A DNA stretch of 64,000 nucleotides, from positions 1,488,001 through 1,552,000 of the forward strand of contig NZ_AP018437.1 in NCBI RefSeq assembly GCF_003966975.1, given 5' to 3'. Below, in pieces: positions 1 through 64,000 of this stretch. Below the pieces are notes generated by a model. The model had not been told where the DNA came from. It saw only the letters and a program-made list of their open reading frames with translations, and searched no databases. The first letter of the stretch is position 1. Each line of letters starts with the position of its first letter. Made by a program: the position numbers and the translations under genes. Source of the stretch: Pelolinea submarina. Its GTDB lineage: Bacteria; Chloroflexota; Anaerolineae; Anaerolineales; Anaerolineaceae.

Positions 1-1
1 T

Positions 2-646
2 ACAGTAAAGATAAAGTCTCAAAGAAAAAAGGAAATTCAAAAGGATAACTTCAAAAAACCCATCAAACCGCTTGTCAACATTGTTCTTCTTATTGACACG
101 TCTGGAAGCATGGGTGCCTCGGACTACAAGCCAAACCGTCTGGGCGCCGCGAAAGAAGCTGCACGGATGTTTTCAAAGCGCAAAGTGGTGATGAATTATA
201 GTGATCATGTTGCAATTATAGGTTTTGGCGGAGAAGCGCACGTGTTTCACCAGCTCGACAGCAATTTAGATGAAGTCATGCAATCAATTGAAAAGTTATC
301 AATTACGCACACTGGTACAAATATCGGCTCCGCTATCCAAAGCGGTGCAAATTTGCTCAAGAATATCAACGGCAAGAAGGCGATGGTCCTGTTAAGTGAT
401 GGCGCCGATAAATTTGATTCATCTAATCCTGAAAGACAAGCACAGGACTTGAATGATATAAAAGTTTTTACAATTGGAATAGGAACGACAAAAGGCGGAA
501 GAGCAAAACTTCCCCATGGGGAACAAACTGTATTTTTAAACGAAGATCGCCTAAAAACAATTGCAAAAGTAACCGGTGGACGATACATTTACACGCCAAC
601 GGTTATGGACTTACAAAAAATATATATAGAGCTAGCTGATTATTAA
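2..646 (+). CDS. von Willebrand factor A (vWA) domain protein, 5' truncated
   Basis: The reading frame is open from the first full codon of the window, so the true start lies upstream and the ATG at 110 is internal. About 214 residues are visible. The metal-ion-dependent adhesion site is clear: LLIDTSGSMG encoded just before and at 110, then the Thr in THTGTNIG, then the Asp in LLSDGAD. vWA domains bind Mg2+ through these residues and act as assembly or switch modules. The product probably acts in the cytoplasm as the scaffold of the locus. It ends 2 bp before the next gene and is the first visible gene of a run of same-strand genes to 9917. vWA proteins are recurrent partners of TerY-C zinc domains and of GTPases in bacterial conflict systems (family knowledge). 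Direct contact with the downstream proteins is inferred. Confidence 0.85.
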   Translation, partial: TVKIKSQRKKEIQKDNFKKPIKPLVNIVLLIDTSGSMGASDYKPNRLGAAKEAARMFSKRKVVMNYSDHVAIIGFGGEAHVFHQLDSNLDEVMQSIEKLSITHTGTNIGSAIQSGANLLKNINGKKAMVLLSDGADKFDSSNPERQAQDLNDIKVFTIGIGTTKGGRAKLPHGEQTVFLNEDRLKTIAKVTGGRYIYTPTVMDLQKIYIELADY

Positions 647-648
647 CA

Positions 649-1251
649 ATGTTCAACTTTGACAAGCGAAATGGGATCAAAATCACCTTTGATGATATAG
701 AAAGGTTTAATTGTCCTGATATAACCATCACTGTTGAAGATGTGAATCGTTACATTCCTCCCGTTGATATCATTTCATTGGATGATTTTACAGAATATGA
801 GAGAAATATCATAAAGATCTCTTTTGCTGATTTACCGGCAGATCTGAATAATGCGATTACAGATTGTTACCACGGTACTTCAAAAGAAGCAGCAGAAAAA
901 ATTGTCAGGAGTGGATTCAAAGTTGGGTGTGGCAGCGGTATGGGATCAGGTATTTATTTTGCAGTTGGCGCAATTGGTTGTTCCAGTGCATATAAGCGGG
1001 GAAATGGTGTCATTCTTCGAGCAAAAGTCCACTGGGGGAACGTTTTTTATCTGGATGATAAGAATTGTCCGCGAGAATTAATCGGAACCGGAGATGGAGT
1101 AGTAATAAGGGCAAAGAAATTGGGATACGATAGTCTTATCCAGTCGCGGAAATATTCTATTAACAATCCAACTGTTGGCGTTGTATTAGCAAAAAAAGAT
1201 ACATTTATCAAACCTCCGCAAATTGAAGTAATAGACATTATCGAAAATTGA
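649..1251 (+). CDS. PARP-like ADP-ribosyltransferase with repeated N-terminal motif
   Basis: Residues from about 74 match the PARP-type ADP-ribosyltransferase core: YHGTSKEAAEKIV (His75, the NAD-binding His), then GSGMGSGIYFA (Tyr103, second triad residue) followed by a Ser/Ala/Tyr segment typical of PARP folds. The third triad position, Glu in poly-ADP-ribosyl polymerases, is not evident; the corresponding C-terminal strand reads NPTVGVVLAKKD, which suggests a mono-transferase or a changed activity. Residues 1-65 carry four copies of a short motif of the form I-x-I-[ST]-x-x-D-[IVL]-x-x-[YF] (IKITFDDIERF, ITITVEDVNRY, IISLDDFTEY, IKISFADL) that recurs in the next three proteins. It starts 2 bp after the vWA gene, so it is co-translated. 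The likely role is an effector that modifies a target with ADP-ribose. The fold call is good; target and activity are unknown. Confidence 0.75.
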   Translation: MFNFDKRNGIKITFDDIERFNCPDITITVEDVNRYIPPVDIISLDDFTEYERNIIKISFADLPADLNNAITDCYHGTSKEAAEKIVRSGFKVGCGSGMGSGIYFAVGAIGCSSAYKRGNGVILRAKVHWGNVFYLDDKNCPRELIGTGDGVVIRAKKLGYDSLIQSRKYSINNPTVGVVLAKKDTFIKPPQIEVIDIIEN

Positions 1252-1260
1252 TCAAATATT

Positions 1261-1596
1261 ATGACAATAAATAATGAAATTCAAATCTCATTCGACGATA
1301 TAGAGAATGTTGAACTAAACACGCCAAACACAATCTCAATTTCAATGGAAGATATCAATGCTTATGAACCAAAGCAAGTTGATGCTGTAATAAATCCAGA
1401 AGATATACCTAAAGAAGAAGAAAAAGTTGAATTGAATTGTTTACTTTGTCATTATCCAATATTAGAAGGAGAATCATGGGTGAAATGCAATAAATGTGGA
1501 TCTTCATACCACACTGATTGTTGGCGAGTTAAGAATTCTTGCATCCAAAGGGATTGTAACTCGCATCGAGTCATCCCTCAAGATCCGATCACATAG
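1261..1596 (+). CDS. Prokaryotic RING/PHD-like zinc finger protein with shared N-terminal motif
   Basis: A 111-residue protein. The C-terminal half (residues about 60-103) holds a Cys4-His-Cys3 cross-brace: CLLC, then CNKC, then YHTDCW, then two more Cys. This spacing fits the prokaryotic RING finger families (Prok-RING, from memory) and the eukaryotic RING/PHD pattern. Such domains mediate protein contacts and in some bacterial systems accompany ubiquitin-like pathways, but no E1, E2 or ubiquitin-like gene is seen here, so ligase activity is not claimed. Residues 1-50 carry two to three copies of the motif found in the preceding gene (IQISFDDIENV, ISISMEDINAY, then a weaker VINPEDI). A near-identical zinc-finger pattern ends the protein encoded at 2779-3579. 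It lies 9 bp after the ADP-ribosyltransferase gene. Confidence 0.75.
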   Translation: MTINNEIQISFDDIENVELNTPNTISISMEDINAYEPKQVDAVINPEDIPKEEEKVELNCLLCHYPILEGESWVKCNKCGSSYHTDCWRVKNSCIQRDCNSHRVIPQDPIT

Positions 1597-1602
1597 GCAA
1601 TC

Positions 1603-2232
1603 ATGGAACAAGAAACGCAAAGAACAATTGTAATCACCCCTAAAGATTTGTTGGAATATTCAGAGAATCAGAAACATGATGAAACAATCATCATCTCCGA
1701 ATTTGACAATCTTTTCTATCAAGAAGAAGTTTTACGACTTACCAATCTCGAACGAAAACAGTATGGCGCTGGACAACTGACCATTAACTCCGATCTATGT
1801 ATATCAATTTTAAATCACTGCATAGATCTGGCAACGCATGATATTTTCAGCCATACTGGGTCAAATGGCTCCAATTTGAAGGATAGGGTGGAAGCAGTAT
1901 CATCCTCCTTGTGGATGCTTTTAGGCGAAAACATTGCGATGGGCCAAGACAGTCCACAAAGCGTTGTTGATGCATGGATGCAAAGTCCTGGGCATCGTTC
2001 AAATTTGTTAAATCCTGATTTTATTGAAATAGGAATCGCTTGTTTTCTAAAACCGAAAAAAAACGCCTTTGATTTCAATAACGTCTATTATTGGGGACAA
2101 AATTTTGGAACAAGGGTTTCACCAAAATCATTCGGCCCATTGATGGAACGTTATTTGCCGAAGAAAATAAAGAAACAAACTGAAGATATTACAGTAACAA
2201 TTCTAAATGAAGATAAAATTGAGATAAAATAA
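1603..2232 (+). CDS. CAP/SCP-domain protein lacking a signal peptide
   Basis: A 209-residue protein. Residues about 40-185 form a CAP (cysteine-rich secretory/antigen 5/PR-1) domain: LTNLERKQYG, then DIFSHTGSNG, GENIAMGQ near residue 110, then WMQSPGHRSNLL and IGIA. The paired His and Glu residues of the CAP cleft (SHT, GEN, PGHR) are present. CAP proteins are nearly always secreted, yet this one begins with a polar segment, has no signal peptide or membrane helix, and instead carries the shared motif twice (IVITPKDLLEY and IIISEFDNLFY). A third, weaker copy may sit at the C-terminus (ITVTILNEDKIEI). This points to a cytoplasmic effector or binding role within the locus, an unusual setting for the fold. 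It starts 6 bp after the RING gene. Confidence 0.8.
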   Translation: MEQETQRTIVITPKDLLEYSENQKHDETIIISEFDNLFYQEEVLRLTNLERKQYGAGQLTINSDLCISILNHCIDLATHDIFSHTGSNGSNLKDRVEAVSSSLWMLLGENIAMGQDSPQSVVDAWMQSPGHRSNLLNPDFIEIGIACFLKPKKNAFDFNNVYYWGQNFGTRVSPKSFGPLMERYLPKKIKKQTEDITVTILNEDKIEIK

Positions 2233-2291
2233 ATGTAGAATAAATGTAGAATAAATGGGAGATTGTCTACCCATTGACTAGAGGGAAAATG

Positions 2292-2771
2292 ATGTTTGAC
2301 GACCAAGGGCATAAATCGATAAGCATATCTGAAGCGGATATTAATGATTATGAAAACAATCAAAAGCAACATTCTTTTGATCCTTTGCAGAAAATCCCAA
2401 GCAAGCAGCATAAAGCTGTTTTAGTAGAAGCAAAATGCGTAAACACACAACAACTGTATTATCTCGAATTTCGCCAAGACGACTTAAGTTCCTGGTATTT
2501 CAAAGATGCCTTTAAACATGAAATTATCCCAGATCAAAAATCTGTTGGCATTAAGATTGAGAAAAACATGATAAGCGGAAAAATAAATTGGGGAAACATC
2601 TTCTGCCCATATTGTTCGTCAACGGGAATTGTTCAATGCGCAAAATGCAAACGTCTGACTTGCCATCACAATGCCACTGCAGGAGCTTCATTCCAATGCG
2701 CCTGGTGTGGAAATTCCGGAAAAATTGGTGGTTATATTAAATCATTGGGTGGTTCTAGATACAAAAAATAG
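2292..2771 (+). CDS. TerY-C-like zinc-binding protein with shared N-terminal motif
   Basis: A protein of about 159 residues. The start is ATG 2292 (or 2289), placed 7 bp after a GAGGG ribosome site; a TTG at 2274 is also in frame but has no such site. The C-terminal part is a treble-clef-like metal site: FCPYC, VQCAKC, LTCHH, then FQCAWCGNSG. This order of CxxC, CxxC, C-x-H, CxxC followed by Gly-rich residues resembles the TerY-C metal-binding domain that is often fused to or adjacent to vWA proteins in tellurite-resistance-like and conflict systems. The N-terminus has one clean copy of the shared motif (ISISEADINDY, residues about 9-19). The middle (residues about 45-100) is a small beta-rich region I do not recognise. 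The next gene begins 7 bp after its stop. Confidence 0.65.
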   Translation: MFDDQGHKSISISEADINDYENNQKQHSFDPLQKIPSKQHKAVLVEAKCVNTQQLYYLEFRQDDLSSWYFKDAFKHEIIPDQKSVGIKIEKNMISGKINWGNIFCPYCSSTGIVQCAKCKRLTCHHNATAGASFQCAWCGNSGKIGGYIKSLGGSRYKK

Positions 2772-2778
2772 ATTATTA

Positions 2779-3579
2779 ATGAAAATCAGCGAAACTACAA
2801 AATTCAAGGTACTCTGGTCTGGCAATTATAAGAATGGCAATTGGACAAGTATTCTTACATGGTCCAAAAACAAGGATGAGGGGAATGGTTTTCAGATTTT
2901 CCGGAAATATGATTATCCCATTTTATGTTATGGAGATGGCGATTTTCTTGCCGAAACACAGGATCATTACCTTATCGACCAAAATAACATTCGTACGGGA
3001 GCACCGACATATTACGCATTATTTATAAAGAATGGTGGAAAAATCCATAAAAAATTTTCATCAGTTTACGCCGGTATTAGGCGTGATGATGTATTTGACA
3101 TAAATGCATCAAAGGATACCGATGGAACCATTAATCTATACTGGAAAACTAAAGCAAATCTGGCAGATTGTGTTGTTCGCCGCGGATTTAATGTTGCTCC
3201 AAAATCATGTTTTGGCGGTGAATTTGTAGAAATTATTGATCCAAACTGTCATGCTGTTGACAAGATAATTGATGACCATAAAAAAATCTATTATTCTTTT
3301 TGGGCTGTTTTCAAAGATCCTGTACATCAGAAAAGACAATTCAGCCAGGGAGTAAGCATTGAAATATTAGTGGGAAATCTACCAACACTTCCAGTAACTC
3401 GTATAAGCCAAATAATATTAAGATGTCCTTACTGTAAAGAACCTTTTGGTTTTAATGAAAAGATAATTACATGCAATAATTGTGGAATAGGATACCATAT
3501 TGACTGCTGGGAAAAAAGTAATCGCTGTATAAGATTGTACTGCGAATGTCGACTTGGAACAGAAGAGAAATATATATAA
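2779..3579 (+). CDS. Tandem FN3-like domains with C-terminal prokaryotic RING finger
   Basis: A protein of about 266 residues from ATG 2779. A longer in-frame reading from 2671 would overlap the preceding gene by 100 bp and is rejected. The first 210 residues look like two fibronectin-III-type beta sandwiches, each with a strand-Trp signature (SILTWSKNKDE; NLYWKTKANLAD), an Arg-containing strand (FQIFRKY; CVVRRGF) and a late tyrosine corner (YYALFIKN; YYSFWAVFK). The C-terminus (about 215-258) repeats the Cys4-His-Cys3 RING-like finger of the 1261 gene: CPYC, CNNC, YHIDCW, two further Cys. The protein has no signal peptide. It lacks the N-terminal motif shared by the four genes before it, which suggests a structural adaptor role. 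The FN3 reading is by pattern only. Confidence 0.65.
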   Translation: MKISETTKFKVLWSGNYKNGNWTSILTWSKNKDEGNGFQIFRKYDYPILCYGDGDFLAETQDHYLIDQNNIRTGAPTYYALFIKNGGKIHKKFSSVYAGIRRDDVFDINASKDTDGTINLYWKTKANLADCVVRRGFNVAPKSCFGGEFVEIIDPNCHAVDKIIDDHKKIYYSFWAVFKDPVHQKRQFSQGVSIEILVGNLPTLPVTRISQIILRCPYCKEPFGFNEKIITCNNCGIGYHIDCWEKSNRCIRLYCECRLGTEEKYI

Positions 3580-3592
3580 AAGGAGAAATACA

Positions 3593-3820
3593 ATGAAATC
3601 AAAAACTTTTTGTGATTATTGTCACAAGGAAAGAGACCCAAAAAAGTGGAAAAAATGCCCCAATTGCGGTTCCAGACAGATACCTTTTTTGGGATACACC
3701 CAAGAATATCTTGTGAAAGAAATTAGCATCGCTTTACTAATCATTGTTGTCGTAGCATTTATTGCTTTAATTGTAGGTGGGTTTTTTTTATACAACCATC
3801 AGATGAAACTAGTTCTTTAG
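3593..3820 (+). CDS. Small zinc-ribbon membrane protein
   Basis: A 75-residue protein from ATG 3593, with an AAGGAG ribosome site at 3579-3584. The N-terminus holds a zinc ribbon of two CxxC pairs (CDYC near residue 7, CPNC near residue 22). It is followed by one strong transmembrane helix (residues about 43-68, rich in Ile, Val and Ala) and a short basic tail. It therefore probably sits in the cytoplasmic membrane with the zinc ribbon inside. It lies between cytoplasmic adaptors and a membrane-anchored lectin-fold protein, so it may link the cytoplasmic complex to the membrane. I recognise no named family. Confidence 0.65.
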   Translation: MKSKTFCDYCHKERDPKKWKKCPNCGSRQIPFLGYTQEYLVKEISIALLIIVVVAFIALIVGGFFLYNHQMKLVL

Positions 3821-3847
3821 CCAAGAAAAGAAAGTGAGGGTAATCCA

Positions 3848-4960
3848 ATGAATAAGAGATTGGTCGGATTATTAATATTCATCATAGTAGTAATTATCGG
3901 GGTGTGTATCACGTCATATATGATATATATGCCAAGATGGACTGAGCGTTTGAAAGAGGTGAAAGATTATCAAACGCAAACTGCTGATGTCGAGTTAACC
4001 AGGTTGGCAATGGTTTCAGCAACTGTTGCACAAGAGCAAATTCTTACAATGCTTGCATATGAGCAAACCCAAACAGCACGCCCCACCCAGACGATGACAC
4101 CCACGATATCCCCCTCACCCACTACTTTTCCAACTTCCACGCCAATTCCTCAGCAAAATGTATGCATTGGAAAAACTGATAATGGTGTGATAAGAGAAAT
4201 GTTTAAATTACCCGGTACTGGTTATAAGTCTCCGGTGAAAGTCCCGGGCGGCCAGATCGTAAAATCTCTTGGTCGGTTTGAAGATACCGGTTGGGTGCAA
4301 ATTGAATTTGAAGGGGAGATTGGGTGGATAAAACTTGAAAATTTTGTCTTTACAGAAGAGTGTGATTTGACTGTGTATGATCTTTCATACCTATTGAACA
4401 TCGCGAAACCCGGAGTAAAAGTCTTATTAGAAGATACATTTGCCTCAAATGCAAATGAATGGTTTGATGAAAATGAGGAAAAACTATATCCAGAAGTTCG
4501 GGCTGGCGAAAGTCTTCTAAAAATTTCAGCCCAAAATTATGAAGTTGTTCATACCACTAATCCAGCAATAAACGCTGTTGATGAATTTACATTGATTACC
4601 AATATATCATGGAAATTAAACTCGCAAAATACATACATCGGTTTCCGCTTCCGTGAGAATGATGGGAATTATTTTGAAGTTCACCTAACGCCCACCTGTG
4701 ATTTGGAGGTATTTAATAAAAGCGAGAAAATTACTTCCAGGCCGTTGGTTGACGGATCCTGTCATGATACGGCAAGTTTCTTTATTCAAATGCACCTGGA
4801 TAAAAATAACAGACTTGAATTTTCTGTAAATGGCTATGATCCTGCCCGAGTAAATCTCCCGGATTCCGAAGGCAACCTGAATAATGGGGATATAAGACTT
4901 GTTGCTTCTAATACAACCGCAGAAATTGATTTCATAATTATTTACCAAAATGAAAAATAA
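3848..4960 (+). CDS. Membrane-anchored SH3b/lectin-fold protein
   Basis: A 370-residue protein. The start at 3848 follows a GTGAGGGT site. A single N-terminal transmembrane helix (residues about 5-27) is followed by a helical stretch, a Thr/Pro-rich linker (residues about 77-98), an SH3b-like segment (about 105-170, with GWVQIEFEGEIGWIKL) and a C-terminal concanavalin/LamG-like beta sandwich (about 190-368; YIGFRFRENDGNYFEVHL, and a terminal IDFIIIYQ strand). It would face outward and bind a wall or glycan ligand. The same TM/linker/lectin layout appears in the LuxR-type protein at 17833, so the architecture is a habit of this genome. In the conflict locus it could be the sensor of an outside or envelope signal. 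It lies 27 bp downstream of the zinc-ribbon membrane protein and 11 bp before the first GTPase gene. Confidence 0.7.
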   Translation: MNKRLVGLLIFIIVVIIGVCITSYMIYMPRWTERLKEVKDYQTQTADVELTRLAMVSATVAQEQILTMLAYEQTQTARPTQTMTPTISPSPTTFPTSTPIPQQNVCIGKTDNGVIREMFKLPGTGYKSPVKVPGGQIVKSLGRFEDTGWVQIEFEGEIGWIKLENFVFTEECDLTVYDLSYLLNIAKPGVKVLLEDTFASNANEWFDENEEKLYPEVRAGESLLKISAQNYEVVHTTNPAINAVDEFTLITNISWKLNSQNTYIGFRFRENDGNYFEVHLTPTCDLEVFNKSEKITSRPLVDGSCHDTASFFIQMHLDKNNRLEFSVNGYDPARVNLPDSEGNLNNGDIRLVASNTTAEIDFIIIYQNEK

Positions 4961-4971
4961 GGCAGGAAATA

Positions 4972-5943
4972 ATGAGTAATGAAAATGAAGAAATAAAGAT
5001 CCTGCTCATGGGCCCATCTGGTTCCGGAAAAACCTGGTATCTAAACTCATTCGCCCGGGCGATCGAATGTTGTGATGAACAAGATGAAGATTTTGAGTAC
5101 CAGTTACGTGAATTCAGCGGTGATGCGCAATCACAGCCGCTTTTCATTTCAAAGCCTTCTGAAAAATATAATTCAGTAGACGGGCCAAATGATTACTATT
5201 GGGAATTTGAAAGAAAACCAAAAAATAATATTAGCAGAGCAAAAATTAACTGCAGCCGATATCTGTTGTATTTCTTTGATTACACTGGAAACTCGGCAAT
5301 GCAGCTTTCAGAAGAAATATCGGCTATTGTTCAAGCGGCGCACCTAGTTTTATTCTTCATTGACCCAACTTCACTTGTCAATAATCAGACAAAAAATGAA
5401 GAAAAGAATCAAGATGAGTGGGATTTTGATTTTTCTGACAGTATTGATGAAAAGTGGAAATCTCATAAACCGTGTGATTCGAAAAAGCAAGGACCGCTAA
5501 CGCCAAAAGAATATACCGTTGCAATCAAGAAATTGTTCGAATTCATTTCCAGGAGAAATCTGGAGAATCTACATATTGCTTTCATTGTTTCCAAAGCTGA
5601 TCAATGGTTGCAAAACTATGATAAGAAAATAGCTGATGTATTATTGCATTTCCTTGGAGAAGACTTTCAAGCATTATTAATTGCTTATCAGAAAAACTTA
5701 AAAATCAAAATATTCCCAAATTCATCAGTTGGATTCACAGATGATGGAACAGCGAATTTTAACAGTGAAAGCAACGCATTGCTTGATCCAAACATTTGGA
5801 ATCCAGTTCATTCAGAAGACCCAATTTTCTGGGCACTTGAAGATATTGAAAGGAATGTCCTTGCAAGAAAGAATTCAATTAGCGGGTGGTTGTTTGCCGA
5901 CCAATTGCTGCGTGATTACATTCCATATCACAGGTTGGATTGA
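4972..5943 (+). CDS. GTPase, first of a tandem pair (double-GTPase type)
   Basis: A 323-residue P-loop GTPase. G1 is GPSGSGKTW (residues 14-22), a Walker-B/G3-like segment FFDYTGNS lies near residue 101, and G4 is SKADQW near 207-212, where SKAD replaces the classical NKxD. The spacing fits TRAFAC-like small GTPases rather than AAA ATPases. The next gene encodes a paralogue with the same layout. Tandem GTPases followed by a large partner match the 'double-GTPase' plus 'GTPase-associated protein 1' modules described for bacterial conflict systems (family names recalled, not searched). It probably acts in the cytoplasm as the switch that licenses the upstream effectors. Its TGA is 10 bp before the second GTPase start. 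Confidence 0.75.
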   Translation: MSNENEEIKILLMGPSGSGKTWYLNSFARAIECCDEQDEDFEYQLREFSGDAQSQPLFISKPSEKYNSVDGPNDYYWEFERKPKNNISRAKINCSRYLLYFFDYTGNSAMQLSEEISAIVQAAHLVLFFIDPTSLVNNQTKNEEKNQDEWDFDFSDSIDEKWKSHKPCDSKKQGPLTPKEYTVAIKKLFEFISRRNLENLHIAFIVSKADQWLQNYDKKIADVLLHFLGEDFQALLIAYQKNLKIKIFPNSSVGFTDDGTANFNSESNALLDPNIWNPVHSEDPIFWALEDIERNVLARKNSISGWLFADQLLRDYIPYHRLD

Positions 5944-5953
5944 GGAGAGATAT

Positions 5954-6937
5954 ATGGATACAAATGATAATAAATTCTATGATCGGATTGCTTTATGGGG
6001 ACCATCTGGATCAGGAAAAGACTGGCTTGTAAAAGCATTCGCCCAAGAACTAATTTTTTTTAACATCGAATACCCCGATTTTAAATTTACTCTTGAAGAT
6101 GAAGATGGTGATCCTGTTGATCCCGAAAAACCAGATAGCGATCCATCGAAAAATATTGAGACTTTCAATAGAACTTTCAAACGAAAACCGGCAGATAGGA
6201 GGCCAGATAAAGCACATATAATAAGTTGCTCTTTTAAGCATGATATTACGATCTGGAATAATGCGGGAGCTGATACTATTGCCTGGCTGGTTGACCCAGA
6301 AGTCTTTGAAAGTGCTTATTCAGCAATCAGCGGGTCAGGTTTTATAATTCTTTTATTAGATCCAACATACTTGGAAAATTCAATTTCTAAAAAAGAAATA
6401 AATACAAATTCTCTTCACGAAGATAATGCTTCAATTGTTATTGCAGAAGTAAAAAACAAAGCCTATCCAGCTATCGCAGTTGAAGAAAGCTTTTCTAAAA
6501 TTGAATATGCAAGAACAGTAAAAAATCTCTTTCAACGATTAGCTGATGAAGAATCGAATGTGTATCATATCGCTGTATGCATTACAAAAGTTGATAAAAT
6601 GATGTATAGCATGAAAGATCCTGAGTTCTTGCTGAAAGTATTGTTTGGGAAAAGTATGACGAAAACCCTGGAGCTTTTTAAGGACAATTCTAAATTTGTT
6701 ATTGAAGTATTCGCCACTACAGCTGCAGGGTATATAAAAAAAGGCGGTAAAAAAGCCTCGAACGAGATTGATGGTGAGCTTTTAGATGATGATAATTGGA
6801 ATCCAATAAATGCTGCCGCACCTTTCTTCTGGATTTTTGAACAGAAAGAAAAAATGGAGATGAAGAAAAAGAGCATGGAGAATAGGTTGATGGGAAGTGA
6901 TTTTAAACACTACATTGAATATCCAAAACGGGATTAG
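5954..6937 (+). CDS. GTPase-like paralogue with altered P-loop (GKD)
   Basis: A 327-residue protein from ATG 5954, just after a GAGGAGAG ribosome site. A longer in-frame reading from 5729 lies inside the first GTPase gene and is rejected. It aligns in layout with the preceding protein: G1 GPSGSGKDW at residues 16-24, a G3-like IWNNAGAD near 99, and G4 TKVD near 212. The residue after the P-loop Lys is Asp where Ser/Thr normally coordinates Mg2+, so hydrolysis may be weak or lost. The G3-like segment also lacks the usual Asp. This suggests an active/inactive or asymmetric GTPase pair, in which this copy binds or regulates. It ends 10 bp before the 989-residue gene. Confidence 0.7.
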   Translation: MDTNDNKFYDRIALWGPSGSGKDWLVKAFAQELIFFNIEYPDFKFTLEDEDGDPVDPEKPDSDPSKNIETFNRTFKRKPADRRPDKAHIISCSFKHDITIWNNAGADTIAWLVDPEVFESAYSAISGSGFIILLLDPTYLENSISKKEINTNSLHEDNASIVIAEVKNKAYPAIAVEESFSKIEYARTVKNLFQRLADEESNVYHIAVCITKVDKMMYSMKDPEFLLKVLFGKSMTKTLELFKDNSKFVIEVFATTAAGYIKKGGKKASNEIDGELLDDDNWNPINAAAPFFWIFEQKEKMEMKKKSMENRLMGSDFKHYIEYPKRD

Positions 6938-6947
6938 CCAATAAACG

Positions 6948-9917
6948 ATGAAATATTGGGATTTTGGTAAGATATTTTTTAAGTCAGACAAAGGATCGGC
7001 ATCTGATTGGACGCTCTTATCATCATCGGAGCCGCAACCAGATAAAAATTATGTCAAATCAATTGAAGCAAATATATTGCGTTTCCCAGATGCATCTAGC
7101 TCTGATTTCTGCCTGAATAACAGTAAAACAAAACCGAGTTTTTCTATTGCACTTCTTGATGGAAATCAAGGTAATTCCTTTTATTTATTTCTCATTCAAC
7201 GTAGAAGGGAAGGTGAATTTAATCCCAATGCGCGCACAAACCGGCCATTCAACCAATATCGTATTTATGAACTTTCTACGCAAGAAATTATTGACGGATA
7301 CAAATCAGATCCTTTTTTCTTTACCAATCTTATAGATGAATTTAGAACTGGTGAATTATACCGATTACCAGATTACTTTAAAGATACTATCCATACAAAT
7401 GAAAAACTCATGGTAAGAAGTAAGCATAATTTGGAATCGGAGACAAGAGAAATTGGGACCCAAATATTAAATCTTTACTATTCCTATTTTAAAAAACACT
7501 CAGGTAAATCAACGCCATCGTTACATATTATAAGTTCTGTTGACTCAATCTATAAAAAAATTATGATCATTGATTTTCTGGAATTTCATATTTTCCCGAT
7601 ATATGGGGTTACATCTTTCGCACTAGATTTTATTACCGAGAGAAAAATTGATTTACGTTTATATAATCAACTGCATGAAAAATCAAATTTATTGAAAATT
7701 GATTCTACTTTCGAAACCGAACGATTAAAGAGCATACCAGCAGATGGTGAGTATTTTTCGCAAATTTCAAAATTGGGGAACTGTAGCCATTTAGATGCAA
7801 AGTTGAACCAATATATTCAAGACACGAATAACCTTAACCTAGCGATTAATTTATATCAGATTCTAGAACAGGATATTTCTTTTGAAAATGAAGCCCTATT
7901 TAGTTCAATCAAAGCACTTCTTGCAAAAAGTAACAAGAAAGATGGTTCAAAGATACTGCTTAAACGGATGATTGAAAAACTAAGTTATGAAAGTTGTATC
8001 AATTTACTTAAAGATATCCAATTTTCTGATATCGAAAAATATCAATTCACAGAAATTTTATTAGCAAACTTCTCTGATGATCTTGAAAAGGTAATAAATA
8101 TTATTCTGCAATTTCTCTCTGAGAAAACAAGCAATGCTGATCTTGAAACTAAGGCAATATCCAAATTGGATAAATATGTAAAAAAATACACGGAACAAGA
8201 TTCTAATTTAAGAACACTATCAAACGAAATTCATTTGGGGTTATTGAAAGTTTATCTTCTTTACGGAACCAGTGAGAAAACTACGCCAGAATCTCCCACA
8301 AGAACAAATATAGCAAAGATGCTTGTCAAGAGCATCAAACAAGATGCTACCTTTGAGCTTGTCGAGCTTTTGAAAGTGAATAATCTCGATTTGCCATTCA
8401 AGCAATTGGTTTTCGAAACCAATACTGATTGGAGTTTTTCTGCAATATATGATTTCCTTTCAATCAGTAGATCTCTGTATAAGAGCGATTATTTGGAATT
8501 ATTACTCCATTTTCTTAAAATAATTATTAGAATTAATAAATATGTTAATGAGATTAAAACTGACCTGAAAAAGTTCAAATATTTATTTATGCAATATAAA
8601 ACTTCAGGGATAAAATCACAAGATGAAGATAATAGAAATAATTCTCCAGCTCTATTAGTCTTTTCCGACCAAGTTGACCTCAAATATTATCTATCTCTAA
8701 ATAAATTTATCTTTGAAATTTGCTCGGATGGGCATGATGATCAGGTGCAATTTATTGAATGGTGGTTTTTCGCTGAGGTCGCTTATGCTAAGGATAATCC
8801 TGAGACTCCACAGAAAAATTCAATTCGTTATGACCAAATCAGTGAAATAATTAACTGGTTCCAAGATAAGAATGACAAACTATATTATGCAATAACCGAG
8901 GAATTTCGTTATCTGATGAGCTATGGAAAATTAGAAAGCGATCTCTGTTTATATGATGCTTGTGCACATTATAACGGCGATACACTGAGTGATGATACAA
9001 ATATTGGCTTATTCCTTGATATGGTGAAAATCTGGCAAAATAAGCAAATAATATTATTACCTGAAGATATCAACAGAACGATTGACCTTTTACCAGCCTC
9101 ATATGGAATTCTCGAAAATGTACGCAAATCGATAGCGAATGGTGAAAGAAAGACCGAGATTGATAAAATTAATTTTGAAAAGTGGTTGGGTGGTACTTCT
9201 GAGAAACGAAATGCGAAATTACCGATAGCAGATATTGATAAATTGTATGATACCGTTTGTGATTTGAAAGAACTATCACCTCGATTAGCATGGTATTTGA
9301 TGACTGAAGAAGATGCAACTTTCGATATTCATCAAGATCACAAAGAGTATAAAACTTTTTGTAAAAGTATATTTGAAAAGACTGTAAATAAAAATGATGA
9401 AATAGTTGAACGATTAACACTATTTTTAGAGATAATTTCGCAAATTCCTGAAAATATCTGGATCCAAGTTCAATGTGTAATGTCAGTCCGCTATATGACT
9501 GAAATCATAAAAAAAGTAGTGGAAATGGAAGTTGATAACAAATTTTCTATTTCAGAAATTAATGACCAGCAGTTACAGGTAATATGTGCGATTGCGCTCA
9601 GTATTTCACCAAATAGTTTAGCAACAATTTTTAGCAATTTTGTTCGGGCTAAGATTAGTTTCGAATCTGATAACAGTATCTTTATACATGGTTTACACAA
9701 ACATACAATTGAAATGCTCGGTACGGTCTCAAATAAATTTGGATTTCAAACTGAATTTAATCAAATTTTAGCAAAAAAAAACAAAATTTATGAAAAATTA
9801 AAAATAAATATAGAAAAAAACGAAAATCGGATCCAAAAGCCAAAGATAAAAATTATGAAAAAAGAAATTATTGATTATCCATTATCAGATGAAGGAAATC
9901 AAAAAAGTGATAATTGA
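6948..9917 (+). CDS. Large GTPase-associated protein (GAP1-like)
   Basis: A 989-residue protein with no signal peptide. The N-terminal 170 residues are a mixed alpha/beta domain containing NRPFNQYRIYELS, which resembles the N-terminal 'GAP1-N' region of GTPase-associated proteins, with RPF-x-Q-x-R-like conserved spacing. The rest is long, helical and poorly conserved in appearance (repeat-like helices about 300-960), with a strongly basic Lys/Asn-rich C-terminus. I see no catalytic motif. Its place right after two GTPase genes fits a partner or scaffold that responds to their nucleotide state. The family call rests on context plus weak N-terminal similarity recalled from the literature; a profile search would decide it. 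It closes the coherent operon. Confidence 0.5.
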   Translation: MKYWDFGKIFFKSDKGSASDWTLLSSSEPQPDKNYVKSIEANILRFPDASSSDFCLNNSKTKPSFSIALLDGNQGNSFYLFLIQRRREGEFNPNARTNRPFNQYRIYELSTQEIIDGYKSDPFFFTNLIDEFRTGELYRLPDYFKDTIHTNEKLMVRSKHNLESETREIGTQILNLYYSYFKKHSGKSTPSLHIISSVDSIYKKIMIIDFLEFHIFPIYGVTSFALDFITERKIDLRLYNQLHEKSNLLKIDSTFETERLKSIPADGEYFSQISKLGNCSHLDAKLNQYIQDTNNLNLAINLYQILEQDISFENEALFSSIKALLAKSNKKDGSKILLKRMIEKLSYESCINLLKDIQFSDIEKYQFTEILLANFSDDLEKVINIILQFLSEKTSNADLETKAISKLDKYVKKYTEQDSNLRTLSNEIHLGLLKVYLLYGTSEKTTPESPTRTNIAKMLVKSIKQDATFELVELLKVNNLDLPFKQLVFETNTDWSFSAIYDFLSISRSLYKSDYLELLLHFLKIIIRINKYVNEIKTDLKKFKYLFMQYKTSGIKSQDEDNRNNSPALLVFSDQVDLKYYLSLNKFIFEICSDGHDDQVQFIEWWFFAEVAYAKDNPETPQKNSIRYDQISEIINWFQDKNDKLYYAITEEFRYLMSYGKLESDLCLYDACAHYNGDTLSDDTNIGLFLDMVKIWQNKQIILLPEDINRTIDLLPASYGILENVRKSIANGERKTEIDKINFEKWLGGTSEKRNAKLPIADIDKLYDTVCDLKELSPRLAWYLMTEEDATFDIHQDHKEYKTFCKSIFEKTVNKNDEIVERLTLFLEIISQIPENIWIQVQCVMSVRYMTEIIKKVVEMEVDNKFSISEINDQQLQVICAIALSISPNSLATIFSNFVRAKISFESDNSIFIHGLHKHTIEMLGTVSNKFGFQTEFNQILAKKNKIYEKLKINIEKNENRIQKPKIKIMKKEIIDYPLSDEGNQKSDN

Positions 9918-9927
9918 TTTTGTAATA

Positions 9928-10020
9928 ATGATAATCGTGGTTTTAATAATTCTGATTCTGTTCGCATTTATTATGTATTTGCTAGAAAGGAAAATAATTT
10001 TTGTTTGGAGATTAAATTAA
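9928..10020 (+). CDS. Possible 30-residue single-helix membrane peptide
   Basis: An ATG 10 bp after the large gene opens a short frame encoding MIIVVLIILILFAFIMYLLE followed by a basic tail RKIIFVWRLN. It is almost entirely one hydrophobic helix with a positive C-terminal end, as in small membrane toxins or holin-like peptides. No ribosome site is obvious, and the region beyond is decayed DNA. It could be the last gene of the operon or chance in AT-rich sequence. Confidence 0.3.
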   Translation: MIIVVLIILILFAFIMYLLERKIIFVWRLN

Positions 10021-10040
10021 TTATTAAAGGGACTCAAATT

Positions 10041-10172
10041 GTGATTAATGAATTACAAATACCGATAGCCTTAGGTTTAGCTTTTGGAGGGATTTTATAT
10101 TCTTCCCTATTACAACTTGTTCACCTAAAAATGTGGGAAATAGTTCAATTGCAATTTCTTCTTTCGGATTAG
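10041..10172 (+). CDS. Possible 43-residue membrane peptide (GTG start)
   Basis: A GTG at 10041, about 9 bp after an AAAGGG site, opens a 43-codon frame. The product has a central hydrophobic stretch (IPIALGLAFGGILYSSLLQL) and a Trp/Gln-containing tail. It follows the 30-residue peptide frame by 20 bp. The pair could encode small membrane proteins of the conflict operon, or be a relic. It is listed because of the ribosome site and hydrophobic coherence only. Confidence 0.25.
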   Translation: MINELQIPIALGLAFGGILYSSLLQLVHLKMWEIVQLQFLLSD

Positions 10173-10324
10173 GGTTCCCTCTTACCTGGTAGCTGCATCT
10201 AAACCCCCATTTGATATCTTTTTGATGGAAAAAATTTCGATATCTTATTGCTAATTATCCTGGCGGTACTTTGCGTAGGAATTCTTTATTGGAAGTGCCC
10301 CAATATTATGTGATCCATTTCTAA

Positions 10325-10660
10325 ATATTTAATTCTCAGGCCATAAACTCATATTTTCTTTTTTGGGGCTATTGTGTTCCTAATTTCTGATAAACATGAC
10401 CAACTGGTAAGTACATTATTTCATCTCTCTCATCTTATCCAATAGATTCACTTATTTCTAAAATGTCAGCAGGTTGAGATAATTGATGGGTGATTGTTGT
10501 ATTTATATTAGTAATAACATTTTGAACTAATCGGCTTGGGGATTGGTCTACAATAAGTAAACACACACCTCTTAATCGTAGAATCGCTAGCATTCATTCA
10601 AACATGACTCCTGGCAAATTATCAACTGTCGTTACTTCCGGCTTAAAACCAGTCTCTTTA
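10325..10660 (-). pseudogene. Decayed HerA/DUF87-type ATPase, C-terminal fragment
   Basis: Reading the minus strand from about 10660 to 10325 in one frame gives a recognisable HerA-like (DUF87/ATP-binding) C-terminal segment broken by several stops: DNLPGVMFE, stop, MLAILRLRGVCLLIVDQSPS, RLVQNVITNINTTITHQL, then SIG, stop, DERDEIMYLPVGHVYQKLG. The run 'LLIVDQSPSRL...ITN.NT.I.H.L' followed by 'E.E.I..LPVGH' is characteristic of the family's sensor region and end. At least four in-frame stops show that it is dead. No P-loop part remains in the window. It marks this gap as a graveyard of a mobile or defence ATPase. Confidence 0.7.
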
Positions 10661-10879
10661 ATAAATTAATAGGAAATTGTGCAATTTGCTTGTTTCTGCT
10701 TGTAAAGAAGCAGAATTGCATAACAAGAATGTTAATTGTGAGGTTAACAAAATCAGATAGCTATTTGATGCTACGTTAAACAATATAACAAACGACTCAT
10801 CGAGAATATGATCTGGAATCAGGTGCTAATTGAATAATCCTATACAGTTAGTAGTATAGCGAGTTATACCTAAAAGATT

Positions 10880-11002
10880 ATGGATCGTCTGAATGGGAAA
10901 CGGGATGACCGATATTATACTTACCATTCTTTAAGTAGCCGAATATCTGAAGCTCACAAATTTAAAGGTTGGGATGGCAGAATATCTAAACTATTAAGAT
11001 AA
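10880..11002 (+). pseudogene. Short coding relic of unknown family
   Basis: An ATG-started frame of 40 codons encodes a charged, aromatic peptide (MDRLNGKRDDRYYTYHSLSS, then RISEAHKFKGWDG and a basic end). The amino-acid mix looks protein-like rather than random AT-rich translation, but there is no ribosome site and no recognisable family. It is probably a leftover of a degraded gene in the 9.9-11.3 kb gap. From 11003 to 11311 I see only AT-rich sequence with no supportable gene. Confidence 0.2.
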
Positions 11003-11311
11003 AAAACGATTAATCCTTTACTTACTTTTTTATTGTCGTGAATAAAAAGGAATAATCAAACTTTTTGAGAAAACAGACTAAAAACATCTTATATAGATCA
11101 AAGTAACCAAAAATCGATTTAATAAAAAACTCGGCTTGATACTTCAAGCAAAATTAAATTAATTTATATTACCTTTGCTTTTTGAGCGTCATAAAGAGAT
11201 CAGAACAAATGTATTATTATCACCGTATATCTTCTCGTAAAAAATTCTTTGGGGAACAAGATTGAAAAATTAAATGGTTAGGCAATTGACTAATCTGTTA
11301 TTATTTTTCAA

Positions 11312-12148
11312 GTGAAAAAAGAAAATTCAGAAATCTATAGAAACGGAAAATTAATTGAGCTGAACAACCCTCAACCGGAAATCAGGAAGAACGCAGAATC
11401 AGCCAAAGATTGGGCATATGCAGATGAGGCGGTTTATCTCTACCGGATGGCGGTTCTATTTAAAGATCGGTTTTTAGATCCGATATTATTGACTGATCGG
11501 CGTAGGCTGCCTGATCCGGTCATCTCCTTTGCCAATTTAAGGAATAAAAATACACTGGCTGCTTATACCTTGGTGCGTAATCCCCAGGGTTTGCTGTACG
11601 AAATTACTATGAACAATGTGCATTATATAGATGAAGAACAAAGTGGGAAAAAAGTAAAACGTTGGAGTTTTGGTAAATGGGCGCAGCTTGAAACTTTATT
11701 GCATGAACAGGTTCACCTCTGGCAGCAAAACTTTGGGACTGATCCGGTCAGACCCGGCCAAGCTTATCACAACAAAGAATTTATCAATAAATGTGAGAGT
11801 CTGGGGCTGCACCCCATGCCGGGAGCGGGCTGTCACACTCGCTTGGCGGATGGAAACTTTGCCATTTTGATGAAAGAACTGGGCGTCGAACCACCAAACC
11901 TGGGTGAAAAAATGAATGACTTGGATATTGATTGGTTCAAATGGTTTCTTGATTCTCTGGGTAAGGGGAGAAAAGGAACCTCAACCTTGCACAAATGGAC
12001 TTGTCCGGAATGCGGCCTCAAAGTGCGTATCGGGATCAAAGGCGACCCGAAAATCCGCCACGATCCCTGTGAGCAAAAAATCGGCCACCCCGTTTTCTTC
12101 GTTAAGGCAGACGGGATAACACATACTATTTATAAGGGCAAAAAATAG
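11312..12148 (+). CDS. SprT-like zinc metalloprotease domain protein
   Basis: A 278-residue protein with a GTG start. The catalytic HExxH is LLHEQVHLWQQ (His131, Glu132, His135), followed by a third metal ligand candidate in AYHNKEF near residue 153, as in SprT/Spartan-like domains. The C-terminus holds a zinc ribbon: WTCPECGLKVRIG, with the second ligand pair in a Cys/His-containing HDPCEQKIGHP. SprT-like proteases cut protein-DNA crosslinks, and homologues occur often on plasmids and phages. It stands alone between the decayed gap and the AbiE pair, and an inverted repeat spans its stop codon. Family call is good; substrate unknown. Confidence 0.75.
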   Translation: MKKENSEIYRNGKLIELNNPQPEIRKNAESAKDWAYADEAVYLYRMAVLFKDRFLDPILLTDRRRLPDPVISFANLRNKNTLAAYTLVRNPQGLLYEITMNNVHYIDEEQSGKKVKRWSFGKWAQLETLLHEQVHLWQQNFGTDPVRPGQAYHNKEFINKCESLGLHPMPGAGCHTRLADGNFAILMKELGVEPPNLGEKMNDLDIDWFKWFLDSLGKGRKGTSTLHKWTCPECGLKVRIGIKGDPKIRHDPCEQKIGHPVFFVKADGITHTIYKGKK

Positions 12149-12164
12149 CTCGAGATTTTGCCCT
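12135..12164 (+). terminator. Hairpin over the end of the SprT-like gene
   Basis: AGGGCAAAA (12135-12143) and TTTTGCCCT (12156-12164) form a perfect 9-bp stem with a 12-nt loop that includes the stop codon. No strong T run follows on the plus strand, so termination is plausible but weak. The stretch from 12165 to 12429 holds no gene I can support. Confidence 0.4.
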
Positions 12165-12429
12165 ATAAAATATTGTTCATTTTCTGAAATTATAGGCTGG
12201 TGTGTTTATTTCGTTGAACCTGGTTTTTGTGTTATGGAGGGCAGCGTAGATGGTTGAGGTTGAAACAATGTCGCAAAAGGAAGCTTGTACGACATAAAAT
12301 GGTAAGATTGGGGTTGGCCAATTCTCACATGTAAGTCTTGTAATAATCTTTGACGAAAGACGGTTAAATGAGAAAAGGACGAGAAAATGATAGAGCTATG
12401 TCTTAATTTGGGGCTGGTTAATTCAGTTT

Positions 12430-13002
12430 TTAAAAACCCATCTTCGATACCTGTTTTTGAACACTGAGATTGAATGATGGTAAGTATTTTGCCAATTTTC
12501 CTCTATCCAATGAATCCAGGTACCATTCCGAATAATTTCCGGCTCTCTTACCCAAAATCATTAAATAGATTTGATCCAAGAAAGCTTTTTCCGGTTGAGC
12601 CAGGTACATTCCGTTAATCAAGTCATAACCGAAAAATAATTTTGGATTCAATTGGGAATACTCACATTCAATTCCAGCCAGGGTGATTTTTTTGGAGTGG
12701 CGGGTAGTAGCTAAAGTCAATCCATATAATCCCTGATTAATAATGCCATATTTTGACAAAGCGCTTTCAAAACTAACGTAACTAGGGTAATAGAGTTGAG
12801 TAGCAACTTTTTCGATATCCAGATTTTCCCGTTTTAGGGTATAGATGCTGCGGGTAATTTGAATTAATACCCCGGCGTCGAGCATTCTTTTGACCGAAAT
12901 TTTGAGATGTGCTTCTTCCGGGAACAGTTTTTGGAGGTCTTTAATACTAAAGACATCTTTTCCCAAAGCTTCTATTTTCTGAATTAACTGCTGGCGTTTC
13001 AT
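12430..13002 (-). CDS. abiEi: AbiEi-type antitoxin
   Basis: A 190-residue protein. The N-terminus is a winged-helix segment (residues about 1-55, with FSIKDLQKLFPEEAHLK), followed by the AbiEi antitoxin core: SIYTLKRENL, YYPSYVSFESALSKYGII, and the late YLAQPEKAFLDQIYLM block. AbiEi proteins repress their own promoter and neutralise the AbiEii nucleotidyltransferase in type IV toxin-antitoxin systems, which give abortive phage infection and stabilise mobile DNA. Its start overlaps the end of the toxin gene by 4 bp. The toxin gene comes first in the transcript, the reverse of the usual AbiE order. Confidence 0.85.
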   Translation of the reverse strand: MKRQQLIQKIEALGKDVFSIKDLQKLFPEEAHLKISVKRMLDAGVLIQITRSIYTLKRENLDIEKVATQLYYPSYVSFESALSKYGIINQGLYGLTLATTRHSKKITLAGIECEYSQLNPKLFFGYDLINGMYLAQPEKAFLDQIYLMILGKRAGNYSEWYLDSLDRGKLAKYLPSFNLSVQKQVSKMGF

Positions 13003-13673
13003 TTTTTAAATAACTCGACAACTTTCCGATAATTCTTGGGAAGAAAATGATTCAAACTATCCATTAGTTCTTTTTGATCGTATTTATAAACTTCCTTGAT
13101 CACCAGGTTTTGACCTAATTTTTGGCTGATATACCAGGCGTCAAATAAATCTCGGGGTTCCCGCCGTTCCTGGTTCTCAAGAATCCGGATTTTATCCTTT
13201 AGAATTGATTGCAATGTATAAACCCGACCGATCACTTCCAGATTATTGAAGGGACTTTTAATCAAGGTAACAGTCTGTTCGAACCCCCGGTTTTTTTTAT
13301 TGACCTCAACCTTAATACCAATAGGGATAGACCGGTAGTCCACATGGATGATAACTTTGGCATATAGCGTGTGATACTTATCGTGAATATCCTTGACGAC
13401 GGCACCGGGAATGACCTTTTCAATTTTACTGAGCGACTGGTTAAAATCAGAAAAAGCCACTTCACCCAACAACGAAAAATCCAAATCTTCAGAGAACCTG
13501 ACCGAGTTATACGCCAATCTCAGAGCAGTTCCGCCTTTAAAAACCAGTTTGTTTTCAAAAGGAGCATTAAATAAAATATCCAGCAAATACATTTGACAAT
13601 GTTCTTTGAGAATATTATCAACGGTAGTTTGCTGCTCCAAGGCAAATTTTTGAGCTTGATCTTGTGTCAACAT
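12999..13673 (-). CDS. abiEii: AbiEii-type nucleotidyltransferase toxin
   Basis: A protein of about 224 residues. The nucleotidyltransferase core is FKGGTALRLAYN followed by RFSEDLDFSLL (the GG[ST] and DxD-type catalytic sites), then the conserved Lys in ILKDKIRIL and the late RREPRDLFDAWYI motif of AbiEii. These enzymes modify tRNA acceptor ends or otherwise stop growth until held by AbiEi. The start is taken at 13673, because an 18-bp palindrome lies directly upstream; an alternative ATG at 13680-13682 sits inside that palindrome. No ribosome site is seen, so the mRNA may be near-leaderless. The antitoxin gene follows with a 4-bp overlap. Confidence 0.85.
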   Translation of the reverse strand: MLTQDQAQKFALEQQTTVDNILKEHCQMYLLDILFNAPFENKLVFKGGTALRLAYNSVRFSEDLDFSLLGEVAFSDFNQSLSKIEKVIPGAVVKDIHDKYHTLYAKVIIHVDYRSIPIGIKVEVNKKNRGFEQTVTLIKSPFNNLEVIGRVYTLQSILKDKIRILENQERREPRDLFDAWYISQKLGQNLVIKEVYKYDQKELMDSLNHFLPKNYRKVVELFKK

Positions 13674-13674
13674 A

Positions 13675-13692
13675 GTATACATTAATGTATAC
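13675..13692. promoter_or_regulatory. Perfect 18-bp palindromic operator of the AbiE pair
   Basis: GTATACATTAATGTATAC is its own reverse complement and sits immediately upstream of the AbiEii start. It overlaps the probable -10 region of a minus-strand promoter. AbiEi proteins bind inverted repeats in their own promoter (family knowledge), so this is the likely autoregulatory site. Confidence 0.7.
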
Positions 13693-13712
13693 CAACCTTA
13701 CACTGTTGTCAA
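13686..13712 (-). promoter_or_regulatory. Promoter of the AbiE pair
   Basis: On the minus strand TTGACA (13707-13712) lies 15-17 bp upstream of a -10-like TATACA/TACATT inside the palindrome. Transcription would begin close to the toxin start codon. From 13713 to 13930 I see no gene. Confidence 0.5.
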
Positions 13713-13930
13713 GTAATTCGTTAATTTTTGCATTTTTACAATAGGTACTGGAACATATATCTGTCCGAACTTCACTATAAATATCCATGCCTCGGTGGAC
13801 AACAGGACAATTTGCCTGAACCTGTATCCACCGCCTCTATCGGGCATTCTCAAGAAACTACACAACCCCTCTTGCCGCAGGGCATGTTGCGTGAGGCATG
13901 GCTTCATAAGAGAATATCACTTCCCTCACT

Positions 13931-14902
13931 TCATGGTAAAAAAAGCGCTATTGGCTGTTCGTGATCTGCCTGGTGCCAAATCGGAGAAGTCAAAACATTT
14001 TGTTCCCGCACCTGGTCAACGGTGGTGAACAGAAACAAGCGTGCTCCGGCACCAACAGATTGGCGGGTTTGAGTTAAAAGGTTTTTCATGCGCACCAGAC
14101 CGGTGGTCACTACCAACCAGCGCCCGGAGTTGTAACCAAAGCGGTTTTTAAAAACGGTACTTTTAATGTAAACTGCCCCTGGTACGGTTTTTTCCCTCCC
14201 AAAACTGGGATTGTCGTGAGTAGAGTTATCCAACTCAAACAGGAAACGAGCGCGTGCCGGTGAACCGTCGATTTGCCGCCGTTGATCTGTAATCACAAAG
14301 TAACTATCTGGGCAGACACCCTTTTTTACGAGGTGCAGCCTGCCTTCCCGGTCTTTGGTCTCGTATTCAACCACATCCATGTTGCAATGCAGCACCCGCT
14401 CGTGTATCCATTCTTCCAAAGCCAGGTGTGGTAAAACCCGCAGGCTCTTTTCCACCGCCAGGCGGAAATCGACAATTGCTAAGTCGTGCTCAAGCTGCAT
14501 CCAGCGCGGCTCCCGCAGCCAGCGAAAGCCTGCCTCGCGCAGCCGGTTTTCAAGCAAGCGCATCTGGTTCTCACCTTGGTTGGCAGGGGCAGGGATGGAT
14601 ATTCCTGCCTGACCTGCCAACCAGAGTATGCCCTTCCAGTTAAGCCAGAGGATCGGCTCGGGCAGCGGTTTGCTGCGCCAGGCATTGCGATCCGGCCAGG
14701 TGATCAAGCCATTATGAAATAACTTGGCCAGACGTTTTTCCATGGCTCGCTGGCTTTTATCTGCCCAAAAGAGCTCTTTCAACTGCCTCTTTGCCAGCAG
14801 TCCACCGTAGTCCATTATTGCCTGTAAAATCTCCCCATCCCGATCCTGAAAACGCATGGGTAACAGCAGGTTGTCAGTTTTTGAACCGGACGCGTTGACC
14901 AT
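13931..14902 (-). CDS. Replication-relaxation family protein
   Basis: A protein of about 323 residues. The start at 14902 is preceded by GGAAGAAGGA; a longer reading to 15019 overlaps the upstream gene and is rejected. Residues about 20-100 form a winged-helix domain (FQDRDGEILQAIMDYGGLLA, then KRLAKLFHNGLITW), as in replication-relaxation (RepL-like) proteins of actinobacterial and Chloroflexota mobile elements. The C-terminal half looks like a nuclease-like alpha/beta fold with FELDNSTHDNPSFGREK and WLVVTTGLVRMKNL. These proteins are encoded next to TraG/VirD4-type ATPases in conjugative elements, exactly as here. It is the last gene of a five-gene minus-strand operon. Confidence 0.7.
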   Translation of the reverse strand: MVNASGSKTDNLLLPMRFQDRDGEILQAIMDYGGLLAKRQLKELFWADKSQRAMEKRLAKLFHNGLITWPDRNAWRSKPLPEPILWLNWKGILWLAGQAGISIPAPANQGENQMRLLENRLREAGFRWLREPRWMQLEHDLAIVDFRLAVEKSLRVLPHLALEEWIHERVLHCNMDVVEYETKDREGRLHLVKKGVCPDSYFVITDQRRQIDGSPARARFLFELDNSTHDNPSFGREKTVPGAVYIKSTVFKNRFGYNSGRWLVVTTGLVRMKNLLTQTRQSVGAGARLFLFTTVDQVREQNVLTSPIWHQADHEQPIALFLP

Positions 14903-14942
14903 AATATCCTTCTTCCTTTTATATGGGTATTTTTCCAGTAGT

Positions 14943-16376
14943 TTAGAGTCCCCAGAAGGGGGCATCTCCGGTTTCGGTTTCATTGGAGTAAGGATAGTTT
15001 CCAGAATCACGCGGCGCATAGGTATTATTTTGGGAAGCCTCTTTTTGAGCGTCCGATTTCAGTCTACCATAGCGCCTGCCCACTGCATCATAAAGTGATT
15101 CCACCTTACTTTTAAAAGCCGGTGTTGTGGGTGGGTCGGGAATGTAAAAAGCTTTCTGGCTAATCGGATTTTCCCACGAACGACAGCGTACCCAGAAATG
15201 GCGCGCTGGAAGCTGTGTCAATAGTTTGGCCAGCCCCTCCCAACCCAATTCTTCCTGATGGTCTTCAACCGACAGGAAGGGTAGCCTGCCAGCATGTTTA
15301 ATTTTAAGTTCGTGTTTATCGGAAGCCATAAAATCCGATGCAGGGAAAATATCCTTAGCCAGGTGGATGGCGTCATGATAACCAACCCGAAAACAAGCCA
15401 TTGTCCCGGTCGTGTTTAAAACGGCACTGCGCAGCCGGGGTGGGATTTGATCCAAAAATTGGTGCGCCAGGGTCAGTGAGAGGGCATATTTACGCGATTC
15501 ACACAGGATGTCTTCGATGTTATCGGTAGTGTAATTTTGGAATTCATCCAAGTAAAGATAGAAAGGTTCGCGCTTGATGGTGTCCGATCTGGAAAGAGCT
15601 GCCTTCTGAATTTGCGCCACGATAAAAGCGCCCAGCAAGGCACTGATCCCCTCTCCCAGGATACCCTTGGGGATATTCGCTAAAAAGATCAAGCGGTTGT
15701 CTAATACCTGGCGAAAGTTAAAACGCGGTTTACCGGAAAACATCAGGCGCATATCCGGGTCGAAGATCAAGTTTCCGATCTTGTTCAAAACCGGCGTGAT
15801 CCACTGGTGCACTGCCGATGGGGTTTGCGGAAACTCGTGCAGGAAATAAGCCTGGATATTGGCATGCCCCAGCCTGGGCAGCAACCCTTCACGATAATCG
15901 CTGTCCGATAAAAAACGGGGCAGGTCAAGCAACGACAGTTTCAGTAATGACAGCGCCAGGAACGAATTGGTCAACAGCCAGACCAGACGGGGGGCGGTGA
16001 TCGAATCGATTCCCCAGATTTTGACGACAATATCGGTCATAAACAATGACACGCGTTCGGGTGACAAGCCTTCAATGGATGCCAACGGATTAAAGGTCAA
16101 TGTCCATAAAGGGTGGCAGGGATCGAGCAAAATGACCCGTTCCCAGGTTTGTGGTTGGGTCGCCAGGTAAGCTACCATGTGTTTGAACAGATCGCCATGC
16201 GGATCGATCACCCCCACCCCATGCCCTAAGCTGATATCCTGCCTGATCCAGGATTCCAATGCCCGCGACTTGCCCGTTCCCGGCTGTCCGATGACATAAG
16301 TATGGGTTGAGCGCTGGATTTCGTTCAGAATAGTAGAAGGATGAATAGAATTTGGCCAATCATAAAATGGTCTCAT
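14943..16376 (-). CDS. Type IV coupling protein-like ATPase (TraG/VirD4/TraD-like)
   Basis: A protein of about 477 residues from ATG 16376, which overlaps the upstream stop in an ATGA junction. Walker A is VIGQPGTGKSRALESWI near residue 35; then GVGVIDPHGDLF; Walker B is FYLYLDEFQNYTT, followed by the coupling-protein signature CESRKYALSLTLAHQFL (TraM-recognition-like). These hexameric ATPases bring DNA to a type IV secretion channel or power element mobilisation. No other mating-pair genes (VirB4, relaxase) are visible, so the element may be mobilisable or carry a reduced system. No membrane helix is present in this chain; the small membrane proteins upstream may anchor it. Confidence 0.8.
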   Translation of the reverse strand: MRPFYDWPNSIHPSTILNEIQRSTHTYVIGQPGTGKSRALESWIRQDISLGHGVGVIDPHGDLFKHMVAYLATQPQTWERVILLDPCHPLWTLTFNPLASIEGLSPERVSLFMTDIVVKIWGIDSITAPRLVWLLTNSFLALSLLKLSLLDLPRFLSDSDYREGLLPRLGHANIQAYFLHEFPQTPSAVHQWITPVLNKIGNLIFDPDMRLMFSGKPRFNFRQVLDNRLIFLANIPKGILGEGISALLGAFIVAQIQKAALSRSDTIKREPFYLYLDEFQNYTTDNIEDILCESRKYALSLTLAHQFLDQIPPRLRSAVLNTTGTMACFRVGYHDAIHLAKDIFPASDFMASDKHELKIKHAGRLPFLSVEDHQEELGWEGLAKLLTQLPARHFWVRCRSWENPISQKAFYIPDPPTTPAFKSKVESLYDAVGRRYGRLKSDAQKEASQNNTYAPRDSGNYPYSNETETGDAPFWGL

Positions 16377-16780
16377 TCGAAGTTCGCCCCCATGCGAAAC
16401 CCCTCGGCGGCCGCATGATCTACCTCGCCCCAAACCAAGCCCACTACCAGCCCATGCAGGAAACACAGCCCTACCGTCCAGGCTGATATTGGCAAACCCA
16501 ATATCCAGAGGATCAATAATCCCAGGATCAGTGACAAGATGATGGTAGAGAGGATGCGCAAAGACCCCTCCAGAATATAAAGACCCCATCGGTTTTGAAA
16601 AAAGGGTGCTATCTGCCCCAGGATTATTTGATAGAACTTGAAAGACCAGCCCATAAACTCATACAGCAATGCCCGTGCCGATTTTAAAAATGAGGGGAAA
16701 AGCCGCAATGCCCCTGCCAAGGCTAACAGGAACAGGTTAATTGAGAAAAAGAAAATAAAAATCAAGATATTGGCAAACAT
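16373..16780 (-). CDS. Membrane protein of the coupling-ATPase operon
   Basis: A 135-residue protein from ATG 16780, preceded by GGAGG; a longer frame to 16867 runs into the upstream gene. It has an N-terminal helix (FANILIFIFFFSINLFLLAL) and two further hydrophobic segments (about 70-95 and 98-120). The end is acidic and Gly/Ala-rich. The stop overlaps the coupling-ATPase start by 4 bp, so the two are translationally coupled. It is probably the membrane anchor for the ATPase. No named family recognised. Confidence 0.6.
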   Translation of the reverse strand: MFANILIFIFFFSINLFLLALAGALRLFPSFLKSARALLYEFMGWSFKFYQIILGQIAPFFQNRWGLYILEGSLRILSTIILSLILGLLILWILGLPISAWTVGLCFLHGLVVGLVWGEVDHAAAEGFRMGANFE

Positions 16781-16817
16781 TACAGACCTCCGTGGTTGTT
16801 GAATGTATCCCCTATTG

Positions 16818-17360
16818 CTAAGCGAGGGGGCGCTCCAGCCAGCGGTCGATCTCGACCCAACAGCCATCCTCCATCACGGCCACCACAATCGGGTCAAGTG
16901 CCAGCAGACCTAGAAATAGCATCGGAAAGATCGTTGTGGTAATTACTCCCAACATGGCTGCCAAACCCTCCGCCAGACTGGTGAGTGACGATAACCCGCT
17001 TGGCGCATTCGGTTGTGGAGCAGCCGGAGCGGACCACCCGAAAGATTGTTGCGCTTGCTGGGGAGCAGGCAAAGACATCGGCGCTTCATGTACCACCACA
17101 AAACCCCGGGGACGCAGCCCGGCAGCAAAAATGGTTTGGATACGTTCCAGCGTGCGTCCGGGGATCGGACTGTTATCTTCGTGAGCCGGAACAATTAGCC
17201 ATTTTTCCAGGCGCACCGGTTTTTCGGGAAGATCGGCATACCCCAGAATATGGAAACCCCAACCGTTGTGCCGTCCCAGGCTCAATATTTGTTGCGCGGG
17301 TGGATCCACTCGGGTAGATAACGTTTGTGTGTTTTTTATAAAAAGAGAACGGGTATTCAT
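16818..17360 (-). CDS. Hypothetical protein with Ala/Pro linker and C-terminal membrane segment
   Basis: A 180-residue protein; GGAGG lies 6 bp before the start. The first 95 residues form a compact soluble domain (HNGWGFHILGYADLPEKPVR, then EKWLIVPAHEDNS). An Ala/Pro/Gln linker follows (about 98-120), then a hydrophobic helix (about 132-158, GVITTTIFPMLFLGLLALDP) and a short acidic and aromatic tail. It lies in the coupling-ATPase operon 13 bp after the first gene. The topology suggests a membrane-tethered accessory of the DNA-transfer module. No family recognised. Confidence 0.55.
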   Translation of the reverse strand: MNTRSLFIKNTQTLSTRVDPPAQQILSLGRHNGWGFHILGYADLPEKPVRLEKWLIVPAHEDNSPIPGRTLERIQTIFAAGLRPRGFVVVHEAPMSLPAPQQAQQSFGWSAPAAPQPNAPSGLSSLTSLAEGLAAMLGVITTTIFPMLFLGLLALDPIVVAVMEDGCWVEIDRWLERPLA

Positions 17361-17373
17361 AGTAAACCTCCGA

Positions 17374-17619
17374 TTAGAGTTTTTCCAAACGATGCAGCCA
17401 ACCCACCAGGATGGTCAAAGCGTGCCGCCAACCGTAACTGGCCGCCCAGACTACCCCGGCAATCGGCAGCAGCAACAGGAAGAATAGAAAAGTAGACGGG
17501 ATGATAAACCAAGCCAGCGAGAAAACAGCCAGGCTGATAGCAACCACTGCCAGACGCGGGTTTAGAAACCAAGCCTGGCGCTCAAAACGAAGATTGTGGA
17601 AATGATTAGATTTGTCCAT
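17374..17619 (-). CDS. Small two-helix membrane protein, first gene of the transfer operon
   Basis: An 81-residue protein with AAGGAG upstream of the start. Two hydrophobic helices (about 24-42 and 43-62) are followed by a basic/aromatic end (YGWRHALTILVGWLHRLEKL). The hydrophobic pattern and size fit the PrgI or VirB3-like small membrane proteins found near VirB4/VirD4 genes, but no diagnostic motif is seen. It is transcribed divergently from the LuxR-type gene at 17833; the 213-bp spacer between them carries one of two 14-bp palindromic sites. Confidence 0.5.
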   Translation of the reverse strand: MDKSNHFHNLRFERQAWFLNPRLAVVAISLAVFSLAWFIIPSTFLFFLLLLPIAGVVWAASYGWRHALTILVGWLHRLEKL

Positions 17620-17747
17620 AAGATGCTCCTTTTTTTATCTAAAATCCTTTTTTCGGCTATAATTTTTCATAGCCCTGTTTTTGGGGTAATCCAGAAAACC
17701 CATCTAATTTATACAAGAATATGTTCCAAAAGAATGCCGTCCTATGG

Positions 17748-17761
17748 ATATACCCAGGTAT
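17748..17761. promoter_or_regulatory. Palindromic site ATATACCCAGGTAT, copy 1
   Basis: The core ATACC-CA-GGTAT is an inverted repeat with a 2-bp centre. It lies about 71 bp upstream of the LuxR-HTH gene and within the divergent spacer. An identical 14-bp copy occurs at 19597-19610, past the other end of the gene. It is a candidate binding site for the HTH protein encoded between them. Confidence 0.5.
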
Positions 17762-17832
17762 AGGGCAATTTATTTAATGTTTCCCGGAATTTAATTGGAA
17801 GGGGTATCTAAAAAATATTAAAAAGGTGGAAA

Positions 17833-19080
17833 ATGTCTGCTGAAGAATTGAAAAAGCTTGCCTCACTCAGTAAAAGAGAACGTGAAGTGCTCTGGCTGGT
17901 TTGCGAGGGTCATTCATACGAAGAGATCAGCCAGAAATTGTATATCAGTATCCCTACAGTCAAGGCCAATATGGGACGCGTATATGTCAAACTTGGACTG
18001 GATCAGCTTCAAAAAGCGGAACGAATCCGGGTCATTCATCAAGTTTACTGGCCGTTATTGAAAAACGCTGAACTACCATCCGAAGCGCCACAGGCAGAAA
18101 CTCCTATACCAGTGCCGGAACCTGTAGCCCAAATGGTGGATGATGATGAACACTCAATTATCCCCTACCGGCCAGAGCCAATCGATGTCATCGAAATTCG
18201 AACCCCAGAAAGAGTTTCCCCAAGGCCTTCTTTATGGCGGTTTGTGATAATCTTGGTGCTTGGCCTGGGAGTTATCGCCGTTGCTTATTTCGCCTTTTTT
18301 ATGAATCGGGATCAATCGCAGTTGGGGCAGGAATTAACCGCGGCCGTGGCCCAATTGACCCAGGTCGCTTTAGCCCAGACCAATCCGCCTACGCTGGCAG
18401 CGGCTCCCACCCAGGTTGTTGTGCAACCCACTGCTGAACCAAGCATACAGCCTGCCGCTATGGTTATCACTGCCACACCGCCCCCGCCAACCGCCATTCC
18501 AGCGACTTCTGCGCCGACGTTCACTCCGGCTCCATCAATTCCTCTTCCCTTCTCAGACAGTTTCGATAACGAACCCAGTTCCCAATGGCAGGTATTCAGC
18601 GGAAATTGGATCACGATGGACAAGGAATATACCACGGCTGAATACCATAATGGTTGGGCCTTGGCTGCGTTGGATGATCCCACTTGGAAGAATTATCGTA
18701 TCCAGGTCGATGTCAACGTTCCTCACATGTACGCCGCCAGCCAGGGTCAACTTGGAATAATGGTGCGAATTTCATCCGGTCAACCCAAATACCTTGGCTT
18801 CACTGTTGACGGACTTTCACGGGGAAGCTGGTCATACGTCACCGTTGATGAAACGTCTCCCGATCCGATCGCCGGTTTTGGCAAATTCGAAGTACCTCCC
18901 CAATTTCTCCTAGAAATTGAAGTTCGTGGCAATCAATTCGTAGCCAAGGTCAATGGGCAGGAAATTCAGAGTTTATCCATATCCGGGTACGATAGCGGCG
19001 GCATTGCATTAGGCGTCACCTGCATAACGAACCAGGGCTGCCCCAGTTTTGATAATCTCAAGATCGAGCCTTTGCCGTGA
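17833..19080 (+). CDS. Membrane-tethered LuxR-type HTH protein with outward lectin-fold domain
   Basis: A 415-residue protein; AAGGTGG precedes the ATG. Residues about 5-65 are a LuxR/GerE helix-turn-helix (LSKREREVLWLVCEGHSYEE, then ISIPTVKANMGRVYVKL). One transmembrane helix follows (about 135-157), then an Ala/Thr/Pro-rich stretch (about 170-235) and a C-terminal concanavalin/LamG-like beta sandwich (about 240-413, FSDSFDNEPSSQWQVFSGNW). This is the layout of a one-component ToxR-like regulator: an outside sugar or wall signal read directly into DNA binding inside. It is divergent from the transfer operon, so it may control that operon. Related layouts are common in Anaerolineae. Confidence 0.75.
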   Translation: MSAEELKKLASLSKREREVLWLVCEGHSYEEISQKLYISIPTVKANMGRVYVKLGLDQLQKAERIRVIHQVYWPLLKNAELPSEAPQAETPIPVPEPVAQMVDDDEHSIIPYRPEPIDVIEIRTPERVSPRPSLWRFVIILVLGLGVIAVAYFAFFMNRDQSQLGQELTAAVAQLTQVALAQTNPPTLAAAPTQVVVQPTAEPSIQPAAMVITATPPPPTAIPATSAPTFTPAPSIPLPFSDSFDNEPSSQWQVFSGNWITMDKEYTTAEYHNGWALAALDDPTWKNYRIQVDVNVPHMYAASQGQLGIMVRISSGQPKYLGFTVDGLSRGSWSYVTVDETSPDPIAGFGKFEVPPQFLLEIEVRGNQFVAKVNGQEIQSLSISGYDSGGIALGVTCITNQGCPSFDNLKIEPLP

Positions 19081-19160
19081 TCATCATCATAAACATGCAA
19101 GCTTGGAAAGATTAACAGGCGTTTGATAAAAATGCAGGCCGCGGCTAGCGGCCTACCTTA

Positions 19161-19389
19161 TTGCGGTGCGTGACAAAGGGCCGGGGAGATGGCACGCACC
19201 GCAAGCGTGTCGGCGACGCAGACGCCGACCAACACGACCGGTAGCGAGGGCTTTGGCCCCGCAGGGGCGATAGCCCGACGCGACGCGGACTGTACTGTGA
19301 AGCGAAGCGTAACAGGCAGGCCGCAGGGAGTGTTGGTCGGGGTCGATTCCCGGTGTTCTTCCGGGGACAAGCCCGACACGCACGGCTTG
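19161..19389. other. GC-rich, strongly self-complementary element (candidate structured RNA or repeat)
   Basis: This roughly 230-bp block is far richer in GC than its surroundings and folds in several ways. TTGCGGTGCGTG (19161-19172) pairs perfectly with 19193-19204. GCGTGTCGG (19205-19213) pairs with CCGACACGC (19373-19381). CCGACCAACAC (19225-19235) pairs with GTGTTGGTCGG (19330-19340). A local hairpin GTCGGCG/CGCCGAC (19209-19215 with 19223-19229) would exclude the long-range pairs. Further small hairpins fill the middle. Short open frames exist in several frames on both strands, but none has a start context or protein-like content. It could be a non-coding RNA, a dispersed repeat or a recombination site. 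From 19390 to 19675 only the second palindromic site is supportable. Confidence 0.5.
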
Positions 19390-19596
19390 ATGAGTGGGGG
19401 GTCTGGCCAATTCGATCTGTTTTGAGACGGTTTATGGACGAAAAACAGTTCGAAAGGCCATGGCCTCTCCGAATCAAGGCGTTTTCTCCCGGCTCAAGCC
19501 AAGGGCTCGATGCCTGCAGGCTTGAGAAGATGGTCGCAACCAACGAACAGGTCAGCGAACATGTTTACGAATCAAGTATCTTTGCTGATATGTGTC

Positions 19597-19610
19597 ATAT
19601 ACCCAGGTAT
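19597..19610. promoter_or_regulatory. Palindromic site ATATACCCAGGTAT, copy 2
   Basis: This is an exact 14-bp repeat of 17748-17761, with the same ATACC-CA-GGTAT inverted repeat. It lies between the GC-rich element and the end of the surface-protein gene at 19676. Confidence 0.45.
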
Positions 19611-19675
19611 CTATCCGTTTATACATGATTTAATAATAAGGGGAGTTTAGATCTTGGTGAATAATTGTTAATTAA

Positions 19676-21880
19676 TTATTCCTCTTGCCAATCACTCAGC
19701 ACTCTCATCAGTTTTCCAGGCAGGTTGAAAATTAATCCTGGCTGATAATTTATTTTCACCGCCGGAGTGGTATTGTTTTGCATTTTATCCGTAAAACTTC
19801 TAGCTAATCTAATATTAGCTTTAGAATACAACATGCCATTAATGACTAGCTGATTTGCTGAAGACCCCAAGGCTTCAATTCCATTATTGGCGATATAAAT
19901 TCCATCAATCCGAGACACTGATTCGGCAATACTAATTTTCCCTTTCACCACCACAATCATTGTTTTACCCGAATCCAAGGCAAAATCACTATCAATGTTT
20001 AAATTACCATTAACAAAATAAACTCCCTCACTTGGTTTACCACTCCAATCAGTTCCAGTTACCCCCACTCCATTATTAATCAAAAAATTATTATAAAAAT
20101 ATTGGTAACCATAACTGTTGGAATCATTCGTATTTCGATCTATCCACCAATTATTAGGCAACCCAAAACCACTATTGTCATTAAAACCATTAATGTTTTT
20201 ATAATTAACAAAAGACACCAAGCCATTGTCAGCATTAGTTCCTAAAACACTCAAAGCTCGAAAACTACTATCCACCGTTGATGGCACTCCACTATCAATC
20301 CAACTTTTAGCTTTCACCCCCGCCCCACTTACTTGAAACCAAGCTTCCTGATCTTTAATAAAAGAAAAATCTACTTGTGCCCCGGGATCAACTTCGTAAG
20401 CAGACATGTTATTCTGTAAATTAAATTGACTCTCACTGGGGCATAGTGTTGCTCCCGTCCCCAAATCTACTAATCTGGTCATCCGCCCTGTCCCAAAAAT
20501 TGTCCCGTCAGGATTAGCCATATCACCACCATTAAAAATGGGTAAATAAGTTCTCCCATAGGTAATCTTTGTCGGTCCATAATTGGCTGGTAAACTAGTA
20601 CTCATACTCACATCGCTATCACCACTAACGTCTTTAAACACCAAACTGGAAAAATCCAAATTAGCATCTACCGGTGTCATAAAACCAAGCTCATTACAAG
20701 CTTGGCCACCAGTACCATCATAAAGTGTCCCTGAAACCGGTACCTGACAATCCCAAACTTTTAAATCACCAAAAATATTATTAACACTTGTTCCATAAGA
20801 ATTACTAACACTTACCGACAAAGGGAAAACCCCACTATTATTACTAGCCGCTCCAAAATCTACTGTAGCTACTAACGTGCCTCCTATTCCTGAACCTGTT
20901 AATTTACTCATTGCATAATCATTGCCATGCCAACTTAAGGTAGCTCCACTAATTTCTGCCCATCCCCCTGGACTATTGACACTAGCTTCAAAAATTATCC
21001 TTCGGTTATTACTGCTATCAACAAAAACTGGTTGACAAATATTATTTCTGTTTCCGCTTTCAGGTGGCACTACTATTTCATCAGCATTTTTCAACGTTAA
21101 TAGGGAATTACTAACCACAAAATAACCATTAGCTGAAGTTAGGCCTACATCAACAGTGCAAGTACTATTGACCGCCTCAACATACCAATGGTAAAGCCCT
21201 GGAGTGTAACCGGAACTACCCACACCGGTAGTTCCCACCGCCCCACTCCACACTGTTGCTTCATCGCTGTCTTTAACATAAATCTGATAATAATCTGTCA
21301 AATCACTATTGGAAGACCACAATAGATCTATGACTGAATTTGTTCCCGTGAGACTATATGAGCTTGGATTAGTTATCGTTCCATCTGGAACCACTAAGGT
21401 TGGTGCTTCTGGTGTTCCAGCATCAGCAGTACCGCAAGTGCCGCAATCCGATGCCTGACCACACTGAGGTGTACAAGTATCACATTCAATACAAGCACAC
21501 GTCCCCCCACAACCATTTCCAATGGTTCCGCAAACACCACTCGGACAAGATGGAGTACAGCCACCATCACCCCCAGTATTAGGTAAATCCCCACTACCGA
21601 TAGGACGACATTCACCACTAGGAGTTGAATAATAACCATCTCTACAATTTATTATTGGTCCTGATGATCCATCATCACACTCGCACCACATATTAGCAAT
21701 TGAACACCAAGTTGGACAATTACCCCATTCGTCTGGGGCTGCATTACACTGCACACAACCGCTACCAAAAGTATTATTTGTTTCTACATGACAACCTGGA
21801 TCACAAGTCAATCCCAAAACCGGCTTAACTGTCATCAATAAACTTAAAAATAATAAACTTAAAAATATTATCTGGCGCAT
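19676..21880 (-). CDS. Large secreted cysteine-rich surface protein
   Basis: A 734-residue protein with a Sec signal peptide (residues 1-23, IIFLSLLFLSLLMTVKPVLG). Residues about 25-150 are very rich in Cys and Gly (for example CTPSCPSGVCGTIGNGCGG and CIECDTCTPQCG), like knotted repeat domains. Next come a fibronectin-III-like domain (about 158-255, LWSSNSDLTDYYQIYVKDS) and beta-rich Ig-like parts. The C-terminal 150 residues look like a short beta-helix (VYFVNGNLNIDSDFALD, GKISIAESVSRIDGIYIANN). This C-terminal style and AT-rich codon use recall surface proteins of Patescibacteria (CPR); transfer from such a source is possible but unproven. It ends a three-gene minus-strand cluster. Function unknown, perhaps adhesion. 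Confidence 0.6.
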   Translation of the reverse strand: MRQIIFLSLLFLSLLMTVKPVLGLTCDPGCHVETNNTFGSGCVQCNAAPDEWGNCPTWCSIANMWCECDDGSSGPIINCRDGYYSTPSGECRPIGSGDLPNTGGDGGCTPSCPSGVCGTIGNGCGGTCACIECDTCTPQCGQASDCGTCGTADAGTPEAPTLVVPDGTITNPSSYSLTGTNSVIDLLWSSNSDLTDYYQIYVKDSDEATVWSGAVGTTGVGSSGYTPGLYHWYVEAVNSTCTVDVGLTSANGYFVVSNSLLTLKNADEIVVPPESGNRNNICQPVFVDSSNNRRIIFEASVNSPGGWAEISGATLSWHGNDYAMSKLTGSGIGGTLVATVDFGAASNNSGVFPLSVSVSNSYGTSVNNIFGDLKVWDCQVPVSGTLYDGTGGQACNELGFMTPVDANLDFSSLVFKDVSGDSDVSMSTSLPANYGPTKITYGRTYLPIFNGGDMANPDGTIFGTGRMTRLVDLGTGATLCPSESQFNLQNNMSAYEVDPGAQVDFSFIKDQEAWFQVSGAGVKAKSWIDSGVPSTVDSSFRALSVLGTNADNGLVSFVNYKNINGFNDNSGFGLPNNWWIDRNTNDSNSYGYQYFYNNFLINNGVGVTGTDWSGKPSEGVYFVNGNLNIDSDFALDSGKTMIVVVKGKISIAESVSRIDGIYIANNGIEALGSSANQLVINGMLYSKANIRLARSFTDKMQNNTTPAVKINYQPGLIFNLPGKLMRVLSDWQEE

Positions 21881-22374
21881 TTTATTTCTAAACCACCAAA
21901 TTTAAAATCCCAAACCGGTACTCCCCACACTTCCCAGGCTAAACTTTTATCATTCTCATAATATTTGACAATTACTTGATCCCCCTGTCTCATCTTCTTT
22001 TGCCAAAGAGCCATATCAAAATAGACATCTTTAGCAGCATAAGTACTTTTATACTCTTGTGCCCTTTTTAAATTCTCTTCACTACATAAATCATAAAAAT
22101 AGAAAACTGTTTTATTGTCTTGCCTATGGAAATATTTAAGACCTTTATTCCCCCAAACCCAAAAGCCTTCGCCCACTACCCCTACAAATATTCCCCCATA
22201 TTTATTCTCTGATGAATCCCCAAAAACTTCTTTCTTTAATTTTGTTTTTTCCTCCCCTGTTTTTTGATTGACTAAATCAGCCATTTCCAAATAATACCGG
22301 CCACCTCCATATTGATAAAGTCCAAAAACCACTATTCCAATCAATCCCACCAATATAATAATCCACCATCTCAT
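21868..22374 (-). CDS. Hypothetical single-pass membrane protein
   Basis: A 168-residue protein. One N-terminal helix (WWIIILVGLIGIVVFGLY) precedes an outward domain of about 145 residues, rich in Lys, Tyr and Trp, ending in CAR (WEVWGVPVWDFKFGGLEIKC). Its 3' end overlaps the start of the cysteine-rich surface protein gene by 13 bp, so the two are probably translated together. No family recognised. The membrane position suggests an assembly or anchoring partner for the downstream surface protein. Confidence 0.55.
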   Translation of the reverse strand: MRWWIIILVGLIGIVVFGLYQYGGGRYYLEMADLVNQKTGEEKTKLKKEVFGDSSENKYGGIFVGVVGEGFWVWGNKGLKYFHRQDNKTVFYFYDLCSEENLKRAQEYKSTYAAKDVYFDMALWQKKMRQGDQVIVKYYENDKSLAWEVWGVPVWDFKFGGLEIKCAR

Positions 22375-22406
22375 CTCTAAAATTTAAGCATAATTTCCTC
22401 TTAATA

Positions 22407-23393
22407 TCAACCAAGCTCCTGTGTTCTCCCCACCAAATCCAAATCCGAACCAAACAACGGTAATTTTTCCAATTCTTCCGGAATGATGGCTGTTTCATTC
22501 CACTCGTCAAATAGTTTCCTTCTTTCTCCATTCGGGTCATTTGTATCTTCATGAATTTCCTTGATAAAAGATCCTTGTTTATCAATGTTTAACACTCCAC
22601 TAGAAACAACACCCATAAAATATGCTGGCGGTAAATAAGGCAATTTATCAAACTTTTCCCTTAAACTTACTTCCGTCCTATCTTCTGGGGTCTCATAATG
22701 ATCCTTGAAAACATAAGGCGGCACAATAATTGTATATGTCCCGACACTACCATCAGCGTTATTTACTGGGAACACCGCTACCCAGCAATCGTAATTATTT
22801 GTCGATGAGTTTTCTGTGAGCAGAAAAAAATAAGGTTTACCTATTGGACTTAATGAACTAGTGTAAACATATTCCTTTTCTGTATTCTTAACTGATTCCG
22901 TGGCTACTACTGAAGTTCCATTAATTATTTCTTCCTTGGTTAAAGCATGAATCCTCACAAAATCTGTCAGACCTTCGACCGGGACAATCTCCAACCAACT
23001 TACCTTCATTGCCTCCGAAGGGAAGGTAAAGTTAGCTTTTACAAAATCAGGCAATCTTTCAAAATCAGCCACAGTGATTGGGCAATTTTCTGCTTCTTGC
23101 CAGGTTCGGCAGATATTTAATCCCTCAAAAGGATCCTCTGTTTCTGTTGGTGCCAGTGTAGCTATTGGCAGTAAGGTCTCGATTGGAGCTTCTTCTATTG
23201 ATGGTGTTGATTTTTCATCTACACTAGGTAGCGGTGCTGCTTCGACTACAGGGGCTTTATTAACACAAGCTGCTGACACACCGGTTAAAGCCGAACCCAC
23301 TAACAAACCCTTGACTACTTTGGAATTCTTAATCTTGTCCAAAAACTTATCAATTCCAAATGTTTCAAAATATTCCTTATTTGCTTTTTCCAT
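22407..23393 (-). CDS. Hypothetical lipoprotein-like exported protein
   Basis: A 328-residue protein. Unusually, about 28 polar residues come before a short hydrophobic segment ending in LTGVSAAC, a lipobox-like site (Cys near residue 43). A Pro/Ser/Thr/Glu-rich linker follows (about 48-90), then a compact domain of about 235 residues (LNICRTWQEAENCPITVADF, GKPYFFLLTENSSTNNYDCW). A similar long polar lead occurs in some CPR lipoproteins. It is the first gene of the surface cluster. Function unknown. Confidence 0.5.
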   Translation of the reverse strand: MEKANKEYFETFGIDKFLDKIKNSKVVKGLLVGSALTGVSAACVNKAPVVEAAPLPSVDEKSTPSIEEAPIETLLPIATLAPTETEDPFEGLNICRTWQEAENCPITVADFERLPDFVKANFTFPSEAMKVSWLEIVPVEGLTDFVRIHALTKEEIINGTSVVATESVKNTEKEYVYTSSLSPIGKPYFFLLTENSSTNNYDCWVAVFPVNNADGSVGTYTIIVPPYVFKDHYETPEDRTEVSLREKFDKLPYLPPAYFMGVVSSGVLNIDKQGSFIKEIHEDTNDPNGERRKLFDEWNETAIIPEELEKLPLFGSDLDLVGRTQELG

Positions 23394-23551
23394 TGTTATA
23401 CCAACCCTATAATATGATTGAGTAATTATACAATTCTAAATCTAAAAATCAAATGCTATCGTGAATGCGACGGCAATCCCCTACTTCGCCTCTGAATTAA
23501 ATCAAAATTCTTTTCTAATACCAATCCAACTTATAAAGAATCTCCTATTCT

Positions 23552-24379
23552 TCATCTATCCCCTTTCATTTTAAAACCCAATTCAATTCCCCTGATATGT
23601 GCATATTTCTTGATGATTTCGACAAATAATGCTCCCCTGCTCTGCCGGATTTTTCCGGAAAGGGCCACATCCTTGACACTGGCTAATATCTCAAAAATAA
23701 CATTCTGTGGAATTTTATCGGCAATTTTTCGGTAGCATCCAAGACTTTTTGAGTCGCCAAGTTTATCGGCTATTTCTTGCGCCACATAATCCCGTTGAGT
23801 AACAGATCCGGATTGGTCTAGTTTGTCGGGCTTTTTTAGACCATACTGGCTCAAAATATCTCTTAATGATTCAACGGTTCCTTTCTCTTCTTTGTTGGAA
23901 ATTTGCAGATCTTCGTTAACGTTATTTATTATTTTCTTATTAATACTTAACTTCTTTAATGTTGTCGGGGTATCCCGATGCTGGAGTACCCCGATGCTGG
24001 GGTATCCCGACAACGGCTCATTTGCCTTATTATCGGCATTTTCCAGTCCAAGTATCTCCACAACGGTTCCAGAGGAAAACGAATTTGTTATGGGGTTTTT
24101 GTTCTGTGTCTTTTTTATTAAACCTTCTTTGATCAGCAGATTAATATATTTCCCCGCCGCCTCTCTGGATAATCCAGCGTAAGTGCCTACGGTTTTAGTA
24201 AAAAAATTGACAGGTCTGTTATTGAAATCACTTTCAATTTCGCATAATGCCAAATATACCGAACGAATCAACAAAAAGGTCTTTTTATCCTGGCCGTACT
24301 TGTCGCGCAGAAAACGCATAACGTTCTTATCCCACCAGGCAATCGGGTTTTTACGAAAAATTCTAACTTGATTATCCAT
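23552..24379 (-). CDS. Plasmid-type replication initiator-like winged-helix protein
   Basis: A 275-residue protein. Residues about 15-110 look like the winged-helix of plasmid or phage replication proteins (KTFLLIRSVYLALCEIESDF, YAGLSREAAGKYINLLIKEG). A linker with direct DNA repeats follows, and a C-terminal helical region (REIADKLGD-like; SRGALFVEIIKKYAHIRG) completes it. It lies upstream of nothing else on its strand but directly downstream of the RHH and ParA genes, a normal rep/par arrangement for a plasmid or an integrative element with plasmid ancestry. The internal 16-bp repeats could be iterons. Rep function is inferred from fold and context. Confidence 0.5.
   Translation of the reverse strand: MDNQVRIFRKNPIAWWDKNVMRFLRDKYGQDKKTFLLIRSVYLALCEIESDFNNRPVNFFTKTVGTYAGLSREAAGKYINLLIKEGLIKKTQNKNPITNSFSSGTVVEILGLENADNKANEPLSGYPSIGVLQHRDTPTTLKKLSINKKIINNVNEDLQISNKEEKGTVESLRDILSQYGLKKPDKLDQSGSVTQRDYVAQEIADKLGDSKSLGCYRKIADKIPQNVIFEILASVKDVALSGKIRQSRGALFVEIIKKYAHIRGIELGFKMKGDR
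23963..24013. repeat. 16-bp direct repeats with flanking inverted arms inside the rep-like gene
   Basis: GGGTATCCCGATGCTG (23968-23983) is followed directly by GAGTACCCCGATGCTG (23984-23999) and a partial third copy (24000-24010). The outer ends also form an inverted repeat (TTGTCGGGG-type at 23962-23970, TCCCGACAA at 24005-24013). Iterons placed in or beside the initiator gene are a classic origin layout; a protein-level repeat is the alternative. Confidence 0.5.
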
Positions 24380-24391
24380 ACTCTTATTTGA

Positions 24392-24417
24392 ATGACGTCA
24401 TGGCGTTATAACGTTAT
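24392..24417. promoter_or_regulatory. Cluster of three perfect 10-bp palindromes between rep-like and RHH genes
   Basis: ATGACGTCAT (24392-24401), CGTTATAACG (24404-24413) and ATAACGTTAT (24408-24417) are each their own reverse complement. They sit just upstream of the rep-like gene start and at the end of the RHH gene. They could be an operator or partition site. Confidence 0.5.
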
Positions 24418-24923
24418 GACTTTTTGACTTTATATACTAACGACTTCTCTCGATTTTGTTTAAAGTCATGAATAATATAAAGAAGCCCTAAACGCGCTAC
24501 TTCATTCAGGGATGTTTTAACCTTTAAGCTCCGTTTGAGATCATTGATCATATCCTCCGCGGCATAGTTTTCTTCATTCGTTAACCGCAGGGAAGAGTTG
24601 TGGGTTTCCGTATTTTCAATCGTGTCTTTCCAAACTCTACAATTGATTTCATGAAGTGATGACGTCGTCACTTCATTATTTACTTCACTCGTTTCTTTGT
24701 GAGTTAATGAGACATACTCTGTATGTGGCTGGTTAATTTGACCACTCTGGACTTTCTTCACCGGATTTTCGGATATGGTTTTCACAGGTGGCTTTGTTTT
24801 CTGGATGGTATTCTCAGGTTTAATGACGGGTGGGGGAGTGGTTGGGTGTTTTGAAAAGAATAATGATGCGCCGCCTTCCAACTCATTGGAAATAGCCAGG
24901 GTGTTTAGCTGTTTTTTACTCAT
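24414..24923 (-). CDS. ParA-partner DNA-binding protein (ribbon-helix-helix-like)
   Basis: A 169-residue protein. The first 110 residues are a disordered Pro/Thr/Lys-rich stretch. The C-terminal about 55 residues (SSLRLTNEENYAAEDMINDL, then KRSLKVKTSLNEVARLGLLY) look like a ribbon-helix-helix dimer domain, as in small centromere-binding partners of plasmid ParA proteins. Its start overlaps the ParA stop by 4 bp, so they are coupled. The expected action is binding of palindromic sites to repress the operon and to anchor ParA. Two palindromic clusters lie in and beside the gene (24392-24417 and 24651-24676). Confidence 0.65.
   Translation of the reverse strand: MSKKQLNTLAISNELEGGASLFFSKHPTTPPPVIKPENTIQKTKPPVKTISENPVKKVQSGQINQPHTEYVSLTHKETSEVNNEVTTSSLHEINCRVWKDTIENTETHNSSLRLTNEENYAAEDMINDLKRSLKVKTSLNEVARLGLLYIIHDFKQNREKSLVYKVKKS
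24651..24676. promoter_or_regulatory. 26-bp palindrome inside the RHH gene
   Basis: ATGAAGTGA and TCACTTCAT are perfect 9-bp arms around TGACGTCG. The centre shares TGACGTC with the palindrome at 24392-24401, which suggests two sites for one regulator or partition protein. Confidence 0.45.
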
Positions 24924-25672
24924 AAAGAGAATAGTTCAAAAATTAATTTCTGATAAGCTTGGGCAGCTTTGGATTTAGAATTGAATGTAAAAATATCCTG
25001 CTTATTCATGTGGGCGTCGCGGATGTCCACATTGCGGGGTATTATGGTTTTAAGGACATAATCCCGGTAAGTCTGGCGTAATATTTGCAGGGAAGTGGAG
25101 GTATTGATCGTCGGATCGCTCATCGTAAATAAAAAGCCCAGAATTTGTAGCGCCGGATTGAAATAACCTTGCACTTCTCTGATCGTTTTTGAAATCTGCA
25201 CGATACTGTCCAGTTCAAAATAGCCCGGAGCGACCGCTACCAACACCTTGTCTGCCGCCGTAAAAGCATTGATCGTCAGCCAAGACAACGCTGGGGGACA
25301 GTCGATAAGAATAAAGTCGTATTGGTTTTTAATTTGATCCAGTTCGGTTTTTAAACGGGCTTCGCGATGGTCAATAGCGGTGGTCAATTCGATATCAGTA
25401 TTGGAGAGCAAAATATGGGATGGAACGATGCTGAGGCAGGGCAGGGGAGTATCGTGGATAGGAAGGGGCTTTTTTCCCAGAATAGTGGTGTAGATTGTCT
25501 GTTCAAAGGTCAGTTTGGGATAATTGGGGAGCAGCACTTTGGAAGCGTTAGCCTGAGAGTCGATATCGATCAATAGTGTCTTTTTATTTTTATGGGCTAA
25601 ACCTGCTGCCAGTGAAATGGACGTGGTTGTTTTTCCGGTACCGCCTTTTTGAGATGCAACTGCAATAATCAT
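24920..25672 (-). CDS. parA: ParA-family partition ATPase
   Basis: A protein of about 250 residues from ATG 25672; longer in-frame starts (to 25756) add residues before the conserved N-terminus. The deviant Walker A MIIAVASQKGGTGKTTTSIS is at the extreme N-terminus, then the switch LLIDIDSQANASK and FILIDCPPALSWLT. This is the short ParA (type Ib-like) form, without an N-terminal HTH. It uses ATP-dependent DNA binding to segregate plasmids or integrative elements. The RHH partner follows with a 4-bp overlap, and the rep-like gene is next, giving a plasmid maintenance cassette inside the chromosome. Confidence 0.85.
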   Translation of the reverse strand: MIIAVASQKGGTGKTTTSISLAAGLAHKNKKTLLIDIDSQANASKVLLPNYPKLTFEQTIYTTILGKKPLPIHDTPLPCLSIVPSHILLSNTDIELTTAIDHREARLKTELDQIKNQYDFILIDCPPALSWLTINAFTAADKVLVAVAPGYFELDSIVQISKTIREVQGYFNPALQILGFLFTMSDPTINTSTSLQILRQTYRDYVLKTIIPRNVDIRDAHMNKQDIFTFNSKSKAAQAYQKLIFELFSL

Positions 25673-25833
25673 AACCGTGAACCTGTTCAAAGCCATAACT
25701 GGTTCTTTAAACAAGTTGGATAATTCAGGATAGCGGATAGAATGGGTGATTGTCAATCAGGAAAACTGAAGAAGATTTTGTCTTTCATTTATTAAAAATG
25801 AAAACGCAGTCTCATCATCTTGTCTTGGTATAT

Positions 25834-26253
25834 TTATAAATTGATATCCACAGATACTTTCTTACTTATTATCTTCACTAAATCACCATACACATTTTCA
25901 AAAAAATATACATTGTAATCGACAGGCAATTTTCTATAGTCAAGATTAGGTAAGCTAAAATTATTAAAATCCTTGGCAATAGAATCTGAAACAAAATTAT
26001 CTATTATGGAACAATCTTTTTTCTTTCCCCAACTAACAATTTCTATAGAAGAATCATAATTGTTCGTGGATAATTTAGAAATTGCAAAAAGAATACAATT
26101 GTCAAAAGTAAATTTGATTTCCTTGTCTTTAAATTCAGGGTTAAAACCATACTCTGGCATAGTAACCAGAATTACTCTTGATTTGGAACAATTAAAATCA
26201 ATCGAAGTTATTCTCAAAGCTGTAATTTTTTTATTTATTTCTTCAAAAGTCAT
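25834..26253 (-). CDS. Immunity-like hypothetical protein
   Basis: A protein of about 139 residues from ATG 26253; a GTG at 26289 would lie inside an inverted repeat and is less likely. It is acidic, small and soluble, with alternating strands (KEIKFTFDNCILFAISKL, DSSIEIVSWGKKKD). This is the usual look of an immunity protein for a polymorphic toxin. It lies directly downstream, on the same strand, of a broken toxin fragment (26370-26635), separated by a nested inverted repeat. No immunity family is named with confidence. Confidence 0.45.
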   Translation of the reverse strand: MTFEEINKKITALRITSIDFNCSKSRVILVTMPEYGFNPEFKDKEIKFTFDNCILFAISKLSTNNYDSSIEIVSWGKKKDCSIIDNFVSDSIAKDFNNFSLPNLDYRKLPVDYNVYFFENVYGDLVKIISKKVSVDINL

Positions 26254-26279
26254 ACTGTAAAAGAAAGTTAAAATATTTT

Positions 26280-26365
26280 CACAGAGCACTTTTTACAATC
26301 ACCAAGGGTTGTCCTCCTGTCTTTCGACAGAAGGACAATTACCTAAGTGAGCAAAGTGCTCTGTG
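26280..26365. repeat. Nested double inverted repeat between toxin relic and immunity-like gene
   Basis: The outer arms CACAGAGCACT (26280-26290) and AGTGCTCTGTG (26355-26365) are perfect 11-bp complements. Inside lies a second stem TGTCCTCCTGTC (26310-26321) with GACAGAAGGACA (26326-26337), one mismatch, loop TTTC or similar. There is no T run for a normal terminator. It could be a recombination (attC-like) site, a bidirectional hairpin or a regulator of the immunity gene. Confidence 0.5.
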
Positions 26366-26369
26366 GCGG

Positions 26370-26635
26370 TCAATCCATACCAAAAGTAAAACGCTCCGGC
26401 GGTTTACCGTCTCGATACGTCGAGATAGTTAAACCATCAGGATGTTGATGTAGGTGGGTGGAAATACCAGGTTCGTTATTGTCTCGAAGAACCTTTCCGG
26501 TATCACCACGCTGATTCTGCCAGGCTCCACTATAAAATCCGGGAACCGATCCAGCATCTGCGTTTGGATTGTTTGGAGGAACAAAATTACGCGGAGATAT
26601 AGTATCCCTAACCTTTCTTTTTTATGGTGAGCATA
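26370..26635 (-). pseudogene. C-terminal fragment of a polymorphic (Rhs/WXG-type) toxin
   Basis: The minus-strand frame ending at TGA 26370-26372 has no start codon and opens directly after a stop near 26635. It reads like a toxin tip: NFVPPNNPNADAGSVPGFYS, GAWQNQRGDTGKVLRDNNEP, then GISTHLHQHPDGLTISTYRD. The His-rich end and the downstream immunity-like gene are typical of polymorphic toxin cassettes. The N-terminal delivery part is missing, so this is an orphan tip or a relic left by recombination. Confidence 0.5.
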
Positions 26636-27016
26636 TGGCGACATACACTCGGGTGAATAAGAACTGACTTGTAGTTTTACGCATTTGTAGAAAGCTACAA
26701 ATCCAATAACAAGTCTACGAAAAGTCTCCTTTCTGGTTTGGAATCAACCGGTGTTTTAAAGAACTGTCGTTATTTTTATCGAGCATATACGATAAATACG
26801 ACAGCAATAGTCTATATTATTTTTTTTAAAAATCAAGAATCAAGTAATATATGTAGCAAATATATATATTTATGAGCTAATCCCATTATGGGATCGCTTT
26901 TCCAGATATCCGAAATCTAAGGGGGTGGATGATTGCTTATGCAATTTCTAAGCTATGTCTCGATAGTACTAATACGCCGGGAACGAACTAGAGGGAATAA
27001 TGGATAAGGATAATAA
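26636..27016. other. Non-coding gap with three hairpins
   Basis: I see no gene here. Three inverted repeats stand out: ATTTGTAG-AAAG-CTACAAAT at 26683-26702; a long imperfect one at 26765-26803 with TTATCG/CGATAA arms flanked by TGTCGT/ACGACA-like ends; and ATCCCATTATGGGAT at 26879-26893. They may be operators or relic transposon ends; none has a T run. Confidence 0.35.
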
Positions 27017-27244
27017 CCAGCGCCAAATTTTGAAAAATTGCCCAGGGCAATTGGTCTATCAAAGCCGGAACATTTAACCTACCGAGCCAAAAAAGAAATG
27101 TTCGAGGAAATATTTTAAAACGATAAACCGCTAAACCATGACGCGCAACAGTTCCTATTATTGATCGCACCAGAGTTGCCAATGGTTGCAGAAGTTTTGG
27201 CAGAAACGATTATGGCTAGGGGGATGGTCGTAATGTTGATATGA
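27017..27244 (+). pseudogene. Broken gene of unknown family
   Basis: One plus-strand frame without a start reads PAPNFEKLPRAIGLSKPEHL, TYRAKKEMFEEIF, a TAA stop near 27116, then NDKPLNHDAQQFLLLIAPEL, PMVAEVLAETIMARGMVVML. The even hydrophobic periodicity on both sides of the stop shows a former protein. I do not recognise the family. Confidence 0.4.
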
Positions 27245-27371
27245 AGATGGGATAATTATTTCACTATAGTATCCACGCGAGATATTGGTTGCATGGATTT
27301 AACCATTCATATACAATGAAAGAAGTATCGAGCGTTTCAAGAAATAATTCCTTTTTATTCGGGGAGGTTAT

Positions 27372-29981
27372 ATGCCAGGCACGAAATTGTTCAATTGTGA
27401 TTTACATATACATACACCATTTTCAGCGTGCTATAAAGAGAAAAGTGTGACACCAGAGATGATAGTCGCGAAAGCCATTGAAAAAGAATTGGATGTTATT
27501 GCGATTACCGATCATAACACTAATGAGGGTATTGAGGATATTCTCATTGCCGCAAAGGAAACAAAACTTTTTGTTTTTCCAGGGGTTGAGATTACTGCGG
27601 ATGGCGGACATGTATTAGCACTATTTGATCCAGACACAGAAGTTGTTTCTAAGATTGATGACGTATTAACATCATGCGGAATTCCTAAAGATAAACGAGG
27701 AAAAGAAGAAGCTATTGGAAATGATATAAACGAAGTAATCAACACCATTGTCGGAGATTATGGTGGATTAGCTATTGCAGCACATGCTGACGGAAAAAAA
27801 GGATTTCTAAAATCAAATGATCAAGGACAATCTCGTATAAAAATCTATAAAAATCCTAACTTGGCGGCGATGGAACTTATTAATATGCAAAAACACCTTT
27901 TCTATTTAGAAGGGAAAGATTCAAATTATTCTCGATCTATGCCAAGTATACAGAACTCTGATGCACATTCTCTTGCAGAAATTGGATTAAAGTTCACAAA
28001 AATTAAAATGGATACCCCGTCCATTTTTGGTTTAAAACTTGCTTTAAATGACCCTTATTTACGAGTGAAATTTCCGGAAACATGGGTAGCGACTAGTTAT
28101 CCTATAATAAAAAGTTTAAAAGTAAGTCAAGGCTATCTTTCTGGCCAAGTTTTTGAATTTAACAGTAAGCTAAATTGTTTACTTGGTGGTGCTGGAAGTG
28201 GAAAGAGTACCATTATTGAATTCTTAAGGTTTGTATTAAATCAAGTATCAGATATTAAAGATATAAAAAATGATTGCAAAGGAAAACTAATAGATTTAGC
28301 AGGAATTGGATCTTTATTCACAGTCGAAATTGTTAATAAAAATGGCGAAGAATTAATCGTTGAAAGAATATTTGATAATTTCGAAAACCCTATAACAATT
28401 TCATATAAAAAAGACAATTCTATTTTGGAAGATATTAACATAAATGAATATTTTCCTATTTCAGCTTATAGCCAGGGTGAAGCCATAATCATTTCCAAAA
28501 ACCCATTGGCGCAACTAGATTTAGTTGATAAACACTTGGTTATCCAAGAATTTAAAAACAATATCGAAGATGGGTATAAGTCCTTAGATTCACAAATCGA
28601 TTTAATTTTGAAATTGGAAACCACAATTGAAGAAAAAGAAGGAAATAAAAAGAGTATTTCTACTACAAAAGCAAAAATTAATATTCTCTCCGATGAATTA
28701 CAAACAATTACTTCTGTTCAAAAGGAACCTGTTTTCAAAACTCATCAAATGTGGAAAACTGAAGAAGATTTTTTTAGAAAATATAAGGATAATATCCCGA
28801 CAACAAAAACATGGGTTACAGAGTATTTTACTGATCCAAATATACCACTTGTTAATATTGAGAAAATCGAAGAAAATACACCTAACAAAGCTTTAATAAA
28901 TAGCATTATTAATAGAAATACAGAGATTAAGAAGAGTTTTGTTGACACAAAGAAAGTAATCTTAGACAAAGTAAGTGAAATTGAAAAAGAATTCATAGAC
29001 GATGAACAAAAATGGAAGGCTCTATTTCAAAAACATCAAGATGATTATGAAGAACTTGTACAGAAATATGATGTAAAAAGAATTGAAGAAATTAATAATG
29101 ACCTGGATGGTTTGAGAAAAACAAAGAACAAATTATTAGAAAAGAAAAAAGAAATCGACGATGCGGAAAAACAACTTTCTCTTTTAATGAAAACAAGAGG
29201 AAAGATAATTCAAACGATCAACGATTCAAAAGGAAGGATATTTGTTCTTAGGGATCAGTATATAAAGAAAATAAATAAATCGATTCCTGAATTAAGAATT
29301 TCATTAATTCCTAATAAAATTTTTGGAAAATATGAATCCCTATTGATCGAATTAATGAAAGGTTCATATTGTAAGCAACAAATAATAGATGAAATTATTA
29401 AAAATGTTCCCCCGCATAATTTAATACAAATCATAAAGAACAATGATTTACAACGGTTTCAAAACGAGATTGAATTAGGAGATTGGAATGAAAAGATTAT
29501 TAATCAATTTAATTTAAAGAAAGAGTTTATATATAAACTTGAATCCCTTCGAATTGAAGATTTTCTCGAAATATCTTTTAAGGTAGGTGAAGAAGTTTTT
29601 AAGCCACTAGAAAAACTTTCAACAGGGCAAAAAGCTACTGTAATAGTTTTACTTTCAATGTTAGATGGTATTTCCCCAATTATTTTCGATCAACCTGAAG
29701 ATGCATTATATACACCGTTTATTTATTCGAGCGTAGTAAAACTCGTACGAAAATCAAAAGAGAGCAGACAATTTATTTTTGCAACACACAATTCCAATAT
29801 TGCTGTTGCATCAGATCTAGATCTAGGAATAGTTCTTGAGAGTACATCTTCAACAACATCAATTGACTCATCTGGTGGATTAGATAATTCAAGAATAAAT
29901 AAATTAGTAGTATTGCATTTAGAAGGTGGAGAAGATGCGATTAACAAACGATTGCACCAATACCAAATAGAATTCAGTTAG
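27372..29981 (+). CDS. TrlF-family PHP-domain/SMC-like ATPase
   Basis: An 869-residue protein; GGGGAGG precedes the ATG. The N-terminal PHP phosphoesterase domain (about 1-230) has CDLHIHTPFSACYKE, VIAITDHNTNEG, GVEIT, AIAAHADG and NSDAH, the usual metal-binding His/Asp set. It is fused to an SMC/ABC-type ATPase: Walker A LLGGAGSGKSTIIEF near residue 272, a long coiled coil (about 390-640), the signature LSTGQKA, Walker B IIFDQPEDAL and the ATHNSN switch. The PHP-ATPase (TrlF) family occurs on mobile islands and is thought to act in defence or DNA/RNA processing. The gene stands alone upstream of the integrase genes. A weak AT-rich hairpin follows at 29993-30011. Confidence 0.8.
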   Translation: MPGTKLFNCDLHIHTPFSACYKEKSVTPEMIVAKAIEKELDVIAITDHNTNEGIEDILIAAKETKLFVFPGVEITADGGHVLALFDPDTEVVSKIDDVLTSCGIPKDKRGKEEAIGNDINEVINTIVGDYGGLAIAAHADGKKGFLKSNDQGQSRIKIYKNPNLAAMELINMQKHLFYLEGKDSNYSRSMPSIQNSDAHSLAEIGLKFTKIKMDTPSIFGLKLALNDPYLRVKFPETWVATSYPIIKSLKVSQGYLSGQVFEFNSKLNCLLGGAGSGKSTIIEFLRFVLNQVSDIKDIKNDCKGKLIDLAGIGSLFTVEIVNKNGEELIVERIFDNFENPITISYKKDNSILEDININEYFPISAYSQGEAIIISKNPLAQLDLVDKHLVIQEFKNNIEDGYKSLDSQIDLILKLETTIEEKEGNKKSISTTKAKINILSDELQTITSVQKEPVFKTHQMWKTEEDFFRKYKDNIPTTKTWVTEYFTDPNIPLVNIEKIEENTPNKALINSIINRNTEIKKSFVDTKKVILDKVSEIEKEFIDDEQKWKALFQKHQDDYEELVQKYDVKRIEEINNDLDGLRKTKNKLLEKKKEIDDAEKQLSLLMKTRGKIIQTINDSKGRIFVLRDQYIKKINKSIPELRISLIPNKIFGKYESLLIELMKGSYCKQQIIDEIIKNVPPHNLIQIIKNNDLQRFQNEIELGDWNEKIINQFNLKKEFIYKLESLRIEDFLEISFKVGEEVFKPLEKLSTGQKATVIVLLSMLDGISPIIFDQPEDALYTPFIYSSVVKLVRKSKESRQFIFATHNSNIAVASDLDLGIVLESTSSTTSIDSSGGLDNSRINKLVVLHLEGGEDAINKRLHQYQIEFS

Positions 29982-30180
29982 TTTACACTTTTCTAGTATA
30001 AAAAATACTAGCATTCCCTTATACCTAGGGATATTTGCTATATTCAGACTTTCCAGGTTTTCCCCTAAAGCTTTTAGGATTTTATTATTTTCAATACACA
30101 GGTTCATTCCTTGGACGACAGACAAATCGTCTCGATTTCTGTAAGCTATAGACAATCGAATACAGAAAGGACGGTCAGAG

Positions 30181-30405
30181 ATGGAAGAGAAAATTATCCA
30201 AGTGAACGGAGAAGTAAAACTACTGCGGGCGGCGGAAGTGGCACAAATTCTCAATGTCAGCCGAGCGTTTGCTTATCGGTTGATGCAACAGGGAAAAATT
30301 CGCACGGTGGCCATTGCTAAATCTCGCCGGGTACGTCCGATAGATTTACAAGATTTTATCAATCAGAATTTATCACCTGTTTGCGATTATTCCCTGATGA
30401 AATAG
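30181..30405 (+). CDS. Excisionase-family HTH protein
   Basis: A 74-residue protein with a MerR-like winged-helix as in excisionases: LLRAAEVAQILNVSRAFAYR, LMQQGKIRTVAIAKSRRVRP, then DLQDFI. Such proteins bend DNA at attachment sites to favour excision or silence the integrase promoter. GGACGGTCAGAG upstream includes a weak ribosome site. It lies 124 bp before the tyrosine integrase, the normal xis-int order. Confidence 0.8.
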   Translation: MEEKIIQVNGEVKLLRAAEVAQILNVSRAFAYRLMQQGKIRTVAIAKSRRVRPIDLQDFINQNLSPVCDYSLMK

Positions 30406-30529
30406 CCATGATTAACACTCTGCTCTGCTGGTCTTACAGTACAATAGCCATGGAAATATTGGACTTTAACAGCTTAATATGGCAGAGCAAAGTCGCCTTT
30501 CCTTTTACATTCAGAAAGGAATAAAGGAA

Positions 30530-31702
30530 ATGGCGAAAAGTATTCGTGGTAGAAATGAAGGTTCGATCTCCAAACGACCCAACGGCAAATGGCGGGCGCA
30601 ATTATCCCTGAATGGCAAGCGGATCAGTTTTGGATCTACATCGAAAGAAGAATGCCAGGTCTGGTTGAGAAAAATGCTTAACAATTTGGATCGGGGCATG
30701 GACTATGAAGGCGGAAAGACTAACCTCAAAGATTATCTGGCTTTGTGGCTGGAATCCAATCAAACCACATTACGCCCAAAAACTGCTTACCAATATGCTC
30801 AGATTATCAGGTTGCACATCATTCCTTACTTGGGGGAGATCATTCTCAAGGATCTTCGCCAGAGTAGGGTGGAGCAATTTTATGGAGAGTTATTAAAAGC
30901 TGGGGTGGGTACCCGTACCATTCGATTGACCCATTCCGTACTCCACCGGGCATTAGAGAAAGCGCTGGGCTATGGTTTGATTCTGAGCAACCCGGCACAT
31001 GGTGCTGCTTTGCCTCGTCGCAATCAAACAGAAATGTCCGTTCTCGATGAGAGCCAGGTATCCCTGTTTTTAGTTGCCGCTCATAGTAGTCAGCATGAAG
31101 CTTTGTATCATCTGGCAGTGATCACCGGTATGCGCCAGGCAGAACTTTTGGGTTTGAAATGGTCTGATTTGCAGTGGATTTCCGGTACGTTACATGTCAG
31201 GCGACAGGTTCAACATGTACCCGGGCAGGGCTGGAGTTTCATCGAACCCAAAACCCGGGCAGGGCGGCGAGCGGTTGAATTAGGTGAAGGCAGTTTGCAG
31301 GCCTTACGACTACACCTGGAGCGTCAGGAGTTACAGAAGATGATCATGGGGCAACGCTGGAAAGAGAATAATTTAATCTTTCCTTCGTCAGTTGGAACGC
31401 CATTGAACCCCAGTAACCTTCGAATGGACTTCAATCGCGTATTAGATCACGCCGGAATCCCCAGAGTCCGTTTTCATGATTTGCGCCACACCGCAGCTTC
31501 TCTGATGCTCAATCATGGCATTCCAGTGATCGTTGTCTCGAAAATATTAGGGCATTCCAAACCCAGCGTCACCCTCGATATCTATGGTCACCTTTATCAT
31601 GAAATGCAGACTGAAGCAGCCCAAATCATGGATCGATTGGTCACACCAATTGAAGTGGATTTACTCGAGACTGCATCAAACCCGATTCACAACATTCATT
31701 GA
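30530..31702 (+). CDS. int: Tyrosine-type site-specific integrase
   Basis: A protein of about 390 residues from ATG 30530 (ribosome site AGAAAGGA at 30513-30520); an upstream in-frame start at 30479 is less likely. An arm-binding domain (GSISKRPNGKWRAQLSLNGK) and a SAM-like core-binding domain precede the catalytic domain, whose residues are visible: Arg in TGMRQAELLGLKW, the His-x-x-Arg box HDLRHTAASLML, Gly-His in KILGHSKPSVTL and the nucleophile Tyr in DIYGHLYHEM. It catalyses integration and excision of the element. The stop is about 115 bp from tRNA-Arg(TCG), pointing to that tRNA as the attachment target. Confidence 0.9.
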   Translation: MAKSIRGRNEGSISKRPNGKWRAQLSLNGKRISFGSTSKEECQVWLRKMLNNLDRGMDYEGGKTNLKDYLALWLESNQTTLRPKTAYQYAQIIRLHIIPYLGEIILKDLRQSRVEQFYGELLKAGVGTRTIRLTHSVLHRALEKALGYGLILSNPAHGAALPRRNQTEMSVLDESQVSLFLVAAHSSQHEALYHLAVITGMRQAELLGLKWSDLQWISGTLHVRRQVQHVPGQGWSFIEPKTRAGRRAVELGEGSLQALRLHLERQELQKMIMGQRWKENNLIFPSSVGTPLNPSNLRMDFNRVLDHAGIPRVRFHDLRHTAASLMLNHGIPVIVVSKILGHSKPSVTLDIYGHLYHEMQTEAAQIMDRLVTPIEVDLLETASNPIHNIH

Positions 31703-31710
31703 GATGATCA

Positions 31711-31740
31711 AACTGCACCCATCTGCACCAAACTGCACCA
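31711..31740. repeat. Three 10-bp direct repeats between int and tRNA-Arg (candidate arm-type sites)
   Basis: AACTGCACCC, ATCTGCACCA and AACTGCACCA follow each other without a gap, with the core CTGCACC exactly every 10 bp, one helical turn. Short phased repeats beside int and the attachment site are typical of integrase arm-binding or excisionase sites. A small hairpin (CCTGCT/AGCAGG, 31752-31769) follows. Confidence 0.5.
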
Positions 31741-31816
31741 GAAAAAAAGAACCTGCTCAAAAAAGCAGGGTTAACACGCCAGATATGGGGGGTAATAGGG
31801 GAGTGTGCTCTACATT

Positions 31817-31892
31817 TGGCGCCCCCGCCGAGATTCGAACTCGGAACCTACTGATTCGAAGTCAGGCGCTCTGTCCATTGAGCTACGGGGGC
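31817..31892 (-). tRNA. tRNA-Arg (anticodon TCG)
   Basis: On the minus strand the gene starts GCCCCCGTAGCTCAATGGAC and has a complete cloverleaf: acceptor GCCCCCG/CGGGGGC, D arm with GCTC/GAGC, anticodon arm with loop CTTCGAA, and T arm with GTTCGAATC. The CCA end is encoded (31817-31819). The integrase side faces its 3' end, the common insertion point for such elements. Confidence 0.92.
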
Positions 31893-31985
31893 GACGTGTA
31901 AATTATACCCGAATGTAGCGGGGCATAGATGCTCCATTATCCCCCATAGGTGTATTAATAATTTATCTATACACCATATATATAC

Positions 31986-32013
31986 TTGACAAAACTGTAA
32001 AACATTGTATTAT
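31986..32013 (+). promoter_or_regulatory. Sigma70-type promoter of the Tad/Flp operon leader
   Basis: TTGACA (31986-31991) is followed after 16 bp by TATTAT (32008-32013), with further TATATA steps. A start near 32020 would place the riboswitch at the extreme 5' end of the transcript. Confidence 0.65.
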
Positions 32014-32029
32014 ATATACAGGTAAGACT

Positions 32030-32118
32030 CGATAATAGCAAACCTGTTGAAAGATAGGGACGCAAAGCTCTGGGTCTACGGCTGATGCAAGTCAGCTAAG
32101 ATCGCCAAGCCGCCGAAA
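32030..32118 (+). ncRNA. Cyclic di-GMP-I (GEMM) riboswitch aptamer
   Basis: The sequence carries the diagnostic GEMM-I features in order: AGCAAACC, the GAAA tetraloop, GGGACGCAAAGC and GGGTCTA, then a second hairpin and a closing GCCAAGCCGCC strand. c-di-GMP-I riboswitches control motility, pili and surface genes. Here the aptamer lies between a strong promoter and an intrinsic terminator in front of a Flp pilus operon. The usual logic is that c-di-GMP level changes read-through; the direction (on or off) cannot be read from the sequence alone. Confidence 0.9.
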
Positions 32119-32215
32119 GTCTGTTTGCTTTTTAAAGCAAAAGACAACATAGAAGTTACATTGTATATGATGCTATCAACATAGATCCCATTAAGGGATT
32201 GAATTAAGCATACAT

Positions 32216-32253
32216 AGGCGGATTGGGCGTTGGCTCTAATCTGCCTTTTTTTT
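32216..32253 (+). terminator. Intrinsic terminator in the riboswitch leader
   Basis: GGCGGATT (32217-32224) pairs with AATCTGCC (32238-32245, one G-U pair) and is followed by eight T residues. It lies about 100 bp after the aptamer and 22 bp before the first gene, so it probably forms the expression platform. Confidence 0.75.
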
Positions 32254-32274
32254 ATCGAGTTACCAGAGGAGAAT

Positions 32275-32781
32275 ATGGGAAGATTCTTACTGGAGTTGTT
32301 GAAGATAGTTTTAGTCACAGCGCTGCTGCTGGTCATCAGCTTTGGCGTATGGATCTACTTCCGCGGCACTCAGCCGATGGACATACCCGAAGCGCGCGGA
32401 ATCACATTTTGGCAGTTCATACAGGATCGTTGGAATGCTACTCAGGAAGCAGATACACGCGTAAGCGCGCTGCCGCAGTATTTAGGATGCCGTAATGACA
32501 TCTCATATTATTTTCCTCTTAATTTACGTGGTTCATTCAACTTTGCGTACGCCAGTCTCAACCCCGATTCAAAATTGGCTTATGCGTTTAAATATTGGGA
32601 AGAGCAGAAACCGGATGAGGTTCTGCCCAAGCTAAAACCGGTAAATCTTTCGGGTGTTCCCGATGCTTTCTGGTCTTATTTCGAGCGGGCATACTGGCGT
32701 GCACTGGTCAGTATCGATTACATGGCAGCTGAATGCAAGCTGGGCCCGGTCAATTTCGATGGAATCCTGGCAGGAAAGTAA
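32275..32781 (+). CDS. Hypothetical membrane-anchored protein, first gene of the Tad operon
   Basis: A protein of about 168 residues from ATG 32275, with AGAGGAG upstream. A TTG-started longer frame overlaps the terminator and is rejected. One N-terminal helix (LLELLKIVLVTALLLVISFG) precedes an outward, aromatic-rich domain (SYYFPLNLRGSFNFAYASL; AYAFKYWEEQKPDE; FWSYFERAYWRALVSIDYMA) that looks helical. It is the first gene after the c-di-GMP riboswitch and is probably part of the pilus assembly or anchoring apparatus. No named family recognised. Confidence 0.6.
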   Translation: MGRFLLELLKIVLVTALLLVISFGVWIYFRGTQPMDIPEARGITFWQFIQDRWNATQEADTRVSALPQYLGCRNDISYYFPLNLRGSFNFAYASLNPDSKLAYAFKYWEEQKPDEVLPKLKPVNLSGVPDAFWSYFERAYWRALVSIDYMAAECKLGPVNFDGILAGK

Positions 32782-32782
32782 C

Positions 32783-33328
32783 ATGAAAAACAAAATTTTT
32801 CTTTTCTGGATTTTGAGCTTATCCCTACTCGTTTTTGTCAGCGGCTGCCAGCCGGTTTCCATCTATACACAGCGGGCAACCGCCACAGCTTATTCGGCCG
32901 ACTACATGACCACTGCTATGCAAGCAGCGGAAAATGGCGCCATGGCTTTATGTAACATTGATTTTTCTGAAGATGCGGATGGATATATACAACAGGTTTG
33001 CGATACATCCACACAGCTTGGTTGTGATTTCTTTACCAATCAGATCAATCAGGCTTGGAGTGACCTGGAGCGCGCTTACAGTTCGGATGTATTGGAATGC
33101 ACACCCGCTACCAGCCGCTATATAGATGAAGGTGAACAATTTGGCATGCGCGTTCAATATTGGCAGGTCAATTTACAAGGTACTAAAGGTTGGTCGGAAA
33201 ATTCGAAAAACCGTGAATATTGGTTGCAGGTGGCAGAAGAGAACAGCAATTGGAAATTGAATCGTGTTTTGACCAGTGATGAGATCGCTTATTACATGGC
33301 TATCGATTCAGCGAGTGGAGAGGAATAG
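32783..33328 (+). CDS. Lipoprotein of the Tad operon
   Basis: A 181-residue protein. The signal peptide ends in a lipobox, LLVFVSGC (Cys near residue 22). The mature part has several Cys (CNIDFS, VCDTSTQLGCDF, LECTPATS) that could pair outside the cell, and a C-terminal beta-rich end (YWLQVAEENSNWKLNRVL). It starts 1 bp after the preceding stop. It is a likely cell-surface partner of pilus assembly in a monoderm, taking the place of outer-membrane pilotins. Function unknown. Confidence 0.6.
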   Translation: MKNKIFLFWILSLSLLVFVSGCQPVSIYTQRATATAYSADYMTTAMQAAENGAMALCNIDFSEDADGYIQQVCDTSTQLGCDFFTNQINQAWSDLERAYSSDVLECTPATSRYIDEGEQFGMRVQYWQVNLQGTKGWSENSKNREYWLQVAEENSNWKLNRVLTSDEIAYYMAIDSASGEE

Positions 33329-33350
33329 GAAGGGACTTGAGGTGTGTATT

Positions 33351-34493
33351 ATGAATAAAAAGTCAATCGCAACCATTCTAGCTTTCATCATGATTTTGGC
33401 GACAAACAACCCCGCGTTTGCGGGCAACGGCTACGGTAATTCCGATGATGATTCCGGAGAGAGCAGCACGACTGACTCGGCTGCGCCTGATCCGGGTGTC
33501 AGCAGTGGGCAGGATGATACCAAGACATCAACAATCAGGTGGATCCTGCCGCATGGCGATACTTTCATCATTGATGGTGAAGAAGTAAATATTGTCCTCG
33601 ATTGGGAAAGCCTGGACATTACTTCAGAGCGTGATGCTGGCAATGGTAATGTAACTTTCATCGGTATCGGTGGGTCAGGTGATGAATCCGATTCCAGCAG
33701 TAGTTCCTGCGGTAGTGGCAATGGCCGTGGAAATTGCAGTTGTACCTGTAATAATAATAACAACGGCAATGGAAATGGGAATAACAATGGCGGCGGACCA
33801 CTGCCCAGCAGCGACTGCGGCAATGTGTGGGTAACGCCGGGCTCCATTTCGGCGACTGCTCAACAGATTGCTCCGGATTATGCGGTTGTGGTCAACCAGG
33901 ATCCTGAACAGAATGGTGTGACCATTGAATGGCATATCAGCATTGCGCCGACAACGGTCAACTACGAAAAATGGAAGATAGTTGGCCAGCGGATGGTTGC
34001 GTGCGTCGAGAATGACTCGAACGGACACCAGAACAGAAACGGCAATGATGATGGAAATGGTGAACAGAATCGTTATGGTTGTGGTCACAATAACTGTGGA
34101 TGTCCCAGTGGTTGGACTGCCGTTATTGAGCATATTTGGGCATGCTCGGTAACCTCCAAGGTTTATAAAGAAAGTGTTGATGAGCTGGTTGCAGGTGCAT
34201 CGTTGACGCTCGATTCGCGGGCCTGGATCACTGGGGAACTGGCCGATGCTTACCCTGGCGCAACACTGCAGCATCCTGATTGGGGCATAGCGCAGACTCC
34301 GGCTTGCATATGGAATGGCGATGTATGTACTTGGGACTTCACGGCGAATATCCCTGTCGTGGATCCGGGTTGGTACGATATCAGATTGAGCGGCGCGACT
34401 TCCGGAACACGGGTATCGCCGGCGCGCAGTTTTGAAATTACAGCAGGTGAATTTGGAGTGTATCTACTGGATAACACAGCTATGACGCAGTAA
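33351..34493 (+). CDS. Secreted Asn/Gly-rich protein of the Tad operon
   Basis: A protein of about 380 residues from ATG 33351 (GAGGTG 6 bp upstream). The signal peptide ends near NPAFAG. A Ser/Asp-rich segment follows, then a low-complexity Asn/Gly/Cys tract (CSCTCNNNNNGNGNGNN, about 130-145) and a second Asn-rich loop (about 225-245, HQNRNGNDDGNGEQNRYG). These sit between beta-rich segments that look like one or two Ig-like folds (ITAGEFGVYLLDN at the end). It may be a surface or tip-associated protein of the pilus; repeats of this kind are often variable between strains. Confidence 0.55.
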   Translation: MNKKSIATILAFIMILATNNPAFAGNGYGNSDDDSGESSTTDSAAPDPGVSSGQDDTKTSTIRWILPHGDTFIIDGEEVNIVLDWESLDITSERDAGNGNVTFIGIGGSGDESDSSSSSCGSGNGRGNCSCTCNNNNNGNGNGNNNGGGPLPSSDCGNVWVTPGSISATAQQIAPDYAVVVNQDPEQNGVTIEWHISIAPTTVNYEKWKIVGQRMVACVENDSNGHQNRNGNDDGNGEQNRYGCGHNNCGCPSGWTAVIEHIWACSVTSKVYKESVDELVAGASLTLDSRAWITGELADAYPGATLQHPDWGIAQTPACIWNGDVCTWDFTANIPVVDPGWYDIRLSGATSGTRVSPARSFEITAGEFGVYLLDNTAMTQ

Positions 34494-34540
34494 GAACTGA
34501 GTTTAGCAATAAATCATGGGAAGATGATGGAGCTAAGAGA

Positions 34541-35395
34541 ATGAAGAAGATATTACCAGTATTGTTGGCGGCAGTGGCCTTTATCGTAGTGCTGTTGATT
34601 CTGTCGCCAACACCTGAAGAAAATGTGCTGGTGGCCGCCTATGACCTCTCAATGGGCCACGTAATTGAAGAAGGTGACGTAGTTTACGCTACTTTCCCCA
34701 AAGAAATGGTCCCGGAAGATGCGGTTTTTGAACCAAGCGAAATAATCGGGTTGGCATTGCTGACCGGACGTTCACAGGGAGATATTATCCGCGCTTCCAA
34801 CATTGGATCAGAACCTATGGCCCTGGCACCAAACGAGCGCGCGGTAGCGATTACGGTTGACAACGCGTCCGGTTTAGCGGGTTTGTTGCGCCCTGGAGAT
34901 CTGGTAGGTATCACAGCTGTGATTGATTCCAGTAACCAGGGAGAAAAAGGAACCTATAGTAAGGCGACAATAGAAAATCTGCGGGTTTTATATCTATCTC
35001 CAGAATTTCAGTCAATCGACCCGGACGAGAACATCCTTACAAGCGAAACCGATAATACTTCGGCAACAGTATCGACTACTCGTAAAACAGAAGGCGCATT
35101 AGTGCTGGCCGTTTCCATAGAGTCGGACAACATCGTATATGATTTCAAAGATGTGGAACCTGAATTGGGAACGCAATTACGCAATGTGAATGTTGTGGAA
35201 ATGTTAACTGCCCTGGAAGCCAGTGATGGTGCCCGTCTATATGTATATCTCATGCCGCGTAACGCTGAAGAAATGGTTACCTCTGGTTTATGGCTGCCGG
35301 AGCTGGTGATCAAACCCTATAAACCCACACCGACGGTTAATCCTTATGCATTGGAAACACCTACTCCTGCGCCGGTTGTAGTTGGAGGCGAATAA
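34541..35395 (+). CDS. cpaB: Flp pilus assembly protein CpaB/RcpC
   Basis: A 284-residue protein. One N-terminal helix (LPVLLAAVAFIVVLLIL) is followed by the SAF domain (about 28-90, VLVAAYDLSMGHVIEEGDVV; LLTGRSQGDIIRASNI) and the RcpC/CpaB region (RAVAITVDNASGLAGLLRPG, DLVGITAV). CpaB is a periplasmic or surface-side assembly factor of Tad pili; in diderms it works with the secretin, which is absent here. The stop overlaps the start of the next gene by 1 bp. Confidence 0.85.
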   Translation: MKKILPVLLAAVAFIVVLLILSPTPEENVLVAAYDLSMGHVIEEGDVVYATFPKEMVPEDAVFEPSEIIGLALLTGRSQGDIIRASNIGSEPMALAPNERAVAITVDNASGLAGLLRPGDLVGITAVIDSSNQGEKGTYSKATIENLRVLYLSPEFQSIDPDENILTSETDNTSATVSTTRKTEGALVLAVSIESDNIVYDFKDVEPELGTQLRNVNVVEMLTALEASDGARLYVYLMPRNAEEMVTSGLWLPELVIKPYKPTPTVNPYALETPTPAPVVVGGE

Positions 35396-36705
35396 TGACT
35401 GGATGGAATGCTGAAAACGAAGAAGCCGTAAGCGCTGAAGAAGCAGTTGTCATGCTTCTAGCAGGGCCGCCTTCGCGGGTGAATGCCTGGTTTACCTCAT
35501 TGCAGATGGATTCCCGTTTCCGTGTAAACACTTTTTCCACGGATCCGCAGGATCTGGAAAACAAGATGGGTTATAACCCCGAAGCAATATTGCTAGATGC
35601 AACTATCTTCAGCGGACCTGAAAATCTGACAAATTTCCTTACCAAAACGACCAGCGCGGTATATGTAGTTCTGCCGCGTGAGGCTGGTGATGATGTACGC
35701 AAGTCATTGAGCGATTTACCCTCAGTTAGGGGTGTGTTTATCAATGACATAAACCTATCGCAAATGGCCGGCCGTATCTACGCCGAGGTAATTGCCCTGC
35801 GCAACCAGGCTCCCACAATGGGGCAGGTTGGCAAAGGCTATCGCACAGAACGCATTGCGGGCGGATTACGCGTTATCACAGTATGGAGCCGCACAGGTGG
35901 CAGCGGTAAGAGCACCATCGCGGCGGCTTTAGCGCTGGAAGCAGCCCAACGCGGTATCAAAACACTACTGGTCGGTTTGGGAGTGCCGGATATTTCATTA
36001 CCGACATTCTTGAATTTGAAGACGACACCGAATTTATTTGGCTGGCTGGCAAACCCTACCTTTGAGGGAGGTATCCGGCCGAATATACAGTCAAAAGGAC
36101 TGCTGGATGTAATGGTGGGTTTGCAGGATGGGATCAAGGAAAAAGAATTGGTCAAACCGCCGGAGGATCCGGCTTCTATTAATCAATTGGTGATCAACGC
36201 TACGTTCGGTGGGTACAGCATCGTAATTCTGGATACACCTGTGTCCGGAGCCTATTTCAATGCCATTTCCGCCAGCAATACCATGGTGATGGTGACCACG
36301 CCTATGCTAGACCAGGCAGTGGTTTCCGCAGAAGCCTATCGTATGGCTTTCAAGCGTATGCGTGATCAGCACCGTATCGGTGTCGGCAACGTTTTTGTAG
36401 TGCTCAACCGCTATCGCCCTGGGCTATTGAGTTCGAATGAATGGCATGAAGCCGCGGATGCTTATACCCAAACCATGGGTATCGGGCACTTCCCGCCTGT
36501 AGCTGAAGTGATTCCGGATGTTCCCGAGGTTGCTCTGGCAGCGAATGCGGGCAGGTCGGTATTAACAGCCGGCGATGATTTTGCCGGTCCGATTCACCGT
36601 TTAGGCGATGTGTTATACGGCGGCGGCAGTGGTTCAACCCATGAAGACCAGAAGGTTATGCACTTTGGCCCGATCCGTATTCGGAAAGGGATTGTGGGAG
36701 CATAA
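35395..36705 (+). CDS. tadZ: Tad pilus localisation ATPase TadZ/CpaE
   Basis: A 436-residue protein. The N-terminal about 145 residues resemble a receiver-like (atypical response regulator) fold (VVMLLAGPPSRVNAWFTSLQ). The C-terminal MinD/ParA-like ATPase has RTGGSGKSTIAAALALEA near residue 165, then GLGVPDISLPTFLN and IVILDTPVSGAYF. The P-loop lacks the first deviant Lys of classical ParA (TGGSGKS). TadZ/CpaE places the pilus machine at a cell site. Overlap with cpaB and 3-bp spacing to tadA show co-translation. Confidence 0.85.
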   Translation: MTGWNAENEEAVSAEEAVVMLLAGPPSRVNAWFTSLQMDSRFRVNTFSTDPQDLENKMGYNPEAILLDATIFSGPENLTNFLTKTTSAVYVVLPREAGDDVRKSLSDLPSVRGVFINDINLSQMAGRIYAEVIALRNQAPTMGQVGKGYRTERIAGGLRVITVWSRTGGSGKSTIAAALALEAAQRGIKTLLVGLGVPDISLPTFLNLKTTPNLFGWLANPTFEGGIRPNIQSKGLLDVMVGLQDGIKEKELVKPPEDPASINQLVINATFGGYSIVILDTPVSGAYFNAISASNTMVMVTTPMLDQAVVSAEAYRMAFKRMRDQHRIGVGNVFVVLNRYRPGLLSSNEWHEAADAYTQTMGIGHFPPVAEVIPDVPEVALAANAGRSVLTAGDDFAGPIHRLGDVLYGGGSGSTHEDQKVMHFGPIRIRKGIVGA

Positions 36706-36708
36706 ACC

Positions 36709-37944
36709 ATGTTGGACACTTTTTATCGCACGATAAATGAGGATGAATCACATAAGGTGCTGGAAGAAGGCGCTTCCCGCATGTCGGATGGCCTTACTTT
36801 TCGTGATCTGGTTGACCTGGATAGATTAAATTCAACCGCACGCGGCATTATCCAAAAAGTACTGAATGAAAAACGCATTGATGCGGATATTGATACCATT
36901 GCCAACCTGGCGCAAAAGTTGGTGGCACGGGTTTCCGGTCTTGAATTTCTGATGCCGCTCTTCAAGCGGGATGATATTTCCAACATTTTTATTAATCCGG
37001 ATGGCACACTGCGTATCCAAAAGAAAGGCATGAAAACCTTTGAGATTGTTCGCGAGAAAATTGCCGCACAGGAAGTTGATCGCGTAGTAGAAGCGTTGTT
37101 GCGTACATCCGGCCGGGCATTATCGGAAGCGACTCCAACAGTGGATGCGAAATTACCGCGCATTGAAACGCTTCCCGGCCTTATGGGCGGCGCGCGCGTG
37201 AAGCTGATTCACCCTGTCATCGCAACCGGAAAATACGATTTACCTTCCATCAGTATCCGTTTATATCAAACGGCGCCCGTAACACCGGACGATATTATTG
37301 GTTGGAAGGTTGCGCCAGAGATTGTTATCAAGAAATTATTGGAAGTAATCGGAAAGAAAGCCCGTTTGTTGGTTCTCGGGGGCACTAATACCGGTAAGAC
37401 TACGCTGCTCTCAGCTTTATGCAATGGGGGCATCTATAAAGGAGCCCGGATTGTAAAAATTGAAGACCCGGAAGAGATTTGGCTGGATCATGACCATGTT
37501 GTCACTTTGGAAGCCAGACCGGCACCTCCCGGATCATCCGTTCCCCCTTACACGATTCGTGATGGTGTAGATGATGCCATGCGTATGTCACCCGACTGGT
37601 TAATTGTGGGTGAAGTTCGTACCGGCGACGCGGCTCTGACTCTTTTCCGTGCGCAAATGAGCGACCACCCAGGCCTTTCAACTTTCCACGCAGAAACACC
37701 TGAATTTGCCATCTATCGGGTGGGTAACTTGCTAATCTCTGATACGCAGGAGACCGATATGCGCAATGCCAAGAGTACTTTTGCCATGGCGGTGGATGTT
37801 CTCATTCAGGTAGGTTGGTCTGGCAAAGAGCGGCGCATCATGAGTATTTGGGAAGTCGAAAAGATGCTTGTGGATAACGAGGTCGTCATTCATCCCTTAT
37901 ATAGACTGGGTGATGAAGATATGAAACCGATGACGGTCAGGTAA
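36709..37944 (+). CDS. tadA: Tad pilus secretion ATPase TadA/CpaF
   Basis: A 411-residue GspE/VirB11-family ATPase. N-terminal domain, then FKRDDISNIFINPDG, Walker A LVLGGTNTGKTTLLSAL near residue 225, the Asp box IVKIEDPEEIWL, Walker B SPDWLIVGEVRTGDAAL and the His box STFHAETPE. It powers both assembly and, in Tad systems, retraction-like movements of Flp pili from the cytoplasmic face. It is shorter than many CpaF proteins by lacking a long N-terminal extension. Position between tadZ and tadB is standard. Confidence 0.9.
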   Translation: MLDTFYRTINEDESHKVLEEGASRMSDGLTFRDLVDLDRLNSTARGIIQKVLNEKRIDADIDTIANLAQKLVARVSGLEFLMPLFKRDDISNIFINPDGTLRIQKKGMKTFEIVREKIAAQEVDRVVEALLRTSGRALSEATPTVDAKLPRIETLPGLMGGARVKLIHPVIATGKYDLPSISIRLYQTAPVTPDDIIGWKVAPEIVIKKLLEVIGKKARLLVLGGTNTGKTTLLSALCNGGIYKGARIVKIEDPEEIWLDHDHVVTLEARPAPPGSSVPPYTIRDGVDDAMRMSPDWLIVGEVRTGDAALTLFRAQMSDHPGLSTFHAETPEFAIYRVGNLLISDTQETDMRNAKSTFAMAVDVLIQVGWSGKERRIMSIWEVEKMLVDNEVVIHPLYRLGDEDMKPMTVR

Positions 37945-37949
37945 TCAGA

Positions 37950-38900
37950 ATGAATAATTTTAACGAAATTGCCGCTAAGATTTTACCTTTTTTGGGAGCT
38001 GTCCTGGCTTCTTACGTGATTTATATTATCGGCCAGCAGTTATCCAAGAGTGTTTTTAAGCAAAACACTTCCAACCGGGTTAAACAGATGATTGGTTTCA
38101 AGGAAGAACAGAAAGTGAAACCATCCGATTTTGGATCAACCGAGTTCAAGATTCGTCTGGCATTTTCTAAATATCACATCGACGTCTATGAACATGAAAA
38201 ATTGGCTTTGAACCTGGCAAGGTTAGCGATATCCCTCTTGATGGTCGCTTTCTTACACTTCTTGTTTGGCTTACCGTTGATCACCAGCATGGCTGGCGGT
38301 TTAGGCGGCATTATGATTACAAATTCTTTTGCCGCGGGCGCCTGGACAGCCATGTGTAATGAGGTTGATAAAGAAATTCCGATTTTTCTTTCCGGTTTTA
38401 CCTCGACCATTCAGGTAAACCCCAACGTGCTACAGGCAGTTGAAGAAGAATCCACGGTACTCTCGTTAAATAGTCCCCTGAAAAAATGGCTAATCGAACG
38501 TTTTGTACGGCTGGGTCAGGAACGCGGCGTTTCAGCGCTGGAACCATTGGTGGAAGAGGCATTCCGTATTTCAAACTCCCTGGGCATCATGATTTTCCTG
38601 ATTGGCCGGTTATGGCGGACAGGCGGCATGGAATGGAAACGTTCATTTGCATTAGCATCCTCCAACCTGGAAGGTGTGATGGAAGCTCGCTTAATGGGGT
38701 TGGCTGCCGGCAATTCTGCCAAGGGTGCGGTTAAGCTTATTATTGGCGTGACTTTGTTTATCATCCTGGTTATGGCACGCAACCCGGTATTTAAATCTTC
38801 AATGGAGACAACTGCTGTTCAAGCTGTCTATGCAATGTCAATATTAACCATGATCTTTGGTTATGGCTTTATGAGCAATATGGTTGATAGCCTGATGTGA
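37950..38900 (+). CDS. tadB: Tad pilus inner-membrane platform protein TadB
   Basis: A 316-residue protein of the T2SF/TadB fold: an N-terminal helix (ILPFLGAVLASYVIYIIG), a pair of helices (about 85-125), a cytoplasmic helical domain (PIFLSGFTSTIQVNPNVLQA; EAFRISNSLGIMIFLIGRLW) and two C-terminal helices. It forms the membrane platform with TadC that extracts and polymerises the Flp pilin. It starts 5 bp after tadA and is 7 bp from tadC. Confidence 0.8.
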   Translation: MNNFNEIAAKILPFLGAVLASYVIYIIGQQLSKSVFKQNTSNRVKQMIGFKEEQKVKPSDFGSTEFKIRLAFSKYHIDVYEHEKLALNLARLAISLLMVAFLHFLFGLPLITSMAGGLGGIMITNSFAAGAWTAMCNEVDKEIPIFLSGFTSTIQVNPNVLQAVEEESTVLSLNSPLKKWLIERFVRLGQERGVSALEPLVEEAFRISNSLGIMIFLIGRLWRTGGMEWKRSFALASSNLEGVMEARLMGLAAGNSAKGAVKLIIGVTLFIILVMARNPVFKSSMETTAVQAVYAMSILTMIFGYGFMSNMVDSLM

Positions 38901-38907
38901 GGCAAAT

Positions 38908-39783
38908 ATGAACGAACAACTATTAAAACAAATCCTTTTGATCGGTTCAGCGGCATTAGTTGCGATGGTGGTGTATCTGTTTGCCTCTCAATTTAGCTTC
39001 GAAAAATCTTCCGGCAAAAGGGTGCGGGAGATGATTGGCAGCAATGCGAATACCTTCTTTGATCGCAGTGGTGAAAAGCTGGTTAATAAAATGAAAACCG
39101 GATTTTTAGGATCATGGAAAACCAGCCTATATTGGGCGCAGGTTAGCGGCGAATATTTGACCTGGTCGGTCGGAGGTATGCTGGTGCGCGGATTATTGGC
39201 TGCTTTGGGAATCGTAATCCTTATTCTGTTGTTCGGATTGCCATATTTCGCCTGGCTGTTGGTCATATTCGCGATTTTTATGCCTTATTTACTGGTCAAT
39301 GGCAAGGCCACTGAAACAAAGAAATTGGTCAAACGTTTACTGCCAGAGACAGCCACTGTGATTGCAGCGGAGATGGACGCCGGCAGTACCGCTGGTCAAG
39401 CCATCAGCCGTGCCGGAGAATTACCCGGACCTTTAGGCAAGGTTATCAACGATGCAGTCTCCCAATCCAGGCAAAGTGAACGGGCAATGTTCAGCCGCGG
39501 CGCCAGCAAAGGCGTTTTGATGGAAGAGCTGGGCCGGCATGATTTACCGGAGCTCTCCCGTTTTGCAATGCAGCTTGACCGGGTGGCATCCAAAGGCGTT
39601 GATGCTTCCAGAATTATGATCGAAATTGCCCGCGGTTTAGCGCGCGAATATAAATCGCAGATTCAACAAACGGCATCCAATATGGATAATGAATTGCTGG
39701 TTCCCATGACCCTTTTCTTCTTCCTGCCGTTTATTGTCTCTATCTTGGTTCCATTAATGGTGTCTTTGACAGCCGCGATGTAA
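38908..39783 (+). CDS. tadC: Tad pilus inner-membrane platform protein TadC
   Basis: A 291-residue T2SF-family protein with the same layout as TadB: N-terminal helix (ILLIGSAALVAMVVYLFA), paired helices (about 90-130, GLLAALGIVILILLFGLPYF), the cytoplasmic T2SF domain (LLPETATVIAAEMDAGSTAG, FAMQLDRVASKGVDASRIMI) and a final helix pair (MTLFFFLPFIVSILVPLMVS). It pairs with TadB as the pilus platform. It is followed, 14 bp on, by a methyltransferase-like membrane gene that is not a usual member of Tad operons. Confidence 0.8.
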   Translation: MNEQLLKQILLIGSAALVAMVVYLFASQFSFEKSSGKRVREMIGSNANTFFDRSGEKLVNKMKTGFLGSWKTSLYWAQVSGEYLTWSVGGMLVRGLLAALGIVILILLFGLPYFAWLLVIFAIFMPYLLVNGKATETKKLVKRLLPETATVIAAEMDAGSTAGQAISRAGELPGPLGKVINDAVSQSRQSERAMFSRGASKGVLMEELGRHDLPELSRFAMQLDRVASKGVDASRIMIEIARGLAREYKSQIQQTASNMDNELLVPMTLFFFLPFIVSILVPLMVSLTAAM

Positions 39784-39797
39784 AGGAAAAATAAGAA

Positions 39798-40358
39798 ATG
39801 CTACTGGATTATTTCGGAATCATACTGATGGCAATTTTAGGCGGGGCACGCCTCAACCAGGTATTAACTGGTGAATGGTGGGCGCTGCCGTTATTCGCGC
39901 ATGCGATGCTGTCAGCCTGCATGTTGGTTCTACACCGAAAAACCAGCCGTCACGCACCGTTATTGCAGCGTTTGATTGCCTGGGCATCTGCGTTGCTGCC
40001 ATTTGCTGTTCAGGTTAACAATTCTGTTCCAGCAATGAACCGTTTTCTGTCCCTGTTCGGCGTGGTGATTGCCATTTGGGCAATCGCAGCTTTGGGTAAA
40101 TCCTTTGATGTATCTCCTGCCGACCGCGGTTTAGTCAAGCGCGGCCCCTATAAATGGCTGCGCCACCCGATGTATGCCAGCGAACTATTCTCTGTTATCG
40201 TAATTGTGGTGGTTGATTTGAGTTTGCGCAATATCCTGGTCACACTGGTATTGTTGGCTACTCTTTATCTGCGCATCCATTGGGAAGAAAAAATCATTCG
40301 CGGGTATGCTGATTATGGAAAACAGGTTCGCAGCCGCGTTATTCCGGGGGTGTGGTAA
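39798..40358 (+). CDS. Isoprenylcysteine/phospholipid methyltransferase-like membrane protein
   Basis: A 186-residue protein with four to five hydrophobic helices and the C-terminal signature of the ICMT/PEMT family: RGLVKRGPYKWLRHPMYASE, then HWEEKIIRGYADYGKQVRSR and VIPGVW. These enzymes use S-adenosylmethionine to methylate membrane-embedded substrates. In a Tad operon the substrate might be a lipid or the pilin, since Tad prepilin peptidases lack the methyltransferase part of classical ones; this is speculation. It ends in a 1-bp TAATG overlap with the next gene, so it is a true operon member. Confidence 0.75.
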   Translation: MLLDYFGIILMAILGGARLNQVLTGEWWALPLFAHAMLSACMLVLHRKTSRHAPLLQRLIAWASALLPFAVQVNNSVPAMNRFLSLFGVVIAIWAIAALGKSFDVSPADRGLVKRGPYKWLRHPMYASELFSVIVIVVVDLSLRNILVTLVLLATLYLRIHWEEKIIRGYADYGKQVRSRVIPGVW

Positions 40359-41494
40359 TGGATAGATGCCTGAAAACGCCACTCCTTTTAAGCTTAGCCT
40401 TGTTAACGATTTTTACAGGGTCTGCTTTCACCCTGCAGAAAAAGGTGGGCAGGGACCGTAATCCGCCTACGGTTGTGTTATCCATGCCGGCTCCCACGGG
40501 GAATAACGGCTGGTACAACCAACCTGTACAGGTGTTTGTAAAAGCCTACGATGGCGGTTCAGGTTTGGCGGATGTGCAAGTCTCCCTGGGTGGAGGTACC
40601 TGGTACAAACGTTCTTTGACTATTCGTAAAGATGGAACTTATTACGTGATAGGCAAGGCAGTGGACAAGGCTGGCAACATGGCTACCGCCACACAATTGA
40701 TAAAGGTTGATCTGACGCCTCCTGAAGTGGATTTCAATATCCCGCAAGTTAACGGACAGCCGGATTGGTACGTTACTCCTGTTTCATTAGCTTTGAACGG
40801 AAGCGATGCGCTTTCCGGTGTGTACAAGACTACGTTATCGGCACAGGGAACCTTTGAGATGATCGATGACGGGTTGTTGGATAGACGCGAGAGTACCGCG
40901 GGCGTACAAACAGCCAACCAGATACTGGTTGCCGGCAAAGAACTCAACTCAACCTCGGCATATATAAAGGTAACAAAATCCGGCGATTATTTAGTGAGCG
41001 GTTATGTGGAAGATATTGCCGGTAACCGTACACCGGTTGAAACGCGAGTTGTTTTGGATTTGGATGCACCGCTGGTCGAGTTTACTTCTCCAGATCAATA
41101 TTATGGAAATATTGAATTAAGCGGCCCTATTTCGGAAATGAATTCGGGAGTGGCCGGGGTTTGGATTGACAGCGGAAAAGGTTGGAAACGGGCGAATGTG
41201 AAGGATTCGAGTTGGTCCTACCTGTGGGCTACTGAAGGATTAAAAGATGACGATTACATTATCCTAGCCAGAGTCATGGACAAGGCTGGAAACTTATCGA
41301 ACAGCAGTACAAAGGTTACCGTGGTTAATCATTTCTGGCCGCTGGCTGCCATTTACGGGATCCTGATCAGCCTGGGATTAGTGGCCATGTACGATCCGCG
41401 CCGCCGAGCTCTGATGGAATTAACGTTAATGACGGCAAGATATGCGCATATGGATAATAGTGCGCGCCATTTGGAAAGGAAGAAATATGATTGA
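40358..41494 (+). CDS. Ig-like domain surface protein with C-terminal membrane anchor
   Basis: A protein of about 378 residues from ATG 40358. The signal peptide (about 1-25) is followed by three Ig-like/beta-sandwich repeats of the kind seen in surface proteins: RNPPTVVLSMPAP and VKAYDGGSGLADVQVSLGGG, KAVDKAGNMATATQ, then TPPEVDFNIPQVNGQPDWYV with GSDALSGVYK, then a third ending in MDKAGNLSNSST. A C-terminal helix (WPLAAIYGILISLGLVAM) and a basic cytoplasmic tail anchor it. It is a candidate pilus-base or surface adhesion protein. Its end overlaps the next gene by 8 bp. Confidence 0.7.
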   Translation: MDRCLKTPLLLSLALLTIFTGSAFTLQKKVGRDRNPPTVVLSMPAPTGNNGWYNQPVQVFVKAYDGGSGLADVQVSLGGGTWYKRSLTIRKDGTYYVIGKAVDKAGNMATATQLIKVDLTPPEVDFNIPQVNGQPDWYVTPVSLALNGSDALSGVYKTTLSAQGTFEMIDDGLLDRRESTAGVQTANQILVAGKELNSTSAYIKVTKSGDYLVSGYVEDIAGNRTPVETRVVLDLDAPLVEFTSPDQYYGNIELSGPISEMNSGVAGVWIDSGKGWKRANVKDSSWSYLWATEGLKDDDYIILARVMDKAGNLSNSSTKVTVVNHFWPLAAIYGILISLGLVAMYDPRRRALMELTLMTARYAHMDNSARHLERKKYD

Positions 41495-42146
41495 TTTCTT
41501 CGCAAGTATTACTATCGCTTTAATTGTTGTGATGACGGTTGTGATTTTTCTGTCCAACCAACGGCAAGCGCACATCATGAAGCAAATGCGTTTTGTCCTT
41601 GAGGATTGGTACCAATCTCAAATGCGCGATCGCCGCGAAGCATATCGCAAGGAAATCTTTATGCCGGATGCGCTCCAATGGCTTGGCAGTCAGGTCAATT
41701 TGAAGATTGTGGATCAGGGCCGCAGATTTGAGAATCCGCCTGCTTTGGAGTTGATCGCCGGCGAAGGTGTCAGACTGGTAGTCAGCCCACTTTCAAATAG
41801 GGAATTACGTGCGGCAGTCCGCAAGATTGAATCGAAGACACGTAAAGTATCCAAATTGGTTGAGCCGCTGTTGGGTTCACAACCTGCGAAAGTACAAGTG
41901 GTTGAACGATCCAATGCCACTGTGCACGAATGGTTCGAGGTAGAGATTGAAACAGCCGGGAAAATGCTTGGTTTGAACTGGATGGGATTGAAGGCACTTT
42001 ATTTCTATATGATACCCGTCCAAACAAATGAGGAGCATATACCGTTGATTAGTTTTGACCTGGAAAACCTTAAACTGCAAATCAGAAGTGTATTTACTAC
42101 TGCGTTGAATTGGGTGAAACAACGGTTTGCAAAGGCATCGGGATGA
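41487..42146 (+). CDS. Hypothetical membrane-anchored protein of the Tad operon
   Basis: A protein of about 219 residues from ATG 41487, with GGAAAGGA upstream. One N-terminal helix (ITIALIVVMTVVIFLS) is followed by a charged region with helical character (MRFVLEDWYQSQMRDRREAY) and a mixed C-terminal domain (RKIESKTRKVSKLVEPLLG; VEIETAGKMLGLNWMGLKAL). The bulk is probably cytoplasmic. It sits between the Ig-like surface protein and the pilin genes. No family recognised. Confidence 0.55.
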   Translation: MIDFFASITIALIVVMTVVIFLSNQRQAHIMKQMRFVLEDWYQSQMRDRREAYRKEIFMPDALQWLGSQVNLKIVDQGRRFENPPALELIAGEGVRLVVSPLSNRELRAAVRKIESKTRKVSKLVEPLLGSQPAKVQVVERSNATVHEWFEVEIETAGKMLGLNWMGLKALYFYMIPVQTNEEHIPLISFDLENLKLQIRSVFTTALNWVKQRFAKASG

Positions 42147-42207
42147 CTGCCTATTAAAAAGTCATCAAAAAAATAAAAATGGGAAGAATTTGATGAAAGG
42201 AGCAAAG

Positions 42208-42375
42208 ATGAACACAATCATGCATTTATACGGGATGCTGAAGGATCGCAAAGGTGCGACCATGGCAGAGTATGCGGTAATCGCAGCGGTATTGATCCTG
42301 GTAGCGATCGTAGCGTTCACGAGCTTGGGATCAACGATTGTGGCCAAGATCAATGATCTGGTCAGCAATATGTAA
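42208..42375 (+). CDS. flp: Flp-type pilin, copy 1
   Basis: A 55-residue prepilin; AAGGAG precedes the ATG at 42208, so the in-frame ATG at 42193 is not used. A short basic leader ends KDRKG, then the mature ATMAEYAVIAAVLILVAIVA with Glu at +5 and Tyr at +6, the hallmark of Flp (type IVb) pilins cut after Gly by a TadV-type peptidase. No such peptidase gene is in the window. The protein is identical in all 55 residues to copy 2, 50 bp downstream. Confidence 0.9.
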   Translation: MNTIMHLYGMLKDRKGATMAEYAVIAAVLILVAIVAFTSLGSTIVAKINDLVSNM

Positions 42376-42425
42376 GCAGTGGCGAGACGAAAAGAGAGAA
42401 AAGAAGAAGGAATAAAGGAGCAGAA

Positions 42426-42593
42426 ATGAATACGATAATGCATTTATATGGAATGTTGAAAGACCGCAAAGGCGCGACCATGGCAGAGTATGCAGTAATC
42501 GCAGCGGTATTGATCCTGGTAGCGATCGTGGCATTCACCAGCCTGGGATCGACCATTGTGGCCAAGATCAACGACTTAGTCAGCAATATGTAA
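42426..42593 (+). CDS. flp: Flp-type pilin, copy 2
   Basis: A 55-residue prepilin encoded after AAAGGAG. The amino-acid sequence equals that of copy 1, but about 19 of 55 codons differ, all silently. The same RKG-ATMAEY processing site is present. This pattern shows an old duplication held by strong purifying selection or repeated conversion at protein level. Two equal subunits could raise dose or be expressed at different times. It lies 27 bp upstream of the broken TadE-like gene. Confidence 0.9.
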   Translation: MNTIMHLYGMLKDRKGATMAEYAVIAAVLILVAIVAFTSLGSTIVAKINDLVSNM

Positions 42594-42619
42594 TAGCCTG
42601 AAGGCGAAGGAAAAGCAAA

Positions 42620-43031
42620 ATGACGTGGCAAAGGAAAGGAAGCAAGAAGGGGAGCTCGATGGCAGAATCAGCCATCACCCTACCGGTGGTGGTGCTGCTG
42701 ACCTTTGCCATGGTGAACCTGGCGATGGCCCTCGTGTGCAGCGGAAGCCGTGCGTAACGCGGCGAATTATGGAGCGCGGGTGGGATCGGTATCACAGGTC
42801 AACCCGGCGGCCAATGCCGTTGCGGCAACACAAGGCCGACTGGATGCAATCTCGGTAGGGACGTACGCGATAAGTGCGAACGGGGGAGGGTATCGAGGCG
42901 CGCAGGTAAATGTTGTGGTGGATTGGGCAGTGCCAAACTATATAGGAAGTCTGATAACCTACATAGGCGGCGGCGATCAGATGAACTTTGAAGGCACTGC
43001 CCTTTCTACATTCCGTCAGGAGGGCTGGTGA
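42620..43031 (+). pseudogene. TadE-like pseudopilin with apparent frameshift
   Basis: ATG 42620 opens MTWQRKGSKKGSSMAESAIT, LPVVVLLTFAMVNLAMAL, a TadE/TadG-type N-terminal helix with a prepilin-like site and Glu at +4/+5, but the frame ends at 42757. Moving by one base near 42735-42742 restores the expected AAEAVRNAANYGARVGSV and carries on to 43031, where it meets the next gene in a GTGA overlap. The two halves form one normal TadE-like minor pilin of about 136 residues. The break is a real 1-bp indel, an assembly error or, less likely, a programmed shift. Confidence 0.75.
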
Positions 43032-43465
43032 TCAAAAAATTCTGGCGAGATTGTAAGGGTTATGTGATGCCCTATACCGTGATGTTGATCACGTTAGTGG
43101 CGATGCCAATGTTGGTTTTGTCATCGGAAATCGTGCGGGCTATGTACGTAGGCGTACATATCCAAACAGCTGTGGACGCAGCTTGCACAGCCGCCGTGCA
43201 AGCAGTGGATGTGTCTTACTTCATCGATTATGGTGTGGTGCGCATTGATAGTTCTAATGCCACCGCATATGCCTTGCGCGAATTTAACAGCACTGTCGCC
43301 CAATCAAATATTGAGAAATATAGCCCGGCATTAACGGCTGTATCTGTTGTAAGTGATCATATAGTAGAATGCCACGCTTCGGCCCAGATGATTTGGACGT
43401 TGCCGGGTGTGGCGCCCTTGACGTTCAATGTCCTTTCTGCAGCCGAAGCGGAGGCGAGACGATAA
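43028..43465 (+). CDS. TadE/TadG-like minor pilin or pilus-associated protein
   Basis: A 145-residue protein with a GTG start that overlaps the end of the TadE-like gene (GTGA). A basic lead, MIKKFWRDCKGYVMPYTVML, enters one N-terminal helix. The rest is outward and Ala/Val-rich (HIQTAVDAACTAAVQAVDVS). TadE/F/G minor pilins begin with such a helix and help start or regulate Flp pilus assembly. It is the last gene of the operon; the opposite-strand lipoprotein gene at 43542 converges on it. I see no strong terminator in the 76-bp gap. Confidence 0.65.
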   Translation: MIKKFWRDCKGYVMPYTVMLITLVAMPMLVLSSEIVRAMYVGVHIQTAVDAACTAAVQAVDVSYFIDYGVVRIDSSNATAYALREFNSTVAQSNIEKYSPALTAVSVVSDHIVECHASAQMIWTLPGVAPLTFNVLSAAEAEARR

Positions 43466-43541
43466 GAGAGAATTATCGAAGAGTATTTTTAAAAAAATCT
43501 TTTCCGTATAGCGATCTAATAAAATTTCCTGTAGAAATTCT

Positions 43542-44165
43542 TTATCTCACTTTTATAGCAACCCAAAAATCAAAAAACTGTTCACCAACATCGGATTGAA
43601 TTGTCCAGTAGCCTTTATATGTGCCATCGGCAGCTGGTGCTTTCATATCAACAGATAATTCCACAATTCCTCCCGGCGGTACATCATAGGGCAGGTTGGA
43701 GGAAATATCACTGCTCATAGAATTTCCATATTTAAATACCAATTTATAATCGGTAGTCCATGTGCAAACGCCGGTATTCCTTAGTACCCAGGTTTTGGTG
43801 AAAACAGTTCCATTATTGAATATCGCATAATCGTAAAAATTCTCACCAATAAATTCCGCATTGTTACAGCTACGAATGTATCTACCACCCGAATCGCTGG
43901 GAATGTATTGGTTATAGTATGGGTTATAATATGGGTTGACCCAGGCCGTTGCCTGGGGCGTATAAGTTGGCGCGGGTGTATAAGTGGGATAGGGCGTATA
44001 AGTTGCGGCTGCATTTGCTGTAGCGGTTTCGTCTTGAATATCTTCAAGCACTTTTTGAACCTCGGTTGCGACAGCTTCGTCCTCTGTCATGACCGTCGGG
44101 AAATAGCATGCGCTGGAAACCAGCAAAACCGCTAAAATTGTTAAAAGTCCAGAATATTTCTTCAT
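43542..44165 (-). CDS. Lipoprotein with NBR1-type Ig-like domain
   Basis: A protein of about 207 residues; AGGA lies 7 bp before the ATG at 44165. A signal with lipobox LLVSSAC is followed by a Thr/Tyr/Pro linker (ATYTPYPTYTPAPTYTPQAT) and a C-terminal NBR1-type Ig-like domain (about 105-207: FTKTWVLRNTGVCTWTTDYK, VPPGGIVELSVDMKAPAADG, YKGYWTIQSDVGEQFFDFWV). This domain is common in Chloroflexota surface lipoproteins and probably binds a cell-surface or extracellular partner. It is followed by a related gene at 44179 and by a third at 44694, all on the same strand. Confidence 0.8.
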   Translation of the reverse strand: MKKYSGLLTILAVLLVSSACYFPTVMTEDEAVATEVQKVLEDIQDETATANAAATYTPYPTYTPAPTYTPQATAWVNPYYNPYYNQYIPSDSGGRYIRSCNNAEFIGENFYDYAIFNNGTVFTKTWVLRNTGVCTWTTDYKLVFKYGNSMSSDISSNLPYDVPPGGIVELSVDMKAPAADGTYKGYWTIQSDVGEQFFDFWVAIKVR

Positions 44166-44178
44166 ATTCATTTCCTAA

Positions 44179-44526
44179 TTATCTTGGCATGGGAGGTCTG
44201 GGATCGCTGCTTGAATTCGCGGGCGGCATTCCTCCCGGATGAGTATTATTGGAAGGCGATACCCCAAAATTATTATAATATGGCATAGTAGTCGGGATAG
44301 GCGTATAAGTGGGATAAGGTGTATAGGTGGGGTAAGGTGTATAGGTGGGGTAAGGTGTATAGGTGGGCGATGTTTCTTCTGCTTCAGCTGTCTTTTCCAA
44401 GGTGTCTTTTAAAGCTTTAGATGCCTGTACAGCAATTGTATCGTCAGAGCTGATTATGCTGCAAGCTGAAAAAAAGGAGCTTGCCGGCGCCAGTGTGGAG
44501 ATTAGAATTATTATCTTCTTTTCCAT
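44179..44526 (-). CDS. Short TYTPYP-repeat lipoprotein
   Basis: A protein of about 115 residues from ATG 44526 (GGAG 8 bp upstream). The signal ends in a lipobox-like SSFFSAC, then a helical part and four tandem TYTPYP repeats, then a Pro/Asn/Ser-rich tail with no folded domain. It looks like the linker half of the neighbouring lipoprotein without its Ig-like domain, so it may be a shortened paralogue. The repeats are encoded by an 18-bp DNA tandem repeat (about 44300-44367), which can vary in copy number by slippage. Confidence 0.6.
   Translation of the reverse strand: MEKKIIILISTLAPASSFFSACSIISSDDTIAVQASKALKDTLEKTAEAEETSPTYTPYPTYTPYPTYTPYPTYTPIPTTMPYYNNFGVSPSNNTHPGGMPPANSSSDPRPPMPR
44300..44367. 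repeat. 18-bp tandem repeat coding TYTPYP
   Basis: Near-identical 18-bp units (GTATAGGTGGGGTAAGGT on the plus strand) occur about four times, some exact. They code the Thr-Tyr-Thr-Pro-Tyr-Pro linker of the 44179 gene and could expand or contract. Confidence 0.8.
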
Positions 44527-44618
44527 AGAAATGCTCCAATCCTTTTTGACGCGCATAGCAACTCTTATTATGAATTTCTGTCACTTTTCAAACAAGTGAG
44601 AACGGTTATTATTAAATA

Positions 44619-44652
44619 TTACTGCCATCATTTGTCGGTATGATAGCAGTAA
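44619..44652. terminator. Hairpin between two lipoprotein genes
   Basis: TTACTGCCATCAT (44619-44631) pairs with ATGATAGCAGTAA (44640-44652) with one mismatch and an 8-nt loop. It follows the 44694 gene on the minus strand; only a weak T-rich run comes after, so termination or operator roles are both possible. Confidence 0.45.
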
Positions 44653-44693
44653 CATTACACTCCTCTTACAATCCTGTTAGTGAAAATTATTGA

Positions 44694-45746
44694 TTAACCA
44701 CTCGTTTCCCCTCCTTCTTCAGTTTCTTCAATGGTAGGTTCTGTGGTTGGCTCAGCTGTAGGTGCTGTGGTCGGCTCAGTGGTCTCGGTTGGTGCGGTTG
44801 TGGCTGTCTTGGTCGGGCTGGCACAGGTGAGTGTTAATTTAGCCGATCCAAAAGTTTGGTTATTAGGATCATCGATATACACCTTGACCCAATAGGAACC
44901 GCTGCTACTCAATGTCCACGATCCGCTGACAGTTTGGGTTTCGCCATCCTCGAATTCAAGCGTCTTGGAGGAACTGGTTGACCCATCGCTGTACTTGAAG
45001 TGATACACCACATCGCCATCTCCTTTTGTGGTGATATGGGCTTTATAGGTATAAGTGTAAGGGCACACACCGGAATATGTCTCCGCGGAGGAGAAAGAAA
45101 CCGTACTGACATAGAAATCGTCATCGTCCTCATTTACCACAATGACGACCGTCAAGTAAACAATGTGGGTACCGTCTGCAGTTTGCAGAGCCCATTTACC
45201 GGAATAGGTTCCTTTGGAAGATGGCGAGGTCAAATCCACTGAGGCGGTGATGTGTCCTCCCGGCGTTACCTGGGTACCGATAGCCTCAGAAGAATCTCCG
45301 CCCATTCTATCGCCGTTAACGAACACTAACAGTGTGCCCTTGTCCCAGGCGCAGGTGCCGGTATTGACGATAGTCCATGTTTTGGTGAAATCTTCATCCC
45401 GATCCATTTTTGTGTAATCTGAAATGGTTTCGGCTGATATGTTGGCGGAATAGCAGGCCTGCGCGTTATAGCTTTGGACTGTTGGTTTGAGTCCGGTTGA
45501 ATCGGTAGCCTCCACCATTGGGGTAACCATGGGCAATGGTGTAGCGGTTGCTTCTGTCTCGGTGTTCGCAAGTTCGGCTTGGTAAGCGCTTAGGGTTTGA
45601 GCAACAGCGGTTCCCAGAATTTCACTATCACTTAATGGAGTAGGAGCAGCCTCTCCTTTTTTCTTTGCCAGCGGGAAATTACATGCGGACAAAAGACTAC
45701 AAACCAATATCCCCATAATTACGTAGTTCTTTGTTTTCTTATTCAT
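44694..45746 (-). CDS. Lipoprotein with NBR1-type Ig-like and second Ig-like domain
   Basis: A 350-residue protein. The lipobox is LVCSLLSAC near residue 22. After a Thr/Glu/Pro linker comes an NBR1-type Ig-like domain (about 112-210: FTKTWTIVNTGTCAWDKGTL, VTPGGHITASVDLTSPSSKG, TYSGKWALQT), then a second beta sandwich (about 215-305: YTYTYKAHITTKGDGDVVYH; ASYWVKV-like) and a C-terminal Thr/Pro/Glu-rich tail (about 310-350). It is a larger relative of the 43542 protein. All three genes face the Tad operon and may form a surface layer or pilus receptor set; this is inferred from location only. Confidence 0.75.
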   Translation of the reverse strand: MNKKTKNYVIMGILVCSLLSACNFPLAKKKGEAAPTPLSDSEILGTAVAQTLSAYQAELANTETEATATPLPMVTPMVEATDSTGLKPTVQSYNAQACYSANISAETISDYTKMDRDEDFTKTWTIVNTGTCAWDKGTLLVFVNGDRMGGDSSEAIGTQVTPGGHITASVDLTSPSSKGTYSGKWALQTADGTHIVYLTVVIVVNEDDDDFYVSTVSFSSAETYSGVCPYTYTYKAHITTKGDGDVVYHFKYSDGSTSSSKTLEFEDGETQTVSGSWTLSSSGSYWVKVYIDDPNNQTFGSAKLTLTCASPTKTATTAPTETTEPTTAPTAEPTTEPTIEETEEGGETSG

Positions 45747-45927
45747 AGTTGGGTCTCCTACGTTAGCGATTCTATTTGTAATACAATTTTGTTGAAAAGT
45801 GGCTCACAATATATTAACGTATGACGAATGTAATTTACATATATTACTGGATACGTGTATCGGTGAATTATTCTTAATTAATATACATATAATTAGGTTG
45901 GAGAATTTTGAATGGTAAGGAGAATGA

Positions 45928-47235
45928 ATGAAAAATTCATTGAGTAGGTTAATGGAAAAAATAGATGGGTGGAAAGAGGGAGCCTTTCCCTTTTTTCTCT
46001 TAGCAATCATTGGCTATGCTTTCTATAACGTTGCGCTGCGTTTTGTGCCGGTTGACTTTGACGATTTAGTGTTGTTATCTTCCGCTAAAGCCACGGCTAA
46101 TCCCCTGGATTTCTTCGCCGGCGATTGGGGTTTCGGTAATTATGGTTACCGGCCTTTACATTCCCTTTCCTTATGGTTGTCCTATCGTGTTTTTGGCGTT
46201 TCTTCCGGTCCGGCGCAGCTGCTTAATCTATTTTTGCATATCGCGATAATTATGCTCTTGTATGCATTGCTGGTGAAATTATACTCCTCGCGGAATTGGA
46301 TATTGACTTTTATGCTTTCCTGTGTAGCCCTTATTTCTCTTTACACGGTCAGCGGCCCGACCTGGGTTTCGGATCGGCCGACCCTGTTTGTGACATTCTT
46401 TTTAATGATCCTGCTTAATTACCTGGCACGCGTACCGGAGGGAAAATTGCCAAAGGTTTGGGTGCTTTTGCTGCTTTCGTTTTTGGCGTTAATGAGCAAG
46501 GAATCAGGGTTGATCCTGCCCCTGATCGCGCTGTATTACCTGGTAGTGGAGTTGCGTACTCGTCTGACTCATCCCGCAGTCTTGTCGTTGGTGATCATGC
46601 TGGGAGCTTACGGTTTGCTGCGTTTTGTGATCTTTGGTTCCAACGCGGCAACGTACACGGAGGCCGGCTATTTATTCGGTAGAACCTATTACGAGAATTT
46701 GGGTACCTTGCAGGGCGGGATGCGCATAGCCGCTTATGCGGAGAATGTGGTTAAAAATATCCTGGCGGTATTCCTGCCCATTTTCGACGGCCAGGGCAAG
46801 CTATCCATGATCGGCACCAAGATGAATTCGCTGGTGGTGGTGTCCTGCACGCTGCTGATCTTCGTGCTCAGTTGGGGCAAGAAGCTGACCCGTTTCCAAC
46901 GCATCAGCCTGGTGATCATTTTATTGAACGGTCTGATTCATTTCCAGCTCTTCCGTTACCGCACGCTATACATTCCCCAAATGGCTCTGGTCATTTTTGC
47001 CGCGGCTTCAGACCAAATAAAAGAAAAAGCAAGCGCACGCAAAGCACTATTGTTTCTGGCAGCTGCGTTATTGGTGTTCTGGAATATGAAGATGATTGGC
47101 GAGAACCTGGATCTGGAGATGTTTAACCGCATGGCAAAGATCCGCGAAGCTTCGTTTGAGCAGGATATCCTGGCGACTTCCAACCGTATTGACCCGGATA
47201 TTGTGAAGCAAATCATCCTGAAATACCGTCACTAG
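45928..47235 (+). CDS. GT-C-like multi-pass membrane protein (glycosyltransferase 39 type)
   Basis: A 435-residue protein with about nine to ten membrane helices. The first outward loop holds VDFDDLVLLSSAKATANPLD, an acidic pair after helix 1 as in GT-C lipid-linked sugar transferases, then NYGYRPLHSLSLWLSYRVFG. Later parts (SKESGLILPLIALYYLVVEL) fit PMT/ArnT-like proteins. It could add sugar to the outward surface proteins encoded around it. Ribosome site AAGGAG lies just before the ATG. The donor and acceptor are unknown. Confidence 0.6.
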   Translation: MKNSLSRLMEKIDGWKEGAFPFFLLAIIGYAFYNVALRFVPVDFDDLVLLSSAKATANPLDFFAGDWGFGNYGYRPLHSLSLWLSYRVFGVSSGPAQLLNLFLHIAIIMLLYALLVKLYSSRNWILTFMLSCVALISLYTVSGPTWVSDRPTLFVTFFLMILLNYLARVPEGKLPKVWVLLLLSFLALMSKESGLILPLIALYYLVVELRTRLTHPAVLSLVIMLGAYGLLRFVIFGSNAATYTEAGYLFGRTYYENLGTLQGGMRIAAYAENVVKNILAVFLPIFDGQGKLSMIGTKMNSLVVVSCTLLIFVLSWGKKLTRFQRISLVIILLNGLIHFQLFRYRTLYIPQMALVIFAAASDQIKEKASARKALLFLAAALLVFWNMKMIGENLDLEMFNRMAKIREASFEQDILATSNRIDPDIVKQIILKYRH

Positions 47236-47255
47236 ATAAATACCATCTACCGTGA

Positions 47256-47295
47256 AAAACGCCCTCCGATTAGATATAACCGAAGGGCGTTTTAT
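47256..47295 (+). terminator. Intrinsic terminator after the GT-C-like gene
   Basis: AAAACGCCCTCCG (47256-47268) and CGAAGGGCGTTTT (47281-47293) form a stem with one mismatch; T and A runs on both sides could serve both strands. Confidence 0.75.
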
Positions 47296-47380
47296 AACCG
47301 TTAAGTTTTTCCGGATACTGGTTTAGCGCAAGCAGGACCATCCCCATTGTCTTGATTGCGCTTGCTTGCCAAGAGAATGG

Positions 47381-47698
47381 TTATTTGGAACGAGTAAATA
47401 CCTTGAAACCGGAAATAATACAGAGAATGAAGATCAATCCCAGCCTGACCCAGTCTATTATGAGCCAGGACCATCCCCCGGTTACCAGGACAGGTGATGA
47501 GCCATACTCATCCGAATAAACACCTAAATTCCAAAACAGGATTAAAGAAATTACCAGGGTGATCAGACTCAGGATAAAAACAACAGTATAGAAATATTTA
47601 TTCCCAAAGTTTATGTCTTTCCCGCTCTTTTTAATAAAAAGGGCTGCCAGAAAGATACATATGACGAACAGAATTAACACATAAAAGAAGAGAGACAT
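47381..47698 (-). CDS. Hypothetical three-helix membrane protein
   Basis: A 105-residue protein with hydrophobic helices at about 4-22, 36-58 and 78-98. The first loop is basic (KKSGKDINFGNK) and the second is outward (YSDEYGSSPVLVTGG). It stands alone between two terminators. No family recognised, and nothing in the context suggests a role. Confidence 0.5.
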   Translation of the reverse strand: MSLFFYVLILFVICIFLAALFIKKSGKDINFGNKYFYTVVFILSLITLVISLILFWNLGVYSDEYGSSPVLVTGGWSWLIIDWVRLGLIFILCIISGFKVFTRSK

Positions 47699-47786
47699 AT
47701 TTTCACCGCCTTTTGTTTTTCTATATTGTCCGGGGACATTTTACCCTATGACAGAAAATATTCCTCTTTTATTCAACTTTCGATAA

Positions 47787-47822
47787 AAAAAGTCCGGTAA
47801 GTCAATACTTACCGGACTTTAC
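47787..47822 (-). terminator. Intrinsic terminator of clpB
   Basis: AAGTCCGGTAAGT and ACTTACCGGACTT arms (about 47790-47819) form a strong stem; reading the minus strand, a run of T residues follows. It lies 19 bp after the clpB stop. Confidence 0.85.
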
Positions 47823-47840
47823 TCTTCTATTGATAGCGTA

Positions 47841-50408
<2,568 letters not shown>

Positions 50409-50503
50409 AGTTACCTCTATTAATCCCTAATTTTCCGATATTAGGATAATCGATGGACGTCAAAATATTGTAGGAAGAGCGTAAGAATAAAATTAATAAC
50501 CGG

Positions 50504-51154
50504 CTAGCTCCAACCGATAAATTCTTCCCCTTTCAGGGTCTTGAAGCTAATTTTACGGTTGAAGGTTTCTGCCAGCAAGTCGCTTTTCTTTTCCGCGGAT
50601 CCGATTTCTTTTTTTACCGGTTCCTTGCGGACGTAACACGTGCAGAGGATCTTCTTATCCGTAAACGCTGTATGGGTATGGCTGATGCGGCTGCGGTGGG
50701 AGTAATCAAGGCCATCGGCCACACGCAAAATACCGGCCAGCTTGCAGACCGTTTTTCTCTCGTCGGGATTAAGCGCGCGGAAATGGTCATGGTTGCGGGA
50801 GGGCAGTGCCCTGCGGTGGTAGCGCGCGATGGAGCCGATGATTAAGCGATCCTTCTGACTGAATTTTAAAAGCGGTGTGCTGAGGATGATGTTCAGCGCG
50901 GTTTTATGATGGCCGTGGGGGCCTTCGGTATGGACCCCGATATCGTGCAGCAGCGCTGCGCACAGCAGGTAATAGCGGTCATGCGGGCCCATTTGGTGCA
51001 GATCGGCCAGATCATCAAACAGCTCTAAAGCAAGTTGAGTAACGTGCCGGGTATGCTTGGACTCATAATTACATTGTTTGGCAACTTTCAGGACAGCTTT
51101 TAACTCGACCTTCTCTTCATTATTTAAATCACGAGAAAATGCTTTCTTTGTCAT
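50504..51154 (-). CDS. Ppx/GppA C-terminal-type HD domain protein
   Basis: A 216-residue protein that matches the C-terminal HD part of exopolyphosphatases (Ppx/GppA): ALLHDIGVHTEGPHGHHKTA (HD metal site), IIGSIARYHRRALPSRNHDH, then KLAGILRVADGLDYSHRSRI. The N-terminal actin-like phosphatase part is absent, so this is a stand-alone HD protein with possible phosphohydrolase activity on polyphosphate or (p)ppGpp-like substrates. It follows the CHAD gene by 15 bp, in an operon behind phosphate-uptake genes. Confidence 0.75.
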   Translation of the reverse strand: MTKKAFSRDLNNEEKVELKAVLKVAKQCNYESKHTRHVTQLALELFDDLADLHQMGPHDRYYLLCAALLHDIGVHTEGPHGHHKTALNIILSTPLLKFSQKDRLIIGSIARYHRRALPSRNHDHFRALNPDERKTVCKLAGILRVADGLDYSHRSRISHTHTAFTDKKILCTCYVRKEPVKKEIGSAEKKSDLLAETFNRKISFKTLKGEEFIGWS

Positions 51155-51169
51155 AAGGATGGTGACCTT

Positions 51170-52189
51170 TTAGGATTTGTCTTCTGCCGGAGGCAAGACG
51201 GATGAGACGGCTGCGTCACGCTGTTGTTCTTCCAGATTTGTCAGGAAGATTACTTTCCGCAAATTCAACCAAGTTTCTTTAAGTTTCCAGTTTTTCCAGG
51301 CTTCAAGGAATTCATCGTATAAACGCAGGCGTTCTTGCCGGCGGTTTTCAAGCAGGAATTCAATACCCGGTTTTAAACGGTTGAAGGGGCTTTTATATCC
51401 ATAGAAATCAAGGACGCGCTGCTGTTCCTTTTCCATAAATGCGGGCAGATAAGAAATCCAGACGTCCGCATCGTGAATTTCACCGAGAAATTGCTGGGTT
51501 TGGCGGGTAATTTCCAGCGCAAAATCGGATTTGCCCTTGTACAGCAAAGAAAAGACTTCCAATGCGTAACGCAGGCGTTTTGCCGCGATGCGCATCTGGT
51601 GCAGTTCTTCAACGCGCGTGGGATCGAAAATAAATACCTCGTAGAAAAGGAATTCATCCAGGCGATTTTGCACATGCTCATAGCCTAACTGAAAGAGCGG
51701 ACCATGCGTTTGAGGAACTTCTGGTTCAATTTCCAGGATGGCTTTCGCCCAGGAATCCATTTCCAGCAGGCTGGTGTTTTCCATCAATCCTCTGGAGATT
51801 TTTTGCGTGTTGGCATCTTTCACGCGTCTTTTCTGTTTCAGGCGCAGACGGACGCGGCGCAAACCGGATTGGAGATTACTGTCATCCACCGATTTATAGA
51901 TTTGATTCAACAGGTCAATCTGTACGTCCAAATCTCGTACCTGGCCGTATGATTTGGTGATTTCCCTGATATCCCGTACCCAGATTTTCGTTTTCTTGGA
52001 GGGCAGGCTGTCTGAAAAGATATCCAGACATGTCCGGATGCGTCTTGAGGCGACGCGTAAATCATGAATATCTTCAATATCCTGACGATGTTGAATGTTG
52101 TGGGCTTTTTTCCGAAGCGCCTCCAGACCGGGAAGCATGGATTGGGCGCAATATTGTTGAATGGTTAAGTCGTTATTTTTAGAAGCCAA
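51170..52189 (-). CDS. CHAD-domain protein
   Basis: A 339-residue protein made almost fully of CHAD helices: conserved His/Arg/Lys rows HDLRVASRRIRTCLDIF, RDLDVQIDLLNQ, then LHQMRIAAKRLRYALEVFS and FLGEIHDADVWI. CHAD proteins bind polyphosphate through these basic residues and localise to polyP granules (family knowledge). The usual linked CYTH domain is not present. It lies between a thymidylate-kinase-like gene and the HD gene, which supports a polyphosphate theme for the operon. Confidence 0.85.
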   Translation of the reverse strand: MASKNNDLTIQQYCAQSMLPGLEALRKKAHNIQHRQDIEDIHDLRVASRRIRTCLDIFSDSLPSKKTKIWVRDIREITKSYGQVRDLDVQIDLLNQIYKSVDDSNLQSGLRRVRLRLKQKRRVKDANTQKISRGLMENTSLLEMDSWAKAILEIEPEVPQTHGPLFQLGYEHVQNRLDEFLFYEVFIFDPTRVEELHQMRIAAKRLRYALEVFSLLYKGKSDFALEITRQTQQFLGEIHDADVWISYLPAFMEKEQQRVLDFYGYKSPFNRLKPGIEFLLENRRQERLRLYDEFLEAWKNWKLKETWLNLRKVIFLTNLEEQQRDAAVSSVLPPAEDKS

Positions 52190-52207
52190 GCGGAATTCAC
52201 TTTCTGT

Positions 52208-52894
52208 TTACTTTTGCAAAACGGGTTGAAGCAGCGCCTTGATGCTTTCGTTGACATCATGGGTGGAGCGATTGGCGTCTATGGTCTGGAAGTTATACTC
52301 CTTGGCCATCTGGTCAAATTGCGCAATCATGCATTCCTGGTAATGGCGGAAGCTGTCGTACAGGTTATCCTGATTGAGAATATCCATGCCGGATTCCCAA
52401 TAATCAAATCCGCGTCCATGCACAATGCGGGTTACCAGCGTGTCGACATCGGCTTTCAGGTAGAAGATCGTATCCGGGATTAGCGCAAAGCCATAAATAT
52501 CCCGGGCCCACTGCGGGTTGATACCGCGCACAACATCACGCGCGACAATTGAATAGAAGTAGCGGTCGGATAACACGAAAAAGCCTGCCTTAAGAGCCGG
52601 TATAATCTGGTTTTCAAGCCGGTCGGCAAAATCGGTGGCATAAAATAAGCTGATGGTGAGCGGTGTGAGCGTGGTGCCGTTCTTGGCCTCTTCCAGACCT
52701 GCCTGTGTGAGCGGGGAACGACGCAGCCCGGTATCGGAAACAGCGTAGCCGCTTTTTTCCAGCCAGCGCTTGAGCAACTGGATTTGTGTAGAACGTCCAA
52801 CTCCATCGGTGCCTTCCAGGACAATGAGTTTTCCGGGAAGGTCGCCAATTTTCTTGTAGGGAAGGCCGGCGCCGTAATATTGAGGTTTAGTCAT
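52208..52894 (-). CDS. Thymidylate-kinase-like protein with Arg in the P-loop
   Basis: A protein of about 228 residues from ATG 52894 (GGAGG upstream); a longer frame to 53044 lies in the upstream gene. The fold is thymidylate kinase-like: LIVLEGTDGVGRSTQIQLLK, then FVLSDRYFYSIVARDVVRG and the late YLKADVDTLVTRI. The P-loop Lys, essential in typical TMK, is Arg (GVGRST). It also lacks a normal lid Arg block. The gene overlaps its paralogue by 8 bp. The changed P-loop and position in a polyP operon suggest a new substrate (perhaps PPK2-like phosphate transfer) or a non-catalytic partner of the first copy. Confidence 0.7.
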   Translation of the reverse strand: MTKPQYYGAGLPYKKIGDLPGKLIVLEGTDGVGRSTQIQLLKRWLEKSGYAVSDTGLRRSPLTQAGLEEAKNGTTLTPLTISLFYATDFADRLENQIIPALKAGFFVLSDRYFYSIVARDVVRGINPQWARDIYGFALIPDTIFYLKADVDTLVTRIVHGRGFDYWESGMDILNQDNLYDSFRHYQECMIAQFDQMAKEYNFQTIDANRSTHDVNESIKALLQPVLQK

Positions 52895-53624
52895 GGCTGC
52901 TTTCCTCCGTGCTCTTTGTTCCCATACGGCTGTACTCTCTGGCCGATTGAATTGGGTTGGGCAGTCCATGCCACCCGCGTAAAATTCCGCTGACCAGCCG
53001 CCGAATGTGTTTTTGCTGTTGGAAAACCGGTTGGACCGCGTCAATCACTTCAAAGCTGAATTCATCCACCATTTTTTCATATTCTTCCAAAATTCTGGAC
53101 TGGAAAAGGCGGAAGCTGGTTACTTTATTATCGGAAAGGCCCAAGTCCATGCCGGCTTCGTAATACTTCAGTTTGGCGCGGCCGAATGTAATACGTTCAA
53201 TCGCGTCATCCAACGGCACACGGAAATACAGTACCAGGTCGGGTTGGTAGGCGAAAGAATACAAATTGCGCACCCAGGAAGGATCGACACCGCGGGCAAC
53301 ATCGCGCGCGAAACCGGTGAAGGCATAACGATCGGCCAACACAATCACACCTGCCTTTAGCATTGGCAGGAATTGATTTTCCCAGCGGTTGGCGAAATCA
53401 GTCGCTTGAATCAGGCTGAAAGTGGTCGGTGTAAAGGATTTCTGTTTCTTCCCCAATCGGGTGGTGCTTTTCACGACAGGGGAAGAGTTCCACTCGCTGA
53501 AATAGACTGATTTTCCTCTTTCAACCAGCCACTTATAGATCAGGTCAATCTGGGTGGATTTACCGCTCCCATCAATACCTTCAACAACGATTAATTTACC
53601 TTTACATGGATTTTTTTGCAGCAT
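52887..53624 (-). CDS. Thymidylate-kinase-family kinase
   Basis: A 245-residue P-loop kinase of the TMK/PPK2-like superfamily: LIVVEGIDGSGKSTQIDLIY with an intact GSGKST, DRYAFTGFARDVARG (the DR-Y/F motif), then VLYFRVPLDDAIERITFGRA (substrate-lid region). It is longer than housekeeping TMK (about 205-215) through a C-terminal tail. Its normal reaction would be dTMP phosphorylation, but the neighbours (a P-loop-altered paralogue, CHAD, HD, Pst/PhoU) make another phosphate donor or acceptor plausible. It starts its own unit after the phoU terminator. Confidence 0.65.
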   Translation of the reverse strand: MLQKNPCKGKLIVVEGIDGSGKSTQIDLIYKWLVERGKSVYFSEWNSSPVVKSTTRLGKKQKSFTPTTFSLIQATDFANRWENQFLPMLKAGVIVLADRYAFTGFARDVARGVDPSWVRNLYSFAYQPDLVLYFRVPLDDAIERITFGRAKLKYYEAGMDLGLSDNKVTSFRLFQSRILEEYEKMVDEFSFEVIDAVQPVFQQQKHIRRLVSGILRGWHGLPNPIQSAREYSRMGTKSTEESSHD

Positions 53625-53644
53625 GGCGATCCAATCCTTTTATT

Positions 53645-53682
53645 TATTAAAAGAGCTTGATATGTAGATTATATCAAGCTCT
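53645..53682 (-). terminator. Intrinsic terminator after phoU
   Basis: AGAGCTTGATAT (53652-53663) and ATATCAAGCTCT (53671-53682) are perfect 12-bp arms with a 7-nt loop; TTTT follows on the minus strand. It separates the pst-phoU unit from the thymidylate-kinase-like operon. Confidence 0.8.
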
Positions 53683-53715
53683 CATCCCAGTCTGAAATAG
53701 TAGCAGTTAGACCGG

Positions 53716-54393
53716 TTAACCCTCGACTTCGTCCTCAGAGCCGTCCATTTCCATCATCTCGCCGGATTTGATGAAAACAGTTCTTTCACATATATTAACC
53801 ACGCGATCGGCTAATCGTTCCAGGTTGTGAACAACCCAAAGGAGCAAACTGGCATCGTCGATCGTGGCCGGATTCGCGATCATGCCGTTCACGATGGTCC
53901 GATAACATTTGTTGAATAACGCGTCCACTTCGTCGTCTTCGTGTGGTATGGCGAGAGCCTGACTGATATCTTCGCTAATAAAGGCGGATAAAGAACGGTG
54001 CAGCATGCTGACCGCCAGTTCGCCCATCTTTTCAATATCCCGGTAGGGAATCGGCAGGTCGCTGATGCCCAGGCGGATGGTGTTGTTTGCAATACCTTTG
54101 GCATAATCCCCCATGCGTTCCAATTCATTCGCTACCAACAGCATGGCAGCCAACAGGCGCAGGTCGTGGGCGAGGGGCTGCTGCGTGGCTAAGAGGATCA
54201 GAATAGCATTTTCAATCGCGAAACGCTTGTCGTTGATGTTTTGATCGTCTTCAATCAAGGCTTTGGCTGTTTGAATATCGCGATCCTTGAATGAGGTGAC
54301 CGAGTCCAGGGTAGCTTGTTCCACCATGCTGCCCAACAGCAGAATTTCATCTTGTATTTGTTTGATTTTTCTCTCGAATAACTCACGTGCCAT
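53716..54393 (-). CDS. phoU: Phosphate signalling protein PhoU
   Basis: A 225-residue protein of two three-helix PhoU repeats, with the metal-binding E/D rows ELERMGDYAKGIANNTIRLG and HNLERLADRVVNICERTVFI. PhoU lets the PstB transporter signal Pi sufficiency to PhoR and limits uptake. It has an acidic C-terminal tail. It lies 18 bp after pstB and is ended by a strong terminator. Confidence 0.9.
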   Translation of the reverse strand: MARELFERKIKQIQDEILLLGSMVEQATLDSVTSFKDRDIQTAKALIEDDQNINDKRFAIENAILILLATQQPLAHDLRLLAAMLLVANELERMGDYAKGIANNTIRLGISDLPIPYRDIEKMGELAVSMLHRSLSAFISEDISQALAIPHEDDEVDALFNKCYRTIVNGMIANPATIDDASLLLWVVHNLERLADRVVNICERTVFIKSGEMMEMDGSEDEVEG

Positions 54394-54411
54394 TTATCAC
54401 CTCTTCAACGT

Positions 54412-55200
54412 TTAGCCAAACCTGCCCGAAATATACTGTTCAGTCAGTTCATTTTTAGGATTTGTGAAAATATCGGTCGTTTTCCCGGATTCTACCAAAT
54501 AGCCCGCACGGCTCTCTGCCATATTAAAAAAGAGTGTAAAGTCGGATGCTCTGGCTGCCTGCTGCATATTATGCGTTACTATAACTATAGTATATTTTTC
54601 CTTCAATTGCTCTATTAGTTCCTCAATTTTTAAGGTAGCAATGGGATCCAGCGCAGAGGCGGGTTCGTCCATCAAAATGACTTCCGGTTCCACGGCTAAA
54701 GCGCGCGCGATACACAGGCGCTGCTGCTGTCCGCCGGAGAGGGCTAATCCGGATTTGTTCAAGGTGTCTTTGACCTCATCCCACAAAGCGGCCTGGCGCA
54801 GGCTTTTTTCCACAATTTCTTCCAAAATTCGGTGATCGCGGATACCGTGGGCGCGTGGCCCGAAAGCGATGTTCTCAAAAATGGTTTTGGGGAATGGATT
54901 TGGACGCTGGAAGACCATACCGACCTGCTTACGCAATTCGACCGGATCGATTTCGAAAATATCCTTGCTGTCCAGGATGATCTTCCCTTCGGTGCGAACA
55001 GAGGGGATCAACTCGTTCATGCGGTTGAAAGAGCGAATGAAGGTGCTCTTCCCACAGCCGGACGGGCCGATGATAGCCGTAATTTGATTGCTGGGGATGT
55101 CGATGGTGATTTTATCAAGAGCCTGGAATTTTCCATAGAATAAATTGAAATTCTCGACTCGGATTTTTGTTTGAGGAATTACATGGTTATTATCAATCAT
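54412..55200 (-). CDS. pstB: Phosphate ABC transporter ATPase PstB
   Basis: A 262-residue ABC ATPase with Walker [21 protein letters not shown], signature [16 protein letters not shown], Walker [17 protein letters not shown] and H-loop [20 protein letters not shown]. The RSFNRMN tail after the P-loop is typical of PstB. It energises high-affinity Pi import. It sits 11 bp after pstA. Confidence 0.95.
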
Positions 55201-55211
55201 TTTGGACTACC

Positions 55212-56138
55212 CTATTTACCAGAGAATTTTTTCGAAAATTGTTTCGATGATATATTGATGGCCAAATTCAATAATATTATGATAACGATTAGTATAGCCG
55301 AAGTTCCCAGCGCTTTGTCAAAAGCTGTGGTTTCGCTGGCCAGCATGTAAACATGCAGCGCCATGGTACGGCCTGATGATAGCAGATTTTTGGGCAAACG
55401 GTAACTGCCGCCCAATGTGACCCAGAATACGGCTGTTTCCGCAATGACCCGCCCTACGCTCAATACGATGCCGGTGATGATACCGGGCAGGGCCGAGGGC
55501 AGCACCACGCCAAATATCATCTGCCATTTGGTCGTGCCCAAAGCCAGGCTGCCTTCTCGGTAAGATTTCGGCACGGTCAGCAGGGCTTCTTCGGTGGTGC
55601 GGATGATCAGCGGCAGGACCAGACAGGCGCCACTCAGCCCGGCGGAGAGCAGCGAAAACTTCAATTTCATATATGACACAAATACGGCAAAACCAAAAAG
55701 GCCGAAAATGATGGATGGAACACCGGCCAGGATTTCCACGCTGGTGCGAATCAGGTTGATCAGGTAACCAACCAGATTCTTTTTCCCGGCATATTCCGTG
55801 GTGTATTCCACCATAAAGACGGCTGTACCGATACCCAGGGGAGCGGCGATGGTGATGGTCAGAAGGACCAGGTATATTGTGGTTACGATGGTGGTGGAGA
55901 TGCCGCCCTTGCCGGAGACTCCGCCTGCCGGGCGCGTGGTCAGGAATTCCAGGTTAATGACCTTGAATCCATTGCTGACCATATAGCCGACGATGAACAA
56001 CAACGCGGTGATGGCGATGATACCGGCCAACCAGATAAGCGCGAAAGCGATCCTTTGTTTGAGTTGCCGTTGGTGTAAGTTCTTGGCCGGATCAATCACC
56101 CGGGTTTGCTTCCTTGCGAGCGAAATATCTTTGATCAT
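55212..56138 (-). CDS. pstA: Phosphate ABC transporter permease PstA
   Basis: A 308-residue permease with six helices, the first after a basic N-terminus (QRIAFALIWLAGIIAITALL). The cytoplasmic EAA loop is present (EALLTVPKSYREGSLALGTT-KW), which docks to PstB. It pairs with PstC as the membrane channel. It lies 14 bp after pstC. Confidence 0.9.
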   Translation of the reverse strand: MIKDISLARKQTRVIDPAKNLHQRQLKQRIAFALIWLAGIIAITALLFIVGYMVSNGFKVINLEFLTTRPAGGVSGKGGISTTIVTTIYLVLLTITIAAPLGIGTAVFMVEYTTEYAGKKNLVGYLINLIRTSVEILAGVPSIIFGLFGFAVFVSYMKLKFSLLSAGLSGACLVLPLIIRTTEEALLTVPKSYREGSLALGTTKWQMIFGVVLPSALPGIITGIVLSVGRVIAETAVFWVTLGGSYRLPKNLLSSGRTMALHVYMLASETTAFDKALGTSAILIVIIILLNLAINISSKQFSKKFSGK

Positions 56139-56152
56139 AATTTTCTCTTCCT

Positions 56153-57505
56153 CTATGAAGGCTGTCTTTCACGCATGATGAAGTGCGCCAGTCGGTTGAT
56201 CAACAGCAGCAGCAGGAACAACAGGATCCCGGTGAAGAACAGCGCGCTACGGTGGACGCCGGCAGCGTAATTAATTTCCACGGCGATATTACCGGTGAGT
56301 GTACGCGCGGTAGCCAGCAGAACGGAGAACGGATTGTCGTTGAGCGGGGTGGGGATGGCGATGGAGTTGCCGATAACCATGATGAGCGCCATGGTTTCAC
56401 CTAACGCGCGCCCGATTCCCAGAATGACCGCAGCGATAATGCCCGAACGGGCTGCTGGCAGCACTACCGTGGTTATGGTCTGCCAATGCGTGGCGCCCAT
56501 GGCCAGCGAGGCTTCCCGATAGGAATTGGGAACTGCCCGGATGGCGTCCTCGGCTACGTTGGTGATAGTGGGCAGAATCATTATAGCCAGGATGATGGAG
56601 GCGTTCAGGATGCCAAAGCCGCTGTTGCCGTTGATTTCGATGTTGCGGATCAGGGGAGCTAAGACAACCATCCCGAACAGGCCGAATATAACCGAAGGAA
56701 TGCCTGCCAATAACTCAATGGCGGAACGGAAGATTTCGCGAATAGCGTGCGGGGCGATTTCTCCCAGTAGGATGGCAGTGAAGATGGATAAGGGTACACC
56801 CAAGAGGACAGCCCCCAATGTGCTGTAGAGCGAACCAATCACCATGGGTACCAGGCCGAATTGGCCGGTTTGGTCGCCGATGACAGCACCCGGGCGCCAG
56901 ATGGTGCCGGTCAGCAATTCTCCCAGCCCGATATTTTTGATGGCGTCGGTGGATTCCATGAATGTAAAGACAAAAATCAGCACCACAACCAAAATTGAGG
57001 TGGTGGCGATGACCGTCAATGCCCTTTGGATAAATTGGTTCATGAAGAAGCGCTGCGTTTCCCCTTCCAGAAATACTTCGTCCAGCATTTTCAGCAAGTA
57101 GATTAAAGCCAGGGGAATTGCGCTTTTAATGAGCAAATCCAAAAGAGTCAGCCCTATTGTCGCAAAGATGGTTCCCAGAGGAACAACCGATTCACCGGCA
57201 AATACGATGGTTGAAAAACTAAAAATTTCACTGATGACAAAAATCGCAATAACCAGTACAGAGAGTATGCTGATGGTTGTTTTTGCCCAATTTTTAAGTT
57301 TCCAAAGGCCGAAGGCAACCAGGCCGGATATGATGGCCGTAACAATTCCGATAATCAAAATGACTAATGGGGAACTTGTTGTCTTTAATGTAAAAAAGTC
57401 GAAATACGTTCCGAGGCTGATGGTTAGTGCTGCGGCTGCCGAAAGCGCAAACAAAATGGATAAAAACCGGACAGCCGAGGTTTTTGTGTTTTGTGATATT
57501 TTCAT
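56153..57505 (-). CDS. pstC: Phosphate ABC transporter permease PstC, with extended N-terminus
   Basis: A 450-residue permease, longer than usual (about 300). The extra N-terminal about 150 residues hold four or so hydrophobic helices (FLSILFALSAAAALTISLGT; PLVILIIGIVTAIISGLVAF), followed by the ordinary PstC core with its EAA loop DAIRAVPNSYREASLAMGAT. The extension could be a membrane sensor or an ancient fusion. It follows pstS with a 10-bp stem hairpin between them. Confidence 0.85.
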   Translation of the reverse strand: MKISQNTKTSAVRFLSILFALSAAAALTISLGTYFDFFTLKTTSSPLVILIIGIVTAIISGLVAFGLWKLKNWAKTTISILSVLVIAIFVISEIFSFSTIVFAGESVVPLGTIFATIGLTLLDLLIKSAIPLALIYLLKMLDEVFLEGETQRFFMNQFIQRALTVIATTSILVVVLIFVFTFMESTDAIKNIGLGELLTGTIWRPGAVIGDQTGQFGLVPMVIGSLYSTLGAVLLGVPLSIFTAILLGEIAPHAIREIFRSAIELLAGIPSVIFGLFGMVVLAPLIRNIEINGNSGFGILNASIILAIMILPTITNVAEDAIRAVPNSYREASLAMGATHWQTITTVVLPAARSGIIAAVILGIGRALGETMALIMVIGNSIAIPTPLNDNPFSVLLATARTLTGNIAVEINYAAGVHRSALFFTGILLFLLLLLINRLAHFIMRERQPS

Positions 57506-57533
57506 AATCCAAGTCCCTGCTTCATCGAAGGAA

Positions 57534-57559
57534 GGGGCACTCCCCGAGAGGAGTGCCCC
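57534..57559 (-). terminator. Stem-loop between pstS and pstC
   Basis: GGGGCACTCC (57534-57543) and GGAGTGCCCC (57550-57559) are perfect 10-bp arms with a 6-nt loop and no clear T run. Such hairpins often let pstS mRNA end or be stabilised so that PstS is made in excess over the transporter. Confidence 0.65.
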
Positions 57560-57583
57560 TCATGATGCGAAAACTAAATGAGA

Positions 57584-58507
57584 TTAGTCGCTGACGGTGA
57601 TGTAATCTTCGGCAACGATGGTCTGGCCGTCACTCAGAATGTAATCCAGGAAAGCCTGGGCTAATTCGGAGGGCTGGCCGTTGGTGAGCAGGTTCAGCGG
57701 GCGGAAGATGGAATACGTTCCATTCTTGACGTTCTCGACTGTCGGTTCAACACCTTCGATGGCGACACCCTTGACGGAGTCATCCAGGAAACCGAAGGAC
57801 AGGTAACCGATGGTGTTGGGGGTGGTGGCAACCACGGTGCGCAGCTGACCATTGGATTGCTGCAGCAAGGCGTTTTCCGCGATGGGTTTGATCTGCTTTT
57901 CGCCGGCGTCGTCCTTATATTCCATGACCAATTCTTCGAAAGCCGCGCGCGTGCCGGAACCTTCTTCACGGGAAACAACGGTGATGGGGGCATCCGGGCC
58001 GCCAACCTCTGAGAAGTTGGTCACTTCGCCGGAGAAGATAGCCTGAACCTGTTCTTTGGTCAGGTTATCGAGGGCCACATCGGGGCTCACGACTACAGCA
58101 ATACCGTCATAAGCGATGGTGAAGACCTGCAGGTCGGGATATTGTTCCATTTCGGAATCTTTGATCTCACGGGAAGCGGAACCGAGATCCACTGTGCCGT
58201 CACCGGCAGAGGTTACACCAACACTGGAACCGCCGCCTTGAATGTCGATGGAAACATCGGGATTGGCATCCATGAATTCAGCAGCCAACTCTTCGGCCAG
58301 AGGTTGTACGGTGGTGGAACCGGCGATCTGGAGTTGACCGGAAAGAGCGGGAGCTTCTACAACTTCTGCGGTGGGGGCAACTTCTTCAGCGGGAGCAGCT
58401 TCTTCTGCCATGGCTGCTTCTTCGGTGGGTGCTGCCTGTTGGCAAGCGGCAAAAACGAGGGCGCTTACGAGCATAACAGCGGTTAAAACTAAAACCTTCT
58501 TTTTCAT
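57584..58507 (-). CDS. pstS: Phosphate-binding lipoprotein PstS
   Basis: A 307-residue lipoprotein; lipobox LVFAAC at about residue 21. An Ala/Glu linker is followed by the PstS fold: LQIAGSTTVQPLAEELAAEF, IQGGGSSVGVTSAGDGTVDL, GSASREIKDSEM, then VSREEGSGTRAAFEELVM. These loops bind Pi in known PstS proteins. In a monoderm it is tethered by lipid on the outside face. It is the first gene of pstSCAB-phoU and lies downstream of a Pho box. Confidence 0.95.
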   Translation of the reverse strand: MKKKVLVLTAVMLVSALVFAACQQAAPTEEAAMAEEAAPAEEVAPTAEVVEAPALSGQLQIAGSTTVQPLAEELAAEFMDANPDVSIDIQGGGSSVGVTSAGDGTVDLGSASREIKDSEMEQYPDLQVFTIAYDGIAVVVSPDVALDNLTKEQVQAIFSGEVTNFSEVGGPDAPITVVSREEGSGTRAAFEELVMEYKDDAGEKQIKPIAENALLQQSNGQLRTVVATTPNTIGYLSFGFLDDSVKGVAIEGVEPTVENVKNGTYSIFRPLNLLTNGQPSELAQAFLDYILSDGQTIVAEDYITVSD

Positions 58508-58554
58508 CTTTTTCTCCTATTTAGTTAAGATTCATGTTGAATGTTATCAAGCGA

Positions 58555-58595
58555 AAATTAACGCCAAGGGGAAGGCATGTTAAGAGAAGGTTAAA
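58555..58595 (-). promoter_or_regulatory. Pho box upstream of pstS
   Basis: Four 8-bp units lie exactly 11 bp apart on the minus strand: TTTAACCT, CTTAACAT, TTCCCCTT and GTTAATTT (plus coordinates 58588-58595, 58577-58584, 58566-58573, 58555-58562). The form matches tandem Pho boxes of the CTTAACCT type. They lie 48-88 bp before the pstS start, next to phoB-phoR. Confidence 0.7.
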
Positions 58596-58627
58596 GGATG
58601 CTTAATTAGATATGAATTTGCCTTGAT

Positions 58628-59977
58628 TTACTTAATCGGGATGGAAAAAGAAAACGTGCTGCCCTGGTTAACCTGACTTTCAGCCCAGATCTTGCCGCCG
58701 TGCGCTTCAACCAGGTGGCGGGCAATGGAAAGGCCCAGGCCGGTGCCGCTTTCGGAACGGGACCGGTCGGATTTATAGAAGCGTTCAAATACCCGCGCCA
58801 GGTCTTTTGGCAGGATACCGATACCGGTGTCTTTCACCGAAAACACGATTGTGTTTAAATTCTGATAGGCCGAGAGTTCGATACTACCGCCGGGACGGGT
58901 GAATTTGATGGCGTTGTGCAGCAAGTTCACCAGCACGCTTTCCAGACGGGATTTATCCACGAAGATGGAAGGTAAGTCGGGAGGAAAGTTTGTGCTGCAG
59001 GTCAAACCGGCTCGTTCCGCTTGCAGTGTCATCCGTTCACAGGCCGCGCCCAGGAGCTCCTGGGGTTTTACCCAGCGCTTTTCCAACGGAACACGGCCGG
59101 ACTCAATGCGGGAAAGCTCAAGCAGCTCCTCGACCATTTGGCTCAAATTGTCGATTTCGCCGCTCATACGGTCCAGGAATTTTTCCGCTTGCTGCGGATC
59201 GTCGAGCATGCCGTCCTGGAGCGTCTCCGTGATCAATTTCAGGGAGGTCAGCGGCGTCCGCAGTTCGTGAGAGACGTTGCTGACAAAGTCACGCCGGATG
59301 ATTTCCAGCTGACGGATGCGGGTCAGGTCCTGCATCAGAAACAGGATACTGCCGGGCATTTGTTCCTTTAGCGGGGTGGCGATGCAGCGAATGTAATATT
59401 TCTCCGGGGTTGTTTCAAAACTGTCGATTTGCGGGGTGCCACTTTCGCGTGTTTTTTCCAGCAATTCATTCATTTTGAAGTGGCGGATTACCTCCACCAA
59501 TGAATGGTTGAGCGCGCTTTCTTTGGTCACATTGAAAATCGAACCGGCAGCCTGGTTGATGAGCGTAACATCGTTATTTTCATCCACAACCAGAATACCA
59601 TCGGTCATGCTGCTCAAAATGGAGGAGAAAATGGCTTTTTCCGATTGGGTGTTCTCCTGTTCACGGTACTTCAGATCCAGATCATCAAGCACACGCTTAT
59701 AAAGGCGTTGAATTTCAGCCGGCAGTAATTTGGTGCGGAAGAAGAAATTGGTCAAATCCTGCGGTTCATCCAGATGTTGGGTGAGGTGATTGATGGGTTG
59801 TGAGTAGGTGCGGTTTATAAGATAGGAGGCGCCAATCAGGATTGCAACAACCAACAGGACAAAGGGGATGTGTTCGTGAATGAAACTGACTGAGTCTGAG
59901 GCGTTGAAATAGAAATAGAGAACAAGAAGCGGCAGCAACCCTACGGCTAGAATTCGCCAGAAAAGGGAATTACGCAT
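58628..59977 (-). CDS. phoR: Phosphate-regulon sensor histidine kinase PhoR
   Basis: A 449-residue kinase: two N-terminal helices (about 8-24 and 35-54) with almost no outward loop, a linker, a PAS domain (about 120-225, SSMTDGILVVDENNDVTLIN), HisKA with FVSNVSHELRTPLTSLKLIT (His about 242), and HATPase with NLLHNAIKFT, VKDTGIGI and GTGLGLSIARHLVEAHGG. It takes its signal from PstSCAB-PhoU rather than outside Pi. It is translated 5 bp after phoB. Confidence 0.9.
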   Translation of the reverse strand: MRNSLFWRILAVGLLPLLVLYFYFNASDSVSFIHEHIPFVLLVVAILIGASYLINRTYSQPINHLTQHLDEPQDLTNFFFRTKLLPAEIQRLYKRVLDDLDLKYREQENTQSEKAIFSSILSSMTDGILVVDENNDVTLINQAAGSIFNVTKESALNHSLVEVIRHFKMNELLEKTRESGTPQIDSFETTPEKYYIRCIATPLKEQMPGSILFLMQDLTRIRQLEIIRRDFVSNVSHELRTPLTSLKLITETLQDGMLDDPQQAEKFLDRMSGEIDNLSQMVEELLELSRIESGRVPLEKRWVKPQELLGAACERMTLQAERAGLTCSTNFPPDLPSIFVDKSRLESVLVNLLHNAIKFTRPGGSIELSAYQNLNTIVFSVKDTGIGILPKDLARVFERFYKSDRSRSESGTGLGLSIARHLVEAHGGKIWAESQVNQGSTFSFSIPIK

Positions 59978-59982
59978 ACTGC

Positions 59983-60684
59983 CTAACCCTCAAAGCGGTA
60001 ACCGGCGCTGCGGCTGGTGATGATCCGTTTAGGTTTGGCCGGGTCTTCTTCGATTTTTTCCCGTAGCCAGCGGATGTGTACGTCCACGGTACGGCTGTCG
60101 CCGAAATAATCCCAACCCCAAACCTTTTCCAAAATAGTCTCGCGCGAAAGCACCTGGCCCTGGTGCTGTCCGAGGAACAAAAGCAGTTCATATTCTTTGG
60201 GTTTCAAATTCAAAGGTTTGCCGTTCAGCATGACTTCGCGGCGATTTTCATCAATGACCAGGTTGTCAAATTTATAGACCTTGCGGTCCTGCGCATCCGC
60301 GGGGTGTATTTCCTGCATGATCTTGGCCCGGCGCAGCAGCGCCTTGATGCGCGCGATCAGTTCGCGCATGCTGAAAGGTTTAGTCAGATAGTCATCCGCG
60401 CCGACCTCCAGCCCAACCACGCGGTCAATTTCATCATCGCGCGCTGTCAACATTAGGATAGGCACCAGCATGTCTTTTCGCAGGATTCGGCAGACTTCAA
60501 AACCGTCCATGCCGGGCAGCATGATATCCAACATGATTAGGTCGGGCTGATATTGTTTGGCCTTCACAATGGCCGAGGGACCGTCACCGGCGCTTTCCAC
60601 CAGGTATCCCTGTTTTTTCAAGTTATACGCCAATGTTTCCTGCAGCGTTAATTCGTCTTCAACTATTAGTATTTTTTCTGCCAT
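59983..60684 (-). CDS. phoB: Phosphate-regulon response regulator PhoB/PhoP type
   Basis: A protein of about 233 residues from ATG 60684; the longer frame to 60771 lies within the upstream gene. The receiver has [17 protein letters not shown], the phospho-Asp in [22 protein letters not shown] and the switch Lys in [13 protein letters not shown]. The C-terminal OmpR-type winged helix has [20 protein letters not shown] and [19 protein letters not shown]. It would bind the Pho box upstream of pstS. It overlaps the end of the glycosyltransferase gene by 26 bp. Confidence 0.9.
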
Positions 60685-61888
60685 AACCACCAACCGTTTC
60701 CTGTATTCTGTCCATAAAATCCGCCGCAATTCTGGCGCGATCGAAATGCTCGGCCAGATAATGCTGTCCATTCAACCCTTTTTGCCGGGCGGTTTTAGGA
60801 TCCCGATACAGCTTAAGTATAGCCTCACTCATTTCCTGCGGATCACCCGGTTGGCAGAATATACCACAGTCGGATTTTTTTACGACTTCGCGGATGACCC
60901 CGTCGATAGCCAGGATAATAGGTTTACCAGCGGCCATATAATCGAATACTTTATTGGGGTAGGTGGTTTTGTACATCTCAATGGGTTTCAGGATGGCCAG
61001 GCAGGCGTCGGCTGCGGCGATAGCCACTGGCATTTCCGTTTTGGGCAGCGGGTCGGCGAATTCCAGATTGGTTAATCCCATCGACTTTGCCATCTCTATC
61101 AGGTGCGGCTTTTCTTTGCCGTCTCCTAACAGCACAAAGCGGATATCGTCATGTTCCTGCAGCAGGCCGGCCGCTTGCAGAACCACTTCCAAATCGTTGG
61201 ACATGCCGTGCGCGCCGGTATACAACACCACGAATTTGCCTTTCCATTCGGGATGGTCTTTGCGCGGATCGCCGGGCACTTCGCTGAAGAACAGCGGATC
61301 GGCGCCGTTGGGTATCAGGCAGATGTTCTTCCCGCCACGCGCCCGGATGTGTTCGATAAACCCGGGTGAGTTGACCACGATCAGGTCGGCATGCCGGTAT
61401 AGAAATTTCTCCAGCCATTGCGATAAAGCAATGAGGGTCTTGTTGTTGAGCACGCCTACCGCGATGGCAAATGCCGGCCACAGGTCGCGGATTTCCAGGA
61501 TGAAGGGCACGCCTTTTAAGCGCGCCACCAGCCAGGCGGTGAAGCTCTGGAAGATGGGCGGGGAGGTACCCCACACCGCGTCCACGTGATAGATGGACAG
61601 GCTTTTGAAGAAGGAGCTGAGCATGAAAGACAGGAAACTAAAAATGCGGTGGAAAAAACTTTTGTGCAGGGCCGGGTAGGTGTAGGTGCGGTAGATGGCG
61701 ATCAACCCGCCCGCGTCCAAAGTGACCTTGGATTTCCTGGCTTGCTTGCCGGTCAGGTAACTGACCGGACTGGCAATGATGCTGACACGGTGGCCATCGG
61801 CCGCGAAGAGGCGCGCGAATTCATGGTGACGCGTGCCACCGGGCTCGTCAATAGCTGCAAAAGCTTGATGAATCAATAATATATGCAT
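60659..61888 (-). CDS. Glycosyltransferase family 4 (WbuB-like)
   Basis: A 409-residue GT-B enzyme. The N-terminal domain starts [20 protein letters not shown] with the Gly loop; [17 protein letters not shown] and [20 protein letters not shown] follow; the C-terminal domain has [20 protein letters not shown] and the E-x7-E-like [23 protein letters not shown] nucleotide-sugar site. WbuB-like enzymes add amino sugars in capsule or O-chain synthesis. It follows a heparinase-like gene by 9 bp, so the unit concerns acidic or amino-sugar polysaccharide. It runs into phoB. Confidence 0.85.
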
Positions 61889-61897
61889 GGATTGATT

Positions 61898-63856
61898 TTA
61901 ACCGGGTTCATCCGCCCACCGGAAGACTGAATGAATTTGAATGGGCGGTTTTTGGATGATTTTGTATTGGATGGACAACGCTGGGATCTTTTCACCGTAA
62001 GTAGGTGAGTACCAACCCAGATGGTCGTCACTTTCACCGTTAGTCAGCGATTGCCCGGCCTTGAAGATATCCAATGAAACCGCCGCGGGCAGGCCGGCGG
62101 TCGAAAACGACAAGGTAATTTTCCCGTCGGGGCTTTCCAGAGAGACATTATCCTGCGCAAGCGCGAAGGGCCAATCCGGCAGCAGCCAATTGACCACTGC
62201 TGTATAGTCTTCCGTGATCTCGCGCAGCGGCAGGACTTCGTCTTCGATGACCCAGCCGCCGGAATCACCTTGGCGCAGGCTGCGGTAGTGCAGAACCCCC
62301 AGATGCCGGTAGCCGTTATGGCTGGCGCGGATTTCCTGGGGCGAGCACATTTCTACCTGCGCCTGAGCCCAATCCAACCATAGGAACTTGCTCGCACGCG
62401 TCATTTGGTCCCGATTGTTGATAGTCAGGGTATTGTGCACTGCTGTACCAGCCAGGCCGTTTTCCCAGGGCGGGGGTGCGTTATAGCGGAACGTGCCGGG
62501 ATCCAGCGCGATATTAATACCTTTATGCCAGATATCCACGTGCAGCTGGTCGGCATGCGCGGGGCGAGAATGGAATCGCGCGGCACACAGCGCGGCCCAA
62601 TCCCGGGCATCGCCGAGAATTAGCTGATCGAGGGGATTACCGCTGGAAGGAGGCGGATTATTGCCGCTTTGAGTGGGAATGTCCAGCCACAGACACAGGT
62701 CATCCCATGGACCGGGCGGCAGGGCCGGGCAGGCGCGAAAGGCGCGCGAAGCGGCCTGCACGACCGGGCGGTAATCGTTGAATGCTGCGCTGCTGAGCGG
62801 CAGGATATTGGAACCGTCGTTATGTCCCAGGTTGGGCACCTGTCCGGAGGCGGGGTCCAGCCGCAGCCCCAACCAGGCTGTGGCAGCGGCCAGTTTATTA
62901 AGAACGCCATCGTCCAGAATTTTATTTTCTTTTTCCAGGAAGAGCTGCATCCATAAAGCCAGCACCAGCATCAGGCGGTGATAATTGGCAGAGTGCTGCG
63001 CATAGGTACCATCGCGGTTTATCTGTGCTTCAATACCTTGGTTGAACCAGCGCAATCCTTTCTGGCGCCATGCGGCTGAAGCCGGGTGCTGGGGCAGGAA
63101 AAGGGAAGCAGCGTACAAACCCACGGCTTCGGAAAGCAAGTGGTTGTTGTTCTGCGCTTTGGCATAGCTGATGGTGGGGGGGATGCGCCGGGCGTGGTCG
63201 GCCACGCTGGCGCACAGCGTTCTTATGCGCTCATCTGTGGATTCCGCGGCGTTTGCCAGCAAGTGCGCGCTGATGATCAGGGCTTGCATGCGCAGACTGA
63301 CTTCCTGGGCCGAGGTCCAGTTGGGTCCGCAATTGACTGGGTTGGCTTCAATGAAGTTTTCAAAATTATGCCAAAAGGCGGCCGCGTAACGTTCTTCTCC
63401 GTTGAGGTAATACGCTTTGGCCAGAGTCACCGCCCAATTGAAACGAGCAGGCTCCCAAACATCCTTGATATCCTCGTCCCCCACGTGGGCCGCTCCCCGT
63501 TCGTAAACGCTCCAGTGCGGCGGATCAGCGACTGGTGCCAGGTTGAGCGTTTTCAGGTTCCCGCCGAAAAAGCGGATCTTACCCTGCGTAATCTCGTCTG
63601 CTTCGGTGTAAACTGCTTGGATTTGCGCAGCATTGATTTGGCGCAGCGTTATTTTTTCCGGCAGGTTCAGAAACCAGTTTGGTTTAAGCTGTTTGCCATC
63701 CAATGATTCACTGACTGCCAGGGCGGGTGTGCGCTTGGTGAAATACCCGGAGCGCAGCCCCAGTTGGTAGATCAGGAACTGGCTGCTTTGTTTAAAGCCT
63801 AATTGAAAGAGTGTTTTGAACTTGAGAGAAAAACGGTTCAAACCGGACATTTGCAT
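61898..63856 (-). CDS. Heparinase II/III-like polysaccharide lyase or polymer-associated protein
   Basis: A 652-residue protein. The alpha/alpha toroid (about 100-370) includes FNWAVTLAKAYYLNGEERYA, PNWTSAQEVSLRMQALIISA and ISYAKAQNNNHLLSEAVGLY (the Asn-Asn-His catalytic region); the C-terminal heparinase II/III beta sandwich (about 400-640) has HADQLHVDIWHKGINIALDP and GLAGTAVHNTLTINNRDQM. No signal peptide is seen. In bacterial surface-polysaccharide clusters with a GT4 gene and a Gfo/Idh dehydrogenase this family often has a biosynthetic or remodelling role rather than a purely degradative one. Confidence 0.85.
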   Translation of the reverse strand: MQMSGLNRFSLKFKTLFQLGFKQSSQFLIYQLGLRSGYFTKRTPALAVSESLDGKQLKPNWFLNLPEKITLRQINAAQIQAVYTEADEITQGKIRFFGGNLKTLNLAPVADPPHWSVYERGAAHVGDEDIKDVWEPARFNWAVTLAKAYYLNGEERYAAAFWHNFENFIEANPVNCGPNWTSAQEVSLRMQALIISAHLLANAAESTDERIRTLCASVADHARRIPPTISYAKAQNNNHLLSEAVGLYAASLFLPQHPASAAWRQKGLRWFNQGIEAQINRDGTYAQHSANYHRLMLVLALWMQLFLEKENKILDDGVLNKLAAATAWLGLRLDPASGQVPNLGHNDGSNILPLSSAAFNDYRPVVQAASRAFRACPALPPGPWDDLCLWLDIPTQSGNNPPPSSGNPLDQLILGDARDWAALCAARFHSRPAHADQLHVDIWHKGINIALDPGTFRYNAPPPWENGLAGTAVHNTLTINNRDQMTRASKFLWLDWAQAQVEMCSPQEIRASHNGYRHLGVLHYRSLRQGDSGGWVIEDEVLPLREITEDYTAVVNWLLPDWPFALAQDNVSLESPDGKITLSFSTAGLPAAVSLDIFKAGQSLTNGESDDHLGWYSPTYGEKIPALSIQYKIIQKPPIQIHSVFRWADEPG

Positions 63857-63857
63857 T

Positions 63858-64000
63858 TCAATCCGCGGCGAGGAACTCCGCTAATTTGACTGCTTTTCCG
63901 CTGACCAGCGACTGGTTACAAGCCAGCGTGGTGTAGCTGTTGAGCAGCAGTTGTTCGTACGGGATGGGTTCGGCTGCGTTGGCCTGAATTGCGTCAATGA
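63858..64000 (-). CDS. Gfo/Idh/MocA-family oxidoreductase, C-terminal end only
   Basis: The minus-strand frame enters from the window edge and ends at TGA 63858-63860. The 46 visible residues (AIQANAAEPIPYEQLLLNSY, TTLACNQSLVSGKAVKLAEF) fit the last helices of NAD-dependent sugar dehydrogenases of the Gfo/Idh/MocA family. Such enzymes are often encoded beside heparinase-like and GT4 genes for nucleotide-sugar conversion. The stop is 1 bp from the heparinase-like start, so they are co-transcribed. Confidence 0.55.
   Translation of the reverse strand, partial: IDAIQANAAEPIPYEQLLLNSYTTLACNQSLVSGKAVKLAEFLAAD

Follow-up and report, generated by a model that had tools for sequence, protein, structure and literature searches.

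The window analysed here, a 64-kb stretch of the Pelolinea submarina genome (one 3.52-Mb contig, 94% complete), contains a Tad/Flp pilus operon preceded by a structured leader. The leader features are listed below, with pocket positions in Vc2 numbering.

31986–32013, + strand, sigma-70-type promoter TTGACA-N16-TATTAT, 11/12 consensus matches; position conserved in Ch43/G163 and C20
32027–32117, + strand, GEMM-I (c-di-GMP-I, RF01051) aptamer, Rfam 72.5 bits, E 2.7e-12
32036–32037, + strand, U19-A20 of the ligand pocket; AG in all three genus relatives with the leader
32064, + strand, A47, intact; position from the Rfam alignment
32103–32114, + strand, A strand: aptamer 3' strand CGCCAAGCCGCC and antiterminator 5' half, complementary to the terminator 5' arm
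32113, + strand, C92, intact and inside the A strand; Rfam alignment
32118–32215, + strand, 98-nt spacer with predicted hairpins (about 32119–32145 and 32165–32210)
32216–32253, + strand, intrinsic terminator with T8: 31-nt hairpin 32216–32246, dG -19.0; T8 at 32246–32253
32217–32229, + strand, T strand: terminator 5' arm GGCGGAUUGGGCG, which pairs with either the A strand or the H strand
32236–32246, + strand, H strand of the terminator
32265–32271, + strand, Shine-Dalgarno AGAGGAG, from the sequence

An earlier note, made from the letters alone, had proposed a promoter, a GEMM-I aptamer, and a terminator with eight T residues, and all three were recovered. The TTGACA element and its distance are conserved in the orthologous leaders of Ch43 and C20. 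The RF01051 match covers the entire model (positions 1–87 of 87) at more than the gathering score of 35 bits, and it is the sole Rfam riboswitch in the window; predicted folds stretch the aptamer through P1 to about 32025–32122 (strands about 32025–32031 and 32114–32122). The terminator is conserved, with sequence changes, in three relatives. The first ATG, at 32275, lies 21 nt past the T8 tract, so the short interval to the first gene holds, while the proposed figure of 22 bp needs correction. A transcription-terminator expression platform is supported for the Tad leader.

Upstream of the leader, a phage-type integrase gene (30479–31702) abuts a tRNA (31820–31892), and homology with the sister genome starts at this same tRNA; an element was therefore probably inserted there, and no second copy of the tRNA end was found in the window.

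The genes behind the leader are the following:

32275–32781, + strand, first gene, 168-aa membrane-anchored protein of no known family; orthologues at 84% (Ch43) and 78% (C20)
32783–33328, + strand, predicted lipoprotein, no family
33348–34493, + strand, predicted secreted protein, no family; start placed at an internal ATG, as a likely assignment
34541–35395, + strand, CpaB/RcpC (PF16976 3e-14, TIGR03177 8.8e-24)
35395–36705, + strand, CpaE/TadZ-type ParA-like ATPase (Pfam/NCBIfam)
36709–37944, + strand, TadA/CpaF ATPase (TIGR03819 9.1e-42); 91% identical in Ch43/G163
37950–38900, + strand, TadB-like membrane protein, by position and C20 homology; no Pfam match over the cut-off
38908–39783, + strand, TadC-like, weak T2SSF match below the cut-off
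39798–40358, + strand, ICMT/PEMT-like membrane methyltransferase (PF04140 8.2e-10)
40352–41494, + strand, Ig-like (Big_13/OmpL47) surface protein, from domain matches
42208–42375, + strand, Flp pilin copy 1 (PF04964 7.1e-9)
42426–42593, + strand, Flp pilin copy 2, protein identical to copy 1
42620–43465, + strand, small TadE-like genes closing the operon, by position and hydrophobic N-termini; no Pfam match

Pfam and NCBIfam thus bear out the proposed monoderm Tad/Flp operon of about 11 kb (32275–43465), with the CpaB, TadZ/CpaE, TadA, TadB/C, Flp, and TadE-like components expected of a monoderm (Tfpc) system, TadB, TadC, and TadE being assigned by position and weak matches. No secretin was found in the P. 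submarina genome by a search that was positive in 6 of 14 control genomes, so the monoderm label stands. A simple consensus scan for internal promoters or terminators splitting the operon returned none beyond chance. Within the order, the first gene has few and only weak homologues outside the genus. The tandem Flp stretches (42196–42375 and 42414–42593) are 88% identical in DNA and identical in protein, a pattern that points to purifying selection or gene conversion.

When about 85,000 species were scanned with a pattern for the leader core, it turned up in three further assemblies, namely two of Pelolinea sp. and that of the Anaerolineae bacterium Ch43. In Ch43 (G163), which belongs to the same genus, the leader can be aligned all the way from the promoter to the start codon; in Pelolinea C20 it stands ahead of the orthologous Tad operon, and in Pelolinea E21 ahead of a TadE, TadE, TadG cluster. 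Elsewhere in the order, aptamers with G at position 20 also precede TadE/TadG genes (L076, L093, L107), so the association with Tad is recurrent, not unique.

The P. submarina genome holds ten c-di-GMP-I aptamers. The others precede a sortase-like gene (in tandem), an S24/signal-peptidase-like gene, a beta-helix protein, an EAL protein, DUF3048, two repeat adhesins, and one gene with no Pfam match. The EAL protein has a degenerate GGDEF domain, and its aptamer (L007, C1:832841-832932) likely provides feedback on the messenger. At the two adhesin-like genes (L009 and L010; C1:1444373 and C1:1422394), aptamer P1 overlaps the terminator in an ON-type layout.

The earlier note had also suggested an expression platform longer than usual, with additional hairpins; the unusual length is supported, and the hairpins are predicted. 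The aptamer–terminator gap is 98–99 nt in the window, compared with gaps of mostly 10–50 nt (median about 30 nt) for 84 relatives' aptamers with a terminator candidate beyond the aptamer. The survey is crude: it left 78 of 192 aptamers without a terminator, and its gaps >150 nt are likely artefacts. Spacer length is kept across the four leaders (99, 99, 94, and 81 nt), and spacer sequence is conserved only between the window and Ch43, its nearest sister. No remnant of another aptamer was detected within the 98-nt gap by Rfam or by a local model. We infer that the spacer may serve as a time delay for slow ligand binding and that its hairpins may fold A onto T, which would account for a long spacer of maintained length. 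That a c-di-GMP-I leader with a long platform can fail to respond, as Bc1 did in vivo (PMC11218506), speaks against a working switch here.

In the ligand pocket, the alignment shows a changed base that the earlier note does not mention. The Rfam consensus AAaGGCAAA compares with AAUAGCAAA in the window, placing A at position 20 (base 32037), where the Ch43, C20, and E21 leaders have G; A20 is thus most simply viewed as derived in the P. submarina lineage. A47, which stacks between the ligand bases, is intact, as is C92. The Geobacter RNA has A41 as the counterpart of A47, and C92 (equivalent to C75) pairs with G-beta of the ligand (PMC6274999). Position 20 influences the choice between c-di-GMP and cGAMP without acting as a hard filter (PMC9262584); its base sets selectivity (PMC7288161), and a G20A mutant of a c-di-GMP RNA binds cGAMP (PMC7288161, PMC6274999). 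Of the features of GEMM-Ib, A20 is present in the window and C-G at the base of P2 is not: the pair is G21-C46, intact here and shared by each of the 20 aptamers with A20 in the set, in contrast to C15-G40 of the solved cGAMP riboswitch (PMC6274999). A20 is over-represented in the genus (9/25 aptamers versus 11/165 others in the order; Fisher p 0.0002, kinship ignored). Orthologues keep it at the DUF3048 and adhesin leaders and differ at position 20 at the Tad and second sortase aptamers.

Outside the genus, A20 aptamers (at L051, L057, L075, L085, L099, L106, L108, and L111) mostly sit in tandem with a G20 partner (9/11, versus 66/155 for G20; p 0.02), usually as the upstream member (8/9; p 0.014), while within the genus the A20 tandem member is the downstream one. 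Such tandems may be of mixed specificity or mixed affinity.

Folding of the four leaders (window, Ch43, C20, and E21) revealed a common set of exclusive pairings, in which T is complementary to both the aptamer A strand and the terminator H strand. In each, the best upstream partner region of T holds the A strand, with A:T dG values of -18.1, -20.5, -23.9, and -17.4 and shuffle p values of 0.0035, 0.0005, <0.0005, and 0.009, respectively; with a second choice of segment, complementarity in the window was weaker (p 0.033; 0.0195). T and H co-vary between species (GCGGAU/AUCCGC in Ch43, GCGGAC/GUCCGC in C20), and both versions of T pair with one and the same A strand, where the ligand-contacting C92 lies. 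The antiterminator is the full-length minimum free energy (MFE) fold of the window and Ch43 leaders. For C20 it is the MFE fold when T is just completed but not at full length, and for E21 it is the MFE fold neither at full length nor at the point where T emerges. Holding the window leader in the aptamer fold costs 10.5 kcal/mol with T out and H not, and 3.8 kcal/mol at full length, a predicted cost within the range that ligand binding could pay.

The window terminator does not overlap the aptamer and both can form together; in the predicted folds, the terminator is blocked by one structure only, and that structure disrupts the aptamer as well. This is the logic of Cd1 from C. difficile, where T+H forms the terminator, A+T forms the antiterminator, and bound ligand leaves T free, turning the operon OFF (PMC9262584). 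Based on the A/T/H folding and this Cd1-like architecture, ligand-dependent termination is predicted, and the messenger should repress the Tad pilus, a direction absent from the first reading. Repression of a pilus by c-di-GMP is the opposite of what holds for C. difficile type IV pili. Overall, we consider it probable, with some reserve, that this GEMM-I cyclic-dinucleotide riboswitch is a Cd1-type transcriptional OFF-switch on a monoderm Tad pilus operon.

According to the proposed mechanism, RNA polymerase would start at the promoter and make the aptamer. Should T emerge while the aptamer is still empty, T would pair with A, and the resulting antiterminator would destroy the aptamer and let transcription continue into the pilus genes. 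With ligand bound, A would be locked in the aptamer, T would pair with H, and transcription would stop at T8. The 99-nt spacer would delay this decision while its hairpins bring the two strands together. The G20A change probably lowers affinity for c-di-GMP or makes the RNA more permissive toward 3',3'-cGAMP, and it would raise the messenger level required for pilus shut-off.

The opposite polarity, with ligand blocking termination and thereby activating the pilus in the manner of the Geobacter pilM riboswitch, would fit the biological expectation that c-di-GMP promotes surface attachment, as well as the ON-type adhesin leaders of the same genome. We nevertheless regard it as quite improbable, as the distant terminator can coexist with the aptamer and the only structure blocking it breaks the aptamer too. 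Taken with those adhesin leaders, the predicted OFF-switch means that one genome may employ GEMM-I switches of both polarities, each for different surface structures. A switch that has decayed or become insensitive to ligand, with affinity lost through A20 and the pilus constitutive or dependent on another factor, is highly unlikely: the base change is confined to this species among the four leaders and non-responding c-di-GMP-I leaders are known (Bc1, PMC11218506), but the remaining aptamer, the A/T/H strands, and the promoter are intact, a pair of neighbouring changes in a pocket that is otherwise conserved does not resemble general decay, and orthologues retain A20 at the DUF3048 and adhesin leaders.

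Whether A20 has shifted the ligand to 3',3'-cGAMP, so that cGAMP controls the pilus through a GEMM-Ib-like riboswitch, touches on the cyclases of the genome. A20 is the GEMM-Ib hallmark, and U19-A20 gives a J1/2 of 'AUAAUA', close to that of the Geobacter RNA; the frequency of A20 in the genus (kinship ignored), its conservation at the DUF3048 and adhesin leaders, and a CBASS-type CD-NTase (PF18144; L229, C1:694507-694884) in the genome also speak for cGAMP. However, every intact GGDEF domain of the genome has Asp as the residue contacting guanine, and c-di-GMP is therefore produced; no Hypr GGDEF (Ser/Thr at PleD-344; signature from PMC6456294) was found among these domains, the degenerate ones not lending themselves to such a call. 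The P2 pair is of the c-di-GMP-I type, and G20 is found in the orthologous leaders. As for the CD-NTase, it resembles a phage-defence enzyme, no evidence ties it to the Tad leader, and it is absent from two congeners, sisters that have A20 aptamers at other genes. The sole true Hypr-like GGDEF in 61 genomes of the order (L137, in G084 of another Anaerolineae family; Ser at the guanine contact, NDSHGHLMGS ... RYGGDEF) occurs alongside G20 aptamers. A cGAMP riboswitch therefore appears unlikely, and an assignment of cGAMP from A20 alone is weakened by the GGDEF survey, the G20 orthologues, and a P2 of the c-di-GMP type. Given G20 in the sisters, the P2 pair, and the lack of a detected Hypr GGDEF, c-di-GMP is the likeliest ligand, bound probably with a changed affinity or a looser specificity. 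The c-di-GMP assignment of the earlier note is thus favoured but, with A at position 20, less than certain; the remainder of the pocket, with A47 and C92, is of the c-di-GMP type. Rather doubtful is a natural specificity switch in progress, with A20 here, G20 in the three sister Tad leaders, and variation among other leaders of the genus; the lineage may then run a promiscuous or cGAMP-responsive GEMM-I with no Hypr cyclase, in OFF control of the Tad pilus.

The idea that A20 goes together with Hypr GGDEF across the order was also considered and rejected: a DNA pattern occurred in 8 genomes, and translation left only G084 as real. The broader pattern GAY..GGNCAY..GGNWSN gave non-specific matches only.

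A conserved GEMM-I switch on a monoderm Tad operon is confirmed, and the riboswitch kind is already known; new are the predicted OFF polarity and, from the alignments, the natural change of selector base between sister species. In the open library we found no paper that connects a Chloroflexota Tad operon with a c-di-GMP riboswitch, which is weak evidence of absence. If the proposed reading is true, an entire monoderm Tad pilus is under direct RNA-based second-messenger control, with predicted repression instead of activation. Sister leaders near-identical but for the selector base would offer a natural experiment on a change of ligand or set-point. Attachment and the aggregation of filaments are important in anaerobic digesters and sediments, two settings in which Anaerolineae are common.

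Among known systems, Bc1 of Bacillus thuringiensis (PMC11218506) shares a c-di-GMP-I aptamer with an unusually long expression platform; it has two terminators and no in vivo response, whereas the window has one terminator. The Vc2 G20A laboratory mutant (PDB 4YB1; PMC6274999, PMC7288161) has the c-di-GMP-I pocket and the same defining change, and it binds cGAMP; in the window the change is natural and position 19 is also altered (U). The pilM cGAMP riboswitch of Geobacter metallireducens (GEMM-Ib, PMC9262584) resembles the window in its GEMM-I fold, in A at position 20, and in controlling a pilus operon by transcription termination. It differs in being an ON-switch whose terminator excludes the aptamer, and the solved GEMM-Ib RNA has C-G at P2, in contrast to G-C in the window, in a genome with no Hypr GGDEF found. 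Cd1, at the C. difficile flagellar operon (PMC9262584), shares the GEMM-I aptamer, a terminator able to coexist with it, an antiterminator built from the aptamer 3' strand and the terminator 5' arm that captures the C92 region, and OFF polarity (here predicted), while differing in its target (flagella versus Tad pilus), spacer (roughly 60 versus about 99 nt), and selector base (G20 versus A20).
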